Shown here piece by piece: positions 1-64,000 of a stretch of DNA of 64,000 nt (position 1 is the stretch's first letter; each line of letters begins with the position of its first letter). The notes under the pieces are model-generated. The model searched no databases. It had not been told where the DNA came from and worked only from the letters and a program-made list of their open reading frames with translations. Source of the DNA: Cryomorphaceae bacterium (GTDB taxonomy: Bacteria > Bacteroidota > Bacteroidia > Flavobacteriales > ECT2AJA-044); assembly GCA_017798125.1 (NCBI GenBank), contig CP059070.1:1550001-1614000 (forward strand), given 5' to 3'. The position numbers were made by a program, and so were the translations under genes.

Positions 1-380
1 GAATGGCACCATTGCGTTCACACATCTTCCACTTGTTCCACACGGAAAAGACACGTGATCGCAAGGTTTCTTACTGGTATGGAGGTCGCTCAAAACGCGA
101 GCTCTTCTACACCGAGGATTTCCGTCAGATCGAAAAGGAGTTTGACAACTTCAGTTACAACATCGCATTGAGTGAGCCACTGCCAGAAGACAATTGGGAT
201 GGCTACACAGGATTCATTCACAATGTGGTATTGGAGAACTACTTGAAACATCACCCAGAGCCAGAGGAAATCGAATACTACCTCTGCGGACCGCCCATGA
301 TGAATGCGGCTGTCTTCAAGATGTTGGATGATCTCGGGGTACCCGATGAAAACATTGCCTTCGACGACTTCGGAGGTTAA
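1..380 (+). CDS. nqrF: Na+-translocating NADH:quinone reductase subunit F, C-terminal part (truncated by window edge)
   Basis: This is the C-terminal 125 or so residues of NqrF, the NADH-oxidising FAD/2Fe-2S subunit that feeds electrons into the sodium-pumping NADH:quinone reductase. What is visible is the end of the ferredoxin-reductase-like FAD/NADH module: MAPLRSHI near the left edge, [15 protein letters not shown], the nucleotide-binding stretch [13 protein letters not shown], and the family's typical ending IAFDDFGG. The first in-window ATG (position 3) lies inside the conserved GMAP(M/L)RSH segment, so it is not the start and the gene continues to the left. A strong terminator follows the stop, so this is probably the last gene of the nqr operon. 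The apbE and nqrM genes just downstream are maturation factors for the same complex. Confidence 0.93.
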
Positions 381-393
381 AAAACCCAGAGAA

Positions 394-418
394 GGGGGCC
401 AGTTTGGTCCCCTTTTTT
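394..418 (+). terminator. Rho-independent terminator after nqrF
   Basis: A stem of seven pairs (GGGGGCC / GGTCCCC, one G-T pair) with an AGTTT loop is followed by six T. It starts 13 nt after the nqrF stop and would end the nqr transcript just before apbE. Confidence 0.75.
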
Positions 419-430
419 ATTTTTACACCT

Positions 431-1441
431 ATGCGCTTAAGAAATACCACCTTGTTCTTATCGGCAGCAGCACTCCTCTCCGCCTGTACCGTAAGACCCG
501 AAGGTCAGATCGTCCGATATCAGGGCGAGGCCCAAGGGACCACTTATCAAATCACAACCATCGTTACCGACGACGATCAGTCCTTTGAACGATCCATAGA
601 TTCCATATTTAAGGCCGTTGACCAGAGTATGAATCCCTGGCACCGTACATCCCTGATTACTCGATTGAATGAAGGGGACACCGCAGTACGGATCGATGGT
701 CTTTTTCGCGAGGTCTACAATAAGTCTGTCGAAATCAACCGAGAAACCGGTGGTCGCTTTGACATAACGGTGGGCGCTTTAGTCAATGCCTACGGATTTG
801 GTCCTGCCGGTCCTTCTCGAATGGACAGCAGCCGAGTAGATAGCCTAATGCGCTACGTGGGCATGGACAAAGTCCAGGTAGATGGGGACCGAGTCACCAA
901 GGAGTCGCCAAATGTGGTTTTCGACTTCAACGCGATCGCACAGGGGTACACCGTGGACTTGTTAGCAGAATTCCTAGAGGCCAAAGGGGTCACTGATTAC
1001 CTCGTTGAAGTGGGAGGTGAACTTCGCGCGAAGGGGGTCAATCTGGAAGGACGTGTTTGGCGTGTGGGCATAGATAAACCAACTGAAGAGCGCGGATCAG
1101 ATCCTTTCCAGGCGATCATTGCCCTACCGGGGAAGTCCCTAGCCACATCTGGAAACTACCGCAAGTTCAGAATTGATGAAGAAACAGGGCAGCGCTACGT
1201 GCATACTGTTGACCCATTAACTGGATATACGGTTCAGCAGAATCTGCTCAGCGCAACCGTAGTAGCTGACCAGGCGATGGACGCAGACGGCTACGCCACA
1301 GCCTTTATGGTGATGGGCTTAGAGGCCTCCATGGAATTCATAAACAGCCACGAAGGACTCGAGGCCTTATTGGTCTACAGTGATGATAAAGGGGAGTGGA
1401 AGGTCTACGAATCAAAGGGTTTTACCGAATTGATTCGCTAG
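431..1441 (+). CDS. apbE: FAD:protein FMN transferase, lipoprotein (ApbE)
   Basis: ApbE covalently attaches FMN from FAD to a threonine of target proteins, including NqrB and NqrC of the Na+-NQR complex whose last subunit gene ends just upstream. The ATG at 431 gives a lipoprotein signal (basic MRLR start, hydrophobic core, lipobox LLSAC with Cys at residue 19), so the protein should be anchored on the periplasmic side. Family motifs are VEVGGELRAKG, TSGNYRKF, HTVDPLTGYTV and the Mg2+/FAD motif ADQAMDADGYATA. The length of 336 residues is normal. A longer reading from a TTG at 404 would put extra residues before the signal and overlap the nqrF terminator, so I reject it. The gene is convergent with nqrM. 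Confidence 0.93.
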   Translation: MRLRNTTLFLSAAALLSACTVRPEGQIVRYQGEAQGTTYQITTIVTDDDQSFERSIDSIFKAVDQSMNPWHRTSLITRLNEGDTAVRIDGLFREVYNKSVEINRETGGRFDITVGALVNAYGFGPAGPSRMDSSRVDSLMRYVGMDKVQVDGDRVTKESPNVVFDFNAIAQGYTVDLLAEFLEAKGVTDYLVEVGGELRAKGVNLEGRVWRVGIDKPTEERGSDPFQAIIALPGKSLATSGNYRKFRIDEETGQRYVHTVDPLTGYTVQQNLLSATVVADQAMDADGYATAFMVMGLEASMEFINSHEGLEALLVYSDDKGEWKVYESKGFTELIR

Positions 1442-1454
1442 GAACTTTTTTTGG

Positions 1455-1664
1455 TTATGCCGATTTTGCCAATTCCTTGTTTTGGCACTGCTCGCTCGGT
1501 GCGGCACCACAGATACTGCACGATTCACCTTCCTTGTTCAGAAATGGAGAATTACTGGCACAAGTGCCCGAAAACTCACCGTCTTTCTTTCCTAAAATCT
1601 TAATAGCCAAGCCTGCCATACCCAAGGCAAGGAGGCCAACCGTAAGCAAAACCAGCTTCAACAT
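1455..1664 (-). CDS. nqrM: Na+-NQR maturation protein NqrM (DUF539)
   Basis: A 69-residue protein with one N-terminal transmembrane helix (about residues 3-23) followed by a cysteine cluster: Cys in GTCASN, then CSICG and SEQC. This is the DUF539/NqrM pattern. NqrM is needed to install the iron centre between NqrD and NqrE of the Na+-pumping NADH:quinone reductase. The gene lies tail to tail with apbE and 34 nt after murB. It has its own TATCTTTG promoter element. Its place beside nqrF and apbE fits a set of NQR assembly genes. Confidence 0.88.
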   Translation of the reverse strand: MLKLVLLTVGLLALGMAGLAIKILGKKDGEFSGTCASNSPFLNKEGESCSICGAAPSEQCQNKELAKSA

Positions 1665-1685
1665 ATCTGAATTCGTTTAGCGATG

Positions 1686-1693
1686 CAAAGATA
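1686..1693 (-). promoter_or_regulatory. -7 promoter box of nqrM
   Basis: On the minus strand the sequence reads TATCTTTG, a perfect Bacteroidota TAnnTTTG box, 22 nt before the nqrM start codon. No well-spaced -33 TTG is obvious. Confidence 0.6.
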
Positions 1694-1698
1694 CGAAA

Positions 1699-2730
1699 TC
1701 AAAGGGGACCGTGCGCCCCAATGAAGTTGACTTCGGCCTCCAGTTCAATGCCAAATTTAGCGCGTACATCGTCCTGAATATCTCGAGCCAACTGTGCTAT
1801 TTCAACACCAGTGGCCCCTCCGTAGTTCACGAGCACCAGCGCCTGACGGGCATGCACCCCAGCATCACCTTTTCGATACCCCTTCCAACCTAAGTAATCG
1901 ATCATCCAACCGGCGGCAATTTTGTGCGAAGTGCCTACGGCACGATAAGACACCAGTTCCGGAAATTCAGCCTTTAAGGCGGCGTGCTTTTCACCGTCGA
2001 CTATGGGGTTCTTAAAGAAGGAACCGCTATTCCCGATCTCGGCCGGATTAGGGAGTTTGCTTTCGCGTATGGCGATGACCGCGTCGCTAACTTCCTTGAT
2101 GGAAGGAGTTCCCTGGACACCCATGGTTTCCAGTTGGGCCGAAATAGCCCCATAGCTCGTATTAACTTCTGGATTTTTGGTCAAGCGAAAGGTCACGGAG
2201 GTGATGACATACTTTCCTTTCAGGGGGCCTTTAAATACACTCCATCGATATCCGAAATCGCACTCGGCAGGCGTAAACTCACGAACGGTCCCGTTGGCGA
2301 GTTCAACAGCGGAACACGATTCAAAGACGCTCTCCAGTTCTACGCCATAAGCGCCGATATTCTGAATTGGGGCGGCGCCCACAGAGCCCGGAATCAAACT
2401 CAAGTTTTCGACTCCTCCTAAACCTTGGGCAATGCACCAAAGCACAAAGTCATGCCAAACCTCTCCACCTCCGACGCGGACGATGGCCGAAGCTTCATCT
2501 TCAGAGAGCATTTCAATTCCTCGGATTTCATTCCGCAGAATATAGCCCTCGAAGTCGGCGGTCAAGAGCATGTTGCTTCCGCCACCGAGAACCATCATTG
2601 GAGCATGGCCAATTTCACGGAGCGCTTCACGCAAATCTTCGACGTTTTCAAAGCGACCAAAATGCTGGGCTTTGGCGCTGAGTCCAAAGGTGTTGTAGGA
2701 GGTCAGATCGGCTTGGGAAGTCCAATTCAT
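1699..2730 (-). CDS. murB: UDP-N-acetylenolpyruvoylglucosamine reductase (MurB, type I)
   Basis: MurB is the FAD-dependent reductase that makes UDP-MurNAc, the second committed step of peptidoglycan precursor synthesis in the cytoplasm. The ATG at 2730 gives 343 residues, about the length of E. coli MurB. Motifs are NTFGL near the N-terminus, the FAD loop GGGSNML (residues 49-55), SLIPGSVGAAPIQNIGAYG, the catalytic serine segment GNSGSFFKNP, AAGWMID and a late glutamate in EAEVNFIG. An upstream ATG at 2769 would add 13 residues encoded largely by a dispersed hairpin repeat (2747-2763), so I prefer the shorter form. A second copy of the repeat lies in frame inside the gene (1931-1946, residues RAVGT). 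Confidence 0.95.
   Translation of the reverse strand: MNWTSQADLTSYNTFGLSAKAQHFGRFENVEDLREALREIGHAPMMVLGGGSNMLLTADFEGYILRNEIRGIEMLSEDEASAIVRVGGGEVWHDFVLWCIAQGLGGVENLSLIPGSVGAAPIQNIGAYGVELESVFESCSAVELANGTVREFTPAECDFGYRWSVFKGPLKGKYVITSVTFRLTKNPEVNTSYGAISAQLETMGVQGTPSIKEVSDAVIAIRESKLPNPAEIGNSGSFFKNPIVDGEKHAALKAEFPELVSYRAVGTSHKIAAGWMIDYLGWKGYRKGDAGVHARQALVLVNYGGATGVEIAQLARDIQDDVRAKFGIELEAEVNFIGAHGPL
1931..1946 (+). repeat. Dispersed hairpin repeat, copy 1 (inside murB)
   Basis: GTGCC-TAC-GGCAC-GAT: 5-bp stem, 3-nt loop, GAT tail. It is read on the opposite strand as RAVGT in MurB. Identical to the copy after mdh. Confidence 0.65.
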
Positions 2731-2746
2731 AGCGACAAAGATAGGC

Positions 2747-2763
2747 ATCGGCCCGTAAGGGCC
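2747..2763 (-). repeat. Dispersed hairpin repeat, copy 2 (5' leader of murB)
   Basis: On the minus strand GGCCC-TTAC-GGGCC-GAT, 17-33 nt before the murB start codon, so it would form a hairpin in the murB leader. Confidence 0.7.
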
Positions 2764-2791
2764 ACCCATTAAGGGAATGTTAAGAATTACC

Positions 2792-2799
2792 TATTTTTG
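2792..2799 (+). promoter_or_regulatory. -7 promoter box for the glycosyltransferase pair
   Basis: TATTTTTG matches TAnnTTTG and lies 36 nt before the GTG start of the first glycosyltransferase. A clear -33 TTG was not seen. Confidence 0.5.
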
Positions 2800-2834
2800 C
2801 GGCCGAACGCCGAATTGCGGAGAAACGCCTAGGA

Positions 2835-3947
2835 GTGAAGCGAGCCATCGTATCTGTGACGAATGACCTGAGTACCGATCAGCGCGTGCACAAGACCTGT
2901 ATGACCCTCTTGGAGAAAGAGTGGAAGGTCTTGCTCGTAGGCCGTCAGTTGCCCGGTAGTTTGCCCCTCGATCGCCCTTATGAAACGCATCGGATGAATC
3001 TTGTTTTTAAGAAGGGGTTCCTGTTCTACGCTGAATACAATTTGCGACTATTCCTCTTTCTGATGCTGCGCCGAGCAGACCTGCTCTGGAGCAATGATTT
3101 GGATACCCTTTGGCCCAATTTCTGGGTGAGTCGTTTGCGCCGAAAAGAGCTTGTTTACGATACTCATGAGTACTTTACTGGGGTCCCTGAATTGGAATCT
3201 CGGCCTCGGGTTCAGGCCGTTTGGAAGCGTATTGAGAAAAATATATTTCCGAAGCTCGAGCACATAATCACTGTAAATCAGAGTATTGCGGATTTGTACG
3301 CTCAGGAGTACGGAAAAACTTTGACCATTGTGCGAAATATACCCCCGAAGTTTCACGTTAAGACGGCGAGCTCTCGCCGAGACTGGGGTCTACCCGAAGA
3401 TCGGACCGTGTTCGTTCTGCAAGGAAGTGGAATCAATGTGGACCGGGGCGCGGAAGAAGCCGTAGAGGCCATGGCGCAATTGGAGACTGCGCATTTGGTG
3501 ATTATCGGAGGGGGTGATGTTCTGGATATTCTGAAATCAAAAGTGGAACAGTTGGCCCTTGGAGACCGGGTTCATTTCCATCCGCGCATGCCATATGAGC
3601 GCATGATGGAATGTACGCAACTATGCGACGTCGGACTCACTCTGGATAAGGACACCAACATCAACTACCGATACAGTTTACCCAACAAGCTCTTTGATTA
3701 CTTGCAAGCCGGTATCGCCGTCATCGCTAGTGGCGTGATCGAGGTCAGACGAATAGTGGAGCAGTACGCCTTGGGGAACATTATTCCGAGTCACGATCCC
3801 GCAGATATTGCAGCGGTCATGAATGAATTCATTCGCGACCCTGAGTGGTTAGCCACCTGTAAAGCGAAGGCACGCGAAGCGGCGCACGAGTTGCACTGGG
3901 ACACCGAAAAACAAAACCTAACCCAAATCATCGATCGTTTTGCCTAA
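2835..3947 (+). CDS. Glycosyltransferase family 4 protein
   Basis: A 370-residue GT-B fold glycosyltransferase, probably acting on the cytoplasmic face in cell-surface polysaccharide or glycan synthesis. The N-terminal half starts with SVTNDLSTDQRVHK and contains VYDTHEYFTGVPEL. The C-terminal half has the donor-binding pattern of the GT4/GT1 family: LQGSGINVDRG, VIIGGGD, and LPNKLFDYLQAGIAVIAS followed by EVRRIVE. The start is a GTG at 2835, chosen because the conserved KRAIVSVTNDLS stretch begins directly after it and no in-frame ATG is nearby. The next gene overlaps its stop, so the two are translationally coupled. The sugar and acceptor cannot be told from sequence. Confidence 0.85.
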   Translation: MKRAIVSVTNDLSTDQRVHKTCMTLLEKEWKVLLVGRQLPGSLPLDRPYETHRMNLVFKKGFLFYAEYNLRLFLFLMLRRADLLWSNDLDTLWPNFWVSRLRRKELVYDTHEYFTGVPELESRPRVQAVWKRIEKNIFPKLEHIITVNQSIADLYAQEYGKTLTIVRNIPPKFHVKTASSRRDWGLPEDRTVFVLQGSGINVDRGAEEAVEAMAQLETAHLVIIGGGDVLDILKSKVEQLALGDRVHFHPRMPYERMMECTQLCDVGLTLDKDTNINYRYSLPNKLFDYLQAGIAVIASGVIEVRRIVEQYALGNIIPSHDPADIAAVMNEFIRDPEWLATCKAKAREAAHELHWDTEKQNLTQIIDRFA

Positions 3948-5118
3948 ACCCAAGCACGTTCATTTAATCTCCTTCGACATCCCCTGTCCAGCCAATTACG
4001 GTGGGGTTATCGATGTGTTTTACAAAGTACAGGCACTGTACAACGAGGGAGTTAAAGTCCACTTGCACTGTTATGAATATGGACGAGAGCATTCTGAAAA
4101 GCTCGAAGCCATGTGTCATGAAACACATTATTATCCGCGTAAAGTGGGGCGCAATAATTTGTTTAAGCGCCGCCCCTATATCGTAGTCAGCAGAAATTCT
4201 AGTGAACTCATTGACCGCCTAAAGGCGGATGACCATCCGATAATCTTTGAAGGAGTGCACTGCTGCTACTACCTCGCTCATCCAGATTTAAAGGATCGTA
4301 CGCGCATTCTGCGCAGCCACAATATTGAGCATGAATACTATTGGAACTTAGCGGAAGCGGAGCCCAATGTATTTAAGCGACTGTACTTCCAAAACGAAGC
4401 GGCCAAGCTCGAGCGTTTTGAGGAAGAATTGGAACACGCTACAGCCGTTGCCGCCATTTCTTCTCCAGATGCGGCCTACTTTAGAAAGAGATTTCCAGAA
4501 ATGGAGGTCGCGCATGTGTCGGCCTTTCACGCGCACCTTGACGTTCGCAGTCTGGAGGGACGTGGAAGTTATGTGCTCTATCACGGTAATCTTGGGGTTT
4601 CGGAGAATCACCGTGCGGCCATGTACTTGATCAATGAAGTTTTTCTAGACATCAAGATTCCTTTTGTGATCGCCGGTAGTGATGCACAACCAGACCTCGT
4701 TCAAGCCGTTGCTGATCATGAACATATACGTTTGGAGAATAACGTGCCTACGGAGCGCATTGAGGATTTGATACAAGGAGCTCACGTCAACGTGCTCCCC
4801 ACCTTTCAAGCGACCGGCATTAAACTCAAATTACTGAGTGCACTTTACCTGGGCCGGCACTGCCTCGTAAATCCGCCCATGGTTGAAGGAACGGGGCTAG
4901 AAGGTCTTTGCCATATCGCGAAGGATGGCGAGGGCTTTAAAGCGCAGATCCAAGAATTGATGATGGAGCCTTTTGCTCTGGATCCGGTTCGGGAAGAAGT
5001 TTTAGAAGCTCAATTCAGTAATCGGGCTACGCTTCGCTCTCTGTGGCCCCTGCTGTTCGAAGATCCGTTACCTGTCCACTCTCACACTTTAGAATACGCG
5101 AGGGAAATTTGCGAATAA
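3940..5118 (+). CDS. Glycosyltransferase, GT4-like
   Basis: A 392-residue protein that starts at a TTG inside the last codons of the preceding glycosyltransferase (8-nt overlap). Its N-terminus HLISFDIPCPANYGGVIDVF has the acceptor-side glycine motif of GT-B enzymes. Further features are RSHNIEHEYYW, the inter-domain LYHGNLGVSENHRAA, VIAGSDAQPD, and the C-terminal donor site TFQATGIKLKLLSALYLG with a glutamate in VEGTGLEGL. It probably works with its neighbour on the same surface glycan. Its 3' end overlaps the convergent ftsE gene by 92 nt. The function beyond glycosyl transfer is not determined. Confidence 0.82.
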   Translation: MPKPKHVHLISFDIPCPANYGGVIDVFYKVQALYNEGVKVHLHCYEYGREHSEKLEAMCHETHYYPRKVGRNNLFKRRPYIVVSRNSSELIDRLKADDHPIIFEGVHCCYYLAHPDLKDRTRILRSHNIEHEYYWNLAEAEPNVFKRLYFQNEAAKLERFEEELEHATAVAAISSPDAAYFRKRFPEMEVAHVSAFHAHLDVRSLEGRGSYVLYHGNLGVSENHRAAMYLINEVFLDIKIPFVIAGSDAQPDLVQAVADHEHIRLENNVPTERIEDLIQGAHVNVLPTFQATGIKLKLLSALYLGRHCLVNPPMVEGTGLEGLCHIAKDGEGFKAQIQELMMEPFALDPVREEVLEAQFSNRATLRSLWPLLFEDPLPVHSHTLEYAREICE

Positions 5119-5722
5119 GGCTGTAGTCATGTGTGGCCATGAAAATGGCGCGGCCAGTCTTGCTGATGTCCCACAGAAGCTTCATTATTTCTTCCGAAGT
5201 GATGGGGTCCAAGTTTCCCGTCGGCTCATCCGCGAGAATAAGCTCCGGATCGTTCAACAAAGCACGAGCAATGGCGATACGCTGCTGCTCACCTCCCGAA
5301 AGTTGAAAGGGCATTTTGAATCCCTTGGTTTCCATGCCGACCTTCTTCAGTACATCCGCAATCCGCTCTTCGGCTTTGGCCTTGTCTGACCACCCTGTGG
5401 CCTTCGTTACAAAGAGTAGGTTATCGTGAACGTTACGATCCGTCAACAACTGAAAGTCTTGAAAGACAATTCCAATTTTTCGTCGCAGAAATGGGATGTC
5501 CTTTTCTTTCAGTTTGGATAAATCGAATCCAGCGACGCTTCCTTCTCCTTGAGTAAGGCTCAAGTCACCGTACAGGGTCTTGAGCAACGAAGATTTTCCG
5601 CTGCCTGTCTTTCCGATTAAATACACGAATGCTCCCTTTTCCAATTCAAAGCTTACGTCACTGAGGACAAGGCTTTCGCGTTGGTAAATCGAGGCTTGAT
5701 GAAGAGAAAGGAGCACGTCCAT
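5027..5722 (-). CDS. ftsE: Cell division ATP-binding protein FtsE
   Basis: A 231-residue ABC ATPase. Walker A is GKTGSGKSS (residues 37-45), Q-loop VFQDFQLL (about 87-93), signature LSGGEQQ (141-147), Walker [13 protein letters not shown] (161-172) and switch histidine MATHDYSLI. The sequence around Walker A and the tract [15 protein letters not shown] is typical of FtsE, the partner of FtsX, which couples divisome status to peptidoglycan hydrolases at the inner membrane. ftsX is not next to it here. The C-terminal 30 residues are encoded within the 3' end of the convergent glycosyltransferase gene (92-nt antisense overlap). Confidence 0.87.
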
Positions 5723-5855
5723 GGAATTGCGGTATCAAATTTGGGCTAAAATAATAATAAACAGGCGGCGTTTGATAACTATCGCTAACCTCAGGATCTG
5801 CCGCTATATAACAATTGTACTTTAGCTTCACCCGTACTGTACCGAGCAGATAACT

Positions 5856-8800
5856 ATGAGACACTTAAAGCTTTGGGCCCTGGGCGCGGTAACCTTCTTG
5901 ACCATTGGTCAAACCCTCGCTCAGCAGACTGAAATTTACACCCATCCGGATCAAGCGTACGATCGTGCACGCATGCTTTTCGACAAAGAGCAGTACGTGC
6001 AAGCGCAAGATCAATTTGCCCAATTGATCGAGACGCATCCGGAAGCCCATTCCGAGATTCGCATTGATGCGGAGTACTACCACGCCATTTGTGCGTTGGA
6101 ATTGCAACAGCGAAACGCCGAGCACGCTGTGGAGGAGTTTGTGCGTGCACATCCCGCCTCTCCAAGGGTCGATGAAATCACCTGGCACACGGCGGGGCAC
6201 TACTTCAGCCGCCGCAAGTATACGGATGCCATGCAGTGGTATGAGAAAATGAATCCGCGTGTTCTACCTCGAGCGGATCGTCCTGAATATCACTTTAAGC
6301 TGGGCTACAGTTACTTCATGCGGGAAAAATACGACGAGGCCAAAACACAACTGGTTGAAGTGGTGGATGCCAATAGTGAGTACCAGAGTTCAGCTCGCTA
6401 CTACTATGGTCACATCGCTTATACCGAAGGCAAAACCGCAAGCGCACTGGAATACTTCGAATCCCTTCGGAAGGATCCGAGCTTTGGCCCCATCGTGCCT
6501 TACTACATTACTCAGATCTACTATGAGCAGGAGCGCTGGGAGGATCTCGCCTCCAGCGGGCAGTCCCTGTTGGCTTCAGCAACCGAGAAACGAGCACCAG
6601 AAGTGGCACGGCTTATTGGCGAAGCCCATTACAATATGGAGGAGTACGAAGAAGCGCTGCCATATTTCGAGCGCTATCGTGAAGAGGGGCCTCGAATGAA
6701 GGACGAAGACTACTACCAACTCGGGTATACCTATTACCGCACCGAGCGCTACGATGACGCCTTGGGCGCCTTCAATAAGATTGTTGACTCCAGAGATTCT
6801 CTGGCACAGAATGCCTATTTCCACTTGGCCGACTGCTACCTCAAAAAGGATCTGAAAAGCGAGGCTCTGAATGCTTTCGAGAGTGTGGCTCAATTGGATT
6901 ACAATCACGAACTAACGGAAACGGCTCGCTTTAATGTGGCCAAGTTGAGTTATGAGGTGGGAAACCCTTATCAAGATCCGGGTCGTGAGCTTCAGGCCTT
7001 TATCGATGATTATCCCGAGTCCGAGTACTTTGAGGAGGCTTCGACCTACTTGGTCAATGCTTACCTAACGACCAAGGATTACGGACGTGCCCTTGAAAGC
7101 TTGGAACGCTTGGGACCGCGGACGCGTCAATTAGAGGGAGCCTACCAGAAGATCGCTTATAACCGCGCCATTGAATTCTTCAACAATCGGATGTGGCAGA
7201 ACAGTTTGGACCTCTTTGGAAAGAGTTTGAGGTATCCCGTTGATCGCGACCTCGAAGCAGAGGCGTATTACTGGATGGCTGAGGCCCTCTATCGCCAAAA
7301 GCGGTACGACGAGGCTCGTGTGGCCTACGGAGACTTTCAAGTTACTCCAGGAGCCACCCAACATCCCTTGTTCAACCGATCGCGCTATGGATTGGGTTAC
7401 GTCTATTTTCAAAAAGGGGACTACAGCAACGCTGCGGCTCAGTTCCGCAAATTCCTAGACGAGGCGAGCGGAGAAAAGGATCGATTGATCCACGATGCTT
7501 TGTTGCGCACCGGTGATAGCTACTTTGTGACCAAGGGCTACTTTACGGCCAACCGTTTTTACGAAGACGCCGCCAAAATGGGCGGACCCGATCAGGATTA
7601 CGCGTATTTCCAAGCTGCGCTTTGCCAAGGTCTTCTCGGAAAGAACCAAGCGCGGATCGACCAACTCAACGCCTTGGTTCGAGACCAACCGACCAGCGAG
7701 TATGTGGATGACGCATACTACACCCTCGGTAAAGGATATATGCAGGCGGGACAGAACGAACAAGCGATTCAGGCCTTTCAGCGGGTCTTGGACGATTTCC
7801 CCGATTCCTACTACGCGCGTAAATCGCTCATGAACCAAGGACTCATACACTACAATGCGGGAGTCAATGAACGAGCCTTGATCGTCTTACGCGATGTCGT
7901 GGACAAGTATCCGAATTCTCCCGAGGCCAATGAGGCGGTCGCTATTGCCGAGAAGATCTATATCGATCTGGGTAATGTAGAAGCCTATGCCAATTGGGTC
8001 AAAGGACTTGATTTCACCAACATTACGGATGCAGAACTCGATAGTCTCACCTTTGACGCGGCATATTTGAAGTATACGGCTGGTGATTGCAACCAGACCT
8101 TACCAGCTTTGAATCAGTACTTGGATAAGTATCCACAGGGCATCTTCAACCTAGATGTGCATTACTATCGAGCGCAGTGCCGCTTTCAAATCGACGACTT
8201 GAGCGGTGCGCTTGAAGACTATGAATTCTTGGCTTTAGCCAGTCGAAATAAGTACAGCGAAGAAGCTCTTCTTCAATCGAGCTACCTCTATTACTCCCGA
8301 GAGAATTGGGAAATGGCCTTGGAGCGATACGCCTCGCTTGAGCGTCAAGCGGCGTTCCCCGAGAATCGTCGAACGGCTGTCATTGGGTTGATGCGAACCA
8401 ATTTCAAACTCGACAAGAGTGAGAAAGCAGTCGACTATGCCAATCGCGTCCTGCGCATGGAGAAGCTCGATGTTGACCTGGAGCAGGAGGCTCACATCAT
8501 CTTGGCGAAGAGCGCACTGAAATCTGGAGACCGTATGGTAGCGCAGCGCGAATTTCTTTGGGTAGAAGATAAAGCGGCCAACGTATTCCGCGCAGAAGCT
8601 AAGTACTACCTGGCTGAGCTCGAGTTTGACGCCGGGAACTACGAGGAGAGCCAAAAGCGCATTTTTGATCTCCTCCAAAATATGCCGAGCTACCAGTACT
8701 GGGGAAACAAAGCCCTGATCCTGCTGGCCCGGAACTACTGGAAGCTCGAAGACTTGTATCAGGCGAACTTCACCTTGGACCAAATTCTCCAGCGGAGCAA

Positions 8801-8951
8801 TAACGAGGAGATTTTGGCCGAGGCCCGCCGATGGAAAGAGGCCATTGCCCGCTCAGAAGAGCAAAAGGTAGAAGAGAAGCAGCGCATTGAGATCGACACC
8901 CTGCAGATCGAGATGCCGGAAGAAATGGACGAACAGGAAAATGAAGAATAA
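5856..8951 (+). CDS. Large exported TPR-repeat protein
   Basis: A 1031-residue protein with a Sec signal peptide (MRHLKLWALGAVTFLTIG..LAQQ, cleaved near residue 23) and then almost nothing but tetratricopeptide repeats of about 34 residues, such as AYYWMAEALYRQKRYDEARVAY-type units. It ends in a charged tail rich in Glu (EMPEEMDEQENEE). Proteins of this size and make-up, directly upstream of a small outer-membrane barrel, are common in Bacteroidota and presumably act as periplasmic scaffolds. The function is unknown. The next gene begins at or inside its stop codon, so the two form an operon and probably a complex. Confidence 0.8.
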   Translation: MRHLKLWALGAVTFLTIGQTLAQQTEIYTHPDQAYDRARMLFDKEQYVQAQDQFAQLIETHPEAHSEIRIDAEYYHAICALELQQRNAEHAVEEFVRAHPASPRVDEITWHTAGHYFSRRKYTDAMQWYEKMNPRVLPRADRPEYHFKLGYSYFMREKYDEAKTQLVEVVDANSEYQSSARYYYGHIAYTEGKTASALEYFESLRKDPSFGPIVPYYITQIYYEQERWEDLASSGQSLLASATEKRAPEVARLIGEAHYNMEEYEEALPYFERYREEGPRMKDEDYYQLGYTYYRTERYDDALGAFNKIVDSRDSLAQNAYFHLADCYLKKDLKSEALNAFESVAQLDYNHELTETARFNVAKLSYEVGNPYQDPGRELQAFIDDYPESEYFEEASTYLVNAYLTTKDYGRALESLERLGPRTRQLEGAYQKIAYNRAIEFFNNRMWQNSLDLFGKSLRYPVDRDLEAEAYYWMAEALYRQKRYDEARVAYGDFQVTPGATQHPLFNRSRYGLGYVYFQKGDYSNAAAQFRKFLDEASGEKDRLIHDALLRTGDSYFVTKGYFTANRFYEDAAKMGGPDQDYAYFQAALCQGLLGKNQARIDQLNALVRDQPTSEYVDDAYYTLGKGYMQAGQNEQAIQAFQRVLDDFPDSYYARKSLMNQGLIHYNAGVNERALIVLRDVVDKYPNSPEANEAVAIAEKIYIDLGNVEAYANWVKGLDFTNITDAELDSLTFDAAYLKYTAGDCNQTLPALNQYLDKYPQGIFNLDVHYYRAQCRFQIDDLSGALEDYEFLALASRNKYSEEALLQSSYLYYSRENWEMALERYASLERQAAFPENRRTAVIGLMRTNFKLDKSEKAVDYANRVLRMEKLDVDLEQEAHIILAKSALKSGDRMVAQREFLWVEDKAANVFRAEAKYYLAELEFDAGNYEESQKRIFDLLQNMPSYQYWGNKALILLARNYWKLEDLYQANFTLDQILQRSNNEEILAEARRWKEAIARSEEQKVEEKQRIEIDTLQIEMPEEMDEQENEE

Positions 8952-8952
8952 G

Positions 8953-10614
8953 ATGAAGAAGATCCTTTTCCTCTCCGTATTTGTAATGTGCGCCTACGGC
9001 GCGATGGCCCAGCCCGGAGACCTGGGAACCGAAGAAATTACGGTCGTCAAGGAGTATGATCCAACCTTATCGGATGCGGTCAAACTTCAGTACTTCCCCA
9101 CACTGGTCGATACGGCAGCAGAGCCGCTGGCGCTGAATTACAGTATTCGTCCCTTGGAGTATCAAACGCGATTCACGCCCGAGCCCATCAGACCGGCACG
9201 AATCAGTCGCTCCAAGCTCGATAAGCTGTACAAGAACTACCTGGAACTCGGCTTCGGGAATTACACCACGCCGTATTTGTACTACAGTCATTCGAGCCGT
9301 AGAAACCGAAATTGGTCAGGAGGTGTATACGTCCGACACCTGAGCAGTCAAGGGGGAATTAATGATCTAGCCTTCAATGGCTTTGCACAGAACAGCGTTG
9401 GAGCCTTCGGACATCGCTATTACAGCGGTTTCAATCTCGGAGGGAGGCTTTATTACGATCACAATCGAATCCACTACTACGGAAATGCGGTGACCGATGT
9501 GGCGAAAGACAGCATCCGCCAGGACTTCCATACCATTGGCGCAGAATTCGAGCTATTGAGCTCCAAGGACCGCGACGATGTGGTTTTTGACGGGGTGCAG
9601 ATTAAGTATCATCGATTCTTTGATGGAGACGAGGGTGCTGAGAACTATTTGCAATTCCTCGGTGAGGTCAGCACGCCCATCAATGAAGAGCTCTTGCGCG
9701 TTGACATGGATGTCCAATACATCAATACTGCGTTTGATACCTTGGCTCAAGACTACTTCATTTTTGGATTGCGTCCACGCGTCGAGAGCCAGTACGGTGA
9801 CCTTCACTTCACACTGGGTATTCACGCCTATTTGATCAGCGATTTGACCGCGGAATCAACACGAGTGAATTTCTTCCCACAAATTGATTTGACCTACGGT
9901 ATCGTGGACGATATCCTGATCGCTTATGCGGGATGGGATGGCCGCGTTATGCCCAATACCTATCGCAGCTTGGTGGATCAGAACCCGTGGTTGGCGCCCA
10001 ATTTTCAACCCGAAGTGACGATTCAAAACGGTCGGATGTTCGCGGGTTTGAAAGGAGCACTTAGCTCCCAGGCCAGCTTTAATGTCAAGGCGCAGTTTTC
10101 CAGCTATACGGACTTCGTCTTGTTCTACAACAACCCCTTCCAGCCAGCAGCTGGAGATTTGGACACCAATAAGTTCAAAATCGTGTACGACGATCTTTCT
10201 GTATTCGGATTGATGGGAGAAGTCTTTTATCAGACTGGAGATAAATTCACTGCTGGTTTGCGAGGAGAGTTCAACAGCTACTCCACGGAGGAATTCGCAG
10301 CGGCCTGGAATTTGCCTTCTCTGCGCTTAACCGCATTGGGTAAGTATCAGGTCGGGGACAAGATTTACTTCGATCTCGAGGCGTTTTTAGTAGGTGAGCG
10401 ACAGGTTTTACCCGAGAGCTTGGTCGGTATTCCGAACAACCGTGAGGTTCTCCCCGCCTATGTCGACGTAAATCTAGGTGTGGAATACCGCTATAGTGAG
10501 CTCTTGTCGGCCTTCTTACGCTTCAACAACCTCACTGCTTCACAGTACGAATTGTGGTTGGATTATCCGGCCCAAAGATTCAATGTTCTGGGCGGATTTA
10601 CCTATCGTTTTTAA
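8953..10614 (+). CDS. Outer-membrane beta-barrel protein paired with the TPR protein
   Basis: About 553 residues. The ATG at 8953 gives a clean signal peptide (MKKILFLSVFVMCAYGAMAQ); an in-frame ATG at 8941 overlapping the previous stop is also possible. After a short region with EEITVVKEYDP the protein is a run of alternating amphipathic strands rich in Tyr, Phe and Asn, as in TonB-receptor-like barrels without a recognisable plug. It ends in an aromatic FTYRF, the C-terminal phenylalanine typical of BAM substrates. It probably forms an outer-membrane pore or anchor for the TPR protein. A dispersed hairpin repeat (8990-9005) encodes the end of the signal peptide. Substrate unknown. Confidence 0.78.
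   Translation: MKKILFLSVFVMCAYGAMAQPGDLGTEEITVVKEYDPTLSDAVKLQYFPTLVDTAAEPLALNYSIRPLEYQTRFTPEPIRPARISRSKLDKLYKNYLELGFGNYTTPYLYYSHSSRRNRNWSGGVYVRHLSSQGGINDLAFNGFAQNSVGAFGHRYYSGFNLGGRLYYDHNRIHYYGNAVTDVAKDSIRQDFHTIGAEFELLSSKDRDDVVFDGVQIKYHRFFDGDEGAENYLQFLGEVSTPINEELLRVDMDVQYINTAFDTLAQDYFIFGLRPRVESQYGDLHFTLGIHAYLISDLTAESTRVNFFPQIDLTYGIVDDILIAYAGWDGRVMPNTYRSLVDQNPWLAPNFQPEVTIQNGRMFAGLKGALSSQASFNVKAQFSSYTDFVLFYNNPFQPAAGDLDTNKFKIVYDDLSVFGLMGEVFYQTGDKFTAGLRGEFNSYSTEEFAAAWNLPSLRLTALGKYQVGDKIYFDLEAFLVGERQVLPESLVGIPNNREVLPAYVDVNLGVEYRYSELLSAFLRFNNLTASQYELWLDYPAQRFNVLGGFTYRF
8990..9005 (+). repeat. Dispersed hairpin repeat, copy 3 (in signal peptide of barrel protein)
   Basis: GCGCC-TAC-GGCGC-GAT, read in frame as the CAYGAM part of the signal peptide just before the cleavage site. 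Confidence 0.7.
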
Positions 10615-10633
10615 AGGAGGCGCGGCCTTTGTT

Positions 10634-10650
10634 ATCGGCCCGTAAGGGCC
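10634..10650 (-). repeat. Dispersed hairpin repeat, copy 4 (between barrel gene and gyrB)
   Basis: On the minus strand GGCCC-TTAC-GGGCC-GAT, 20 nt after the barrel stop codon. Identical to the copy before murB. Confidence 0.7.
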
Positions 10651-10741
10651 AAAAACCACAGACTGTTAATAACTGACCAAAAATTGTTGAAAAACTCAGT
10701 GTTTATGCGGGTTTCAGCTCGGTTTTAGGGTAGGAATTTAG

Positions 10742-10749
10742 TATCTTTG
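10742..10749 (+). promoter_or_regulatory. -7 promoter box of gyrB
   Basis: TATCTTTG, a perfect TAnnTTTG match, 43 nt before the gyrB ATG. Confidence 0.65.
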
Positions 10750-10771
10750 TTAACCTAAGATTAAGACCTAA

Positions 10772-12742
<1,971 letters not shown>

Positions 12743-12761
12743 ACATCTCAAGGTATTAATG

Positions 12762-12793
12762 AAAAACCCCGCTTGATCAAGGCGGGGTTTTTT
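12762..12793 (+). terminator. Bidirectional terminator between gyrB and the convergent T9SS cargo gene
   Basis: AAAAACCCCGC, then a TTGATCAAG loop, then GCGGGGTTTTTT. The A and T tracts on both sides let it work for either strand; its neighbours are convergent. Confidence 0.85.
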
Positions 12794-12836
12794 GATTGGG
12801 TAGGTCTGATTGTTTGGAGGCCCGTGGCTTCCTTTA

Positions 12837-14957
12837 TTATCGAATCATCGTCACAGTTCCGCGTTCCACAATTTCTCGACCGCTAAAAGTTCGGAAGTAC
12901 AACCTCCAGGTATAGAGGTCTTGTTTTTTCAAATCTCCGGCATTATCTACAGCTCCATTCCAGCCTTCGTTGAGGGTCGTGGATTCGAATATTTTTTGAC
13001 CGGCCCGCGTGTAGATCTGAAAGACGTAGGTGTTCGGGTCAGCGCCGACCACCACAGGGAAGAAATCGTCGTTGGTTCCATCCTCGTTCGGCGTGAAGGC
13101 ATTGGGTACATAGTAGAAAAATTCCTCCACCACAAAGGTTGTTTTGGTCGCAATTCCTTGACATCCGAGGCTATCGGTTACCGTGAGCGTTACGATATAC
13201 TCGCCCTCCTGTTGGTACACGTGGGTCACCACACTGTCAATGCCTGATCCTCCGTCACCAAACTGCCAGAACCAAGAAGCTACAGCATCGGTGGTGTCGT
13301 AGAAGGTTGCCGTAGGCGATGAGGTTTCGACCGAATCAGGTCCTATGAATCCGGGGATGGGTGCCGCGTGGAAGGGGATAAAATATTGATTGGTAGTGGA
13401 GCAGCCATTGACGTCTTCTACCGTAAGGCCATATGTTCCGGTGGTAAGGGCACTTTGAGTTGCCCCGGTTAGGCCATTGCTCCACAAGTAGCTGTATGGC
13501 GGCGTTCCTCCAGATGCGCTCACCTCGATGTATCCATCGGCTTGGTCACACGCCTCAGGCAGTGCTAAAAGAGAATCCACAACCACGGTAAAGTCGTCAT
13601 TTCCCACTATAAAATCCATAGTACGCATGCAGCCCAAGCTATCGATGCAGGTAAGGTCGTATTGGCCTGCGGGCAGATTAGACAAGGTGTCGGCGGTACT
13701 ACCTACGTTCCACATTAGGGTGTAGGGCGGTACTCCACCGGTGATGTTTGGAATGATGCGACCCACAGAATTATTGCATCGATCATTCTCTACAATGGGG
13801 TTAAACAGAAGGCTATCCGCTTCAAAAACATCAACGGTATCGGTCACAAAACAACCGACCTGATCGGTAATCGTCACATAATATGTTCCGGCGGGAACGC
13901 CCAATTGATCGGGATTTGAAGAACCATTGGACCATTGATAAGTCAGGGGTGCAGCATTCCCTGTGGTCAGTGAAGTGATGTTTCCAGTGCTGTCTCCCCG
14001 ACAAATGACACTATCGATATCCCAAGTAGGGTTGAGGCCAGAAAATTGAATAGCCACGGTATCGGTGATGGTCTGTTGAGCCCCGCAAATGAAAGCAGAA
14101 GCATGGTAGGTCATGTTCCCCGGAGGAAGAACCTGAATGGTATCACCGACGCCAACAATGGTGTTTGTTGAATCGAACCACGTCACTACAGGGGGAGTGG
14201 AACTAAAGATGGTCGGAGAAAAGGGAATGGCAAAATCGATATAGGAATTTCCAACGGGGAAAAAGGACATCCCATCTTGGTTGGCATTCCAAGTCAACGG
14301 TGCAGTCGCCGGTCCTGCATCGCGCCCGGGAACAACAACGGTCGTGGATAAATCGGAATTCGAAAGCCCTTGAATGGCCTGGCCATTGTTCCAAGTGGTG
14401 CAGAGCGGCTTACTCTGGATGTGCATTTCGATGTGGTTATCCACTTCGAACAGTTTGATTTGGGAGCTAAACAATAGAGAGGTACAGCTGAACATAGGGA
14501 CTTCGCAAAAGGCCGCTACAAATACCCGCTGTCCCGGAGGTCCATAGGTGCCGTAGAGTACCCCATTTACGCCCGGTCCGGTAATGCCAGGATTGATGTC
14601 TTGCCAAGGACCCAAAATGGAATTTGCAGGTGTGTTCCCCAGAGTCCCCATTGGTCCAGTGATACTCCAATTGGAAAAGCCGCCGGCGCTGGTGGTGTCA
14701 AAAGTGATGTAGTTGTTTGAACTGAAGAGAATCTTGTCGTAGGAGTTGCCAAAATAGAGGAAGCTGAACCCCAAGGGGATGACTTGGGAGTATACATCAT
14801 CGGTCATGGTCAAGGCCGTTCCTTGAACATAGTCGACCTGGGCGCCCAGGGTAACGGAATCAGATCCACAAATGACCTGGTCCAATCCAGCCCAAATTTG
14901 TGCTTGTGCCATTCCCAGGTTTAGGAGAATGATCAACGCGACAAGTGCTCTTTTCAT
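12837..14957 (-). CDS. Secreted multidomain protein with SprB and PKD repeats and a T9SS type B sorting domain
   Basis: About 706 residues. The ATG at 14957 starts a signal peptide (MKRALVALIILLNLGMAQA). An ATG five codons upstream (14972) overlaps a hairpin repeat. The N-terminal part is a beta-rich adhesin-like region. Then come SprB-type repeats (YYVTITDQVGCF, YDLTCIDSLGC and TYGLTVEDVNGC with YLWSNG-like cores), a PKD domain (ASWFWQFGDGGSG..VTHVYQQEGEYIVTLTVTD) and a C-terminal gliding-motility-type domain starting FYYVPNAFTPNEDGTNDDFF, the type B signal for the type IX secretion system. It is probably exposed on or released from the cell surface as an adhesin-like protein. Confidence 0.85.
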   Translation of the reverse strand: MKRALVALIILLNLGMAQAQIWAGLDQVICGSDSVTLGAQVDYVQGTALTMTDDVYSQVIPLGFSFLYFGNSYDKILFSSNNYITFDTTSAGGFSNWSITGPMGTLGNTPANSILGPWQDINPGITGPGVNGVLYGTYGPPGQRVFVAAFCEVPMFSCTSLLFSSQIKLFEVDNHIEMHIQSKPLCTTWNNGQAIQGLSNSDLSTTVVVPGRDAGPATAPLTWNANQDGMSFFPVGNSYIDFAIPFSPTIFSSTPPVVTWFDSTNTIVGVGDTIQVLPPGNMTYHASAFICGAQQTITDTVAIQFSGLNPTWDIDSVICRGDSTGNITSLTTGNAAPLTYQWSNGSSNPDQLGVPAGTYYVTITDQVGCFVTDTVDVFEADSLLFNPIVENDRCNNSVGRIIPNITGGVPPYTLMWNVGSTADTLSNLPAGQYDLTCIDSLGCMRTMDFIVGNDDFTVVVDSLLALPEACDQADGYIEVSASGGTPPYSYLWSNGLTGATQSALTTGTYGLTVEDVNGCSTTNQYFIPFHAAPIPGFIGPDSVETSSPTATFYDTTDAVASWFWQFGDGGSGIDSVVTHVYQQEGEYIVTLTVTDSLGCQGIATKTTFVVEEFFYYVPNAFTPNEDGTNDDFFPVVVGADPNTYVFQIYTRAGQKIFESTTLNEGWNGAVDNAGDLKKQDLYTWRLYFRTFSGREIVERGTVTMIR

Positions 14958-14970
14958 GCTTAGGTTCTTC

Positions 14971-14986
14971 ATCGGCCCGCAGGGCC
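14971..14986 (-). repeat. Dispersed hairpin repeat, copy 5 (leader of the PKD/SprB protein gene)
   Basis: On the minus strand GGCCC-TGC-GGGCC-GAT. The final GAT overlaps a possible ATG start of the T9SS cargo gene. Confidence 0.7.
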
Positions 14987-15028
14987 CGTTCAAAAGTACC
15001 AAAATAGACGAGAGAAAAGCCTTTTTCG

Positions 15029-15061
15029 TTGGTGTCCAGCCCCAAACGTTTCATAACTTTG
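15029..15061 (+). promoter_or_regulatory. Promoter of mdh
   Basis: A TTG at 15029-15031 and TAACTTTG at 15054-15061 with a 22-nt spacer form a Bacteroidota-type promoter, 36 nt before the mdh ATG. Confidence 0.6.
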
Positions 15062-15097
15062 CTCGCAGTAAAATTCGTAACGAAAAATCACTACATC

Positions 15098-16030
15098 ATG
15101 AAAGTTACCGTTGTAGGTGCCGGAAACGTAGGAGCTACCTGCGCTGACGTACTCGCTCACAAGGAAATTGCCAACGAGATCATCTTGGTCGATATCAAGG
15201 AAGGTTTTGCCGAAGGGAAGGCTCTTGATATGTGGGAAACTTCTCCTATCAACTTGTACGATTCACGTACGATTGGTTCCACAAACGACTACGAAAAAAC
15301 TGCAGGTTCTGAAGTAGTTGTAATTACTTCTGGATTGCCGCGTAAACCGGGTATGAGCCGCGACGATTTGATCGCGACCAACGCCGGTATCGTGAAATCG
15401 GTAACCGAAAACGTGATCAAGTACTCTCCAGATGCGAAGATCGTCGTGGTTTCTAACCCATTGGACGTTATGACCTACCAGGCGTACTTGACCGCAAAAG
15501 TGGACAGCAGCAAGGTATTTGGTATGGCGGGTATTCTGGATACCGCTCGCTACCGCAGCTTCTTGGCTCTTGAGCTCAACGTATCTCCGAAAGACATTCA
15601 AGCCGTTTTGATGGGTGGTCATGGCGACACCATGGTTCCTCTTCCACGCTACACCACGGTTGGAGGTATCCCAGTAACGGAACTGATCGATGAAGATAAA
15701 TTGAACGCGATTGTAGACCGCACCAAAGTAGGTGGAGGAGAAATCGTGAAATTACTAGGAACTTCTGCTTGGTACGCTCCAGGAGCTGCCGCTGCGCAGA
15801 TGGTCGAGGCCATTGTCCGCGATCAGCGTCGTGTATTCCCCGTATGTACCCTCTTGAACGGTGAGTACGGTATGGACGGCATCTACCTTGGAGTGCCGGT
15901 CATTCTCGGAAAGAACGGAATCGAGCGCATCATCGAGCTACATCTGAACGCTGATGAGCGCGCATTGCTTGAGGAATCAGCTACCGCCGTTCGCGGTGTA
16001 ATGAAGGTCCTCGACGATATGGATATCTAA
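15098..16030 (+). CDS. mdh: Malate dehydrogenase
   Basis: A 310-residue NAD-dependent LDH/MDH-family enzyme of the TCA cycle (malate to oxaloacetate). The ATG at 15098 places the Rossmann motif VVGAGNVGATCAD right at the N-terminus. LVDIKEG supplies the acidic residue that selects NAD. The substrate-binding arginine is in the mobile loop SGLPRKPGMSRDDL, which is typical of the LDH-like MDH class. VVSNPLDVMTY and the catalytic histidine in LMGGHGDTMVPL follow. An upstream in-frame TTG extension lacks family similarity. It has its own promoter and terminator, so it is monocistronic. Confidence 0.95.
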   Translation: MKVTVVGAGNVGATCADVLAHKEIANEIILVDIKEGFAEGKALDMWETSPINLYDSRTIGSTNDYEKTAGSEVVVITSGLPRKPGMSRDDLIATNAGIVKSVTENVIKYSPDAKIVVVSNPLDVMTYQAYLTAKVDSSKVFGMAGILDTARYRSFLALELNVSPKDIQAVLMGGHGDTMVPLPRYTTVGGIPVTELIDEDKLNAIVDRTKVGGGEIVKLLGTSAWYAPGAAAAQMVEAIVRDQRRVFPVCTLLNGEYGMDGIYLGVPVILGKNGIERIIELHLNADERALLEESATAVRGVMKVLDDMDI

Positions 16031-16035
16031 TTTTT

Positions 16036-16051
16036 GTGCCTACGGCACGAT
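16036..16051 (+). repeat. Dispersed hairpin repeat, copy 6 (3' of mdh)
   Basis: GTGCC-TAC-GGCAC-GAT between the mdh stop codon and its terminator. Confidence 0.7.
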
Positions 16052-16053
16052 GC

Positions 16054-16089
16054 AAAAGCCCCGAGGTAAGCCCTTGGGGCTTTTTTTTT
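16054..16089 (+). terminator. Rho-independent terminator of mdh
   Basis: A stem AAAAGCCCC / GGGGCTTTT encloses about 13 nt and runs into a long T tract. Confidence 0.85.
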
Positions 16090-16094
16090 GGCCC

Positions 16095-16490
16095 TTAGGG
16101 CAAGAAGCGTTGCTGCCATTCGGGACGAGGCAAGTAGCACGTTTCTCTTTTCCCCCAAATTCTGAATCGATTTCGGGCGATGAGGTCGTATATGGCGTCT
16201 CGGATAAAGGGTGGTACAAAACGAAAGATCCAAGCCCAGTTCCAGCCTTTTATTCTTCGCGCAATACGAAGAGCGGCTGAAGATTTAACCCACCATTGTC
16301 CTTCCTCCCATAGCAGCAAACTATCGGGCCGATGAGGTAGGGGGTGTCTCGCTATTTTTTCCTTTGCGGTTGAGCCGTCAAGGGGGGCTATTCGAAAATA
16401 CCCCTCTGGATCACGAGGCAGAATAAATTGGACGGAATGACTGCACAAATTGCAGTACCCATCAAAGAAAACGATCGACCGTTGGTTCAT
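16095..16490 (-). CDS. DCC-family thiol-disulfide oxidoreductase-like protein (DUF393)
   Basis: A 131-residue protein of the DUF393/YuxK family, named for the conserved N-terminal DxxCxxC motif, seen here as FFDGYCNLCSHSVQF. It also has the characteristic DSLLLWEEGQWWVKSSAALRI pattern and a C-terminal Arg-rich IYDLIARNRFRIWG. The two cysteines suggest a redox or thioredoxin-like role, but no substrate is established. No signal peptide is seen, so it should be cytosolic. Its start overlaps the stop of the upstream FG-GAP protein gene by 4 nt (ATGA), so the two are co-transcribed. Confidence 0.85.
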   Translation of the reverse strand: MNQRSIVFFDGYCNLCSHSVQFILPRDPEGYFRIAPLDGSTAKEKIARHPLPHRPDSLLLWEEGQWWVKSSAALRIARRIKGWNWAWIFRFVPPFIRDAIYDLIARNRFRIWGKRETCYLPRPEWQQRFLP

Positions 16491-18667
16491 CGTTGGATCA
16501 AGAGACGATGCACCTCCAAACGATCTCCTTGAAGCACCTGAACAAGGTAGTAACCACCAGATAATCCGCTGATGTCCATGGTTCCACGATAGTTGCCCGA
16601 TAGAACTTGTCGACCGTGCAGATCGTAGATGGTTAAGTCCGCAGGTGTATCATCAGACAATCCGCCAATTTGAAGGCGCTCAGAAGCCGGGTTGGGGAAC
16701 AAGGTCCACTGCGCTTGCTCAGGTAGCTCAGGTGTGCTGATGTCTTGTGGATTGATGCCGGCGTAGTATTGAACACCCCCTGAGTAATTCCCCAGGATCA
16801 CATCCAATCGTCCATCGGCGTTTAGGTCGGCTACAGCTGGCGAAGGGCGTCCTGGTCGATACAGTCCAATCAACGCGGTATCCGCTTCCGTGAAAACTCC
16901 GTTCAGATTGTTGTCAATATTGTTGTAGCGCGAAACATTGCCTGGCGCTCCGCCCACGTAAAGCTCCCAGGTGCCATTGCGATCCACCGCATTTGGGAAG
17001 GCGTATCCCAAGAAATACCACAGCGTGCTCATATCAATACTTCCCAAGGAATCCGTGACATGGGTGAACTGAAAACTGCTCGCTGAACCGGTATTCTCGT
17101 AGTAGTGAATTCGCCCGATGGAGTGTCCGATCATCAGATCCAAATCTCCATCTCGATCCAAATCCGCCAATTCCGGCGCGGCCATGTTTCCTACATCGAT
17201 GCCGTCCAAATTGGCCGTGGTCAGTACAAAATTGGCCAAGTTGCCGGACCCTGCTGTATTGGTGAAGTAGTGAACGTTTCCATTCCCATCACCGAGGATC
17301 ATATCTAGATCACCATCATTATCCAAATCTCCGAAGGACGGAATAAGTCCTACAGGGAAGGGCAGAGAAGAGAGGCCTCCAAAATCTTCACTCTGAAGGG
17401 TGAATTGCGGACGCGTTGCTGTTCCCGTGTTGAGGTAAAGCGCCATTCGTGGCTCCGAGATGGTCCCGTTGTTCATGGTCCCGTAATTCCCAATGGCCAA
17501 GTCCAATAGATTATCTCCGTTCAAATCGACCAATCTAGGGAAGGCCCCTTCTCCAACTTCCACCATGCGATCTTGGAAGAAATCATCTTGCTGATAGGAG
17601 AAATCCGGATTGCTCTCCGTTCCAATATTATCGTAGAATAAGGTGCTGTGTAAATTCTCCGCTCCTCCATCGATGTTGGGGGATACAATCATATCGCGGT
17701 CGCCGTCGCGGTCTACATCAACCCAATGAAATCCTGGAAAGAGCTCAATATTTACCGGAACGTCATTGGACGGGAAAAGAGGGTCTTGAGCGCTCATAAA
17801 GGCGTCATCCGGAGTCCCGGTATTCGTGAGCATGTTACCATTGTTGAAGGTAATGTCACCCAGTACACAGTCCATATTACCGTTTCCGTTCAGATCGCGA
17901 ATGGCAATGGAGCTCCCCGCATGGCGTGGGCGATTTGCGCCACTCGTCAAGTCGCTATCGCAGGTGTCTAGGTAAATATCGTTGTTGGAGAAGCTCTCTT
18001 TGAATTTTCCCCAGCAGTCATCACCGAGTTCGTAAACTAACGAGTCACTGTGGCCGTACAATTCTTGCGACATGCACGTATGGTATTCGACCGATGTGCC
18101 TAGAATAGAGAAGGTCACCACGTCTAAATCCCCATCCCCGTCAATGTCGTCAATTCCCGGAATATCCGTCGAGGCGACATAGAGGTTCACGGGGATTCCT
18201 GTTCCATAATCCGTGAAAAGTTGAGGCGTGTTGAGGGCGTACGTGAATTGGAGACCATCCGTGGGGTTTCCGTCGTTTCTGTAGACTGCAATACCGGCAT
18301 TGGTATGGCACCACAAATCCATTCGTCCGTCGTTGTTGTAATCTCTGAAGACCGCCCAATTTCGAATCACCGGAAAACTCGAAATGTACTGTGGGGCGTA
18401 ACGGTAGGTCAATTGCCCCTCCACGTCTATATTTTCGAAAGGTAGCCAACGCCTTCCAGCTTTGTCAAATACAATGAGGTCCATGCGACCGTCGTAATTG
18501 AGCTGGATGTGTGACCAGTGGGTCGAGTTCATGCCCCCGGCCCAGGCCATGTTCAGGGAGTCAGTACCCTCAAAAACACCAACGGTGTCCTGGAATTGAA
18601 AGGCCACTTGCTGTCCTTGACTGAAGTGCGCAGCGGCGATAAAAAGAATTGTGATAAGTCGTTTCAT
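16487..18667 (-). CDS. Secreted FG-GAP/VCBS repeat protein with T9SS type A sorting domain
   Basis: About 726 residues. The start at 18667 gives the signal peptide MKRLITILFIAAAHFSQGQ. The body is an integrin-like beta-propeller of FG-GAP/VCBS repeats, each with a calcium-binding DxDxDGxxD-type loop: DYNNDGRMD, DIDGDGDLD, DLNGNGNMD, DVDRDGDRD, DLNGDNLLD, DLDNDGDLD, DLDRDGDLD and DLNADGRLD. The C-terminal 75 residues (FPNPASERLQI, ending in HRLLIQR) are a type A Por sorting domain for T9SS export and surface attachment. It may bind surfaces or ligands. It shares an operon with the DCC protein. Confidence 0.87.
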   Translation of the reverse strand: MKRLITILFIAAAHFSQGQQVAFQFQDTVGVFEGTDSLNMAWAGGMNSTHWSHIQLNYDGRMDLIVFDKAGRRWLPFENIDVEGQLTYRYAPQYISSFPVIRNWAVFRDYNNDGRMDLWCHTNAGIAVYRNDGNPTDGLQFTYALNTPQLFTDYGTGIPVNLYVASTDIPGIDDIDGDGDLDVVTFSILGTSVEYHTCMSQELYGHSDSLVYELGDDCWGKFKESFSNNDIYLDTCDSDLTSGANRPRHAGSSIAIRDLNGNGNMDCVLGDITFNNGNMLTNTGTPDDAFMSAQDPLFPSNDVPVNIELFPGFHWVDVDRDGDRDMIVSPNIDGGAENLHSTLFYDNIGTESNPDFSYQQDDFFQDRMVEVGEGAFPRLVDLNGDNLLDLAIGNYGTMNNGTISEPRMALYLNTGTATRPQFTLQSEDFGGLSSLPFPVGLIPSFGDLDNDGDLDMILGDGNGNVHYFTNTAGSGNLANFVLTTANLDGIDVGNMAAPELADLDRDGDLDLMIGHSIGRIHYYENTGSASSFQFTHVTDSLGSIDMSTLWYFLGYAFPNAVDRNGTWELYVGGAPGNVSRYNNIDNNLNGVFTEADTALIGLYRPGRPSPAVADLNADGRLDVILGNYSGGVQYYAGINPQDISTPELPEQAQWTLFPNPASERLQIGGLSDDTPADLTIYDLHGRQVLSGNYRGTMDISGLSGGYYLVQVLQGDRLEVHRLLIQR

Positions 18668-18721
18668 TACAAAGGAGTCAACGGTATACAAATATACGTA
18701 ACAGGGACGGGTCCAGGTTGG

Positions 18722-18752
18722 TTGTTAATATGGTACCATTCCTCTATATTTG
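18722..18752 (+). promoter_or_regulatory. Promoter of secDF
   Basis: A TTG at 18722-18724 and TATATTTG at 18745-18752, 20-nt spacer, match the Bacteroidota sigma consensus. It lies 38 nt before the ATG. Confidence 0.7.
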
Positions 18753-18789
18753 CGGCCGATTTAATTCAGGTTAACATTATCTAATTCAA

Positions 18790-21700
18790 ATGCAAAACAA
18801 AGGAGCCATCCGCTTGTTTGCGATTCTCTTTGCCCTCATCTGCTTGTACCAGCTGAGTTTTACATGGATCGTAAGAAGTGTAGAAAAAGATGCGGAAGAG
18901 TACGCGAATGGTGATCCCGCCTTGTATCAGAGCTACATCGACTCCATGGGGCCGCAACCGGTCTTTGACCTTTTGGTCCGGGAGTATACCTACAATGAGG
19001 TAAAGTCACGTGAGCTCAACTTGGGCCTTGACTTGAAAGGGGGGATGAACGTTATCCTCGAAGTTTCAGTCAATGACATTCTTCGTTCGCTCTCGAACAA
19101 CTCCAAAGATCCTATCTTCAATCAAGCCATTGATGCGGCCAATGAGCGCCAGCGCGATAGTCAAGATGACTACATCACACTCTTCTTTCAAGAGTTTCAG
19201 CGTATCCGCACAGAGCAGAGCAGCGATATCCGTTTGGCTGATCCAACAATCTTTGGAAACCGTGATCTTAAGGACAAAGTAAACTTCGACAGTTCAGACG
19301 AAGAAGTTGTACGAGTTTTGCGTTCTGAAGCGGAAGGAGCCATTGAGCGTGCCTTTACTGTATTGCGCGCTCGTATCGATAAGTTCGGTGTAGCCCAGCC
19401 AAACATTCAGCGTTTGGAAGGAACTGGCCGAATTTTGGTAGAGCTTCCAGGAGTTAAGGAGCCCGAGCGTGTGAAACGACTCCTACAGTCCACTGCGGAA
19501 CTCGGTTTCTACGAGACCTATGAAAACCAAGACATGATTCCATTCTTGAACGCTGCGAATGAGCGTTTGAAGGATATCGTGGAGCGTCCAACGGCTGCAG
19601 AAGTAGTGGAGACTGAAAGCGAGTCTGAAGTTGAGGCGACAGATGACGCCTTGAATTTGGATTCTTTTGGAATCGAAGAAGATACGGTAGAAGTCGTAGA
19701 GGATTCTATAGACTCTCTAGGTTTAGCAGATGCTGGTGAGACTGCAGCGGACTCTACTTTGGATCCGAATGCGGCCTTCAACCCACTGTTTGACATTCTC
19801 CTGCCGAACTACAACTTCGAAACCAACCAAGCTGGAACGGGTCCAGTAATCGGATTCGTGGCCATTAAGGACACGGCTAAGGTGATTGACTACTTGAACC
19901 TCAAGCAGGTTCGTGATCTACTTCCAGCGGAAATGCGCTACGCAAAATTCCTTTGGGAAGCGAAGACGGAGAGCAACTCCGATGAGAACTTTATGCGCCT
20001 TTTGGCCATTGCGGGAAGTCGCGACAACGAAGCGTACTTGCAAGGTGATGCGATCATCGACGCTCGTCAGGACTACGACGAATTGGGTCGCCCATCAGTA
20101 TCGATGAGCATGAACAACCAAGGAGCCAACATCTGGGCACGAATGACCGGAGATAACGTTGGTCGTTCAGTAGCTGTTGTTCTCGATGACTACGTATACA
20201 GCTATCCAAACGTAAACGAAGAAATTAAAAATGGATCGACTCAAATCGCGGGTTCTTTCTCAGTGAAGGAAGCGAAGGATTTGGCGAACATCCTAAAGGC
20301 GGGTAAACTGCCAGCTCCAGCACGAATCATTCAGGCGGACGTTGTAGGACCATCCTTGGGTAAGGAGGCGATCAGCGCTGGTTTGGTTTCTTTCTTGATT
20401 GCCTTGGGTGTAGTGTTGATCTACATGATCTTCTATTACAGCACTGCTGGATTGGTGTCGAACTTGGCTTTGATCGCCAACATGTTCTTCATCTTCGGAG
20501 TTCTTGCTTCTGTACAAGCGGTTCTTACCCTTCCAGGTATTGCGGGTATCGTATTGACCATTGGTATGGCGGTAGATGCGAACGTTCTTATTTACGAACG
20601 TATTCGTGAAGAAATGACGGCCGGTAAAGGTTTGCGATTGGCCATTAACGACGGATACAAGAATGCCTTTAGCTCGATTATCGATGCAAACGTGACGACC
20701 TTGTTGACGGGTATTATCCTATTCGTATTCGGAACGGGACCTATTCGTGGATTCGCTTCTACCTTGATCATCGGTATTTTAACTTCACTCTTCTCTGCGA
20801 TCTTCTTGACGCGCTTGATCTACGAGCGCCTCTTGTCACAAAAACGAGACATCAAGTTCTCGACCAAGATGACGGAAGGAGCATTCAAAGGTTTGACTAT
20901 TCCATTCTTGCAGAAGCGACGCATGTACTACATCATTAGTGGCGTTGTTATTGTGCTTGGATTGGTATCGCTCTTTACGCGCGGATTGAACCAAGGGGTT
21001 GACTTCTCTGGAGGTCGTACCTACCAGGTTCGTTTTGATCAACCAGTAAACACTTCTGAAATTACGGAAAGCTTGAGTCAAGCCTTCGTTGTAGAAGATG
21101 GACCTGCTGTGCGTCCGGAGGTAAAGACCTTTGGTGGAAGCAATCAGGTGCGCATCACAACCAAGTACCGTATCGACGATAAAGGAGTAGAGGTTGATCA
21201 AGACATCGAGGCCAAGCTTTGGACGGGTGTTCAATCATATTTCCAAGGAGAGATCACCCGTGATCAGTTCTTCAACGACTCTAACGACAAGGAATTCGGG
21301 TTGATGTCGAGTTCACAAGTAGGACCAACCATTGCGGATGACATTCGCACCTCAGCGGTTTGGAGTATCCTCTTCTCGCTCGTTGTGATCTTCTTGTACA
21401 TCTTGATTCGTTTCCGCCGCTGGCAGTTCTCGCTTGGAGCGGTTGCTGCGGTCTTCCACGATGTTTTGATCGTATTGTCTTTGTTCTCTATCCTGTATGG
21501 TTTTGTGCCGTTCAGCTTGGAGATCGATCAAGCGTTCATTGCTGCCTTGTTGACCGTGATTGGTTACTCCTTGAACGATACGGTGGTCGTATTCGACCGT
21601 ATTCGTGAGTACTTGAACTTGCATCCAAAGCGCGACTTTGACGACAACGTGAACCAAGCTTTGAACAGCACACTGAGCCGTACGGTGAACACGTCTTTGA

Positions 21701-21861
21701 CGACGTTATTCGTACTCTTGGTTATCTTCTTCTTTGGAGGAGAAACCATCCGTGGATTCATGTTCGCCTTGGTGGTGGGTGTCATTGTCGGAACATACTC
21801 TTCAGTGTGTATTGCTACACCAGTAATGGTCGATACCATTGCCAAGAAGATGAAGTCGTAA
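18790..21861 (+). CDS. secDF: Protein translocase subunit SecDF (fused SecD-SecF)
   Basis: A 1023-residue RND-type membrane protein that uses the ion gradient to pull proteins through SecYEG. The SecD half has one N-terminal helix, GLDLKGGMNVILEV, a large periplasmic domain with an acidic low-complexity insert (about residues 275-330), and a membrane block with TIGMAVDANVLIYERIREE. The SecF half starts near residue 700 with RGLNQGVDFSGGRTYQV and ends with SLNDTVVVFDRIREY. Fusion of the two subunits is normal for Bacteroidota. It is preceded by a good promoter and followed by a terminator, so it is transcribed alone. It supplies the inner-membrane step for the T9SS cargo nearby. Confidence 0.96.
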   Translation: MQNKGAIRLFAILFALICLYQLSFTWIVRSVEKDAEEYANGDPALYQSYIDSMGPQPVFDLLVREYTYNEVKSRELNLGLDLKGGMNVILEVSVNDILRSLSNNSKDPIFNQAIDAANERQRDSQDDYITLFFQEFQRIRTEQSSDIRLADPTIFGNRDLKDKVNFDSSDEEVVRVLRSEAEGAIERAFTVLRARIDKFGVAQPNIQRLEGTGRILVELPGVKEPERVKRLLQSTAELGFYETYENQDMIPFLNAANERLKDIVERPTAAEVVETESESEVEATDDALNLDSFGIEEDTVEVVEDSIDSLGLADAGETAADSTLDPNAAFNPLFDILLPNYNFETNQAGTGPVIGFVAIKDTAKVIDYLNLKQVRDLLPAEMRYAKFLWEAKTESNSDENFMRLLAIAGSRDNEAYLQGDAIIDARQDYDELGRPSVSMSMNNQGANIWARMTGDNVGRSVAVVLDDYVYSYPNVNEEIKNGSTQIAGSFSVKEAKDLANILKAGKLPAPARIIQADVVGPSLGKEAISAGLVSFLIALGVVLIYMIFYYSTAGLVSNLALIANMFFIFGVLASVQAVLTLPGIAGIVLTIGMAVDANVLIYERIREEMTAGKGLRLAINDGYKNAFSSIIDANVTTLLTGIILFVFGTGPIRGFASTLIIGILTSLFSAIFLTRLIYERLLSQKRDIKFSTKMTEGAFKGLTIPFLQKRRMYYIISGVVIVLGLVSLFTRGLNQGVDFSGGRTYQVRFDQPVNTSEITESLSQAFVVEDGPAVRPEVKTFGGSNQVRITTKYRIDDKGVEVDQDIEAKLWTGVQSYFQGEITRDQFFNDSNDKEFGLMSSSQVGPTIADDIRTSAVWSILFSLVVIFLYILIRFRRWQFSLGAVAAVFHDVLIVLSLFSILYGFVPFSLEIDQAFIAALLTVIGYSLNDTVVVFDRIREYLNLHPKRDFDDNVNQALNSTLSRTVNTSLTTLFVLLVIFFFGGETIRGFMFALVVGVIVGTYSSVCIATPVMVDTIAKKMKS

Positions 21862-21883
21862 AGCGTTCACAAGATTTTTTAAG

Positions 21884-21915
21884 AAGCCGCTTCGATCCTT
21901 TCGGAGCGGCTTTTT
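21884..21915 (+). terminator. Rho-independent terminator of secDF
   Basis: AAGCCGCT / AGCGGCTT stem with a 12-13 nt loop, then a T run. Confidence 0.85.
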
Positions 21916-21942
21916 GTTTGTTCGCTGAGCCCCTTCAATTTG

Positions 21943-21950
21943 TATCTTTG
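21943..21950 (+). promoter_or_regulatory. -7 promoter box of tatA
   Basis: TATCTTTG ends only 4 nt before the ATG of tatA, so the transcript probably has no leader or only a few bases. Confidence 0.55.
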
Positions 21951-21954
21951 ACCC

Positions 21955-22332
21955 ATGCTCGGAGCCGTTTTCCTGATCTTTAATTTCGGTGGTGGAGAAA
22001 TCTTCATCATCCTCATGGTGTTCATCCTGCTCTTTGGCGCTAAGCGAATTCCAGAGGTAGCCCGTGCTTTGGGAAAGGGTATGCGTGAGATTCGAAATGC
22101 AACCAATGATATTCAGCGAGAGATTAAGGATGCCACTGGCGACTCCACAAACCTCGGTCGTCAAGTAGAAGAACGGATCCGTCAGCAGACTCGAGATATT
22201 GAGGGCGCTATTTCCCGTACGTCACCCCGAGCTCAGAAGCCTGCGTCCAATTCAGATGAAGGAGATGCTTCCCAAAACGATGAGGCTTCTTCCAGAAATG
22301 ACGCGCCGGAACCACCCGAATCTAAATCCTAA
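21955..22332 (+). CDS. tatA: Sec-independent translocase protein TatA/TatE
   Basis: A 125-residue TatA-type pore component of the twin-arginine pathway. It has a short N-terminal transmembrane helix (about residues 10-28, EIFIILMVFILLFGAKRIPE), the conserved FG hinge, an amphipathic helix (IPEVARALGKGMREI) and a long acidic, disordered C-terminal tail. The usual start MLGAV..F is placed directly behind a TATCTTTG box, suggesting leaderless translation. tatC is not in the window. The next gene begins at the base after its stop codon. Confidence 0.9.
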   Translation: MLGAVFLIFNFGGGEIFIILMVFILLFGAKRIPEVARALGKGMREIRNATNDIQREIKDATGDSTNLGRQVEERIRQQTRDIEGAISRTSPRAQKPASNSDEGDASQNDEASSRNDAPEPPESKS

Positions 22333-23289
22333 ATGCCACTGCTCTTTCTTCTTGCAGGATTGGCGCTATTGACCCTAGGTGGGGATCTACTAGTACGTGG
22401 GGCTGTTTCCCTGGCGGTACGTCTGAGGGTAAGTACTTTGGTCATCGGAATGACCGTAGTGTCCTTCGCAACATCATGTCCCGAACTTCTCGTTAGTCTC
22501 AATGCGGCCTTTCAAGGGCATACCGACATTACCTTCGGAAACGTCATTGGATCCAATATTGCGAACTTAGGTTTAGTCCTGGGTTTAACCGCGGGAATTT
22601 TTGGACTATCGATCTCCAGAAACAGCCTGCGTTTTGACTGGCCTATGATGATCTTGTCCACTGCACTATTTCTAGGCCTGGTGAGCATTAACTACCGCTT
22701 GGGATTTTGGGACGGAGTTCTCTTTGTGGTGCTCTTAATTTCGTTCAATGTGTTCTTGATCAGCGCCTCACGGCGCGATGCCGCCCGCAAGATCCACGAC
22801 ACAACAGAAGAGGATGAAGAAGATATTCCGGATTCTCCCGGTCGCACTGCCTTGTACTTGCTTGCGGGAGCAGCGGCACTCTTCTATGGTTCAGAATGGC
22901 TCATTGACGGAGCAATTACCCTTGCCCGACGCTGGGAAATAAGTGAACGCGTGATTTCGGTCTCCATGGTTTCCGTCGGAACCAGTGTTCCTGAACTCGC
23001 GGCCTCCCTCGTCGCGGCCTTCAAGAAGGAGCAGAGTATTTCCATTGGAAACCTCATTGGCTCCAATATCTTCAATATTCTTGCCGTGCTGGGAATTACG
23101 GCATTGATTACCCCCATAGAGGTGTCGGACCCCCATCTTTTAGCAGTGGATGTTTGGTGGATGCTGGGTGTGGCCCTTCTCCTCGCGCCATTTTTATACT
23201 TGAACGCCAAGCGCCAGCTTTACAGATGGCAGGGGGTCATTCTACTCCTTGTGTATATTTTTTATGTGATTTTGCTTTTCACCCCCTAA
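22333..23289 (+). CDS. Calcium/sodium antiporter (CaCA family, YrbG-like)
   Basis: A 318-residue inner-membrane exchanger with about ten helices and the two inverted alpha-repeats of the CaCA superfamily. Repeat 1 has TSCPELLVSLNAA and GNVIGSNIANLGLVLG; repeat 2 has GTSVPELAASLVAA and GNLIGSNIFNILAVLG. The paired glutamates and GSN motifs form the ion sites. An acidic cytosolic loop (EEDEEDIPD) separates the halves, and a dispersed hairpin repeat (22763-22779) encodes SASRRDAA at its edge. The ATG directly follows the tatA stop, so the gene is in the same transcript. Confidence 0.92.
   Translation: MPLLFLLAGLALLTLGGDLLVRGAVSLAVRLRVSTLVIGMTVVSFATSCPELLVSLNAAFQGHTDITFGNVIGSNIANLGLVLGLTAGIFGLSISRNSLRFDWPMMILSTALFLGLVSINYRLGFWDGVLFVVLLISFNVFLISASRRDAARKIHDTTEEDEEDIPDSPGRTALYLLAGAAALFYGSEWLIDGAITLARRWEISERVISVSMVSVGTSVPELAASLVAAFKKEQSISIGNLIGSNIFNILAVLGITALITPIEVSDPHLLAVDVWWMLGVALLLAPFLYLNAKRQLYRWQGVILLLVYIFYVILLFTP
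22763..22779 (+). repeat. Dispersed hairpin repeat, copy 7 (inside antiporter gene)
   Basis: GCGCC-TCAC-GGCGC-GAT. It encodes part of the cytosolic loop of the antiporter. Confidence 0.65.
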
Positions 23290-23401
23290 AAATCGACCAA
23301 ATATGGTCTGAAAAATAACTTTAGACCACAGTACCCCCTGTTTTTAATAGTTTGTTGATAAAAAAGACGTAAAACGATTCTTTTTTGACGATGTCGTGAA
23401 T

Positions 23402-23409
23402 TATCTTTG
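23402..23409 (+). promoter_or_regulatory. -7 promoter box of glnN
   Basis: TATCTTTG, 25 nt before the glnN start. No well-spaced -33 element is obvious. Confidence 0.6.
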
Positions 23410-23434
23410 CCGCATCATTTAAAGAAATCGCCAT

Positions 23435-25627
23435 ATGTCGTCCAACATTCGTTTTCAAGCACTTAAGCAAACCATGGAGCGGGAGCCCATCAAAGGCTTC
23501 GAAGTCAACTCCAAAATGTCTGACCTATACGGGGAAATGGTCTTCCACACCGGAGCCATGATGGAGTATCTTCCTGAAGAAGCTTATAAAAGCGTCATGG
23601 AAGCCATTGTCGCCGGTAAGAAGATCGACCGCGAGATAGCCAATCAGGTTGCTAGCGCTATGAAAGACTGGGCGATTAGCAAAGGGGCAACCCACTACAC
23701 GCACTGGTTCCAACCTCTTACAGGAGCAACTGCTGAAAAGCACGATGCCTTCTTCACACCCTTGAGTGATGGTCGTGCTATTGAGCGTTTTGATGGCGAC
23801 TTACTGGTTCAGCAAGAGCCAGATGCATCGAGCTTCCCGAGCGGGGGAATTCGAAACACCTTTGAAGCTCGAGGATATACAGCTTGGGATCCTACATCAC
23901 CAGCCTTTATCATCGATAACACACTCTGCGTTCCAACCATTTTTGTCTCCTACACGGGAGAGGCCTTGGACAATAAAACTCCTCTTCTCCGTGCATTGAA
24001 CGCTGTTGATGAGGCGGCTACAGCCGTTTGTAAGTACTTCGACAAGAATGTGACCAAGGTAAATGCGACCTTGGGATGGGAGCAAGAGTATTTCTTGGTG
24101 GACGAAGCTTTGTTCAATGTTCGCCCTGACCTCGTTTTGACGAGCCGTACTCTTTTCGGTCATGCACCTGCGAAAGGGCAACAGTTGGATGATCACTACT
24201 TTGGCTCAATCCCTGCTCGAGCCATGGCCTTCATGAAAGAATTCGAGCAAGAGTCCATGCGCTTGGGTATTCCAGTGACAACGCGTCACAACGAAGTAGC
24301 CCCGAATCAATTTGAGGTAGCACCCATCTTTGAAGAAGCGAATTTGGCAGTAGATCACAACTCTTTGTTGATGGATTTGCTCGATAAAGTCGCACGTCGT
24401 CATCACTTCCGTTGCTTGACCCATGAAAAGCCTTTTGCCGGCTTGAACGGTTCTGGAAAGCACAACAACTGGTCTTTGAGCACGAACACGGGAGTTAACC
24501 TATTGAAACCGGGTAAAAACCCGAAGAGTAACCTTCAATTCTTGACTTTTTTCGTGAACACCATCGCGGCGGTTCACGAACATGCAGGACTACTTAGAGC
24601 GAGCATCGCGACGGCATCCAACGATCACCGTTTGGGTGCCAACGAAGCTCCTCCTGCGATTATTTCGGTCTTCATTGGATCACAATTGACCGCTACCTTG
24701 GATAAGCTAGAAGCGGTAAAAGAGGGAGCGCTTTCTCCTGAGGAACGCTCCGATCTCAAATTAAACGTCGTCGGTAAAATTCCTGATGTCTTGTTGGACA
24801 ACACGGATCGTAACCGTACATCACCTTTTGCCTTCACGGGTAATAAGTTTGAATTCCGTGCTGTAGGTTCAAGTGCCAACTGTTCTTTGCCAATGACGGT
24901 GATGAACTCTATTATGGCGGCTCAGCTCCAGAAGTTCAAAAAGGACGTTGATGCTTTGATCGCTAAGGGGTTGAAAAAAGATGGAGCTATCTTTAATGTA
25001 CTTCGCGATTACATCAAGGCTTCAAAGTCCATCCGTTTCGAAGGAGATGGGTACAGCAAGGAATGGGAAGATCACGCAAAGAAGCTTGGATTGGAGAACA
25101 TTAAAACTACTCCGAAAGCCTTGGATAACTACGTGAGCAAAAAGTCATCGGACTTATTCAAATCACTTGGAGTACTAAACGAAAAAGAAATCCACGCTCG
25201 TCACGAAGTGATGTTGGAACAATACCAAATGGCTATTCAAATCGAATCACGTGTGCTTGGAGACTTAGCCAAGAACCACGTTATTCCTACGGCCATTCGC
25301 TACCAGAATACTTTGATCGACAACGTCCGTGGATTGAAGGATGTATTGCCAAAGGCGGCCTATGAGAGCGCAGCGAAAGAGCAATTGGACATGATTACCG
25401 AGATCTCAAGCCGAGTCTCAAAAATTAAGTCCAACGTCGATGCGATGGTCGATGCGCGACGCAAAGCAAATGTCATAGAGGATGCTCGTGATTTAGCCAT
25501 TGCCTACGACGAAACGGTCAAGCCATTCTTTGAGACCATCCGCTATGAGGTTGATAAATTAGAGATGCTGATTGATGATGAGCTCTGGCCATTGCCAAAG
25601 TATCGCGAGATGCTCTTCACTCGATAA
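23435..25627 (+). CDS. glnN: Glutamine synthetase type III
   Basis: A 730-residue GSIII enzyme that makes glutamine from glutamate, ammonia and ATP in the cytoplasm. The length, far above the 470 residues of type I, and the GSIII N-terminal region (RFQALKQTMEREP, DLYGEMVFHTGAM) identify the class. Catalytic-core motifs include ATLGWEQEYFLVD, TRHNEVAPNQFEVAP, LNGSGKHNNWSLST and DNTDRNRTSPFAFTGNKFEFR. It is flanked by its own promoter and terminator. The gene uses CGT/CGC arginine codons like the rest of the clean part of the window. Confidence 0.96.
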   Translation: MSSNIRFQALKQTMEREPIKGFEVNSKMSDLYGEMVFHTGAMMEYLPEEAYKSVMEAIVAGKKIDREIANQVASAMKDWAISKGATHYTHWFQPLTGATAEKHDAFFTPLSDGRAIERFDGDLLVQQEPDASSFPSGGIRNTFEARGYTAWDPTSPAFIIDNTLCVPTIFVSYTGEALDNKTPLLRALNAVDEAATAVCKYFDKNVTKVNATLGWEQEYFLVDEALFNVRPDLVLTSRTLFGHAPAKGQQLDDHYFGSIPARAMAFMKEFEQESMRLGIPVTTRHNEVAPNQFEVAPIFEEANLAVDHNSLLMDLLDKVARRHHFRCLTHEKPFAGLNGSGKHNNWSLSTNTGVNLLKPGKNPKSNLQFLTFFVNTIAAVHEHAGLLRASIATASNDHRLGANEAPPAIISVFIGSQLTATLDKLEAVKEGALSPEERSDLKLNVVGKIPDVLLDNTDRNRTSPFAFTGNKFEFRAVGSSANCSLPMTVMNSIMAAQLQKFKKDVDALIAKGLKKDGAIFNVLRDYIKASKSIRFEGDGYSKEWEDHAKKLGLENIKTTPKALDNYVSKKSSDLFKSLGVLNEKEIHARHEVMLEQYQMAIQIESRVLGDLAKNHVIPTAIRYQNTLIDNVRGLKDVLPKAAYESAAKEQLDMITEISSRVSKIKSNVDAMVDARRKANVIEDARDLAIAYDETVKPFFETIRYEVDKLEMLIDDELWPLPKYREMLFTR

Positions 25628-25652
25628 GCGCAAAATTTGCATAAACTATGGG

Positions 25653-25679
25653 AACCCGAGGTCGATGGCCTCGGGTTTT
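25653..25679 (+). terminator. Rho-independent terminator of glnN
   Basis: AACCCGAGG / CCTCGGGTT stem with a 7-nt loop, then TT. Confidence 0.75.
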
Positions 25680-25743
25680 CTTATGGCTATTTGGTAAGTT
25701 TATTTATTTTAGCACGTTATAAAGCGTAACATCAACCTACAAC

Positions 25744-27822
25744 ATGAAGAGACTCGGATCGGTACTTATTGCCCTTTTCTTTGTCGGAACTCTGAGCATT
25801 TCTGCGCAAACCAAATACACCATTCAGGCGGACCAGGCTTACGAAGCCCAACTTTACGCTCAAGCCGCTGAATTGTATAAAAAGGCCTCAACCAAGGAAA
25901 AAGATCGTCAGATCAAAGAAGAAATTACGTGGCGCATGGCGGAATGCTATCGCATGATGGGTGACTGGCGCAAAGCCGAAGGTTACTATAATCGCGCGAT
26001 TAAACGTCGCTATCCAAATCCAGAAGCTAAACTCTATTTGGCCGATATGCTCAAGGCCCAAGGAGAATACGACGAGGCTATTGTTGCCTACGAAGACTAT
26101 CGTGCAGAAGCACCATCCGATCCTAGAGGTCGGGAAGGTGTAGAAAGTTGTAAGGCAGCATTGGAGTGGATTGAAACTCCTTCACGCTACGAGCTTGAGA
26201 ATCTGCGTGACTTCAATACTCGTGAGAATGACTTTGCTCCAGCATGGGGAGATAAGGATCAAACATCAATGATCTTCACCTCACAGCGCGAAGACGGTGC
26301 GGGTAAAGATGTTGACGGATGGACTGATCAAGGGTTCATGGACTTGTATGAAACCCACGAAGAGCGTAAAAAACGCGGTGGTCGCCGCAGTCGTAGTGGT
26401 GCGGAGAATGAAGCACCAACATGGTCCGTTCCTGCTCCCTTACCGCCTGAAATCAATACTAAGGCACACGAAGGATTCGCTTCTGTGAACGAGCGTGGAA
26501 ATATGATGTTCTTCACTCGTTGTGAAAACCAGAAGAATTCTGGATTTATGGGTTGTCGAATTTACATGGCTCGTAAAAAAGGGAAGACTTGGGGAGAGCC
26601 TGAGTTGGTCAACGTGAATGTCGATTCACTGGCTTCAATTGGGCACCCGTTCTTGATCGATGACGAGACTATGATTATTGCTGCTGATCTCGGAGGCGAG
26701 GGAGGACGTGATCTTTACAAGTTGACTTACGAGCGTCGAGGTCGTACCTGGGGAACACCGGAGAATTTAGGATCAACCATCAACACTGTTGGCTTTGAAG
26801 GATATCCTTTTATTCAAGGAGACTATTTGTATTTCACTTCGGACGGCCACCCGGGAATGGGGGCTTGGGACATTTTCCGTGCGAAGATTAATCCAGATGG
26901 AACTTACGGAGAAGTTGAGAACATGAAGTCGCCGATCAATTCCAATAGTGATGATTTTGCCATCATCTTCAAAGGAGATGAGCCGGAAGTGGGTTATATG
27001 ACGTCGAATCGCGACGGAGGTCGTGGAGGCGATGATATTTATGCAGTACGTCTTAAGCCACTTTTGTTTGCCCTTCAAGGGGTCGTGACCGACACCAAAA
27101 CGGGTCGTACCTTGGATCGCGTAACAGTGAAGTTGGTGGGTAGTGATGGAGCCGCACTTGAGGCAACCACCGATGAAACAGGAGCGTATTTCTTCGGAGC
27201 CGACCAATTGGCAGAAGGAGTGAATTACACACTAAACTTTGAGGCTAAGGATTATTTGACCAAGTCGGGTAGCGTAACTTCCGTTGGTATTCCCTTAAGT
27301 GCATTTGAGGAGACTACTGATGGCTTCTTGCACACCTTGGTCATGAACAAAGAACTCGACCCGATTCGCAAGCCTATTGTACTTCCTAAAATTGAGTACG
27401 ACTTTAACAGTGCTGAGCTCCGTCCAGAAGCGATGGAGTCTTTGGACGGTTTGGTCGAAGTACTGGAAGACAACCCGAACATTACAATCGAGCTTCGCTC
27501 ACATACTGACCACATTGGATCGGACCCTGCTAACCAACAACTATCACAACGTCGTGCTCAGTCTTGTGTGGATTACTTGATTGAAAACGGAATTGCCTCT
27601 GATCGCTTGATTGCGGTGGGTATGGGTGAAAAAGAACCATTTGTTATTGACGAGTCTTACGAAGGACCGGATTATTTGGAGCCAGGAGATCGCTTAACAG
27701 AAGCCTTTATCCGAAGACTTCAACGCGACAATGGTGATGAAGCGGATGAGATTGCTCGTCAGTTGAATCGTCGTACGGACTTCCAGGTGAAGAGCCGTAA
27801 CTACGTGCCGAAGAACCAATAG
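25744..27822 (+). CDS. PorE-like TPR / PD40 propeller / carboxypeptidase-regulatory / OmpA protein
   Basis: A 692-residue exported protein. Domain order: signal peptide ending SISAQ (residues 1-22), TPR-like helices (about 25-150), a PD40/WD40-like propeller with repeated FTSQRE, FLIDDE and YFTSDG strands (about 155-430), a carboxypeptidase regulatory-like beta-sandwich (LQGVVTDTKTGRTLD, about 440-510) and a C-terminal OmpA peptidoglycan-binding domain (ELRSHTDHIGSDPANQQLSQRRA, about 545-650). This order is that of PorE, which anchors the type IX secretion machinery to peptidoglycan. P. gingivalis PorE is a lipoprotein, but no lipobox is present here. Several paralogues with this layout are usual in Flavobacteriia, so assignment to PorE itself is tentative. 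Confidence 0.78.
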   Translation: MKRLGSVLIALFFVGTLSISAQTKYTIQADQAYEAQLYAQAAELYKKASTKEKDRQIKEEITWRMAECYRMMGDWRKAEGYYNRAIKRRYPNPEAKLYLADMLKAQGEYDEAIVAYEDYRAEAPSDPRGREGVESCKAALEWIETPSRYELENLRDFNTRENDFAPAWGDKDQTSMIFTSQREDGAGKDVDGWTDQGFMDLYETHEERKKRGGRRSRSGAENEAPTWSVPAPLPPEINTKAHEGFASVNERGNMMFFTRCENQKNSGFMGCRIYMARKKGKTWGEPELVNVNVDSLASIGHPFLIDDETMIIAADLGGEGGRDLYKLTYERRGRTWGTPENLGSTINTVGFEGYPFIQGDYLYFTSDGHPGMGAWDIFRAKINPDGTYGEVENMKSPINSNSDDFAIIFKGDEPEVGYMTSNRDGGRGGDDIYAVRLKPLLFALQGVVTDTKTGRTLDRVTVKLVGSDGAALEATTDETGAYFFGADQLAEGVNYTLNFEAKDYLTKSGSVTSVGIPLSAFEETTDGFLHTLVMNKELDPIRKPIVLPKIEYDFNSAELRPEAMESLDGLVEVLEDNPNITIELRSHTDHIGSDPANQQLSQRRAQSCVDYLIENGIASDRLIAVGMGEKEPFVIDESYEGPDYLEPGDRLTEAFIRRLQRDNGDEADEIARQLNRRTDFQVKSRNYVPKNQ

Positions 27823-27840
27823 ATTAAAAGAATTTATGTG

Positions 27841-27876
27841 AAAAGCGTCCTGGCAGAGTTGTCGGGATGCTTTTTT
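27841..27876 (+). terminator. Terminator of the PorE-like gene
   Basis: AAAGCGTCC / GGGATGCTTT stem (one G-T pair) around 13 nt, followed by T6. Confidence 0.65.
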
Positions 27877-27887
27877 ATTTGACGTCT

Positions 27888-29060
27888 ATGAGTCAGCAAG
27901 AGAGATACAATCAACGAGGAGTTAGCGCCTCTAAAGAAGATGTGCATAACGCCATCAAAGATATTGACAAGGGGCTCTTTCCCAAGGCCTTCTGCAAGAT
28001 CATTCCCGATCATTTGACGGGAAGCGAAGATCACTGTTTGGTGATGCATGCCGACGGCGCTGGGACTAAATCATCTCTAGCCTACATGTATTGGAAGGAG
28101 ACCGGAGATATGAGTGTCTGGAAGGGTATTGCCCAGGATGCATTGGTAATGAATATCGACGATCTCTTATGCGTTGGAGCGGTTGATCAAATACTGGTGA
28201 GTTCAACGATTGGTCGAAACAAGAACCTTATTCCCGGTGAGGTGATCAGTGCCTTAATTGGAGGGACTGAAGAGTTGCTCGCTCAACTTCGCGAACAAGG
28301 AATTGGAATTTACAGTACTGGCGGGGAAACCGCTGATGTTGGTGATTTAGTGCGGACCATTATTGTTGATTCAACCGTCACCTGTCGTATGCGTCGATCA
28401 GACGTGATCAGTAATGACCGCATTCGACCTGGAGACGTTATTGTCGGTTTAGCAAGCTACGGTCAGGCCAACTACGAAGATGAATACAACGGCGGAATGG
28501 GTTCCAATGGATTGACATCAGCCCGTCACGACGTATTCGAAAAATACTTGGCTGAGAAGTATCCGGAGAGTTTTGATCCTCAAGTTCCAAACGACTTGGT
28601 GTATTCAGGGCAGAAGCAACTAACGGACGAGGTAGAAGGAGTTGAACTGGATGCTGGGAAACTGGTGCTTTCGCCAACGCGAACCTATGCCCCCATCATC
28701 AAAGAAATTTTGGAGTCAAACCGGGGGAACATTCACGGTATGGTGCACTGTAGTGGGGGAGCACAGACCAAGATCCTTCACTTTATAGATACTCACCACA
28801 TAGTAAAAGACAACCTTTTCGACACGCCTCCTTTGTTTCAGCTCATCCAAGAGCAAAGCGGAACGGATTGGAAGGAGATGTACCAGGTTTTCAACATGGG
28901 ACACCGTATGGAGCTATACGTCCCTGAATCCGAAGCAGCGCGAATCATTTCGATTTCTGAGCGCCATGGTGTTCCTGCGAAAATTGTCGGTCGAGTGGAA
29001 GAGGGTGAGAAACGATTGACCATTCAAAGTGCGCACGGAACCTTTGAATATCAAGGATAA
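27888..29060 (+). CDS. purM: Phosphoribosylformylglycinamidine cyclo-ligase (AIR synthase)
   Basis: PurM closes the imidazole ring (FGAM to AIR) in purine synthesis. The ATG at 27888 (MSQQERYNQRGVSASKEDV) gives 390 residues, the longer form seen in Bacteroidota. Visible motifs are VMHADGAGTKSSLAYMYW, AQDALVMNIDDLLCVGA, YSTGGETADVGDLVRTI and GLASYGQANYEDEYNGGMGSNGLT. The upstream TTG of the open frame lies inside the preceding terminator and is rejected. prfA starts 4 nt after the stop, giving a purM-prfA-pyrF operon. Confidence 0.93.
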   Translation: MSQQERYNQRGVSASKEDVHNAIKDIDKGLFPKAFCKIIPDHLTGSEDHCLVMHADGAGTKSSLAYMYWKETGDMSVWKGIAQDALVMNIDDLLCVGAVDQILVSSTIGRNKNLIPGEVISALIGGTEELLAQLREQGIGIYSTGGETADVGDLVRTIIVDSTVTCRMRRSDVISNDRIRPGDVIVGLASYGQANYEDEYNGGMGSNGLTSARHDVFEKYLAEKYPESFDPQVPNDLVYSGQKQLTDEVEGVELDAGKLVLSPTRTYAPIIKEILESNRGNIHGMVHCSGGAQTKILHFIDTHHIVKDNLFDTPPLFQLIQEQSGTDWKEMYQVFNMGHRMELYVPESEAARIISISERHGVPAKIVGRVEEGEKRLTIQSAHGTFEYQG

Positions 29061-29063
29061 TTC

Positions 29064-30155
29064 ATGCAAATACTAGAGCAAATAGAAGGAATCAGCAGGC
29101 GCTACAATGACTTGGCTACCCAGATCAGTGATCCGGAGGTCATATCCGACATGAAGCGCTATGTGGAACTCAATAAGCAGTACAAAGAGCTTGAACCCAT
29201 TGTACGAGCCGGAAAAGAGTATCGCGCTCTGATTGAGGGAATTGAAGAGGCGCGCGAGATTCTTCACAACGAAACGGATCCTGAGCTCAAAGAAATGGCC
29301 AAGATGCAGCTTGATGAATTGGAGCCTCAAGAGGAAGCTTGGACTGAGAAGATTAAAATTCTCTTGATACCAAAGGATCCTGAGGATGCCAAGAATTCCG
29401 TTATGGAGATTCGTGCAGGAACGGGAGGAGATGAAGCCAGTTTATTTGCCGGAGACTTGTACCGAATGTACACGCGGTATGCGGAAAACGAGGGATTCAA
29501 AACGGAACTGGTCGATTACACGGAAGGAACCGCGGGAGGATACAAGGAGATTATTTTCAACATCAATGGAGATAACGCCTATGGCTTGTTCAAATACGAG
29601 TCGGGTGTTCATCGAGTCCAACGCGTTCCAGCTACGGAGACCCAAGGCCGGGTGCATACCAGTGCAGCCACGGTAGCCGTACTTCCAGAAGCTGAGGAGT
29701 TTGACGTGGATGTCGACATGAATGATATCAAAAAGGAAACCTATTGCAGTTCTGGACCTGGTGGTCAATCCGTGAATACCACGTATTCCGCGGTAAGGTT
29801 GACACACCTTCCGACGGGAATCGTTGCGCAATGTCAAGACCAAAAATCTCAGATCAAAAACTTCGATAAGGCCCTCAAGGTCCTTCGGAGCCGTATTTAC
29901 GAGCAAGAATTGCAAAAGCATTTGGACGAAATCTCCAGCAAGCGCAAGACCATGGTGAGTACTGGTGACCGATCCGCTAAGATTCGGACCTATAACTTCC
30001 CACAAGGCCGTGTCACCGACCATCGCATTAACTTGACCTTGTACAATTTGGGTGATGTAATGAATGGAGATCTAGCTAAGATTAGTGACGAGCTGCAAAT
30101 GGTGGAGAATGCCGAGAAAATGAAAGAAGGATCTGAAACTGAAACTAGTGTATGA
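29064..30155 (+). CDS. prfA: Peptide chain release factor 1
   Basis: A 363-residue class I release factor that reads UAA and UAG. The codon-recognition tripeptide PAT lies in [18 protein letters not shown], and the peptidyl-hydrolysis motif GGQ is at residues 233-235 in [16 protein letters not shown]. The helical N-terminal domain begins right at the ATG ([18 protein letters not shown]). The PxT motif and the length mark it as RF1 rather than RF2. It follows purM by 3 nt and overlaps pyrF by 4 nt. Confidence 0.97.
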
Positions 30156-30967
30156 CCCGTAAAGAGCTTGTGGATCAAATCCGAGAAAAGGGAACCTTTC
30201 TATGTGTCGGTCTTGACCCAGACCTGCAAAAGATGCCTGAGGTGGTTAAACGAGAGGCCGATCCTGTATTCGCATTCAATAAGGCCATCATTGATGCTAC
30301 ACACGACCTCTGTGTAGCCTATAAACCCAATACAGCGTTCTACGAAGCTTTGGGACTCGACGGATGGAAGAGTTTGGAACGCACTATTGCCTACTTGAAC
30401 AAACACTATCCGAACCACTTTACCATCGCTGATGCCAAAAGAGGTGATATAGGTAATACGAGTAGGATGTACGCAGAGGCCTTCTTGAATCGAATGGGCT
30501 TTGATTCGATTACTGTTGCACCCTATATGGGATCCGATTCTGTTCAACCATTTCTGAGTGACGAGGAAGGGAAATGGGCCATTGTATTGGCGCTCACTTC
30601 AAATTCCGGTGCCTCTGATTTCCAGAAACTACAAGTCGGAGAAACACCCATTTTTGAACAGGTATTGAACACCTCGGCGTCTTGGTCCAGTCCGGAGCAG
30701 ATGATGTTTGTCGTGGGAGCAACTCAAGCGGAATCCTTGAGTGAAATCCGTCAAATCATTCCAGATCATTTTCTGTTGGTCCCCGGAGTCGGTGCTCAGG
30801 GAGGGTCCTTAGAAGAAGTCGTGCGCCATGGTGCAAATGAAGACATCGGTTTATTGGTCAATAGTTCCAGAGGTATTCTCTACGCGGGATCAGGACCGGA
30901 TTACGCTGACAAGGCAAGAGTCGCCGCACAGAAGCTCGCCGAACAAATGGCCGTCTTTTGCTCGTGA
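30152..30967 (+). CDS. pyrF: Orotidine 5'-phosphate decarboxylase, type 2
   Basis: A 271-residue enzyme making UMP from OMP. The type 2 family (about 270 residues) is recognised by [13 protein letters not shown], the catalytic lysine/aspartate network in [20 protein letters not shown], and the phosphate-binding [13 protein letters not shown] with [12 protein letters not shown]. The start ATG overlaps the prfA stop (ATGA), so expression is coupled to prfA. Confidence 0.95.
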
Positions 30968-31055
30968 ATCCGAGCAAGTTGAACATTGAGGTGCTTAGTA
31001 AGTTGAACACGCATGCGACGAGAAAGTCGTATCTTGATAGGACAAGAAGAGAGAA

Positions 31056-31277
31056 ATGATAGAAAGACTACGCTCATATTTTGAGAAAAACGGTTTCGAA
31101 GTATCGAGCCGTTTGGGCCAGCGCATGGGAGTGCGCGCAGACTTAGTACGTCTATTTTTTATCTACACCTCATTCGTCACTTTGGGCTCCCCATTGATTT
31201 TGTACCTGACTCTGGCTTTTATGATGCGAACAAAAGATTATCTTTTACAACGGAAAGTTTCCGTGTTCGATCTCTAA
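31056..31277 (+). CDS. Small PspC-domain membrane protein (upstream of K+ channel)
   Basis: A 73-residue protein with one amphipathic N-terminal segment (RLRSYFEKNGFEVSSRLGQRMG) and a hydrophobic helix (about 33-58, LFFIYTSFVTLGSPLILYLTLAF). The pattern LG.RMGV..DLVRLFFIYTSF..GSPLILYL is that of PspC, the phage-shock membrane protein. Nothing else of the psp system is nearby. It lies 9 nt upstream of the K+ channel gene, and a second PspC peptide follows the channel. Confidence 0.72.
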   Translation: MIERLRSYFEKNGFEVSSRLGQRMGVRADLVRLFFIYTSFVTLGSPLILYLTLAFMMRTKDYLLQRKVSVFDL

Positions 31278-31286
31278 GCAAACCTG

Positions 31287-32315
31287 TTGAATACTCAGTC
31301 TTTTTATAATCGCCTTCGTATTACCCTGGCTTTCCTTATAGGTGGAGTAGTCATTGGGGTAGTTGGATTTATGTGGATTGAAGGGTTTTCATTCGTGGAT
31401 GCCCTCTACATGACCATCATTACGGTTTCGACAGTTGGTTTTGCTGAGGTTCAGACCCTTTCGCAAAATGGTAGAATATTCACGATATTCCTGATCATAA
31501 CCAGTTTCGGTACATTTGCTTTTGCCGTTACGGTGTTGAGTCAAAGCCTGCTGAATGGAGAGGTTCGGAGAGCATTAATCGATCGTCAAGTCAGTAAAAA
31601 AGTGAATAAGTTGAAGGATCACGTAATCGTTTGCGGGTATGGCCGTAACGGACGACAGTCCATTCGGAAGCTGCGCGCTTACGGAAAAGAGTTCTTGGTT
31701 ATCGAGCGCGATGAAGAGCGCGTAGAGCGACTAAAGAAAGAAGGAATACCGGTCATCAGCGGAGATAGCACCCAGGACGGTGTGCTCGAACAAGCTGGAG
31801 TTGAGCGAGCCAGTGCCTTAATCACCACGCTACCTTCAGATGCCGAAAATCTATTTGTTGTTTTAAGTGCTCGTGAACTCAACCGCAGTATGACCGTCAT
31901 CGCCCGGGCCTCCAGTGAAAACAGCGAACGAAAGTTCAAGGCGGCTGGAGCCAACAACGTGATCATGCCAGATAAAGTGGGTGGAGCTCATATGGCTTCG
32001 CTTGTAGTGACTCCTGATGTCGTCGAATTTTTGGATCATATCTCTGTGGAAGGAAGTGCAGCCATCAATCTAGAAGAAGTGGCCGTGGATGAAATTCCGG
32101 AGCAATATCAAATGAAGTCTCTCATTGAATTGGGGATTCGAAATGTGACTGGATGCAATGTGATCGGATTCAAGACGCCGGAGGGGGATTATGTGATTAA
32201 TCCCGACGCCAATACAAAATTGGTTCCGCATTCAAAACTCTTCGTTTTGGGAATCCCGGAACAAATCACCCAATTGAACAACTTCTTCAGACTGGATAAA
32301 AACGAATACTCATGA
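31287..32315 (+). CDS. Potassium channel with cytosolic RCK (TrkA-N/TrkA-C) domain
   Basis: A 342-residue ion channel. Two transmembrane helices (about 11-30 and 65-88) flank a pore loop with selectivity filter TVGF (residues 49-52, in STVGFAE), where Phe replaces the usual Tyr. An RCK N-domain follows with the Rossmann motif VIVCGYGRNGRQSI, the acidic nucleotide-binding VIERDEERV and GDSTQDGVLEQAGV, then an RCK C-domain near residues 250-335. It is likely gated by a nucleotide or Ca2+ at the RCK ring. The start is a TTG at 31287, and the tail overlaps the second PspC gene by 4 nt. Confidence 0.9.
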   Translation: MNTQSFYNRLRITLAFLIGGVVIGVVGFMWIEGFSFVDALYMTIITVSTVGFAEVQTLSQNGRIFTIFLIITSFGTFAFAVTVLSQSLLNGEVRRALIDRQVSKKVNKLKDHVIVCGYGRNGRQSIRKLRAYGKEFLVIERDEERVERLKKEGIPVISGDSTQDGVLEQAGVERASALITTLPSDAENLFVVLSARELNRSMTVIARASSENSERKFKAAGANNVIMPDKVGGAHMASLVVTPDVVEFLDHISVEGSAAINLEEVAVDEIPEQYQMKSLIELGIRNVTGCNVIGFKTPEGDYVINPDANTKLVPHSKLFVLGIPEQITQLNNFFRLDKNEYS

Positions 32316-32476
32316 CCGAACCTAAACTTTTGGGCGTGTGCGCCTGGCTAGCAGATCGATTTGAACTAGATGTTTCTGGAATGCGATTGGGCTGGATCAT
32401 AGTAACGCTGCTTGGCGTTGGATCTCCCATCTTGGTGTATCTTATTCTGGCACTAGTTAAACCGTCGAGTTGGTAG
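32312..32476 (+). CDS. Small PspC-domain membrane protein (downstream of K+ channel)
   Basis: A 54-residue frame starting at ATGA over the channel stop codon and ending one base before the next ATG. It reads MTEPKLLGVCAWLADRF, then DVSGMRLGWIIVTLLGVGSP and ILVYLILALVKPSSW. The LGVCAWLADRF start and the GSPILVYLILAL helix match PspC better than the upstream copy does. It is tightly packed (overlap of 4 nt upstream, 1-nt gap downstream), so it should be co-translated with the channel. The role is unknown; a regulatory or stabilising subunit of the channel is a guess. Confidence 0.7.
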   Translation: MTEPKLLGVCAWLADRFELDVSGMRLGWIIVTLLGVGSPILVYLILALVKPSSW

Positions 32477-32477
32477 T

Positions 32478-33380
32478 ATGAAGATTCTTGTCACCGGATC
32501 CAATGGATTATTGGGCCAAAAACTCATTCACCTCATCACGCAAGATCCAGAGGTGGAGCTTATAGCAACATCGCGCGGAGCCAACAGAACCAAGTTGAAG
32601 GAGGGCTATGTATATGAGCCCTTAGACATCACAAACAAAGAAGAGGTTGGTGAACTCATTTTTGGCCATGAGCCAGATGTAGTCATCAATACGGCCGCGA
32701 TGACGAACGTCGATGCTTGCGAAGACGATAAGGAAGGCTGTGACGACCTAAACGTACATGCAGTGGAATACCTCGTGGATGCCTGTGAGCAAGTGGATGC
32801 TCATCTGATTCACGTTTCTACGGATTTCATCTTTGACGGACTAGAAGGCCCATACAGAGAAGATGATGAGCCGAACCCCGTTAACTACTACGGCGAATCA
32901 AAGCTTAAAGGTGAACAGATCGTTAGCGCAGCGAAAACGCCTTGGGCTATTCTGCGAACAGTTTTGGTTTACGGTGTAGCCGACAACATGAGCCGAAGCA
33001 ACATCGTGCTTTGGGCTAAAGGGGCCCTGGAAAAGGGGCAGGAGCTAAAAATCGTCAACGATCAGTACCGCACACCAACCTTGGCCGAAGATCTGGCCAT
33101 GGGATGCTACCTGTGCGCTAAGAAAGAGGGGAGAGGAGTCTTCAATATTTCTGGCGATGACTTCATGTCGATTTATGAATTGGTCGATCGCGTCGGAAAG
33201 TTCTACGGCATAGATACGAACTCCGTTTCTCCCGTGACTTCTACGGGCCTCAATCAGCGTGCTGGTAGGCCGCCCAGAACGGGATTCTATATCGACAAGG
33301 CCAGACAAGTCTTGGGCTATCAACCCCACAGTTTTGAAGAAGGACTAGCCTTGGTCGGAAAGCAGCTTGCGCAGGCTTAG
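32478..33380 (+). CDS. dTDP-4-dehydrorhamnose reductase-like SDR protein (RfbD family)
   Basis: A 300-residue extended short-chain dehydrogenase. It starts with the NAD(P) motif GSNGLLGQKL and has VVINTAAMTNVDACE, HVSTDFIFDG, the catalytic pair Tyr and Lys in NYYGESKLKGEQ, RTVLVYG, and the C-terminal substrate region INDQYRTPT-like VNDQYRTPTLAEDL and NISGDDFMS. This is the RfbD/RmlD family that reduces dTDP-4-keto sugars for surface polysaccharides. No other rml genes are adjacent, so the exact nucleotide sugar is uncertain. It is in the same tight array as the PspC and channel genes. Confidence 0.83.
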   Translation: MKILVTGSNGLLGQKLIHLITQDPEVELIATSRGANRTKLKEGYVYEPLDITNKEEVGELIFGHEPDVVINTAAMTNVDACEDDKEGCDDLNVHAVEYLVDACEQVDAHLIHVSTDFIFDGLEGPYREDDEPNPVNYYGESKLKGEQIVSAAKTPWAILRTVLVYGVADNMSRSNIVLWAKGALEKGQELKIVNDQYRTPTLAEDLAMGCYLCAKKEGRGVFNISGDDFMSIYELVDRVGKFYGIDTNSVSPVTSTGLNQRAGRPPRTGFYIDKARQVLGYQPHSFEEGLALVGKQLAQA

Positions 33381-33433
33381 ATTTGGTCACCGGCCTATTT
33401 TTCTCGATTATTGTGACTCATTAAACCGCTTTT

Positions 33434-35233
33434 ATGAAGAATCTACTCACCGCGATGGCTTTGTTGCTGTCCGTGTTCACTTTTGCACAAGAAGCATTGA
33501 CCATCGAGCGGGTGGTCGTTACCAATCCAAGCAGCGAAATCAATGACGGTGAAGTCGAGGTAACGGTCTACGGAGGCCAGGAGCCTTATCGTTTTTATTG
33601 GAGCGACGCTGACACCGATACGCTCAGTCGTTTCGCTTATGGATTGACGGAAGGAATTGGACACAGCGTAAGAGTAGTTGATGCGGCCGGAAACGAAGTT
33701 TCGGAATCCATCAGCATTCCAACAGAAAGTATTGCAGAGAAATTCAATGGTGCCTTTACCCCACTTGTATCAGCTGTTGGGGGTGTCTTGCTCGGTGATC
33801 CGTTTGCTGCACTGAACTTATATGACAACCACATTTACGACGAGGACGGTAAACCTGCAATGAATGCGAATGGTACGCCTCAAACTAAATCTATCCCCTT
33901 TATTGTGATCTGGCTGGTCTTCGGAGCGGTATTCTTCACCTTGAAAATGGGATTTATCAATTTCCGCGGATTCCGCCATGCCATTTCCCTGGCGAGTGGG
34001 AAACACGATGAGCCGAATGCACCAGGAGAAGTAACCCATTTCCAGGCCTTGGCTACCGCTGTTTCCGCAACCGTTGGTTTAGGGAATATTGCCGGTGTCG
34101 CGGTAGCGATTTCCCTTGGGGGTCCTGGTGCGACGTTTTGGATGATCGTTGCGGGTCTACTGGGTATGTCTTCCAAGTTTGTAGAATGTACGCTAGGGGT
34201 GAAATACCGGAACATCAATGCAGATGGATCAGTATCCGGGGGTCCAATGCACTACCTGAGAAAAGGGTTGGCAGCTCGTAATATGGGTGGTCTCGGTAAA
34301 GTACTGGCGGTCGTATTCGCCTTGTTGGCCGTCGGCGCATCGTTCGGTGGTGGAAATATGTTTCAAGCCAATCAGGCCTATGAGCAATTGAGCGGGGAGT
34401 TCTCGACCCTTCAAGGAGCAGGACCATATTTTGGAGTTTTGCTCGCGATCCTGGTCGGGATTGTCATCATCGGTGGAATTAAGTCGATCGCCCGCGTTAC
34501 CGAAAAGGTGGTGCCATTTATGGCCTTACTCTACGTGATCGCTGCCTTGATCATCATCTTCGGAAACATCAGCAAGGTAGACGAAGCGCTTATGGCGATC
34601 TTCAATGGAGCATTTAATGCGGAAGCCCTCAGAGGAGGTTTCATTGGAGTTCTGATTCAAGGATTCAGACGTGCGGCCTTCTCAAATGAGGCAGGAGTCG
34701 GTTCTGCGGCTATCGCACACTCAGCAGCCAAGACGAATCATCCCGTCGCGGAAGGGTTCGTTGCATTGTTAGAGCCGTTTATCGATACCGTGGTTGTGTG
34801 TACCCTTACTGCGCTTGTATTGATCTTTACCGACAAGCACTTGGTTACGGATGTAGCTGGAGCGCAGTTGACTTCAGATGCCTTTGGAACGGTGATTAGC
34901 TGGTTCCCAATGGTATTGGTTATTGCCATCTTCCTGTTTGCCTTCAGTACCATGATCAGTTGGAGCTACTACGGCCTCAAAGCGTGGACCTTCCTATTGG
35001 GAGAGAACAAGCGCACCGAGCTCGCCTACAAGTTCATTTTCCTTATCTTCATTGTGATCGGCTCGTCTGTCAGCTTGGGAGCGGTGATCGATTTTTCGGA
35101 CATGATGATCTTGGCGATGGCCTTCCCCAACATCTTGGGACTTCTGCTTTTGAGCGGGGAAGTGCGTTCCGATCTGCGAACCTATCTGAGTAAACTCAAG
35201 TCCGGCGAAATCTTCACCAGCCACGAGGAATAG
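33434..35233 (+). CDS. Na+:alanine/amino-acid symporter (AGCS) with exported N-terminal beta-domain
   Basis: A 599-residue protein. From about residue 105 it is a normal AGCS sodium:alanine/glycine symporter: [39 protein letters not shown], the substrate loop [21 protein letters not shown], and [21 protein letters not shown]. The unusual part is the N-terminus, a cleavable-looking signal ([19 protein letters not shown]) followed by about 75 residues resembling one SprB-type beta-repeat ([13 protein letters not shown], then [10 protein letters not shown]). So an extracytoplasmic domain is fused in front of the transporter. The frame is continuous and the ATG is the only sensible start. Confidence 0.88.
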
Positions 35234-35252
35234 CGCGTAATACCTACGCGAA

Positions 35253-35912
35253 ATGCCCCTTACATCTCGGCGTCCGCAAGCCTTCTCCAAGCGAGAACGG
35301 ATGGCTCTGTTCGTACTCATCTTTCTCCTGATTCTGGTAGAAGCAGCCGGCTATTTTTCTGATTATTTGTTTGCGCCTCCACGGCGCGATACCTCACCGA
35401 TCCTCGTCTTCGATACCATAAGGGTGTACGAGGAAACAGCCCAAAACGAGCCCTTGGAGCCTGCGGTACATCGTCCCGTAAGGGACAAAAGAATAACCAG
35501 TAGAACTAATTCAGCACCCTTTACGATCGCCTTAAATGAAACCGACACCTTTGCTTGGGAAGCCCTTCCTGGAATTGGTCCCACCTACGCTCGTCGCATA
35601 TTGAAATACCGAGCCTTGCTTGGCGGATACGCCTATAAAGAGCAACTGGGTGAAGTGTATGGATTGGACACCTCGGGCCGATGGTTCGATCAAGTTCTTG
35701 AAGACGGCGCTGCATTGGACTCCCTACGCCTGAACCGAGACACGGTCACTCGCTTCTATCGACATCCTTATGTACGTCCCGCCATTGCTTGGGAATGGGT
35801 GCGTTACCGGGAGCGAACAGGAGGTTTTAAAAACCTCGACGAAGTCCGCGGTGGATACTTGATGACCGACTCTATATTCCGTAAAATTGTACCCTATTTA
35901 ACGCTGCAATGA
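35253..35912 (+). CDS. Membrane-anchored helix-hairpin-helix (ComEA-like) protein
   Basis: A 219-residue protein with one N-terminal membrane helix (about 17-38, MALFVLIFLLILVEAAGYF), a linker of about 50 residues, and two helix-hairpin-helix units. The first is WEALPGIGPTYARRILKYR with GGYAYKEQLGEVYGL; the second is WEWVRYRERTGGFKNLDEVRGGYL. HhH proteins with this layout bind DNA, as in competence protein ComEA, but this family is widespread in Bacteroidota without a proven role. Two dispersed hairpin repeats (35373-35390 and 35470-35486) encode parts of the linker. It overlaps apt by 4 nt. Confidence 0.8.
   Translation: MPLTSRRPQAFSKRERMALFVLIFLLILVEAAGYFSDYLFAPPRRDTSPILVFDTIRVYEETAQNEPLEPAVHRPVRDKRITSRTNSAPFTIALNETDTFAWEALPGIGPTYARRILKYRALLGGYAYKEQLGEVYGLDTSGRWFDQVLEDGAALDSLRLNRDTVTRFYRHPYVRPAIAWEWVRYRERTGGFKNLDEVRGGYLMTDSIFRKIVPYLTLQ
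35373..35390 (+). repeat. Dispersed hairpin repeat, copy 8 (inside HhH gene)
   Basis: GCGCC-TCCAC-GGCGC-GAT, with a 5-nt loop; encodes APPRRD after the membrane helix. Confidence 0.65.
35470..35486 (-). repeat. Dispersed hairpin repeat, copy 9 (inside HhH gene)
   Basis: On the minus strand GTCCC-TTAC-GGGAC-GAT, a fourth stem sequence with compensating changes; read in frame as HRPVRD. Confidence 0.65.
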
Positions 35913-36436
35913 CGATACAAGAAATAGAACAGCACATCAGAGCTGTTCCAGACTTCCCGAAACCCGGAATCCTCTTTAGAGATATTACGCCCTTGTTGGG
36001 GCAAGCAGGGGCCCGAAAGGCAGTATTGGATCGACTCGTAGAGGCCTACAAAGACCAAAAGATCGACGCTATTGCCGGCATTGAGAGCCGGGGGTTCCTC
36101 TTTGGAATGACATTAGCCGATGCTTTGGGCGTCCCTTTTGTTCCTATTCGCAAGGCGGGAAAGTTACCTTATGACAAGATCAAGTACGATTATGAGTTGG
36201 AGTACGGTACAGCTACCCTCGAGATTCATACGGATGCGGTGAAGGCCGGAGATCGAGTGCTGATTCACGATGACTTGTTGGCCACGGGCGGAACAGGAGC
36301 CGCTGGAGCGGAACTGCTCGCTCAGCTCGGCGCGGAACTTGCAGGCTTCAGTTTCATCATCGGTTTGAACTTTCTGGGGGGCGATGAGGTATTGAAGAAG
36401 TACAGCGATCAGATTCACTGCCTGATTGAGTACTGA
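35909..36436 (+). CDS. apt: Adenine phosphoribosyltransferase
   Basis: A 175-residue purine-salvage enzyme converting adenine and PRPP to AMP in the cytoplasm. It has the family start IRAVPDFPKPGILFRDITPLL, the region AGIESRGFLFG, VPIRKAGKLPYD, and the PRPP-binding motif VLIHDDLLATGGT. The start ATG overlaps the stop of the HhH gene (ATGA). The length is typical. Confidence 0.95.
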   Translation: MTIQEIEQHIRAVPDFPKPGILFRDITPLLGQAGARKAVLDRLVEAYKDQKIDAIAGIESRGFLFGMTLADALGVPFVPIRKAGKLPYDKIKYDYELEYGTATLEIHTDAVKAGDRVLIHDDLLATGGTGAAGAELLAQLGAELAGFSFIIGLNFLGGDEVLKKYSDQIHCLIEY

Positions 36437-36461
36437 CCCCGAGACGAATCACTAACTACAC

Positions 36462-36480
36462 ACACTACACTACACTACAC
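36462..36480 (+). repeat. Short tandem repeat (ACACT)n before the acyl-CoA dehydrogenase gene
   Basis: Almost four copies of the pentamer ACACT fill most of the 47-nt gap between apt and the next start codon, ending 4 nt before its ATG. Confidence 0.6.
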
Positions 36481-36483
36481 AAA

Positions 36484-37623
36484 ATGAGCATCGAAGTAAG
36501 CGAAACACGTCAGATGATCGTAGAAACCCTACGTGACTTCTGCGCGCGCGAAATACAGCCCAACATTATGGCTTGGGATGAGGCGCAGCACTTTCCAGTA
36601 GACGTTATGAAGAAATTGGGGGAATTGGGTATGCTCGGCGTACTGGTTCCTCAGGAATACGGTGGGTCGGGTTTGACCTATGATGAGTACATCACGGTAG
36701 TATCCGAAATCGGCCGAGTGGATCCTTCTATAGGTTTGAGCGTAGCCGCCCACAATTCCCTTTGTACTGGTCATATTATGTACCACGCCAATGAGGAGCA
36801 AAAGCAAAAGTGGTTGCCAAAATTGGCCACCGGCGAGTGGATCGGTGCTTGGGGATTGACTGAAGTCGGTACCGGTAGCGATGCAGGCGGTATGCTGACG
36901 ACGGCTGTTCGCGACGGGGATGATTGGATCTTGAACGGAAGTAAGAACTTCATTACCCATGGAAAATCCGGAGATATTGCCGTGGTCATTGTACGCACTG
37001 GTGAAAAAGGAGACAGCCATGGAATGACGGCCTTTGCCGTTGAGAAGGGGACACCTGGTTTTTCAGCCGGACGCAAGGAGGACAAGCTCGGTATGCGTGC
37101 CAGCGAAACCACAGAGTTGATTTTTGAAAACTGCCGTGTTCCTCACGAGAACATGATTGGTTCCGAAGGAGATGGATTCATTCAGGCCATGAAGGTATTG
37201 GACGGCGGTCGCATCAGTATTGCGGCGCTCTCTGTGGGCTTAGCACGTGGCGCGTATGAGCACGCTGTGAAGTATTCCAAGGAACGGGAGCAATTTGGTC
37301 GCCCCATTGGGAACTTTCAAGCCATTGCCTTTAAGCTGGCCGATATGGCCACGGAGATTCAGGCTTCTGAGCTCTTGACCTATGAAGCAGGTCACCAAAA
37401 AGATCGAGGTGAACGCGTGACCATCTCTGGTGCTATGGCGAAGCTCTACGCGAGTGAAGCTTGCGTTCGCGTGGCTAATGAAGCGGTACAGATTCACGGT
37501 GGTTACGGTTTCACAAAGGACTTTCCGGTGGAGAAGTACTACAGGGACTGTAAGCTCTGTACCATTGGAGAGGGGACAAGTGAAATTCAGAAAGTTGTCA
37601 TCTCAAAACATTTGCTGAAGTAA
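36484..37623 (+). CDS. Acyl-CoA dehydrogenase
   Basis: A 379-residue FAD-dependent acyl-CoA dehydrogenase for fatty-acid or branched-chain amino-acid breakdown. Motifs: GMLGVLVPQEYGGSGL, the FAD-binding WGLTEVGTGSDAGG and NGSKNFITHG, KLGMRASETTEL, and the C-terminal QIHGGYGFTKDFPVEKYYRD. The general base is probably E363 in IGEGTSEIQ, where Gly replaces the usual Tyr before Glu. The chain-length preference cannot be told. It is preceded by an ACACT tandem repeat and followed by the rpsU promoter. Confidence 0.93.
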   Translation: MSIEVSETRQMIVETLRDFCAREIQPNIMAWDEAQHFPVDVMKKLGELGMLGVLVPQEYGGSGLTYDEYITVVSEIGRVDPSIGLSVAAHNSLCTGHIMYHANEEQKQKWLPKLATGEWIGAWGLTEVGTGSDAGGMLTTAVRDGDDWILNGSKNFITHGKSGDIAVVIVRTGEKGDSHGMTAFAVEKGTPGFSAGRKEDKLGMRASETTELIFENCRVPHENMIGSEGDGFIQAMKVLDGGRISIAALSVGLARGAYEHAVKYSKEREQFGRPIGNFQAIAFKLADMATEIQASELLTYEAGHQKDRGERVTISGAMAKLYASEACVRVANEAVQIHGGYGFTKDFPVEKYYRDCKLCTIGEGTSEIQKVVISKHLLK

Positions 37624-37624
37624 T

Positions 37625-37654
37625 TTGACTGAATTTAAAAAGGTTGTATATTTG
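37625..37654 (+). promoter_or_regulatory. Promoter of rpsU
   Basis: TTG at 37625-37627 and TATATTTG at 37647-37654 with a 19-nt spacer. Confidence 0.7.
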
Positions 37655-37674
37655 CAGCCCTAAAATTCAGATAA

Positions 37675-37682
37675 TAAAGGAG
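37675..37682 (+). promoter_or_regulatory. Strong Shine-Dalgarno sequence of rpsU
   Basis: TAAAGGAG ends 8 nt before the rpsU ATG. Almost no other gene in the window has such a site, as expected for Bacteroidota, where the anti-SD of 16S rRNA is normally masked with the help of bS21. An SD at the bS21 gene itself fits the autoregulation reported for Flavobacterium, in which ribosomes lacking bS21 preferentially translate rpsU. Confidence 0.75.
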
Positions 37683-37690
37683 CTAGACAT

Positions 37691-37885
37691 ATGATCATTA
37701 TTCCGGTAAAAGATGGAGAGAACATCGATCGTGCGCTGAAACGTTACAAGCGTAAATTCGATCGTACGGGAGCTATGCGCGAATTACGTCGTCGCAAGCA
37801 GTTCACCAAACCCTCCGTTCAGCGTCGTGAGCAGGTACTTAAAGCTGCTTACATCCAGAACTTGCGGGATCAGGAAGAGGCATAA
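37691..37885 (+). CDS. rpsU: 30S ribosomal protein bS21
   Basis: A 64-residue basic ribosomal protein (MIIIPVKDGENIDRALKRYKR-type start, FDRTGAMRELRRRKQF, and KPSVQRREQVLKAAYIQ). bS21 sits near the 3' end of 16S rRNA, and in Bacteroidota it helps hide the anti-Shine-Dalgarno sequence. The gene has its own promoter, an exceptional SD site and a terminator. The arginine codons are mostly CGT, in contrast to tuf 2 kb downstream. Confidence 0.96.
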   Translation: MIIIPVKDGENIDRALKRYKRKFDRTGAMRELRRRKQFTKPSVQRREQVLKAAYIQNLRDQEEA

Positions 37886-37911
37886 GTCAAATCCTCCAAA
37901 ACGATATTGTC

Positions 37912-37939
37912 AGCCCGTCCATTTGGACGGGCTTTTTTT
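37912..37939 (+). terminator. Rho-independent terminator of rpsU
   Basis: AGCCCGTCC / GGACGGGCT perfect stem with an ATTT loop, then T run. Confidence 0.88.
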
Positions 37940-37952
37940 ATCTTGTCTGGAG

Positions 37953-38840
37953 ATGAACCCAGAAGCATTTTACGACTACCTCACCCACGAACGGCGTTAT
38001 AGTCTTCACACCGTGAAGGCCTATCAAACCGATTTAACGCAGTTTACCGATTTCTTGCAGCTCATCTATGAGGTGGGGGACTTACGCGAAGTACGAGCGC
38101 CCATGGTGCGCTCCTGGATCGTGACCTTGATGAACGAAGACTACGAGCCGAGAAGTGTACAACGGAAAGCGACTTCATTAAAGACCTATTACAAGTTCTT
38201 ACTCCGCGAGGGTGTCATTCGCGTCAATCCTACAGCTCAGCTTCAAACACCAAAAGTGCGCAAGCGCCTACCAATGGTTGTTCCGGAAGAGGATATGGGG
38301 CACTTGCTGGATCAACGGTACTTTGAAGAGGGCTTCGAAGGAACCCGGGACCGTCTTATCATATTACTCCTGTATCATACGGGTATGCGGCGGGCTGAAC
38401 TGATCGGACTCCTCGAGCGCAATGTCGATGTTGGACGAGGACAGTTAAAGGTTCTCGGGAAGCGAAACAAGGAGCGTATTATTCCCATACAAACGGAATT
38501 AGGTGAAGCTCTGTCGGCATATCGGAGGGAGCGCGAGGACTTACATCGGGCCGTTGAGCCCCCCGAATTACTGGTAACCAAGAAGGGCAAAAAACTATAT
38601 CCGAAGCTTGTCTATCGGGTGGTTAATCGCTACCTTAGTTATGTTAGCAGTGTAGAAAAGAAGAGTCCTCACGTGTTGCGCCACAGTTTCGCAACGCACC
38701 TTCTAAATGCCGGGGCGGAACTCAGCGCCATTAAGGAACTTCTAGGGCACGCTAACCTTTCGGCCACCCAGGTGTATACACACCACTCGGTGGACCAGTT
38801 AAAAAAGGTGTACAACCAGGCCCATCCACGGGGCCATTAA
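37953..38840 (+). CDS. xerC: Tyrosine recombinase XerC/XerD family
   Basis: A 295-residue site-specific recombinase, probably one of the pair that resolves chromosome dimers at dif. The N-terminal SAM-like core-binding domain (FYDYLTHERRYSLHTVKAYQ) precedes the catalytic domain, with R146 (HTGMRRAEL), K170 (LGKRNKE), H240 and R243 (SPHVLRHSFATHLL), H266 (LGHANLS) and the nucleophile Y275 (TQVYTHH). The ATG at 37953 is chosen. A longer frame from 37827 would run through the end of rpsU and its terminator. Which Xer it is cannot be told from one gene alone; in this position Bacteroidota annotations usually say XerC. Confidence 0.9.
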   Translation: MNPEAFYDYLTHERRYSLHTVKAYQTDLTQFTDFLQLIYEVGDLREVRAPMVRSWIVTLMNEDYEPRSVQRKATSLKTYYKFLLREGVIRVNPTAQLQTPKVRKRLPMVVPEEDMGHLLDQRYFEEGFEGTRDRLIILLLYHTGMRRAELIGLLERNVDVGRGQLKVLGKRNKERIIPIQTELGEALSAYRREREDLHRAVEPPELLVTKKGKKLYPKLVYRVVNRYLSYVSSVEKKSPHVLRHSFATHLLNAGAELSAIKELLGHANLSATQVYTHHSVDQLKKVYNQAHPRGH

Positions 38841-38851
38841 ATTTCAAGCAC

Positions 38852-39274
38852 ATGAACGTACGCACTCAATCCGTGAATTTCAATGCGGAGCCAAAATTGC
38901 TTGCCTTCGTTGAAAACAAACTTCAGAAGTTGGATCAGTTCTACGACCAAATCGTTGATGCCGAAGTCTACCTCCGAGTGGAGAACGTGACTGATGGTGT
39001 GAATAAGCTGGCGGAGGTTCGGGTGAACATCCCCGGGAATGATTTGATCGCGAAGAAACAGTGCAAGAGTTTTGAAGAGGCGATCGATCAGAGTGTGGAC
39101 GTGTTGAAGCGTCAATTAAACAAGCGCAAAGAACGCGTTCGCGGCGTCTGGAAGATAGACGGGAATTTTTTTGAATTCCCGTTGTTTCAATTCTATATCT
39201 TTTTATACATTTGCAGTCCCTTTAGAAATGGGGCTGCATTTTTTTATGCAAACGCCATAGATAACGGGGTTTAG
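38852..39274 (+). CDS. hpf: Ribosome hibernation-promoting factor HPF/RaiA (with aberrant C-terminal tail)
   Basis: The first 100 residues are a short HPF: VRTQSVNFNAEPKLLAFVENK, YDQIVDAEVYLRV, NKLAEVRVNIPG and KQCKSFEEAIDQSVDVLKRQL. This factor binds the 30S decoding centre in stationary phase. Homologues end soon after KRKERVR. Here the frame runs on for about 40 hydrophobic residues across a perfect hairpin (39159-39182) and the tRNA promoter, which looks wrong. A one-base shift would give a TAG at 39156-39158. The tail is therefore probably due to a sequence error at the left edge of the error-rich block. Confidence 0.85.
   Translation: MNVRTQSVNFNAEPKLLAFVENKLQKLDQFYDQIVDAEVYLRVENVTDGVNKLAEVRVNIPGNDLIAKKQCKSFEEAIDQSVDVLKRQLNKRKERVRGVWKIDGNFFEFPLFQFYIFLYICSPFRNGAAFFYANAIDNGV
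39159..39182 (+). terminator. Hairpin at the end of hpf, terminator-like
   Basis: ACGGGAATT / AATTCCCGT, nine perfect pairs with a six-base loop. No long T run follows, so it may be an attenuator or RNA-stability element rather than a classical terminator. Confidence 0.45.
39182..39213 (+). promoter_or_regulatory. Promoter of the tRNA-tuf cluster
   Basis: TTG at 39182-39184 and TACATTTG at 39206-39213, 21-nt spacer, in front of the four tRNA genes. Confidence 0.6.
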
Positions 39275-39276
39275 AA

Positions 39277-39349
39277 GCCGATGTAGCTCAGTTGGTAGAG
39301 CAGCTGATTTGTAATCAGCCGGTCGGCGGTTCGAGTCCGTTCACTGGCT
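39277..39349 (+). tRNA. tRNA-Thr (TGT)
   Basis: A cloverleaf with anticodon loop TTTGTAA. D-arm GCTCAGTTGGTAGAGC and anticodon stem GCTGA/TCAGC are good. The T-arm (GGCGG/CCGTT) needs two G-T pairs and the acceptor has an A-C mismatch, which may reflect sequence errors. Confidence 0.85.
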
Positions 39350-39354
39350 CGGAT

Positions 39355-39436
39355 GGGGAGATACTCAAGCGGTCAACGAGGACAGACTGTAAATCTGTTG
39401 GCTACGCCTTCGTAGGTTCGAATCCTGCTCTCCCCA
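39355..39436 (+). tRNA. tRNA-Tyr (GTA)
   Basis: A class II tRNA with long variable arm. Acceptor GGGGAGA pairs with TCTCCCC, anticodon loop CTGTAAA, T-arm GTAGG-TTCGAAT-CCTGC. The CCA end is encoded (39437-39439). Confidence 0.92.
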
Positions 39437-39483
39437 CCAGTTTTGGTGGTTGGGCAGTAGCGCAACTAACAAAATATTAATAA

Positions 39484-39556
39484 GCGGGAGTAGCTCAGTT
39501 GGTAGAGCGTCAGCCTTCCAAGCTGAATGTCGCCGGTTCGACCCCGGTCTCCCGCT
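39484..39556 (+). tRNA. tRNA-Gly (TCC)
   Basis: Acceptor GCGGGAG / CTCCCGC, anticodon loop CTTCCAA, T-loop TTCGACC. Confidence 0.93.
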
Positions 39557-39609
39557 CAACAAGACGGTCTTAGGAAACTGAGGCCGTTTGTCGGTCTTTC
39601 TTTAGAGAA

Positions 39610-39681
39610 GCCGATGTAGCTCAGTGGTAGAGCGCTTCCTTGGTAAGGAAGAGGTCACGGGTTCAACTCCCGTCATTGGCT
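39610..39681 (+). tRNA. tRNA-Thr (GGT)
   Basis: Acceptor GCCGATG / CATTGGC, anticodon loop TTGGTAA, T-arm ACGGG-TTCAACT-CCCGT. Confidence 0.93.
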
Positions 39682-39739
39682 CGAGGAAAGTTTAAAATTT
39701 TATACATAAACACAATTATCAAATTAATACTCGACTAAA

Positions 39740-40932
39740 ATGGCAAAAGAGAATTTCGAGCGGACCAAACCCCACGTGAACATTGGGACTATTGGTCACG
39801 TGGATCATGGTAAAACGACTCTTACTGCTGCAATTTCTACAGTACTTTCTGGTGCAGGTCTTGCAGAGAAAAGAGACTTTGATACTATTGATAACGCTCC
39901 TGAGGAGAAAGAAAGAGGTATCACCATTAACACATCGCACATTGAGTACGAAACTCAGAACCGTCACTACGCACACGTTGACTGTCCAGGTCACGCGGAT
40001 TACGTAAAGAACATGGTTACTGGTGCTGCTCAGATGGACGGTGCTATTCTGGTTGTTGCTGCAACAGATGGTCCTATGCCACAGACTCGTGAGCACATCC
40101 TCTAGGCTCGCCAGGTAGGTGTTCCAAGAATGGTTGTATTCATGAACAAAGTGGACATGGTTGATGATGCAGAGCTTTTGAGCTAGTTGAAATGGAATCC
40201 GTGATCTACTTTCTTTCTACGATTCCCATGGAGATGATTTGCCAGTTATTCAAGGTTCTGCCCTTGGTGGTTTGAACGGAGAAGAGAAATGGGTTGGATC
40301 TAGTTCAACGAAGTTAATGAAAGCTGTTGATACTTGGCACATTCCAGCTTCCAGAAAGAGACATTGACAAGGCCTTCTTGATGCCGGTTGAAGACGTGTT
40401 CTCAATTACTGGTCGTGGTACTGTTGCCACTGGTAGAATTGAAACAGGTGTTATCAACTCTGGTGAGGAAGTTGACATCCTTGGAATGGGAGATGAGAAA
40501 TTGTCTTCTACATGTACTGGTGTTGAGATGTTCCGTAAGATCCTCGATAGAGGTGAAGCTGGAGATAACGTTGGTCTTCTTTTGAGAGGTATCGAAAAAA
40601 CCGATATCAGAAGAGGAATGGTAATCTGTAAGCCAGGTTCTGTAACTCCACACACTAAATTCAAAGCTGAGGTTTACATCCTTAAGAAAGAAGAAGGTGG
40701 ACGTCACACTCCATTCCACAACCAGTACCGTCCACAGTTCTACCTAAGAACGACCGACGTTACTGGTGAGATCATTCTTGAAGAAGGTCGTGAAATGGTA
40801 ATGCCTGGTGACAACGTTTCTATCCAAGTAGATCTTATCGTTCCGGTTGCTATCAACCAAGGATTAAGATTTGCGATCCGTGAGGGTGGTAGAACTGTTG
40901 GAGCAGGACAGGTGACTGAGATTATAGAGTAA
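39740..40932 (+). CDS. tuf: Elongation factor Tu, frameshifted in this sequence
   Basis: EF-Tu carries aminoacyl-tRNA to the ribosome. The first 122 residues are intact: GHVDHGKT (P-loop), the switch region [26 protein letters not shown]. The expected HILLARQVG then appears with a TAG where deletion of a C and gain of a G would restore CTC-CTA-GCT. After [13 protein letters not shown] there are further shifts (a missing G near 40186, a missing A near 40197, changes around 40225-40350). From about 40350 the frame is clean to the end ([26 protein letters not shown]). Overall length matches a 395-residue EF-Tu, so only small errors are involved. Arg codons are often AGA, unlike the host-style CGT of rpsU. 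Confidence 0.9.
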
Positions 40933-40961
40933 TCTCTATAGAGTATAATTTGATGGTGAAA

Positions 40962-40989
40962 GGGCCACGCCGAAAGGCGTGGGCCTTTT
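40962..40989 (+). terminator. Terminator after tuf
   Basis: GGCCACGCC-GAAA-GGCGTGGGCC followed by TTTT, 30 nt after the tuf stop and before tRNA-Trp. Confidence 0.75.
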
Positions 40990-41027
40990 ACTTGTAATAT
41001 AGAGGCGGGTTTTGAGCCCCTTGAAAT

Positions 41028-41100
41028 ACGGGTGTAGCTCAATTGGTAGAGCGACGGTCTCCAAAACCGTAGGCTGTGGGTTCGATTCCTACCACCCGTG
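41028..41100 (+). tRNA. tRNA-Trp (CCA)
   Basis: Acceptor ACGGGTG / CACCCGT, anticodon loop CTCCAAA, T-arm TGTGG-TTCGATT-CCTAC. Its position between tuf and secE is standard in Bacteroidota. Confidence 0.93.
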
Positions 41101-41117
41101 CAAATTGAAGAGTACAG

Positions 41118-41320
41118 ATGTCAAAATTTAGAACCTACTTAGAAGACACAGTAGACGAATTCGTCAACAAAGTTTCCTGGCCAACTTGGGAGGAATTCAA
41201 AGCAGTTCGGTTTCGTTGGTCGCCTCGAGTTCTCATTGCCCTTGTTGTTTGGGTCGATGGACTTCATTCGGTTTAGCAAGGCATGTTTTGGAAAGTTTTT
41301 CCTACAGCATCTTTGGATAA
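41118..41320 (+). CDS. secE: Preprotein translocase subunit SecE, frameshifted in this sequence
   Basis: A short single-helix subunit that clamps SecY. The start MSKFRTYLEDTVDEFVNKVSWPTWEE is typical. The frame breaks after AVR, but the continuation in another frame restores a membrane helix (IALVVWV, then DF) and an ending like SFYSIFG with TAA at 41318. About 67 residues are expected. It is followed by nusG after 10 nt, the usual pair. Confidence 0.8.
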
Positions 41321-41330
41321 AGATTAGAGG

Positions 41331-41895
41331 ATGGCTGAGATAGATAGAAAATGGTATGTAGTCCGCGCCATCAGCGGACAGGAGAAAAAGTGAAGGAACT
41401 GATCGAGTCTGGAGTGGCGACTAGGAATGCAAGACTTGGTCACCGCAGTTTTGGTCCTCATCCCTACGGAAAAGGTATTACCAGATCCGAAACGGGAAGA
41501 AGGTTTCAAAGAGCGGAGCTTCTTTCCTGGATACGTGCTGGTTAGAGGCCCATCTGGTCGGTGAAGTTGAGCATACGTTATTAAAGGAATATCATAAGTC
41601 ATTGGCTTTTTGGGTGGAAGAGAAGGAGGACCCAGTGCCGCTTCGCGAGACAAGTTGAGGTGAACCGAGATACTTGGGTAAGGTTGGATGAGTTGGCGGA
41701 GAGTGATGAGGAGATCAACATTCCATTCATCGTCGGTGAGTCGATAAAAGTTATCGACGGTCCGTTCAACGGATTCACCGGTATCATTGAAGACATCAAT
41801 GAAGAGAAGAAGAAGCTTAAAGTTATGGTGAAGATCTTTGGACGTAAAGACACCGCTGGAACTGAGCTACATGCAGGTTGAAAAAGAAGTTAATT
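41331..41895 (+). CDS. nusG: Transcription termination/antitermination factor NusG, frameshifted in this sequence
   Basis: NusG binds RNA polymerase and links it to Rho or the ribosome. Its start MAEIDRKWYVVRAISGQEKK is clear, then a lost base gives a TGA. Later segments in other frames show the NGN and KOW regions, ending with FIVGESIKVIDGPFNGFTGI, EEKKKLKVMVKIFGRK and, one frame over, TPLELSYMQVEKEV. The exact stop is lost; a one-base gain after the final GTT would create TAA. The end coordinate is approximate. Confidence 0.78.
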
Positions 41896-41964
41896 CATTT
41901 GAATCAGTAGGAGCTCAACTAGCACAAGCAAAGTTGGGCGTTTGCACTACTAAATTTTATATAG

Positions 41965-42404
41965 ATGGCAAAAGAAGTAGATGGCTTAATTAAGCTACAG
42001 ATTAGAGGGGAGCAGCCAATCCTTCGCCACCTGTTGGTCCGGCACTTGGTGCCAAGGGGTGAATATCATGGAATTCTGTAAGCAATTCAATGGTAGAACC
42101 CAGGACAAAGCAGGGAAGGTGTTACCGGTGGTTATCACGGTTTATAAGACAAGTCGTTCGAGTTTATCATCAAAACTCCTCCGGTTGCTGTTCAACTATT
42201 GGAAGCAGCCAAGATCAAAAAAGGTTCTCCAGAATCCAACAGACAGAAAGTGGCCAAGATTTCGTGGGACCAGGTTAAGACGATTGCAGAAGACAAGATG
42301 CAGGATTTGAACGCATTTCAAGTTGAAAGCTGCCATGCGTATGGTTGCTGGAACAGCAAGAAGCATGGGTGTTAACGTAAAGGGACCCTTCCGTTTCAAT
42401 ATAG
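41965..42404 (+). CDS. rplK: 50S ribosomal protein uL11, frameshifted in this sequence
   Basis: L11 forms the GTPase-associated centre with 23S rRNA. It begins [15 protein letters not shown], then needs frame changes to give the proline-rich loop ([19 protein letters not shown]). [19 protein letters not shown] and, in another frame, [20 protein letters not shown] and [19 protein letters not shown] are recognisable. The end [12 protein letters not shown] is followed by a doubtful stop near 42404. Confidence 0.78.
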
Positions 42405-42410
42405 AGTGTC

Positions 42411-43117
42411 ATGGCGAAATTATCGAAAAGAGCAGAAAAGCAGCACTAGAGCATATGTCAGGAGAAAGTACGACCTACACGTTGAAGCTTCTTCAGGATT
42501 GATCAAACAAATTAGCTACCACTAAGTTCGATGCTTCAGTAGATCTGAGCGGTTCAGACTAGGTGTTGATCCACGAAAGGCCAACCAGATGGTTCGTGGT
42601 GTTGTGACCCTTCCACATGGAACAGGAAAGAACGTATCAGTCCTTGGCATTGTACAGATAAAGAAGCTGAAGCAAAGGAGGCAGGAGCAGATTATGCTGG
42701 ATTGGATGAGTTCATTGAAAAATCAAGAAGGCGGTTGGACCGACGTGGACGTCATCATCACCATGCCTCCAGTAATGGGTAAAGTTGGTGCCTAGGTCGT
42801 ATTCCGGACCACGTGGTTTGATGCCAAACCCAAAGACCGGAACGGTTACTATGGACATTGGGAAGGCAGTTCAAGTGATGTTAAGTCCGGAAAGATCGAC
42901 TTCAAAGTGGATAAATACGGCATAGTTCACGCTTCCATGGCTAAAGCCTCGTTTGACGCTAAGAAGATTGAAGATAATGCGAACGAACTATTACAAACAC
43001 TGGTTGAAACTCAAGCCAACAGCGGCTAAGGGAACTTACATGTGAAAAGCATTTACCTGAGAGTACAATGAGCCCCAGCGTTAGCGGTTGATCCAAAATC
43101 AATCAGCGGCGGGCTGA
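42411..43117 (+). CDS. rplA: 50S ribosomal protein uL1, frameshifted in this sequence
   Basis: L1 forms the mobile L1 stalk and often represses its own operon. The pieces read [11 protein letters not shown], then in shifted frames [90 protein letters not shown] and a tail with [15 protein letters not shown] in split frames. At least five shifts are needed. The stop position is approximate. Confidence 0.78.
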
Positions 43118-43132
43118 ATAATCAGTATTCAG

Positions 43133-43662
43133 ATGACTAAAGAAGAAAAAAATCAGATCATTGAGGATTAGCCCAGACGCTCAACAGATAACTGAAGAAC
43201 ATCTACCTAACGCGATACGTCTGGATTGGATGTAGATGCAAGCCAACAACTTGAGACGCTCTTTGCTTTAATCAACAAAGTGAGCTTGAGCGTTGTGAAG
43301 AATACTTTGCTGAGAAAGGCAATGGACAAAGTTGAAGGCAAGGATTTCTCTGAGTTGTATGATCTGTTAACAGGCCCTACGGCATTGATGATTTCCGATA
43401 CTGGAAATGCACCAGCCAAACTCATCAAGGATTTTAGAAAGAAAAGTGATAAGCCAATTATCAAAGGGCCTTCGTTGAAGAAGCAATCTACATTGGCGGT
43501 GATCAGTTGGAACCCTTGCCAATCATGAAGAGTCGAAGGATGAGCTATCGGAGACATGTTCTGGTACTTCTTCAATCGCCGCGAAAACTGTTATCTCTGG
43601 ACTTCAGTCTGGAAAGAGCACGATCTGGACTGCTTAAAGCTCTTGAAGAAAGAGCGCAATAA
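43133..43662 (+). CDS. rplJ: 50S ribosomal protein uL10, frameshifted in this sequence
   Basis: L10 is the base of the L7/L12 stalk. It starts MTKEEKNQIIED, breaks, and continues GLDVDASQQLETL, KVSLSVVKNTLLRKAMDKVE, SELYDLLTGPTALMISDTGN and KLIKDFRKKSDKPIIKG. After another shift it ends VISGLQSGKSTI and LLKALEERAQ with TAA at 43660. The length agrees with about 175 residues. Confidence 0.8.
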
Positions 43663-43708
43663 ATGTGGTTACGCACCTTATACAATATAAACTTTAAAAC
43701 ACATTAAA

Positions 43709-44094
43709 ATGGCAGATATCAAAAAATTGGGCGACGAGCTTGTAAACCTTACCGTGAAGGAAGTAAGCGAGTTGGCCGATTACTTGAAGGACGAATACGG
43801 TATCGAACGCAGCTGCTGCTGCAGTAGCTGTTGCTGCTGGCCCTGGTGGTGGCGGTGGAGATGCCGGAGGTGGTGAAGAGAAGTCTGAGTTTGACGTAAT
43901 TCTCAAAGCTGCCGGAGGTTCCAAACTAGCTGTAGTTAAACTTGTAAAAGAGCTAACTGGTCTGGGACTGAAAGAAGCTAAAAATGGTTGATGGTGCGAC
44001 GCTCCATGCTATCAAAGAAGGTGTACCTAAGGATGAGGCTGAAGCCCTCAAGACTCAGCTTGAAGAAGCTGGTGCTGAGGTTGAGCTGAAGTAA
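43709..44094 (+). CDS. rplL: 50S ribosomal protein bL12 (L7/L12), frameshifted in this sequence
   Basis: L7/L12 recruits translational GTPases. The N-terminal dimerisation domain [20 protein letters not shown] is intact. A shift near 43806 turns the Ala/Gly hinge into a Cys/Trp run; one base more gives the expected [14 protein letters not shown]. The C-terminal domain then reads [20 protein letters not shown] and, after another shift near 43984, [20 protein letters not shown], ending EVELK. About 127 residues are expected. Confidence 0.85.
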
Positions 44095-44225
44095 GCATCG
44101 CAAGCTTTGCCACGCCCAGTGCGTGGTTTAAGGTTTTATAAGGAGACATTTTTTAGTAACAACCATTAGGGGTTAACCACTTGTTTACAAGGGTTTATCG
44201 CTCTTTCTTCAATTAACCAATTGCT

Positions 44226-48062
<3,837 letters not shown>

Positions 48063-48074
48063 TTGAAGTTGCCC

Positions 48075-48090
48075 ATCGCGCCGTAGGCGC
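48075..48090 (-). repeat. Dispersed hairpin repeat, copy 10 (leader of rpoC)
   Basis: On the minus strand GCGCC-TAC-GGCGC-GAT, 30 nt before the rpoC ATG. It is the only copy near the error-rich block and shows that host-type sequence has resumed by here. Confidence 0.7.
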
Positions 48091-48119
48091 AGAAAAGCGA
48101 CTTTATTATCATCTTTATC

Positions 48120-51100
48120 ATGGCGATGAGAACAGAGAATAAACCCAAGAGTTCAACTTTTCAGCGATTACGATCAGTCTTTCAGCCCGGAGAAAATCCT
48201 GGAAGATTCGTGGGGAGAAGTGCTGAAGCCAGAAACGATCAACTACCGGACGCATAAGCCGGAGCGTGATGGTCTTTTCTGCGAGCGGATCTTCGGACCG
48301 GTCAAAGATTACGAATGCCACTGTGGTAAGTACAAGCGTATTCGCTACAAGGGAATTATCTGTGATCGATGCGGTGTGGAGGTAACCGAAAAGAAAGTAC
48401 GTCGTGAGCGTATGGGGCACATCAATTTGGTGGTACCTGTAGCGCACATCTGGTACTTCAAATCGCTGCCAAACAAAATCGGATACTTGCTCGGATTGCC
48501 GACCAAGAAACTCGATATGATCATTTACTACGAGCGTTACGTCGTTATTCAAGCGGGTATCGCACAGAATGTGGATGGCGAGCCATTGCAGGTAATGGAT
48601 TTCTTGACCGAGGAAGAGTACCTCGATATCTTGGATACTATTCCAGCAGAGAACCAGTATTTGGATGATGCAGATCCGAACAAATTCATCGCCAAGATGG
48701 GTGCGGATGCACTTCACGATTTGTTGAAGAACATCGATTTATTGGCCTTGTCTAGTGAATTGCGTCACAAAGCAAACACAGAGACTTCACAGCAACGTAA
48801 GAACGAGGCTTTGAAGCGTTTGCAAGTAGTGGAAGCATTCCGCGACGCGAATAACCGTATGGAGAACAATCCTGAGTGGATGATTATGAAGGTTGTTCCT
48901 GTAATTCCACCAGATCTTCGCCCATTGGTACCGCTAGATGGTGGACGTTTCGCGACCTCTGACTTGAATGACTTGTACCGTCGTGTGATCATCCGTAACA
49001 ACCGCTTGAAGCGCTTGTTGGAGATCAAAGCACCTGAGGTGATCTTGCGTAACGAGAAGCGTATGCTTCAGGAGTCTGTAGACAGCTTGTTTGACAATAC
49101 GCGTAAAGCCAGCGCTGTGAAAACGCAGAGCAACCGTGCTTTGAAATCGTTGTCGGACAGCTTGAAGGGTAAGCAAGGACGTTTCCGTCAAAACCTCTTG
49201 GGTAAGCGTGTTGACTATTCAGCTCGTTCGGTAATCGTCGTTGGACCAGAATTGAAGTTGTACGAATGTGGTCTTCCTAAGGGAATGGCTGCTGAGCTGT
49301 ACAAGCCTTTTATCATCCGTAAGCTTATCGAGCGCGGAATCGTTAAAACGGTGAAGTCTGCGAAGAAGATTATTGACCGTCGTGATCCGGTCGTTTGGGA
49401 TATTTTGGAGAACGTATTGAAAGGACACCCAGTTCTCTTGAACCGGGCCCCAACGCTTCACCGCTTGGGTATTCAAGCTTTCCAGCCCAAATTGATTGAG
49501 GGTAAAGCGATTCAGTTGCACCCACTCGTGTGTACGGCCTTCAACGCTGACTTTGACGGTGACCAGATGGCGGTTCACTTGCCTTTGGGTAATGAAGCGA
49601 TTCTGGAAGCACAACTTTTGATGTTGGCCTCTCACAACATTTTGAACCCTGCGAATGGTGCTCCTATTGCGGTACCTTCTCAGGATATGGTCTTGGGTCT
49701 GTACTACATGACTAAGATCCGTAAGAGTTCTAAGAATGAAGTGGTTCGCGGTGAAGGATTGACCTTCTACTCTCCTGAAGAGGTGAACATTGCATATAAT
49801 GAAGATCGTGTTGACTTGCACGCGTGGATCAAGGTGAAAACCAAAGACTTGGTACACGGTGAAATCAAGGACACCATGATCGAAACTACTGTAGGTCGTG
49901 TCATCTTCAACGAAGCTGTACCACCACAAGTAGGATACATTAACGAAGTATTGACCAAGAAAGCGCTTCGCGGAATTATTGCTCGCGTATTGAAGCACAC
50001 GAGTTTGCCCGAGGCTGCGGCCTTCTTGGACGACATTAAGCAGTTGGGATATACCATGGCCTTCCGAGGTGGGTTGTCCTTCAACTTGGGTGATGTAATT
50101 ATCCCAGAGGAAAAAGAGGAAATGGTGAAGAGTGCGATCGATCAGATCGAAGGAATCACCGGAAACTACAACATGGGATTGATCACCAATAACGAACGTT
50201 ACAACCAGGTGATCGATGTTTGGACGAACACCAACGCGCGCTTGACTGAGCGTGTGATGGAGCGTTTGACTACAGACAACCAAGGATTCAACAGTATCTT
50301 TATGATGTTGGATTCTGGAGCACGTGGTTCTAAAGAGCAGATTCGTCAGCTTTCTGGAATGCGTGGTTTGATGGCCAAGCCGCAAAAATCTGGTAGCTCA
50401 GGTGGTGAGATTATCGAGAACCCGATTCTTTCAAACTTTAAGGAAGGTCTTTCGATTCTCGAGTACTTTATCTCTACCCACGGTGCACGTAAGGGTCTTG
50501 CGGATACGGCTTTGAAAACGGCTGACGCGGGTTACTTGACACGTCGTTTGGTGGATGTTGCCCAGGATGTCATCATTTCTGAAGTGGACTGCGGTACACT
50601 CCGCGGGTTGAATACAACGGCATTGCGCAAGAACGAGGAGATTGTAGAAAGCCTCTACGATCGTATCGTTGGACGTAACTCTTTGGTTGATGTGTATCAC
50701 CCAGATACAGACGAAGTAATCGTCGAAGCGGGTGGATTGATTTCTGAGGATATCGCTGAGGCGATTGACAATGCGGGAATTGAAGCGGTTGAAATCCGTT
50801 CACCATTGACTTGTGAGTCCAGCAAGGGTATCTGTGCGAAGTGTTACGGACGTAACTTGGCTACAAACTCAACCGTTCAAATGGGAGAGTCAGTTGGAGT
50901 TATCGCGGCACAATCCATTGGTGAGCCTGGAACACAGTTGACGCTGCGTACCTTCCACGTTGGGGGTACGGCTTCGAACATCGCCGAAGAATCAACGATG
51001 ATGGCGAAGTTTGAAGGAGTCATCGAATTTGACGAATTGCGTACGGTTGAAGGGGCCAAAGATCCTGTTACAGGAGAGCCAGACAACATCGTTATCGGTC

Positions 51101-52452
51101 GTACAGGTGAGATGCGCATCGTAGATCCTAAGTCGGGTCACTTGCGTTCCACCAACAACATTCCTTATGGAGCTAAGTTGTTTGTGAAGCCTGGACAGAA
51201 AATCGAGAAGGGTGATGTGATGTGCGAGTGGGATCCATACAACGCGGTAATCCTTTCGGAAACTGCGGGTACGATCAAATTCGACAACGTTATTGAGGGA
51301 ATTACGTACCGCGTTGAGATTGACGAGCAAACCGGATTCCAGGAGAAGGTGATCTCGGAAATGCGCGATAAGAAGAAGATTCCTACCGTTCAGATTACAT
51401 CTAAGAAAGGAGAGGTCATCAAGACCTACAACCTTCCAGTTGGAGCACACATCATGGTAAATGATGGCGATAAGATCGAAGCAGGTAAGGTACTTGTGAA
51501 GATCCCGCGCAGCAGTGCTAAAGCTGGTGATATTACTGGAGGTCTTCCACGGGTAACTGAGCTCTTCGAAGCGCGTAACCCATCGAACCCATCAGTAGTA
51601 TCTGAAATCGACGGTATCGTTTCCTACGGAAAGATCAAGCGTGGTAACCGCGAGGTCATCGTAGAAAGCCGTACAGGTCAGGTGAAGAAGTACTTGGTTC
51701 CGCTATCGAAGCAGATCTTGGTACAGGAGAATGACTACGTACGTGCTGGAATGGCGATGTCTGACGGTGCCATTACCCCAACAGATATCTTGAGTATTCA
51801 AGGTACCACTGCTGTTCAGGAGTACATCGTGAATGAGATTCAGGAAGTATATCGTCTGCAAGGGGTGAAGATCAACGACAAGCACTTTGAAGTAATCGTT
51901 CGTCAGATGATGCGTAAAGTGCAAATCGTCGATTCAGGAGATACCAAGTTCTTGGAGCATCAACTCGTGCACAAGTACGACTTCATGGAAGAGAATGATT
52001 GGATTTACAACAAGCTCGTCGTTACTGACCAAGGAGAAAGTGAAAAGCTACGCAATGGTCAGATCATCACCGCACGTGAATTGCGTGATGAAAATAGCTT
52101 CTTGAAGCGCAACGACAAGCAGTTGGTAGAAACGCGTGAAGCGTTGCCAGCAGTTGCCCGTCCAATTCTCCAGGGAATTACCCGAGCATCACTCCAGACC
52201 AAGTCCTTTATCTCAGCGGCTTCCTTCCAGGAAACCACAAAGATATTGAACGAGGCTGCAGTAAGCGGAAAGGTCGACTACCTCGAAGGCTTGAAAGAGA
52301 ATGTGATCGTAGGTCACAAGATCCCAGCTGGTACAGGTTTGCGTGAATACGAAGATTTGATCGTAGGAAGCAAAGAAGACTTGGAGGCCATGATGCAGAA
52401 GGCTGCCGAAGAAAAAGCGGCAGAGAAAGCTAAAGTAGAAGAGGAAGCTTAA
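48120..52452 (+). CDS. rpoC: RNA polymerase beta' subunit (N-terminal 30 codons frameshifted)
   Basis: The beta' subunit with the active-site Mg2+ motif [12 protein letters not shown]. The N-terminal zinc site is [20 protein letters not shown] and the second is CGTLRG with [13 protein letters not shown]. It contains [16 protein letters not shown] and the trigger-loop region, and ends in an acidic/Ala tail. The long clean frame begins at a GTG (48220), but this is not the start. An ATG at 48120 followed by [10 protein letters not shown], then [10 protein letters not shown] and [17 protein letters not shown] spread over three frames, gives the expected N-terminus. About two small insertions (near 48150 and 48187) need correcting. 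From 48205 on the gene is flawless and uses CGT arginine codons. Confidence 0.95.
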
Positions 52453-52453
52453 G

Positions 52454-52771
52454 ATGGCTGATCAGAATCAAGACCAAGGCAATCAAATCAACATTGAATT
52501 GCCCGAAGAAATCGCGGAAGGGACGTATAGTAACTTGGCGATCATCAATCACAGTCCGGCGGAGTTTGTCGTCGACTTTGTGAAGATGATGCCCGGTGTG
52601 CCCAAAGCGAAAGTTAAGTCTCGAATTGTTTTGACGCCCCAGCACGCCAAGCGTTTGATGCGTGCTTTGGCCGATAACGTACAAAAGTACGAGCAGCAAT
52701 TCGGTGAGATTCAAGAAGACAACCGAGGCAACATTCCGCTGAATTTCGGCGGACCGACTGCCCAAGCTTAA
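52454..52771 (+). CDS. DUF3467 family protein
   Basis: A 105-residue soluble protein starting one base after the rpoC stop. The pattern INIELPEEIAEGTYSNLAII, EFVVDFVKMMPG, KVKSRIVLTPQHAKRLMRAL and DNVQKYEQQFG is that of DUF3467, a small protein often found after rpoC in Bacteroidota. The function is unknown; its position suggests co-expression with RNA polymerase. A terminator follows. Confidence 0.85.
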   Translation: MADQNQDQGNQINIELPEEIAEGTYSNLAIINHSPAEFVVDFVKMMPGVPKAKVKSRIVLTPQHAKRLMRALADNVQKYEQQFGEIQEDNRGNIPLNFGGPTAQA

Positions 52772-52788
52772 GCTCTAGAAATAGTAAG

Positions 52789-52819
52789 AAGCCGCTTCGG
52801 AAACGAGGCGGCTTTTTTT
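52789..52819 (+). terminator. Terminator of the rpoC operon
   Basis: AAGCCGC / GCGGCTT stem (extended by TTCG/CGAG) with a GAAA loop, then seven T. Confidence 0.85.
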
Positions 52820-52936
52820 GTCCCTTTAAATTGCTCGCGTAGTTTCGACGGGGCTCTATAGGACACCTTCAATAGTCACGAAATATTGCGCGCCTTTTTT
52901 GCCCATTTTGCTGGCCTTCAGGGCCAAATGTAAGCA

Positions 52937-52957
52937 CCGTGACATTTTCGTGATACT
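52937..52957 (+). promoter_or_regulatory. Tandem CGTGA operator upstream of the response-regulator gene
   Basis: CCGTGACATTTTCGTGATACT contains CGTGA at 52938 and again at 52949, an 11-bp period as used by OmpR/PhoB-type regulators. The same 21-nt element, two differences, precedes the lipoprotein gene at 55177. A reverse half-site TCACG lies at 52876. Confidence 0.7.
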
Positions 52958-52964
52958 TAGCTTC

Positions 52965-52972
52965 TAGCTTTG
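52965..52972 (+). promoter_or_regulatory. -7 promoter box of the two-component operon
   Basis: TAGCTTTG starts 8 nt after the CGTGA tandem, so a bound regulator would occupy the -33 position. Confidence 0.65.
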
Positions 52973-52990
52973 TAAGTCAAACGCTGACTT

Positions 52991-53689
52991 ATGAAGAAGG
53001 TACTCGTTGTAGAAGACGATCAAGATATCCGAGACTTGATTACGCTTCATTTGGAAGATATGGACTGCACACCCACAGGCGTGGGGGATGGGAACCGTGG
53101 ACTTCAAGAGGCATTGACTGGAAACTACGATCTAGTTCTTTTGGACCTCATGCTCCCCGGAACGGACGGCATTTCGATTTGCCAAAAGATGAGAGCGCTT
53201 GAAGTTTTCACCCCTGTTATGATGCTTACGGCTCGAAGCGAAGAATTCGATAAGGTACTCGGCTTAGAAAGTGGAGCTGATGACTACCTGACCAAGCCTT
53301 TTGGCATTCGTGAAATGAAGGCAAGAGTCAAGGCCTTGTTGAGAAGAGAAGAGCGTTTGAAAAGCAACTCTGGTTCAGAACGCCAGCGCATTGAGCGAGG
53401 AGGATTGCTCATAGACTTGGAGCAACGAAAGGTGGAAATTGATGGTGAGCGAATTGAGCTTACTCCAAAGGAGTATGAATTGTTGGTGTTGCTCGCAGAT
53501 TCACCAGGCCAGAGTTTCAGCAGAGAGCAACTGCTTCTTCATATATGGGGCTACGAATTCAAAGGCTATGAGCATACGGTAAATTCACACATAAACCGGT
53601 TGCGGACCAAAATCGATAAGGACAAAGCTGACGCTCCTTTTATTCTAACGACTTGGGGCGTGGGTTACCGCTTCAACGATCAACTTTAA
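52991..53689 (+). CDS. OmpR/PhoB-family response regulator
   Basis: A 232-residue DNA-binding response regulator. The receiver domain has the acidic pair in LVVEDDQD, phospho-acceptor D52 (LVLLDLMLPG), Thr in MLTARS and K102 (DDYLTKPF). The C-terminal winged helix has ELTPKEYELLVLLADSPG, SREQLLLHIWGYE and the recognition-helix region TVNSHINRLRTKI, ending with WGVGYRF. It is followed by its histidine kinase after 4 nt. The CGTGA tandem in its own promoter suggests autoregulation. Confidence 0.94.
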   Translation: MKKVLVVEDDQDIRDLITLHLEDMDCTPTGVGDGNRGLQEALTGNYDLVLLDLMLPGTDGISICQKMRALEVFTPVMMLTARSEEFDKVLGLESGADDYLTKPFGIREMKARVKALLRREERLKSNSGSERQRIERGGLLIDLEQRKVEIDGERIELTPKEYELLVLLADSPGQSFSREQLLLHIWGYEFKGYEHTVNSHINRLRTKIDKDKADAPFILTTWGVGYRFNDQL

Positions 53690-53693
53690 TCTC

Positions 53694-55151
53694 ATGGGCC
53701 AAAGTTTTAAAAATAGCCTTGTCTGGCGACTGAGCTTGGTATTGTTCCTTCTCTTTGTCGTTATCGGAATCTCCTACGTGTTTTTCACGGCGAACACCAT
53801 GCGAGAGTACCATCAAAAGACCACACAGCAGCTCCATGCACACGTAGCTGAACATATGCTGCTAGAGGTGCAGCCCTTTGTAGATGGGGAAGTCAATGAA
53901 GCGGCATTGGGTCAAATCATGCACTCCATGATGGCGGTCAACCCTAATCTGGAGGTATACCTCGTGGATCCCTCTGGCGAAATTCTCTCCTATGTGGTTT
54001 TGGACAAAGAGGTTCGCCTGAACAGCATAGAATTAGAACCCGTACAAAAGTTCCTCTCCAGCTCGGGATGCGCCTATGTTTTGGGCGACGACCCTCGGAT
54101 TCCCGGCAGAAAGACCATTTTTTCGGCTACAGAAGTATTGGAAGCTGGCCAGCTACTCGGCTATGTTTACATGGTCCTGGCCAGCGACCAGTACGAAACG
54201 GTCTCCGCCTCCCTGTATTCCGACTATTTCATGCAGCTTGGTACTCGATCTTTCGTGATCACTCTGATTTCGGCGCTTCTTATCAGCGTTGCTTTGATTT
54301 TCTTGCTCACGCGTAACCTCCGTCAGATTATTAAGACGGTGCAGCAATACGAGAACGGAGATCTTACGGCCCGGGTACCCATTACCTCCGATAACGAATT
54401 GGCCGCCGTAGGGCGCACCTTCAATCAGATGGCGGATACCCTCAGCGCTAATATCGAAGAGCTCAAAAAAGTCGATCGCCTACGGCGCGATTTAATTGCC
54501 AACGTCTCCCACGATCTTCGCAGTCCAATGGCAGTGATCCAAGGGTACATTGAAACCCTTGCCCTCAAGAACGATTCCCTCACAGCGGAACAACGGGCCG
54601 AATACTTTGAGCGCGTGCTGCGCAGCAGCGACAAATTAGAGCGACTTGTGGCCAGCCTCTTCGAGCTATCCAAATTGGAAAGTGATCAAATGGAGCTTCA
54701 CCTAGAAACGACAACACCCGAAGAATTGGTTCGTCATTCTGCAGAAGACTTTTCCCTCTTGGCGTCTGAGAAGGGATTGGAGTTCGACCTCGAAGTTCAA
54801 CCAGACCTGCCGGAGGTACAAGTGGATCCTGCGCTATTCCAACGCGTTTTGCAGAACTTACTCGACAACGCCATCAAGTATACCCCCGAAGCCGGATTCG
54901 TGGCCCTAAGGGTCAAAAAAGAGGAGGAGGAGATTAGGTTTGAAATCGAGAATTCTGGCCCGGGAATTCCAAGTGAAGACGTCCCGCATCTTTTTGATCG
55001 TTATTACCGCGCTCAGGCCAAGGACAACAAAGGGACGGGACTCGGTTTGGCTATCGTTAAACGGATTTTGGATCTGCATCAATCCGTGATCGCAGTGGTC
55101 AGCAAGGCCAATCAGAGCACCACTTTTGCCTTCTCCTTACCCTCGGCGTGA
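53694..55151 (+). CDS. Sensor histidine kinase
   Basis: A 485-residue membrane kinase for the adjacent response regulator. Transmembrane helix 1 (about 11-33), a periplasmic sensor region of about 150 residues with no recognised ligand motif, helix 2 (about 185-207, SFVITLISALLISVALIFLL), HAMP, the phospho-acceptor H273 in IANVSHDLRSPMAVIQGYIE, then the ATPase with NLLDNAIKYTPEAG (N box), ENSGPGIPSEDVPHLFDRYY (G1/F) and KGTGLGLAIVKRI (G2). An imperfect dispersed repeat lies over the DRLRRDL codons. The signal sensed is unknown. Confidence 0.93.
   Translation: MGQSFKNSLVWRLSLVLFLLFVVIGISYVFFTANTMREYHQKTTQQLHAHVAEHMLLEVQPFVDGEVNEAALGQIMHSMMAVNPNLEVYLVDPSGEILSYVVLDKEVRLNSIELEPVQKFLSSSGCAYVLGDDPRIPGRKTIFSATEVLEAGQLLGYVYMVLASDQYETVSASLYSDYFMQLGTRSFVITLISALLISVALIFLLTRNLRQIIKTVQQYENGDLTARVPITSDNELAAVGRTFNQMADTLSANIEELKKVDRLRRDLIANVSHDLRSPMAVIQGYIETLALKNDSLTAEQRAEYFERVLRSSDKLERLVASLFELSKLESDQMELHLETTTPEELVRHSAEDFSLLASEKGLEFDLEVQPDLPEVQVDPALFQRVLQNLLDNAIKYTPEAGFVALRVKKEEEEIRFEIENSGPGIPSEDVPHLFDRYYRAQAKDNKGTGLGLAIVKRILDLHQSVIAVVSKANQSTTFAFSLPSA
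54476..54491 (+). repeat. Possible degenerate hairpin repeat, copy 11 (inside histidine kinase)
   Basis: TCGCC-TAC-GGCGC-GAT has the loop and GAT tail but only four stem pairs. It encodes RLRRD, common in kinases, so it may be coincidence. Confidence 0.35.
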
Positions 55152-55176
55152 GGAAGGTCACGAAAAAGTGAAGAGC

Positions 55177-55197
55177 CCGTGATTTTTTCGTGATACT
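55177..55197 (+). promoter_or_regulatory. Tandem CGTGA operator upstream of the lipoprotein gene
   Basis: CCGTGATTTTTTCGTGATACT repeats the element found before the response-regulator gene, with CGTGA at 55178 and 55189. A reverse half-site TCACG lies at 55158. Confidence 0.7.
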
Positions 55198-55204
55198 CTC
55201 GGAG

Positions 55205-55212
55205 GATCTTTG
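55205..55212 (+). promoter_or_regulatory. -7 promoter box of the lipoprotein gene
   Basis: GATCTTTG, one base off TAnnTTTG, again exactly 8 nt after the CGTGA tandem. The weak first base fits a promoter that depends on an activator. Confidence 0.6.
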
Positions 55213-55238
55213 ACTCAGAAATCATAAAAAAAGAAATT

Positions 55239-56117
55239 ATGAAAACTGCGTCTTTACTACTCTTAGGAGTATCCCTTTTTGCCTTCACTGCATGTTCAGA
55301 AGATGACGACGATTCATCTTCCAACCAAGGCAACCTTGAACTCAACCTTTCACAATTGGCTCAAGTCGAGGCCGATGAAGTCTACGAAGGATGGATCATT
55401 GTCGATGGTGCCCCAGTCAGCACGGGAACCTTTACTGTTGATGATGCCGGAGTTCTTTCCCGCACACGATTTACCGTAGACGAGGCGGACCTCGCAGCGG
55501 CAACTGATTTTGTATTGAGCATTGAGCCCAAGCAAGACAATGACCCTGCTCCAAGCGACATTAAAATTCTAGGAGGAGCTTTCAACGGTGATGAGGCCAT
55601 GGTATCTGCGGCGCACCCAGCTGCTCTGAATGCAGATTTGTCCAATGCAATGGGAACATATTTATTGGCAACGCCGACCACGAGCGATATGACGGACGAG
55701 CTGAGTGGAGTTTGGTTTCTCGATGGGAGTAACGGCTCGGCTGGATTAGACCTCCCGGCGTTGCCTGCGAATTGGATCTACGAAGGATGGGCCGTGATCA
55801 ACGGTACCCCTGTCTCTACAGGAAGATTCAGCGATCCTTCTGTCGCGGATCTAGACGCACCGTTCAGCGGAACGGACGCTGGATCTCCTCCTTTCCCTGG
55901 CGAAGACTTTGTCATGAATGCGCCAAATGGGTTGACCTTCCCTGTGGATTTGGCGGGTATGCCTTTGGTCATCTCCATTGAGCCCAATCCGGACAACTCA
56001 GAAGCTCCATTTGCTTTCAAACCCCTGTTCACGATGGCCGGTGCCATGGATCATGTGAACTATCCAATTGAAAATCAAGTGGCAAGTAATTTTCCTACGG
56101 GTTCGGTCTCCAGATAA
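55239..56117 (+). CDS. Lipoprotein with two RskA-like (anti-sigma-K C-terminal-like) repeats
   Basis: A 292-residue lipoprotein: signal MKTASLLLLGVSLFAFTAC with lipid-modified Cys at residue 19, then an acidic linker SEDDDDSSS that should favour surface or outer-membrane location in Bacteroidota. Two repeats follow, one beginning YEGWIIVDGAPVSTGTF and ending FVLSIEPKQDNDPAPS, the other YEGWAVINGTPVSTGRF and ending LVISIEPNPDNSEAPF. The YEGW..DG.PVSTG.F pattern resembles the extracytoplasmic part of RskA-type anti-sigma factors, but there is no sigma-binding domain or membrane helix, so it is not an anti-sigma factor as such. It is the likely target of the adjacent two-component system. Confidence 0.72.
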   Translation: MKTASLLLLGVSLFAFTACSEDDDDSSSNQGNLELNLSQLAQVEADEVYEGWIIVDGAPVSTGTFTVDDAGVLSRTRFTVDEADLAAATDFVLSIEPKQDNDPAPSDIKILGGAFNGDEAMVSAAHPAALNADLSNAMGTYLLATPTTSDMTDELSGVWFLDGSNGSAGLDLPALPANWIYEGWAVINGTPVSTGRFSDPSVADLDAPFSGTDAGSPPFPGEDFVMNAPNGLTFPVDLAGMPLVISIEPNPDNSEAPFAFKPLFTMAGAMDHVNYPIENQVASNFPTGSVSR

Positions 56118-56139
56118 CCCAAACTATCTCGAGCCCGAG

Positions 56140-56177
56140 AAGCCCCGGTATCACATGGTTGCCGGGGCTTATTTTTT
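56140..56177 (+). terminator. Terminator after the lipoprotein gene
   Basis: AAGCCCCGG / CCGGGGCTT stem with a 13-nt loop then ATTTTTT. It overlaps the last codons of the convergent binding-protein gene. Confidence 0.8.
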
Positions 56178-56951
56178 GCCTAATTCCCTCAAATAGGAAG
56201 GCGTCTTCACCAGGCGACTTCCATACCAGCTGAAGAGTTCGCCATCCACCAATTCAATGTGCGCCTGCGGCGCGATGCGCCTCAACTCCTCCATATGCTC
56301 CTCCTTGAAGGGATAGGGCTCAGAAGACAAGAAAATGCGCTCGGCATTCTGCCACCTCTGATCGGTTAAATCAACTTCAGGATACCGGCTTTCCTCACCA
56401 AAAACATTCGCAAAGCCACCCTCTTCGAGCATAGCGTGAATAAAAGTGTCCCCGCCAACACTCATATAGGGATTCTTCCAGATGAGATAGGCAACAGGCA
56501 CTGAGTCCCGTTGCGCGGCCCTTAAGGCCTGAAACGGGCCTTCAATGCGTTCAATGAGTTCTGCAGCTTTTTCCGGACGGTTCACGAGGTGGCCAACCGA
56601 TTCGATCATGGAAAGGGCATCGCTGAGGTTCTGAACATCACTGATCCACACCGGGAATTCCGATGCAAGCGCTTCAATGCCCTCAAGCTCATTCTCTTCT
56701 TTATTGGCGATGATGAGGTCAGGCCTCAGATCCCGAATCCGATCGAGCTTAAAGTCTTTGGTTCCGCCTACGCGCGTCTTCTTAAACCGCCATTGATCGG
56801 GATGTACGCAAAAGCGCGTCAATCCAACAACCTCGTCATCGAGGCCCAGATCAGCTAATAATTCTGTTTGAGAGGGAACCAGTGAAATGATGCGCTTGGG
56901 TGCCTCCGGCACTGCCACGGTTCTTCCCAGCTGATCAATAAATGGGCGCAT
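56169..56951 (-). CDS. BtuF-like periplasmic-binding-fold protein without signal peptide
   Basis: A 260-residue helical-backbone metal/cobalamin receptor domain: RIISLVPSQTELLADLGL, VVGLTRFCVHP, VGGTKDFKLDRIRDLRPDLIIANKEEN, WISDVQNLSDAL, and YLIWKNPYMSVGGDTFIHAML. These match BtuF/FhuD-like substrate-binding proteins. The protein starts directly with MRPFIDQLGRTV and has no signal peptide or lipobox, and no ABC permease or ATPase is next to it. A cytoplasmic ligand-binding role or loss of export is possible. The ATG shares a base with the upstream stop codon (TAATG), so it is translationally coupled to the CBS/cysteine synthase gene. Confidence 0.82.
   Translation of the reverse strand: MRPFIDQLGRTVAVPEAPKRIISLVPSQTELLADLGLDDEVVGLTRFCVHPDQWRFKKTRVGGTKDFKLDRIRDLRPDLIIANKEENELEGIEALASEFPVWISDVQNLSDALSMIESVGHLVNRPEKAAELIERIEGPFQALRAAQRDSVPVAYLIWKNPYMSVGGDTFIHAMLEEGGFANVFGEESRYPEVDLTDQRWQNAERIFLSSEPYPFKEEHMEELRRIAPQAHIELVDGELFSWYGSRLVKTPSYLRELGKK
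56261..56276 (+). repeat. Dispersed hairpin repeat, copy 12 (inside binding-protein gene)
   Basis: GCGCC-TGC-GGCGC-GAT, read on the other strand as IAPQA. Confidence 0.65.
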
Positions 56952-57937
56952 TAGGCGTCAATAAAGCCCTGTTCCTTCATCCAGTCATCATTGTAGACCT
57001 TGCCTACATAACGACTTCCGTGATCGTGAAAAAGGACCACAATGACCGAGTCTTCGTCGAAGCGATCCTTCATTTGAACAACCGCTTGCATGGCTGATCC
57101 ACAGGAATATCCCAAGAAGAAGCCTTCGGTTTGGGCCAGCTCGCGACACATGAGCGCGCCTTCTTTGTCCCCAACTTTTTCGAAGTGATCGATCAAGCTG
57201 AAATCCACATTCTTCGGCAAGATATCCTCGCCAATACCTTCGGTGATGTACGAGTAGATTTCGTTTTCATCAAATTCGCCAGTCTCGTGGTACTTTTTGA
57301 AAACAGAACCATAGGAATCTACGCCCAAGGTCTGAACATCAGGATTCTGCTCTTTCAAATAGCGCGACGTACCGGAAACAGTACCTCCTGTACCTACACC
57401 TACAACGAAGTGCGTCACTTTCCCTTCCGTCTGCTCCCAAATTTCAGGGCCGGTGCTTTCGTAATGTGCTGCCCGGTTGCTCAGGTTGTCGTATTGAAAG
57501 GGGTAAAAGCTATTCGGGATTTCGCGAGCTAAGCGCTCTGCAACTTTGTAGTAGGAACGTTCGTCCTCTGGAGTCACATCCGTAGGGCAAACCACCACTT
57601 CAGCGCCCATCGCCTTTAGGACATCCATCTTTTCCTTGCTCTGCTTATCGCTCATGGTACAAATCAACTTGTACCCTTTTATCACGGCCGCAAGGGCAAG
57701 CCCCATTCCCGTATTCCCTGAAGTACATTCAATGATGGTTCCTCCAGGGGTGATTTTACCTTCCGCTTCCGCGTCTTCAATCATCTTCAAGGCCATTCGG
57801 TCCTTCACCGAATGCCCAGGATTGAAGTATTCCACCTTTCCCAAGAGGGTTCCTGGAATTCCGTATTTCTTGGCAATGCGATCCATGCGGATCATAGGAG
57901 TGTCACCAATGGTATCGAGGATGCTGTCGTAAATCAT
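56951..57937 (-). CDS. Cystathionine beta-synthase / cysteine synthase family PLP enzyme
   Basis: A 328-residue fold-type II PLP enzyme acting on serine or O-acetylserine in sulfur amino-acid metabolism. The PLP lysine is in NPGHSVKDRMALKMI, the substrate loop is TSGNTGMGLALAA, and the phosphate-binding loop is VGTGGTVSGTSRYL. The sequence EYFNPGHSVKDR and the YPFQYDNLSNRAAHYESTGPEIW stretch resemble CBS more than CysK. There is no C-terminal CBS regulatory domain and no heme domain. It is the first gene of a pair with the BtuF-like protein. Confidence 0.87.
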   Translation of the reverse strand: MIYDSILDTIGDTPMIRMDRIAKKYGIPGTLLGKVEYFNPGHSVKDRMALKMIEDAEAEGKITPGGTIIECTSGNTGMGLALAAVIKGYKLICTMSDKQSKEKMDVLKAMGAEVVVCPTDVTPEDERSYYKVAERLAREIPNSFYPFQYDNLSNRAAHYESTGPEIWEQTEGKVTHFVVGVGTGGTVSGTSRYLKEQNPDVQTLGVDSYGSVFKKYHETGEFDENEIYSYITEGIGEDILPKNVDFSLIDHFEKVGDKEGALMCRELAQTEGFFLGYSCGSAMQAVVQMKDRFDEDSVIVVLFHDHGSRYVGKVYNDDWMKEQGFIDA

Positions 57938-57999
57938 GCCGCGCTTTTCGTTGTGCTGTAGTTGGCGGCAAAGGTACCCATTCTTGGGCGGATTAGCGA

Positions 58000-58015
58000 G
58001 GCCCTACGGGCCGAT
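58000..58015 (+). repeat. Dispersed hairpin repeat, copy 13 (between permease and CBS genes)
   Basis: GGCCC-TAC-GGGCC-GAT, just past the stop of the LolE-like gene. Confidence 0.7.
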
Positions 58016-58017
58016 GA

Positions 58018-59247
58018 TTAATCAAATCGGAGGGCTCGCGCTGGGGGTATCCGAGTGACTAGGTAGGAGGGGAGGATCAGAACAATCAAGCACAAAACAA
58101 GTGTTCCCAAATTGATGGCGCTCCATTGCCATAAGTGCAGCGCCACCGGGGCTTCACTGACGTAGTAGGTGCTTTCATCGAGGGTCACCAATCCGAATTG
58201 ATCCTGAAGCAACAAAAGACCGCCGCCGATGAGGTTCCCCCAGAAGAGTCCCCATCCGATGAGATAGAACGCATCGTAGAGAAATATCCGTCGAATGCTC
58301 CAATTTCGAGCCCCTAGTGCTTTCATGGTACCGACGAAAGGAGTCCGCTCCAATATTAATATCAGCAGGGCCGTGGACATGTTTATCGCCGCAACGGCCA
58401 CCATGATGGCCAATACAATGAAGATGTTTAAATCAAAAAGGGCTAGCCATTCAAAAATCTGAGGGCTTTTTTGCTTGGCCGTTCGTGCAATGAGGTTGTA
58501 GTCGATGAGTGCATTTACTTGAGCGCCTATCATCACCAAATTGTCGAACTCGTCAATGAGCACTTCAAATCCACCCACCTGATCGGTTCCCCAGTCGTTG
58601 AGGTTTTGAATATCACTCAACCGTCCCATCACATACAGCTGATCGTATTCCTCAAGATCTGTTTTGTAGATTCCGCTGACCGTGAAAGGCAATCTCCGCG
58701 GATTTTTGGGCGGTGGTTGCACAAAGTAGAGCAGGACTCTGGATCCCGTTTCTAAGTTCAGTCTGCGCGCGAAATAATCGCTGACGAGAATTTCTCGATT
58801 CGATGTATCAGAAAGACTCGGGAATCGGCCTTCATTCAAGTAGGGGAGAAAGGGGGTCCAATCGTATTCTTCTCCGAGTCCTTTGAGCACAATACCCTCG
58901 AAATCATCACGAGTCTTCATGACGCCAGCCTTCGTGGCATAGCTTTGGATGCGGTTTACTCCAGGAAGCTCTTGGACTTCTTTAATCCAATCGGCTTCCG
59001 CCTCAATTGGAATGGGCTCAAAGCTCGAGTTCTGGTCGAAGTTGGTGATTTGGATGTGCCCGGTGAAACCGATTACTTTGTCGCGGATCTTGGATTTCAG
59101 CCCTGTTCCAACCGAAACGGCAATCAACATTACCGCAAAGCTTAAGGCAACGGCGATAATGGCCACCCGAATAATTGGACCGCTGATACTGCGATCACTT
59201 GCTTCGGCTTTCGAAAGTCGACGCGCTATAAACCACTCAAACCGCAT
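58018..59247 (-). CDS. FtsX/LolE-type ABC transporter permease (lipoprotein release-like)
   Basis: About 409 residues from the ATG at 59247 (MRFEWFIARRLSKAEASDRS); a slightly earlier ATG at 59253 is possible. One N-terminal helix (about 25-48, IIRVAIIAVALSFAVMLIAVSV) is followed by a MacB-like periplasmic domain (GTGLKSKIRDKVIGFTGHIQI) and three C-terminal FtsX helices, with LLILERTPFVGTMKALGARNWSIRRIFLYDAFYLIGWG. This layout is LolC/LolE, the permease that extracts lipoproteins from the inner membrane with LolD. No ATPase gene is adjacent. The start codon faces the divergent DUF1343 gene with almost no space between. Confidence 0.87.
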   Translation of the reverse strand: MRFEWFIARRLSKAEASDRSISGPIIRVAIIAVALSFAVMLIAVSVGTGLKSKIRDKVIGFTGHIQITNFDQNSSFEPIPIEAEADWIKEVQELPGVNRIQSYATKAGVMKTRDDFEGIVLKGLGEEYDWTPFLPYLNEGRFPSLSDTSNREILVSDYFARRLNLETGSRVLLYFVQPPPKNPRRLPFTVSGIYKTDLEEYDQLYVMGRLSDIQNLNDWGTDQVGGFEVLIDEFDNLVMIGAQVNALIDYNLIARTAKQKSPQIFEWLALFDLNIFIVLAIMVAVAAINMSTALLILILERTPFVGTMKALGARNWSIRRIFLYDAFYLIGWGLFWGNLIGGGLLLLQDQFGLVTLDESTYYVSEAPVALHLWQWSAINLGTLVLCLIVLILPSYLVTRIPPARALRFD

Positions 59248-59263
59248 ATGCATGCACGAATTA

Positions 59264-60439
59264 ATGCGCGCTAAAGGTATAAAATTGACGTTCCTCGGCC
59301 TTCTATTGAGCCTTTTGGGACAGGGCCAAGTCAAAACTGGCGCTGAACAATTGAACCGTTACCGTCCTCTGTTGTACGGCAAATCCGTCGCTGTCGTCGC
59401 AAACCCCACTTCAATCGTTGGCGATCAGCACCTCATTGATACCCTTCTTAGCCTAGGTGTGGATGTCCAGAAAGTCTTTGCCCTAGAGCACGGTTTCAGA
59501 GGTGATGTTCCAGATGGCGAAAAAATAGCGGACGGGAAAGACCCCAAAACGGGACTTCCGGTCATCAGCTTATACGGTAGCCACAAAAAACCCATCAAGG
59601 AGGACATGGAAGGGATTGACGTCGTCGTCTTCGATATTCAGGATGTAGGTGTGCGCTTCTACACCTTCGTCAGTTCCATGAGCTACATCATGGAAGCGTG
59701 CGCGGATTTTGATGTTGACTTTTTGATTCTAGATCGTCCTAATCCCAATGGTTTTTATGTGGATGGCCCCATGAACCACCTACCGGAGCCTTCCTTCATT
59801 GGCTTGCATCCCATTCCCGTGGCACATGGTTTGACTTTGGGTGAGTATGCTCGGATGGCTATTGGCGAAGGATGGCTTCAAACGGAGAATGAGCTCGACT
59901 TCAAAGTTGTGCCTTGCTCCGGATATGACCACAATACGAGATACGCTCTTCCCGTCAATCCATCACCCAATTTGCGCTCTATGTCGGCAGTCTATCTCTA
60001 TCCTTCTCTTTGCTTCTTTGAAGGGACCAGTGTGAGCATCGGGCGAGGAACAGAGAAGCCTTTTGAGGTAGTGGGCGCCCCCTGGATGCCCCCAGGTACA
60101 ACCAGCTTTACGCCGAAAGCAGGATTCGGATCCTATCACCCAAAGCACGAAGGCCAATTGTGTCAGGGCTTTGATTTGACCACTTTTGGAAGAGATTTTA
60201 TTCCTGCAAATGGGCAAATCAACCTTTTTTGGCTGCTCGATGCGTATCGTCTCTGCCCGGAAGGTGAGGAGTTTTTTGCGAGGCCGAACTACTTCGATCT
60301 TCTTGCCGGCGGTCCAACACTTAGGGAACAGATTATTGCAGGACGGACAGAGGAGGAGATTCGAGAGGCTTGGGAGAAAGAGCTACTTCAGTTTAAATTC
60401 AAACGGAAAAAGTATTTGCTTTATCCTGATTTTGAATAG
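59264..60439 (+). CDS. DUF1343 family exported protein (NamZ-like)
   Basis: A 391-residue protein with signal peptide MRAKGIKLTFLGLLLSLLGQ (start at 59264; an ATG at 59252 is also possible). Motifs: VAVVANPTSIVGD, FALEHGFRGDVPDGEK, DPKTGLPVISLYGSH, DIQDVGVRFYTFVSSM, LDRPNPNGFYVDGP and EGTSVSIGRGTEKPFEVVGAPW. DUF1343 includes NamZ, an exo-N-acetylmuramidase in peptidoglycan recycling, and the export signal fits a periplasmic role on muropeptides. This assignment comes from the family only. Confidence 0.87.
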   Translation: MRAKGIKLTFLGLLLSLLGQGQVKTGAEQLNRYRPLLYGKSVAVVANPTSIVGDQHLIDTLLSLGVDVQKVFALEHGFRGDVPDGEKIADGKDPKTGLPVISLYGSHKKPIKEDMEGIDVVVFDIQDVGVRFYTFVSSMSYIMEACADFDVDFLILDRPNPNGFYVDGPMNHLPEPSFIGLHPIPVAHGLTLGEYARMAIGEGWLQTENELDFKVVPCSGYDHNTRYALPVNPSPNLRSMSAVYLYPSLCFFEGTSVSIGRGTEKPFEVVGAPWMPPGTTSFTPKAGFGSYHPKHEGQLCQGFDLTTFGRDFIPANGQINLFWLLDAYRLCPEGEEFFARPNYFDLLAGGPTLREQIIAGRTEEEIREAWEKELLQFKFKRKKYLLYPDFE

Positions 60440-60482
60440 AACTTCGTGCAACTTTTACTGTTAGTAGAAAAAACAACAGATT

Positions 60483-60959
60483 ATGTCCATCTACGAGTTC
60501 TCGACGAAAAAATCCACTGGCGAAGAGATTTCTATGGGGGATTTCAAGGGTAAAACACTCTTGGTCGTCAACACAGCATCCGAGTGTGGCCTCACTCCAC
60601 AGTTCAAGGGACTGGAGGAACTCCACGACAAATACGGAAAAGATGGGCTGCAAATCATCGGATTTCCATGCAATCAATTCGCGAGTCAAGAGCCGCTGAC
60701 CAATGAGGAGATGGCCAATATCTGCGAATTGAATTACGGTGTCACCTTTCCGCTGACCCAAAAGGTCAAAGTGAACGGAAAAGATGCTGATCCTATCTTC
60801 AAATACTTGAAAAAGGCCTTACCGGGAACCTTAGGAAATGCTGTGAAATGGAATTTCACCAAGTTTTTGATCGGCCCGGACGGCACGCCCATTAAGAGAT
60901 ACGCTCCCACAACAACACCGGAAGCGATTGAGTCGGATATCGCGGAACACTTGCCTTAA
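60483..60959 (+). CDS. Thiol peroxidase of the glutathione peroxidase family
   Basis: A 158-residue Cys-type GPx homologue reducing lipid or hydrogen peroxides. Peroxidatic C35 is in VVNTASECGLTPQF, with Q65/N64 in GFPCNQFASQEP and W123-N124 in VKWNFTKFL. C81 in ANICELNYGV sits where the resolving cysteine of thioredoxin-dependent GPx enzymes lies, so thioredoxin is the more likely reductant. No signal peptide. Its stop codon overlaps that of the convergent catalase-like gene by 4 nt. A link to fatty-acid hydroperoxides from the lipoxygenase next door is attractive but unproven. Confidence 0.92.
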   Translation: MSIYEFSTKKSTGEEISMGDFKGKTLLVVNTASECGLTPQFKGLEELHDKYGKDGLQIIGFPCNQFASQEPLTNEEMANICELNYGVTFPLTQKVKVNGKDADPIFKYLKKALPGTLGNAVKWNFTKFLIGPDGTPIKRYAPTTTPEAIESDIAEHLP

Positions 60960-62098
60960 GACTCCCGACTTGACTTACTGACTTTCTCTCTCTGTATCTT
61001 GGCCCAATCGCCAGAGTTGCGGTCGTCGTTATTGGGAATCGCATTTGGATACCCAAATAGTCGATAGCTCAACATTCGCGCCACCCGAGCTTTTTCACTG
61101 TGTGATCGCATGTAATTCAAGCTATTGTAGTCGTAAATGCTCTTGGCCTTGATAATTCCCAACGACTTGGGCATATGGTTCAAAGAAAAGCTGGTTCGGC
61201 AACTTTCCTTCCAATCGTAGGTGTGATCAATCTCTATGACGGCCAAATCGTGCCATGGATGAGCATGTTCGTCCCAAGGAACCATATTGTTGAATATTTC
61301 AGGATCATCGTCGTCCTGGGCAATACGGGTTTGAATCTGCATCATGTATTTAGCCCCTTCTCTTTTCACACGATCCTCGTATTCATACTTCAGGTAGTTC
61401 CGACCTTTAGTTTCGTGGGGTAGAATACGCTGGTTTCCAGTATCCACAGTAGAAGGGTCTTTCATGATACCAGTTTCGGGTTCGTTGTCATAGGGGCGTA
61501 CGCGGTATTTAGCATAACGCGGTATGTCGTCCTTGCCCAAGAATCGAAAGGGCGTTTTGCAATAGTAACGAAGGTTGTGAAAGCTGATCGGATCTCTCCG
61601 CAAGGCCACTTGGGCGCCCAACAATCCTTCGGGATACTTTTTGTAATAGTCGATGTACTCAATTCCGTACTTCTCCCGACGAAGCTTGGCAAACTGCATG
61701 AAGCTCTGAGCAGACCAGAACAGGCTGACCTCACCTGTATTCATTTCAATGTCAAAGGGGCTTTTGAAGTGCTCATCACTGAATTTGATCGACATGGATC
61801 GAATACAGTTCATCGCGTCATCCAAAAAGGTAGCAGAGGCATGTCGAATTCGCGCCGGAAAGACTCGGCCCGGTGAGAAGAATTCGTGTTCTGGGAATTT
61901 AGGGTCCTTTACGATGGTCACTTTACCACCGCCGGCAATCCCGTTGTCATGTGACATGCGTTTTCGATGCGTCAGGCTCAATGTAAATACGATGGCCCAG
62001 CTAAACATTTCGCTGAAAAGCCATAGATAAAAACGGTTCCAAAGACCACGAATCCCGCGTTCAGCGGTATGCTCAATATGTATTGCCGTTGAACTCAT
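60956..62098 (-). CDS. Minimal catalase-like heme protein, candidate allene oxide synthase or hydroperoxide-converting enzyme
   Basis: A 380-residue protein that I place in the catalase superfamily by eye. The heme-ligand segment near the C-terminus is ARMLSYRLFGYPNA, matching catalase RLFSYP, with R346 and proximal Y350 in R-x3-Y spacing. The N-terminal RMSHDNGIAGGGKVTIV matches the distal-His region (H50), followed by FFSPGRVFPARIRHAS and NTGEVSLFWSAQSFMQF, where N120 would be the distal Asn. True monofunctional catalases have about 480 or more residues, whereas coral catalase-related allene oxide synthase has about 370. A hydrophobic stretch at residues 19-42 may bind membrane. It lies 3 nt after a lipoxygenase gene, so its substrate is probably a fatty-acid hydroperoxide. 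Product (allene oxide, other) cannot be predicted with confidence. Confidence 0.8.
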   Translation of the reverse strand: MSSTAIHIEHTAERGIRGLWNRFYLWLFSEMFSWAIVFTLSLTHRKRMSHDNGIAGGGKVTIVKDPKFPEHEFFSPGRVFPARIRHASATFLDDAMNCIRSMSIKFSDEHFKSPFDIEMNTGEVSLFWSAQSFMQFAKLRREKYGIEYIDYYKKYPEGLLGAQVALRRDPISFHNLRYYCKTPFRFLGKDDIPRYAKYRVRPYDNEPETGIMKDPSTVDTGNQRILPHETKGRNYLKYEYEDRVKREGAKYMMQIQTRIAQDDDDPEIFNNMVPWDEHAHPWHDLAVIEIDHTYDWKESCRTSFSLNHMPKSLGIIKAKSIYDYNSLNYMRSHSEKARVARMLSYRLFGYPNAIPNNDDRNSGDWAKIQREKVSKSSRES

Positions 62099-62101
62099 AG
62101 C

Positions 62102-64000
62102 TTAGATGTTGGTTCGCGATTCAATGTTGTCGATTTCCACGTATAACTCTTCGAAATCGGTTCTCTTTTCCTCGAGTAAGTGAGAGAACAGCGGATCAAT
62201 ATCGTGTTCTTCATTGCGGGTAATGAACCCGTATTCTGTGCGAGAAAGCAGGTTGCTAAACCACATCATCTGCGTAGAGCGAGTGAGATCCGGAGCTATG
62301 GAATAGTCATCCTCGGGCCGGAATATTCCGTCCTTGTGTTCTCCAAACCTCAACCCGAGGCTGCTGTACAGAACCTCTCCAATATCTTCATACTGATGCT
62401 CGTTCACCCAGGTGTGCATAAAGGTCGCCGTCATAATGGCGTACTTACAAGCGTCTTTCAAATTGTCCATATCCCCGGCATCAGGTTCCAGTGGATTGTG
62501 CGTAATAGGGCTCATGCTTCGCCGATGCCCTTCAAAAGAGCTGCGTTCAAGCTTTGGATCGAAACGATATCGTGCATGGTAGTAGTCGATTCGCTTGCGC
62601 TCGAAGGCAGCGGCGTCCGGAGCTAAGCTCTCCAGATCCCTCTTATCGTGAAAAACCGGCGCGCTATTGTTGACCAAATCCTCAGAAAAGCGATAGACCT
62701 CAAACCATTCTTTACGAATTCCCGCTTCATTTTTCTGAAAGAAGTCATCCACAAAATCACAGACCACCTCCCAAAAGAGATGTTCTGCTTTGGCATAAGT
62801 ATGTTGATCGTTAATGATCTCCATCGGCGACCAATTCTTCCAGTCCAACACACCCATCATGTCCGTACATCGTTCCACAATTCCATTGGCTGTCATGGCC
62901 GAGGCCCTTGGAATATATCCAGGCCCAATCAGAATATCGTCGGCGCTGTGGTTCACCAATACCACCTCTTTGAGGTGAGGGAAGAGCAGAGTGCTCAAAG
63001 GACTTTTCCTTAGGTTTCTCCGCCCGGCTATGGCAAATTGTTCGGTATTGACGTGTGTCCCTGCAAAGTGATCGTCCAATTCCGTAGAAAGGGCTCCCGA
63101 TACGCGTGCAACCCTCTTCGCCTGTTCCCACTTTTCGCCGTCTGCGGGTGTAAAACGTCGCTGCTGGAAGGGGGATTTATCGTACTGATTGGTCGGTCCA
63201 GTCGTGATGATTTCTTCGGGAACAGGAAGCCCGTCTGGAGCAATATGGAACTTCATTTCCACCGTTGGAAATGCATACTCATCGTTTACCTCGTAATTGC
63301 ATGCTCCGAAGTACCGCACCCAGTAACGGTCCGATTCGTGCTCGTCCGGCACAAAGGTTGCACAGTTCATACCGTTCATCATCCGGCGTCCAAACCAGTA
63401 GTCACAGCGCGTTGAGCCAGGCATTTTTTCCTCCATCGCCACCGTCAAATTCTTCGGATAATCCTTCTGGATTTCCTTGATGCTCAAGGAGTCAGGGTCA
63501 AGTGCAATTTGCGCCAGATGCTTGTCCTTTGTCAGTTCAATGGGCACAAACTGCTGCTGAATGGCATCATTACGACCATCACTGTAGTACTCTGGCGCAT
63601 CCTCGTCGTGATCCTTAATCACCACCCGTGGAATGGGGACATCTCGGCGGTACTCCCAATAGAAGAGCTGAACATTGCCCAAATCCAAACCCATCCCCGT
63701 CATATCTCCTTTCGCGACCTTGAGCCGCTCAAAGGTTTGATATTCAGTGGTGGCGATTTCACTGTCCGGATGAAAAAAGACGTGCTCAATTTGGCAGACC
63801 TCGAAATGAAACGAATGATAGCGCCTACGGCGCGATTCCAAAAAGTCGAATTCCAACTTAACTATTCCGTCTCGATCGCTCCACCCTTCGGAAAACAAGC
63901 GCCATCCGCCAAGGCGCGTTCGCGCCCAAAGCTGACAAGGCATGTTGTGGATTGGAGTTGCGTAGTCATCACGCTTGGCAAAGGTCAACTTGGCCGTGAC
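62102..64000 (-). CDS. Lipoxygenase (partial, N-terminus beyond window)
   Basis: A non-heme iron fatty-acid dioxygenase; at least 632 residues are visible and the frame is open to the window edge. Numbered from the TTG at 63988, the iron ligands are H307 and H312 (DDHFAGTHVNTEQF, H-x4-H), H525 and N529 (FMHTWVNEHQY, H-x3-N) and the C-terminal carboxylate of I628 (ESRTNI). The stretch RRNLRKSPLSTLLFPHLKEV and the following IGPGYIPRASAMTANGIVE match the lipoxygenase core. A367 in TANG aligns with the Coffa site, where Ala usually goes with S and Gly with R products. The N-terminal 110 residues look like a beta-sandwich rather than a clear PLAT domain. The TTG is probably not the start. It is the first visible gene of an operon with the catalase-like gene. 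A dispersed repeat (63821-63836) encodes SRRRR. Confidence 0.88.
   Translation of the reverse strand, partial: VTAKLTFAKRDDYATPIHNMPCQLWARTRLGGWRLFSEGWSDRDGIVKLEFDFLESRRRRYHSFHFEVCQIEHVFFHPDSEIATTEYQTFERLKVAKGDMTGMGLDLGNVQLFYWEYRRDVPIPRVVIKDHDEDAPEYYSDGRNDAIQQQFVPIELTKDKHLAQIALDPDSLSIKEIQKDYPKNLTVAMEEKMPGSTRCDYWFGRRMMNGMNCATFVPDEHESDRYWVRYFGACNYEVNDEYAFPTVEMKFHIAPDGLPVPEEIITTGPTNQYDKSPFQQRRFTPADGEKWEQAKRVARVSGALSTELDDHFAGTHVNTEQFAIAGRRNLRKSPLSTLLFPHLKEVVLVNHSADDILIGPGYIPRASAMTANGIVERCTDMMGVLDWKNWSPMEIINDQHTYAKAEHLFWEVVCDFVDDFFQKNEAGIRKEWFEVYRFSEDLVNNSAPVFHDKRDLESLAPDAAAFERKRIDYYHARYRFDPKLERSSFEGHRRSMSPITHNPLEPDAGDMDNLKDACKYAIMTATFMHTWVNEHQYEDIGEVLYSSLGLRFGEHKDGIFRPEDDYSIAPDLTRSTQMMWFSNLLSRTEYGFITRNEEHDIDPLFSHLLEEKRTDFEELYVEIDNIESRTNI
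63821..63836 (+). repeat. Dispersed hairpin repeat, copy 14 (inside lipoxygenase gene)
   Basis: GCGCC-TAC-GGCGC-GAT, read on the opposite strand as an Arg-rich SRRRR in the N-terminal beta-domain. Confidence 0.65.

Follow-up and report, generated by a model that had tools for sequence, protein, structure and literature searches.

How is a two-component system connected to the lipoprotein gene that stands beside it? In the window (the whole stretch of 64,000 nucleotides that we analysed), the genes for a response regulator (RR), a sensor histidine kinase (HK) and, 87 bp beyond the end of HK, a lipoprotein (LP) all lie on the forward strand. The same short tandem repeat precedes RR and LP (Table 1). 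A sequence-only reading had proposed that RR autoregulates its operon and activates LP. Are both repeats operators of RR, and does RR have further targets? Judged by comparison across genomes, both sites are very probably operators of the RR encoded at 52991, which would control its own operon and LP, and these are its only two clear targets in this genome. We put the probability of this reading at about 0.88.

Table 1. Positions (within the window) of the genes, operators and promoter elements of the RR-HK-LP locus.
Feature	Position	Strand	Description
Response regulator (RR), OmpR/PhoB-type, 232 aa	52991..53689	+	Response_reg and Trans_reg_C (Pfam)
Sensor histidine kinase (HK), 485 aa	53694..55151	+	N-terminal extracytoplasmic part, HAMP, HisKA, HATPase_c
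Lipoprotein (LP), 292 aa	55239..56117	+	Cys19 of lipoprotein-type signal, RskA_C-like, repeated YEGW motif
Operator of RR-HK operon (predicted)	52938..52957	+	CGTGA 52938-52942 and 52949-52953, then TACT; held-out profile E 1.9e-4
Operator of LP gene (predicted)	55178..55197	+	CGTGA 55178-55182 and 55189-55193, then TACT; held-out profile E 4.5e-4
-7 box of RR promoter, TAGCTTTG	52965..52972	+	Positions 27-34 in gapless 30-promoter alignment; putative +1 near 52977
-7 box of LP promoter, GATCTTTG	55205..55212	+	Fixed position in 10 LP promoters, TTTG 10/10; putative +1 near 55217
Third, weaker direct box AGTGA	55167..55171	+	11 bp 5' of main LP pair, same 11-bp register
Inverted half-site (TCACG on + strand)	55158..55162	-	20 bp 5' of main LP pair; TATCAC conserved there in LP promoters

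RR has the features of an OmpR/PhoB-type regulator. It joins a receiver to a winged-helix Trans_reg_C domain (PF00072, E 4e-26; PF00486, E 1e-26), the gene of a membrane HK adjoins its own, a pairing kept at orthologous loci, and the core promoter carries direct half-sites in tandem, spaced by about one helical turn. A fold search with HK returned mainly kinase-core matches. The C-terminal helix GYEHTVNSHINRLR of RR is probably the recognition helix; it is nearly invariant over the whole ortholog set, as would be expected of a helix with a conserved target. MtrA is the nearest PDB sequence to RR and gives its best NCBIfam score. RR scores below the curated cut-offs for the MtrA equivalog (225.8 bits, cut-off 300), the PhoB equivalog (197.7 bits, cut-off 296.2) and Bacteroidetes PhoB (181.2 bits, cut-off 270). 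Hence we class RR as neither MtrA nor PhoB; it would work like them.

LP matches the C-terminal RskA domain (RskA_C, PF10099) with 56.1 bits (cut-off 29.4), and this is its only Pfam match. Neither a sigma-binding cytoplasmic domain nor a membrane-spanning topology was found in LP, and its score of 42.4 bits against the NCBIfam anti-sigma family is below the cut-off of 100. Because LP carries a lipoprotein signal and, of RskA, the C-terminal domain only, we do not class it as an RskA anti-sigma factor. The predicted structure is beta-rich (pLDDT 86.5), and no solved relative of LP emerged from the fold search (best E 0.011, TM ~0.2) or the sequence search (best E 0.17).

Just 5' of the RR promoter, at 52454-52830, a DUF3467 protein is encoded (E 3e-36), directly after rpoC, and a hairpin with a run of T, resembling a terminator, is found near 52790-52820. 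In the only other genome of the genus that was searched (G001) both an RR ortholog and LP are absent, and thus the module is accessory within the genus.

The two operators have exactly the sequence that had been described, CCGTGA-N2-TTTTCGTGATACT with CGTGA twice at an 11-bp period; positions 52937-52957 read CCGTGACATTTTCGTGATACT and positions 55177-55197 read CCGTGATTTTTTCGTGATACT. Their flanks differ in sequence. Each operator had been said to end 8 nt before its -7 box. The distance is indeed equal at both promoters, and 8 is the difference in coordinates, so that 7 bases intervene. The sigma-A -7 consensus is TAnnTTTG at -12 to -5, according to the start-site map of Flavobacterium psychrophilum (PMC9723704). 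The -7 box of the LP promoter is imperfect, with GA instead of TA. When the -7 boxes are placed at -12 to -5, the first CGTGA box spans about -39 to -35 and the second about -28 to -24. A TTG-like -33 element is not visible inside either operator. Hence an RR dimer would stand where sigma otherwise touches -33, and the promoters look activator-dependent. This placement fits the proposal that RR replaces the -33 contact.

We propose the following mechanism. HK would phosphorylate RR, and two RR molecules would then bind head to tail to the pair of YGTGA boxes, which are spaced by 11 bp and lie on the same face of the helix. Bound at about -39 to -24, RR would stand in for the absent -33 element and assist RNA polymerase at the -7 box. 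The predicted outcome is positive feedback on the RR-HK operon and switched expression of the adjoining LP. The LP promoter may be more elaborate. Its third direct box and its inverted TCACG are also present in other LP promoters of the alignment, which suggests further cooperative binding there.

The same protein on the same sites could also repress. Autorepression is common among regulators, and the boxes sit within the core promoter, so RR bound over -39 to -24 could block RNA polymerase until a change in phosphorylation lifts the block. We regard this as unlikely. With no TTG-like -33 element visible, both promoters look dependent on an activator, and PhoB-type activators stand over the -35/-33 region in the same geometry. 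So does MtrA at its own promoter, at -34 (PMC13189361).

The locus resembles several known systems. Like PhoB at the pho box, RR combines a receiver with Trans_reg_C, its tandem direct half-sites have an 11-bp period and overlap -35/-33, and autoregulation is expected. Unlike PhoB, whose half-site is TGTCA, RR would recognise YGTGAT(A), it would act at a Bacteroidota -7 promoter, and in this genome its clear targets number two, against a large regulon for PhoB. MtrA of Actinomycetota is reported to bind direct repeats and the promoter of its own operon, and mtrAB shares an operon with a lipoprotein gene (MtrA-MtrB-LpqB); mycobacterial MtrA sites are direct repeats of GTCACAgcg (PMC13189361). 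The complement of that site contains TGTGAC, which resembles the half-site here. The likeness has limits, since MtrA has many targets, and LP matches only RskA_C and has its own promoter. That LP may act on HK, after the example of LpqB, is a lead only. In Bacteroides, the regulons of hybrid two-component systems and SusR also have direct-repeat operators at genes beside the regulator (PMC3878776). Their DNA binding is AraC-type or SusR-type, unlike here, and their spacing is far greater, about 21 bp or 67-77 bp.

Can the operator be found elsewhere in the genome? For target finding, CGTGA-N6-CGTGA had been suggested as a scan pattern, and it turned out to be too short and weak. The exact pattern matches 7 times in 2,844,510 bases, against 2 matches of the reversed control; with two mismatches, it matches 68 times in the window, against a shuffle mean of 55.8. 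We therefore rejected the bare pattern as a regulon probe. The 20-mer CGTGANNTTTTCGTGATACT, with up to three mismatches, matches in the genome only at the two operators, and its reversed control pattern gives 4 matches.

Because the bare pattern is near chance and says little alone, we collected RR orthologs from 396 genomes of the order. Twenty-four genomes, including this one, have an ortholog at E < 1e-65; the next relatives follow at 1e-47. From 27 sites in other genomes we built a sequence profile of 41 columns and left out both sites of the window's genome. On the 2.84-Mb genome, the profile finds exactly two matches at E < 1. These are the two operators, at genome coordinates 1602936 (23.2 bits, E 1.9e-4) and 1605177 (22.0 bits, E 4.5e-4). 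The next match has 11 bits and E 1.6. The circuit thus looks local, with two promoters as the only clear targets in this genome, and the wider regulon that had been anticipated is not borne out.

The third profile match lies at C1:2304958 (L194), with GATCTTGA at the -7 position, 5' of a TonB-dependent-receptor-like gene. At E 1.6 we do not claim it as a further target. In G115, a receptor gene that is distantly similar to that of L194 (28% over 314 aa) is divergent from RR.

Across the order, the operator is a regular feature of the RR promoter. YGTGA-N6-YGTGA is exact in 18 of 23 readable RR promoters, about 40-83 nt 5' of the start codon, and present with one mismatch in two more; the second box is mostly YGTGATA. 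Between the first box and the -7 box, twenty RR promoters and ten LP promoters align gapless, with the -7 box always at the same distance from box 2. In G118, the site stands ahead of a row of lipoprotein, outer-membrane-protein, RR and HK genes. For two more distant RR orthologs (46-47% identical), the tandem in the intergenic region lies on the other strand. In each of the other 23 genomes of the order that have RR, the profile detects the site at the RR locus, a result that is not independent because most of these genomes contributed to the profile. In 23 genomes without an RR ortholog, it gives a single match better than E 0.001 (G038, isolated, E 5e-4).

Independent evidence comes from 80 LP relatives in named genomes, which include Owenweeksia, Phaeocystidibacter, Saprospiraceae, Bacteroidales, Marinifilum, Reichenbachiella, Lutibacter and Melioribacteraceae MAGs, among others. 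An RR ortholog lies within 5 kb of LP in 31 cases, 28 of them with a complete RR promoter, and all 28 promoters match the profile at E < 0.01. Five match training genomes. Hence 23 of 23 new RR promoters carry the site, and they span Bacteroidales, Saprospiraceae and Cytophagales, among others.

The LP promoters follow the presence of RR. Within the order, the tandem is found in all eight LP promoters of the gene order RR-HK-LP and in none of 15 LP orthologs from genomes without RR (best 6-8 of 10 positions). In the named set, the LP promoter carries the site, by profile or as an exact tandem, in 16 of 16 loci with the order RR-HK-LP. Where the genes are arranged divergently, the LP sites are weaker: the profile finds 5 of 15, and 9 of 15 have an exact tandem within 300 bp.

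The association also holds when RR is encoded elsewhere. Among named LPs that have the tandem and no adjoining RR, the genome contains an RR ortholog in 9 of 11 cases, against 1 of 18 for LPs without the tandem (Fisher p 5e-5, relatedness ignored). Seven of ten such distant RR loci match the profile, five within about 150 bp 5' of RR and two further upstream. There are exceptions. The RR loci L307 and L308 are without the site, L246 and L270 have the tandem and no RR was found in their genomes, and the genome of L268 has RR while its LP promoter is without the tandem.

Could a different protein bind the boxes, for example a CRP/FNR-type regulator or a paralogous RR? TGTGA is also the CRP half-site, and some LP genes in other genomes adjoin a CRP/FNR-type gene. 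Nevertheless, this explanation is very improbable. The boxes are direct and not inverted, and the site tracks the presence of RR both in cis and in trans. At LP genes that adjoin a CRP/FNR-type or AraC-type gene, the profile finds the site in 0 of 17 cases and the exact tandem occurs in 2 of 17 (L246, L254). Paralogous RRs fare no better, with the site at 0 of 28 of their loci and one match at E < 1 (11.3 bits, opposite strand). Chance likeness, or a short stretch copied recently from one promoter to the other, would agree with the near-chance frequency of bare CGTGA-N6-CGTGA in the genome, but it is practically negligible: dozens of genomes have the site independently, with constant spacing in the promoter, and the flanks of the two sites differ.

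The same site thus recurs across dozens of distant bacteria and is missing from LP where RR is absent. We therefore conclude that RR very probably controls both itself and LP. Conservation, spacing and co-occurrence in cis and in trans support this part of the sequence-only reading, and activation is what we infer from the promoter geometry. The locus is real and well conserved, and it belongs to a known kind: a two-component system of OmpR/PhoB type that would regulate itself and an adjoining LP target by predicted binding and activation. No description of this RR-HK-LP system was found in the literature searched.

Do relatives have additional targets? In eight RR-bearing genomes (G390, G372, G132, G285, G108, G381, G200, G270), an ECF sigma-factor gene has the complete or nearly complete site on its 5' side. 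In ten genomes without RR, the orthologous gene has no such site (Fisher p 0.006, relatedness ignored), and neither has the more divergent sigma-factor gene of other RR-bearing genomes. In five of the eight genomes, the start of a divergent rhodanese coding sequence runs into the site, and hence part of its conservation may be coding; in G381 no rhodanese gene was seen at the site. A cascade from the two-component system to a sigma factor is possible in these relatives. At the ECF loci (L184-L187, L189, L190, L275-L282, L284), the gene after the sigma-factor gene encodes a small protein of 75 aa that contains cysteine and has no Pfam match.

In other genomes, the gene that faces or precedes RR encodes another secreted or surface protein, such as a 580-aa lipoprotein (G200), a beta-propeller-like lipoprotein together with LP (G004) or a DM13 lipoprotein (G118). 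A broader picture, which we offer tentatively and would not bet on at even odds, is that LP is a conserved surface module that lineages have put under unrelated local regulators (an OmpR-type pair, CRP/FNR-type or AraC-type), each of which would use an operator of its own. Where the OmpR-type pair is present, LP may act back on HK by analogy with LpqB and MtrB, and some Flavobacteriales RRs would have gained the ECF target.

For an RR family that occurs across Bacteroidota, these results supply the operator, the geometry of its promoters and a list of targets. A small, deeply conserved circuit whose operator is specific genome-wide is a good model for the evolution of DNA specificity and of targets. 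Since LP stands beside three unrelated types of regulator across lineages, regulatory rewiring becomes directly testable.

Other LP promoters share sequences of their own. One group has a common stretch near GGAAAAATTGACAA (L104-L107, L108, L111, L241); no AraC-type gene was seen beside L108 and L111, and one adjoins in L104-L107 and L241. In genomes without RR, LP genes just 3' of a CRP/FNR-type gene have another operator in common, which is palindromic, close to TGTTAGCTAGCTAACATTT and upstream of LP (L113-L115, L117, L118, L121, L122; L226, L230, L263, L267). It lies 70-73 nt 5' of the LP start codon in four named genomes. G353 (L123) has the motif too, downstream of a stress-protein-like gene.
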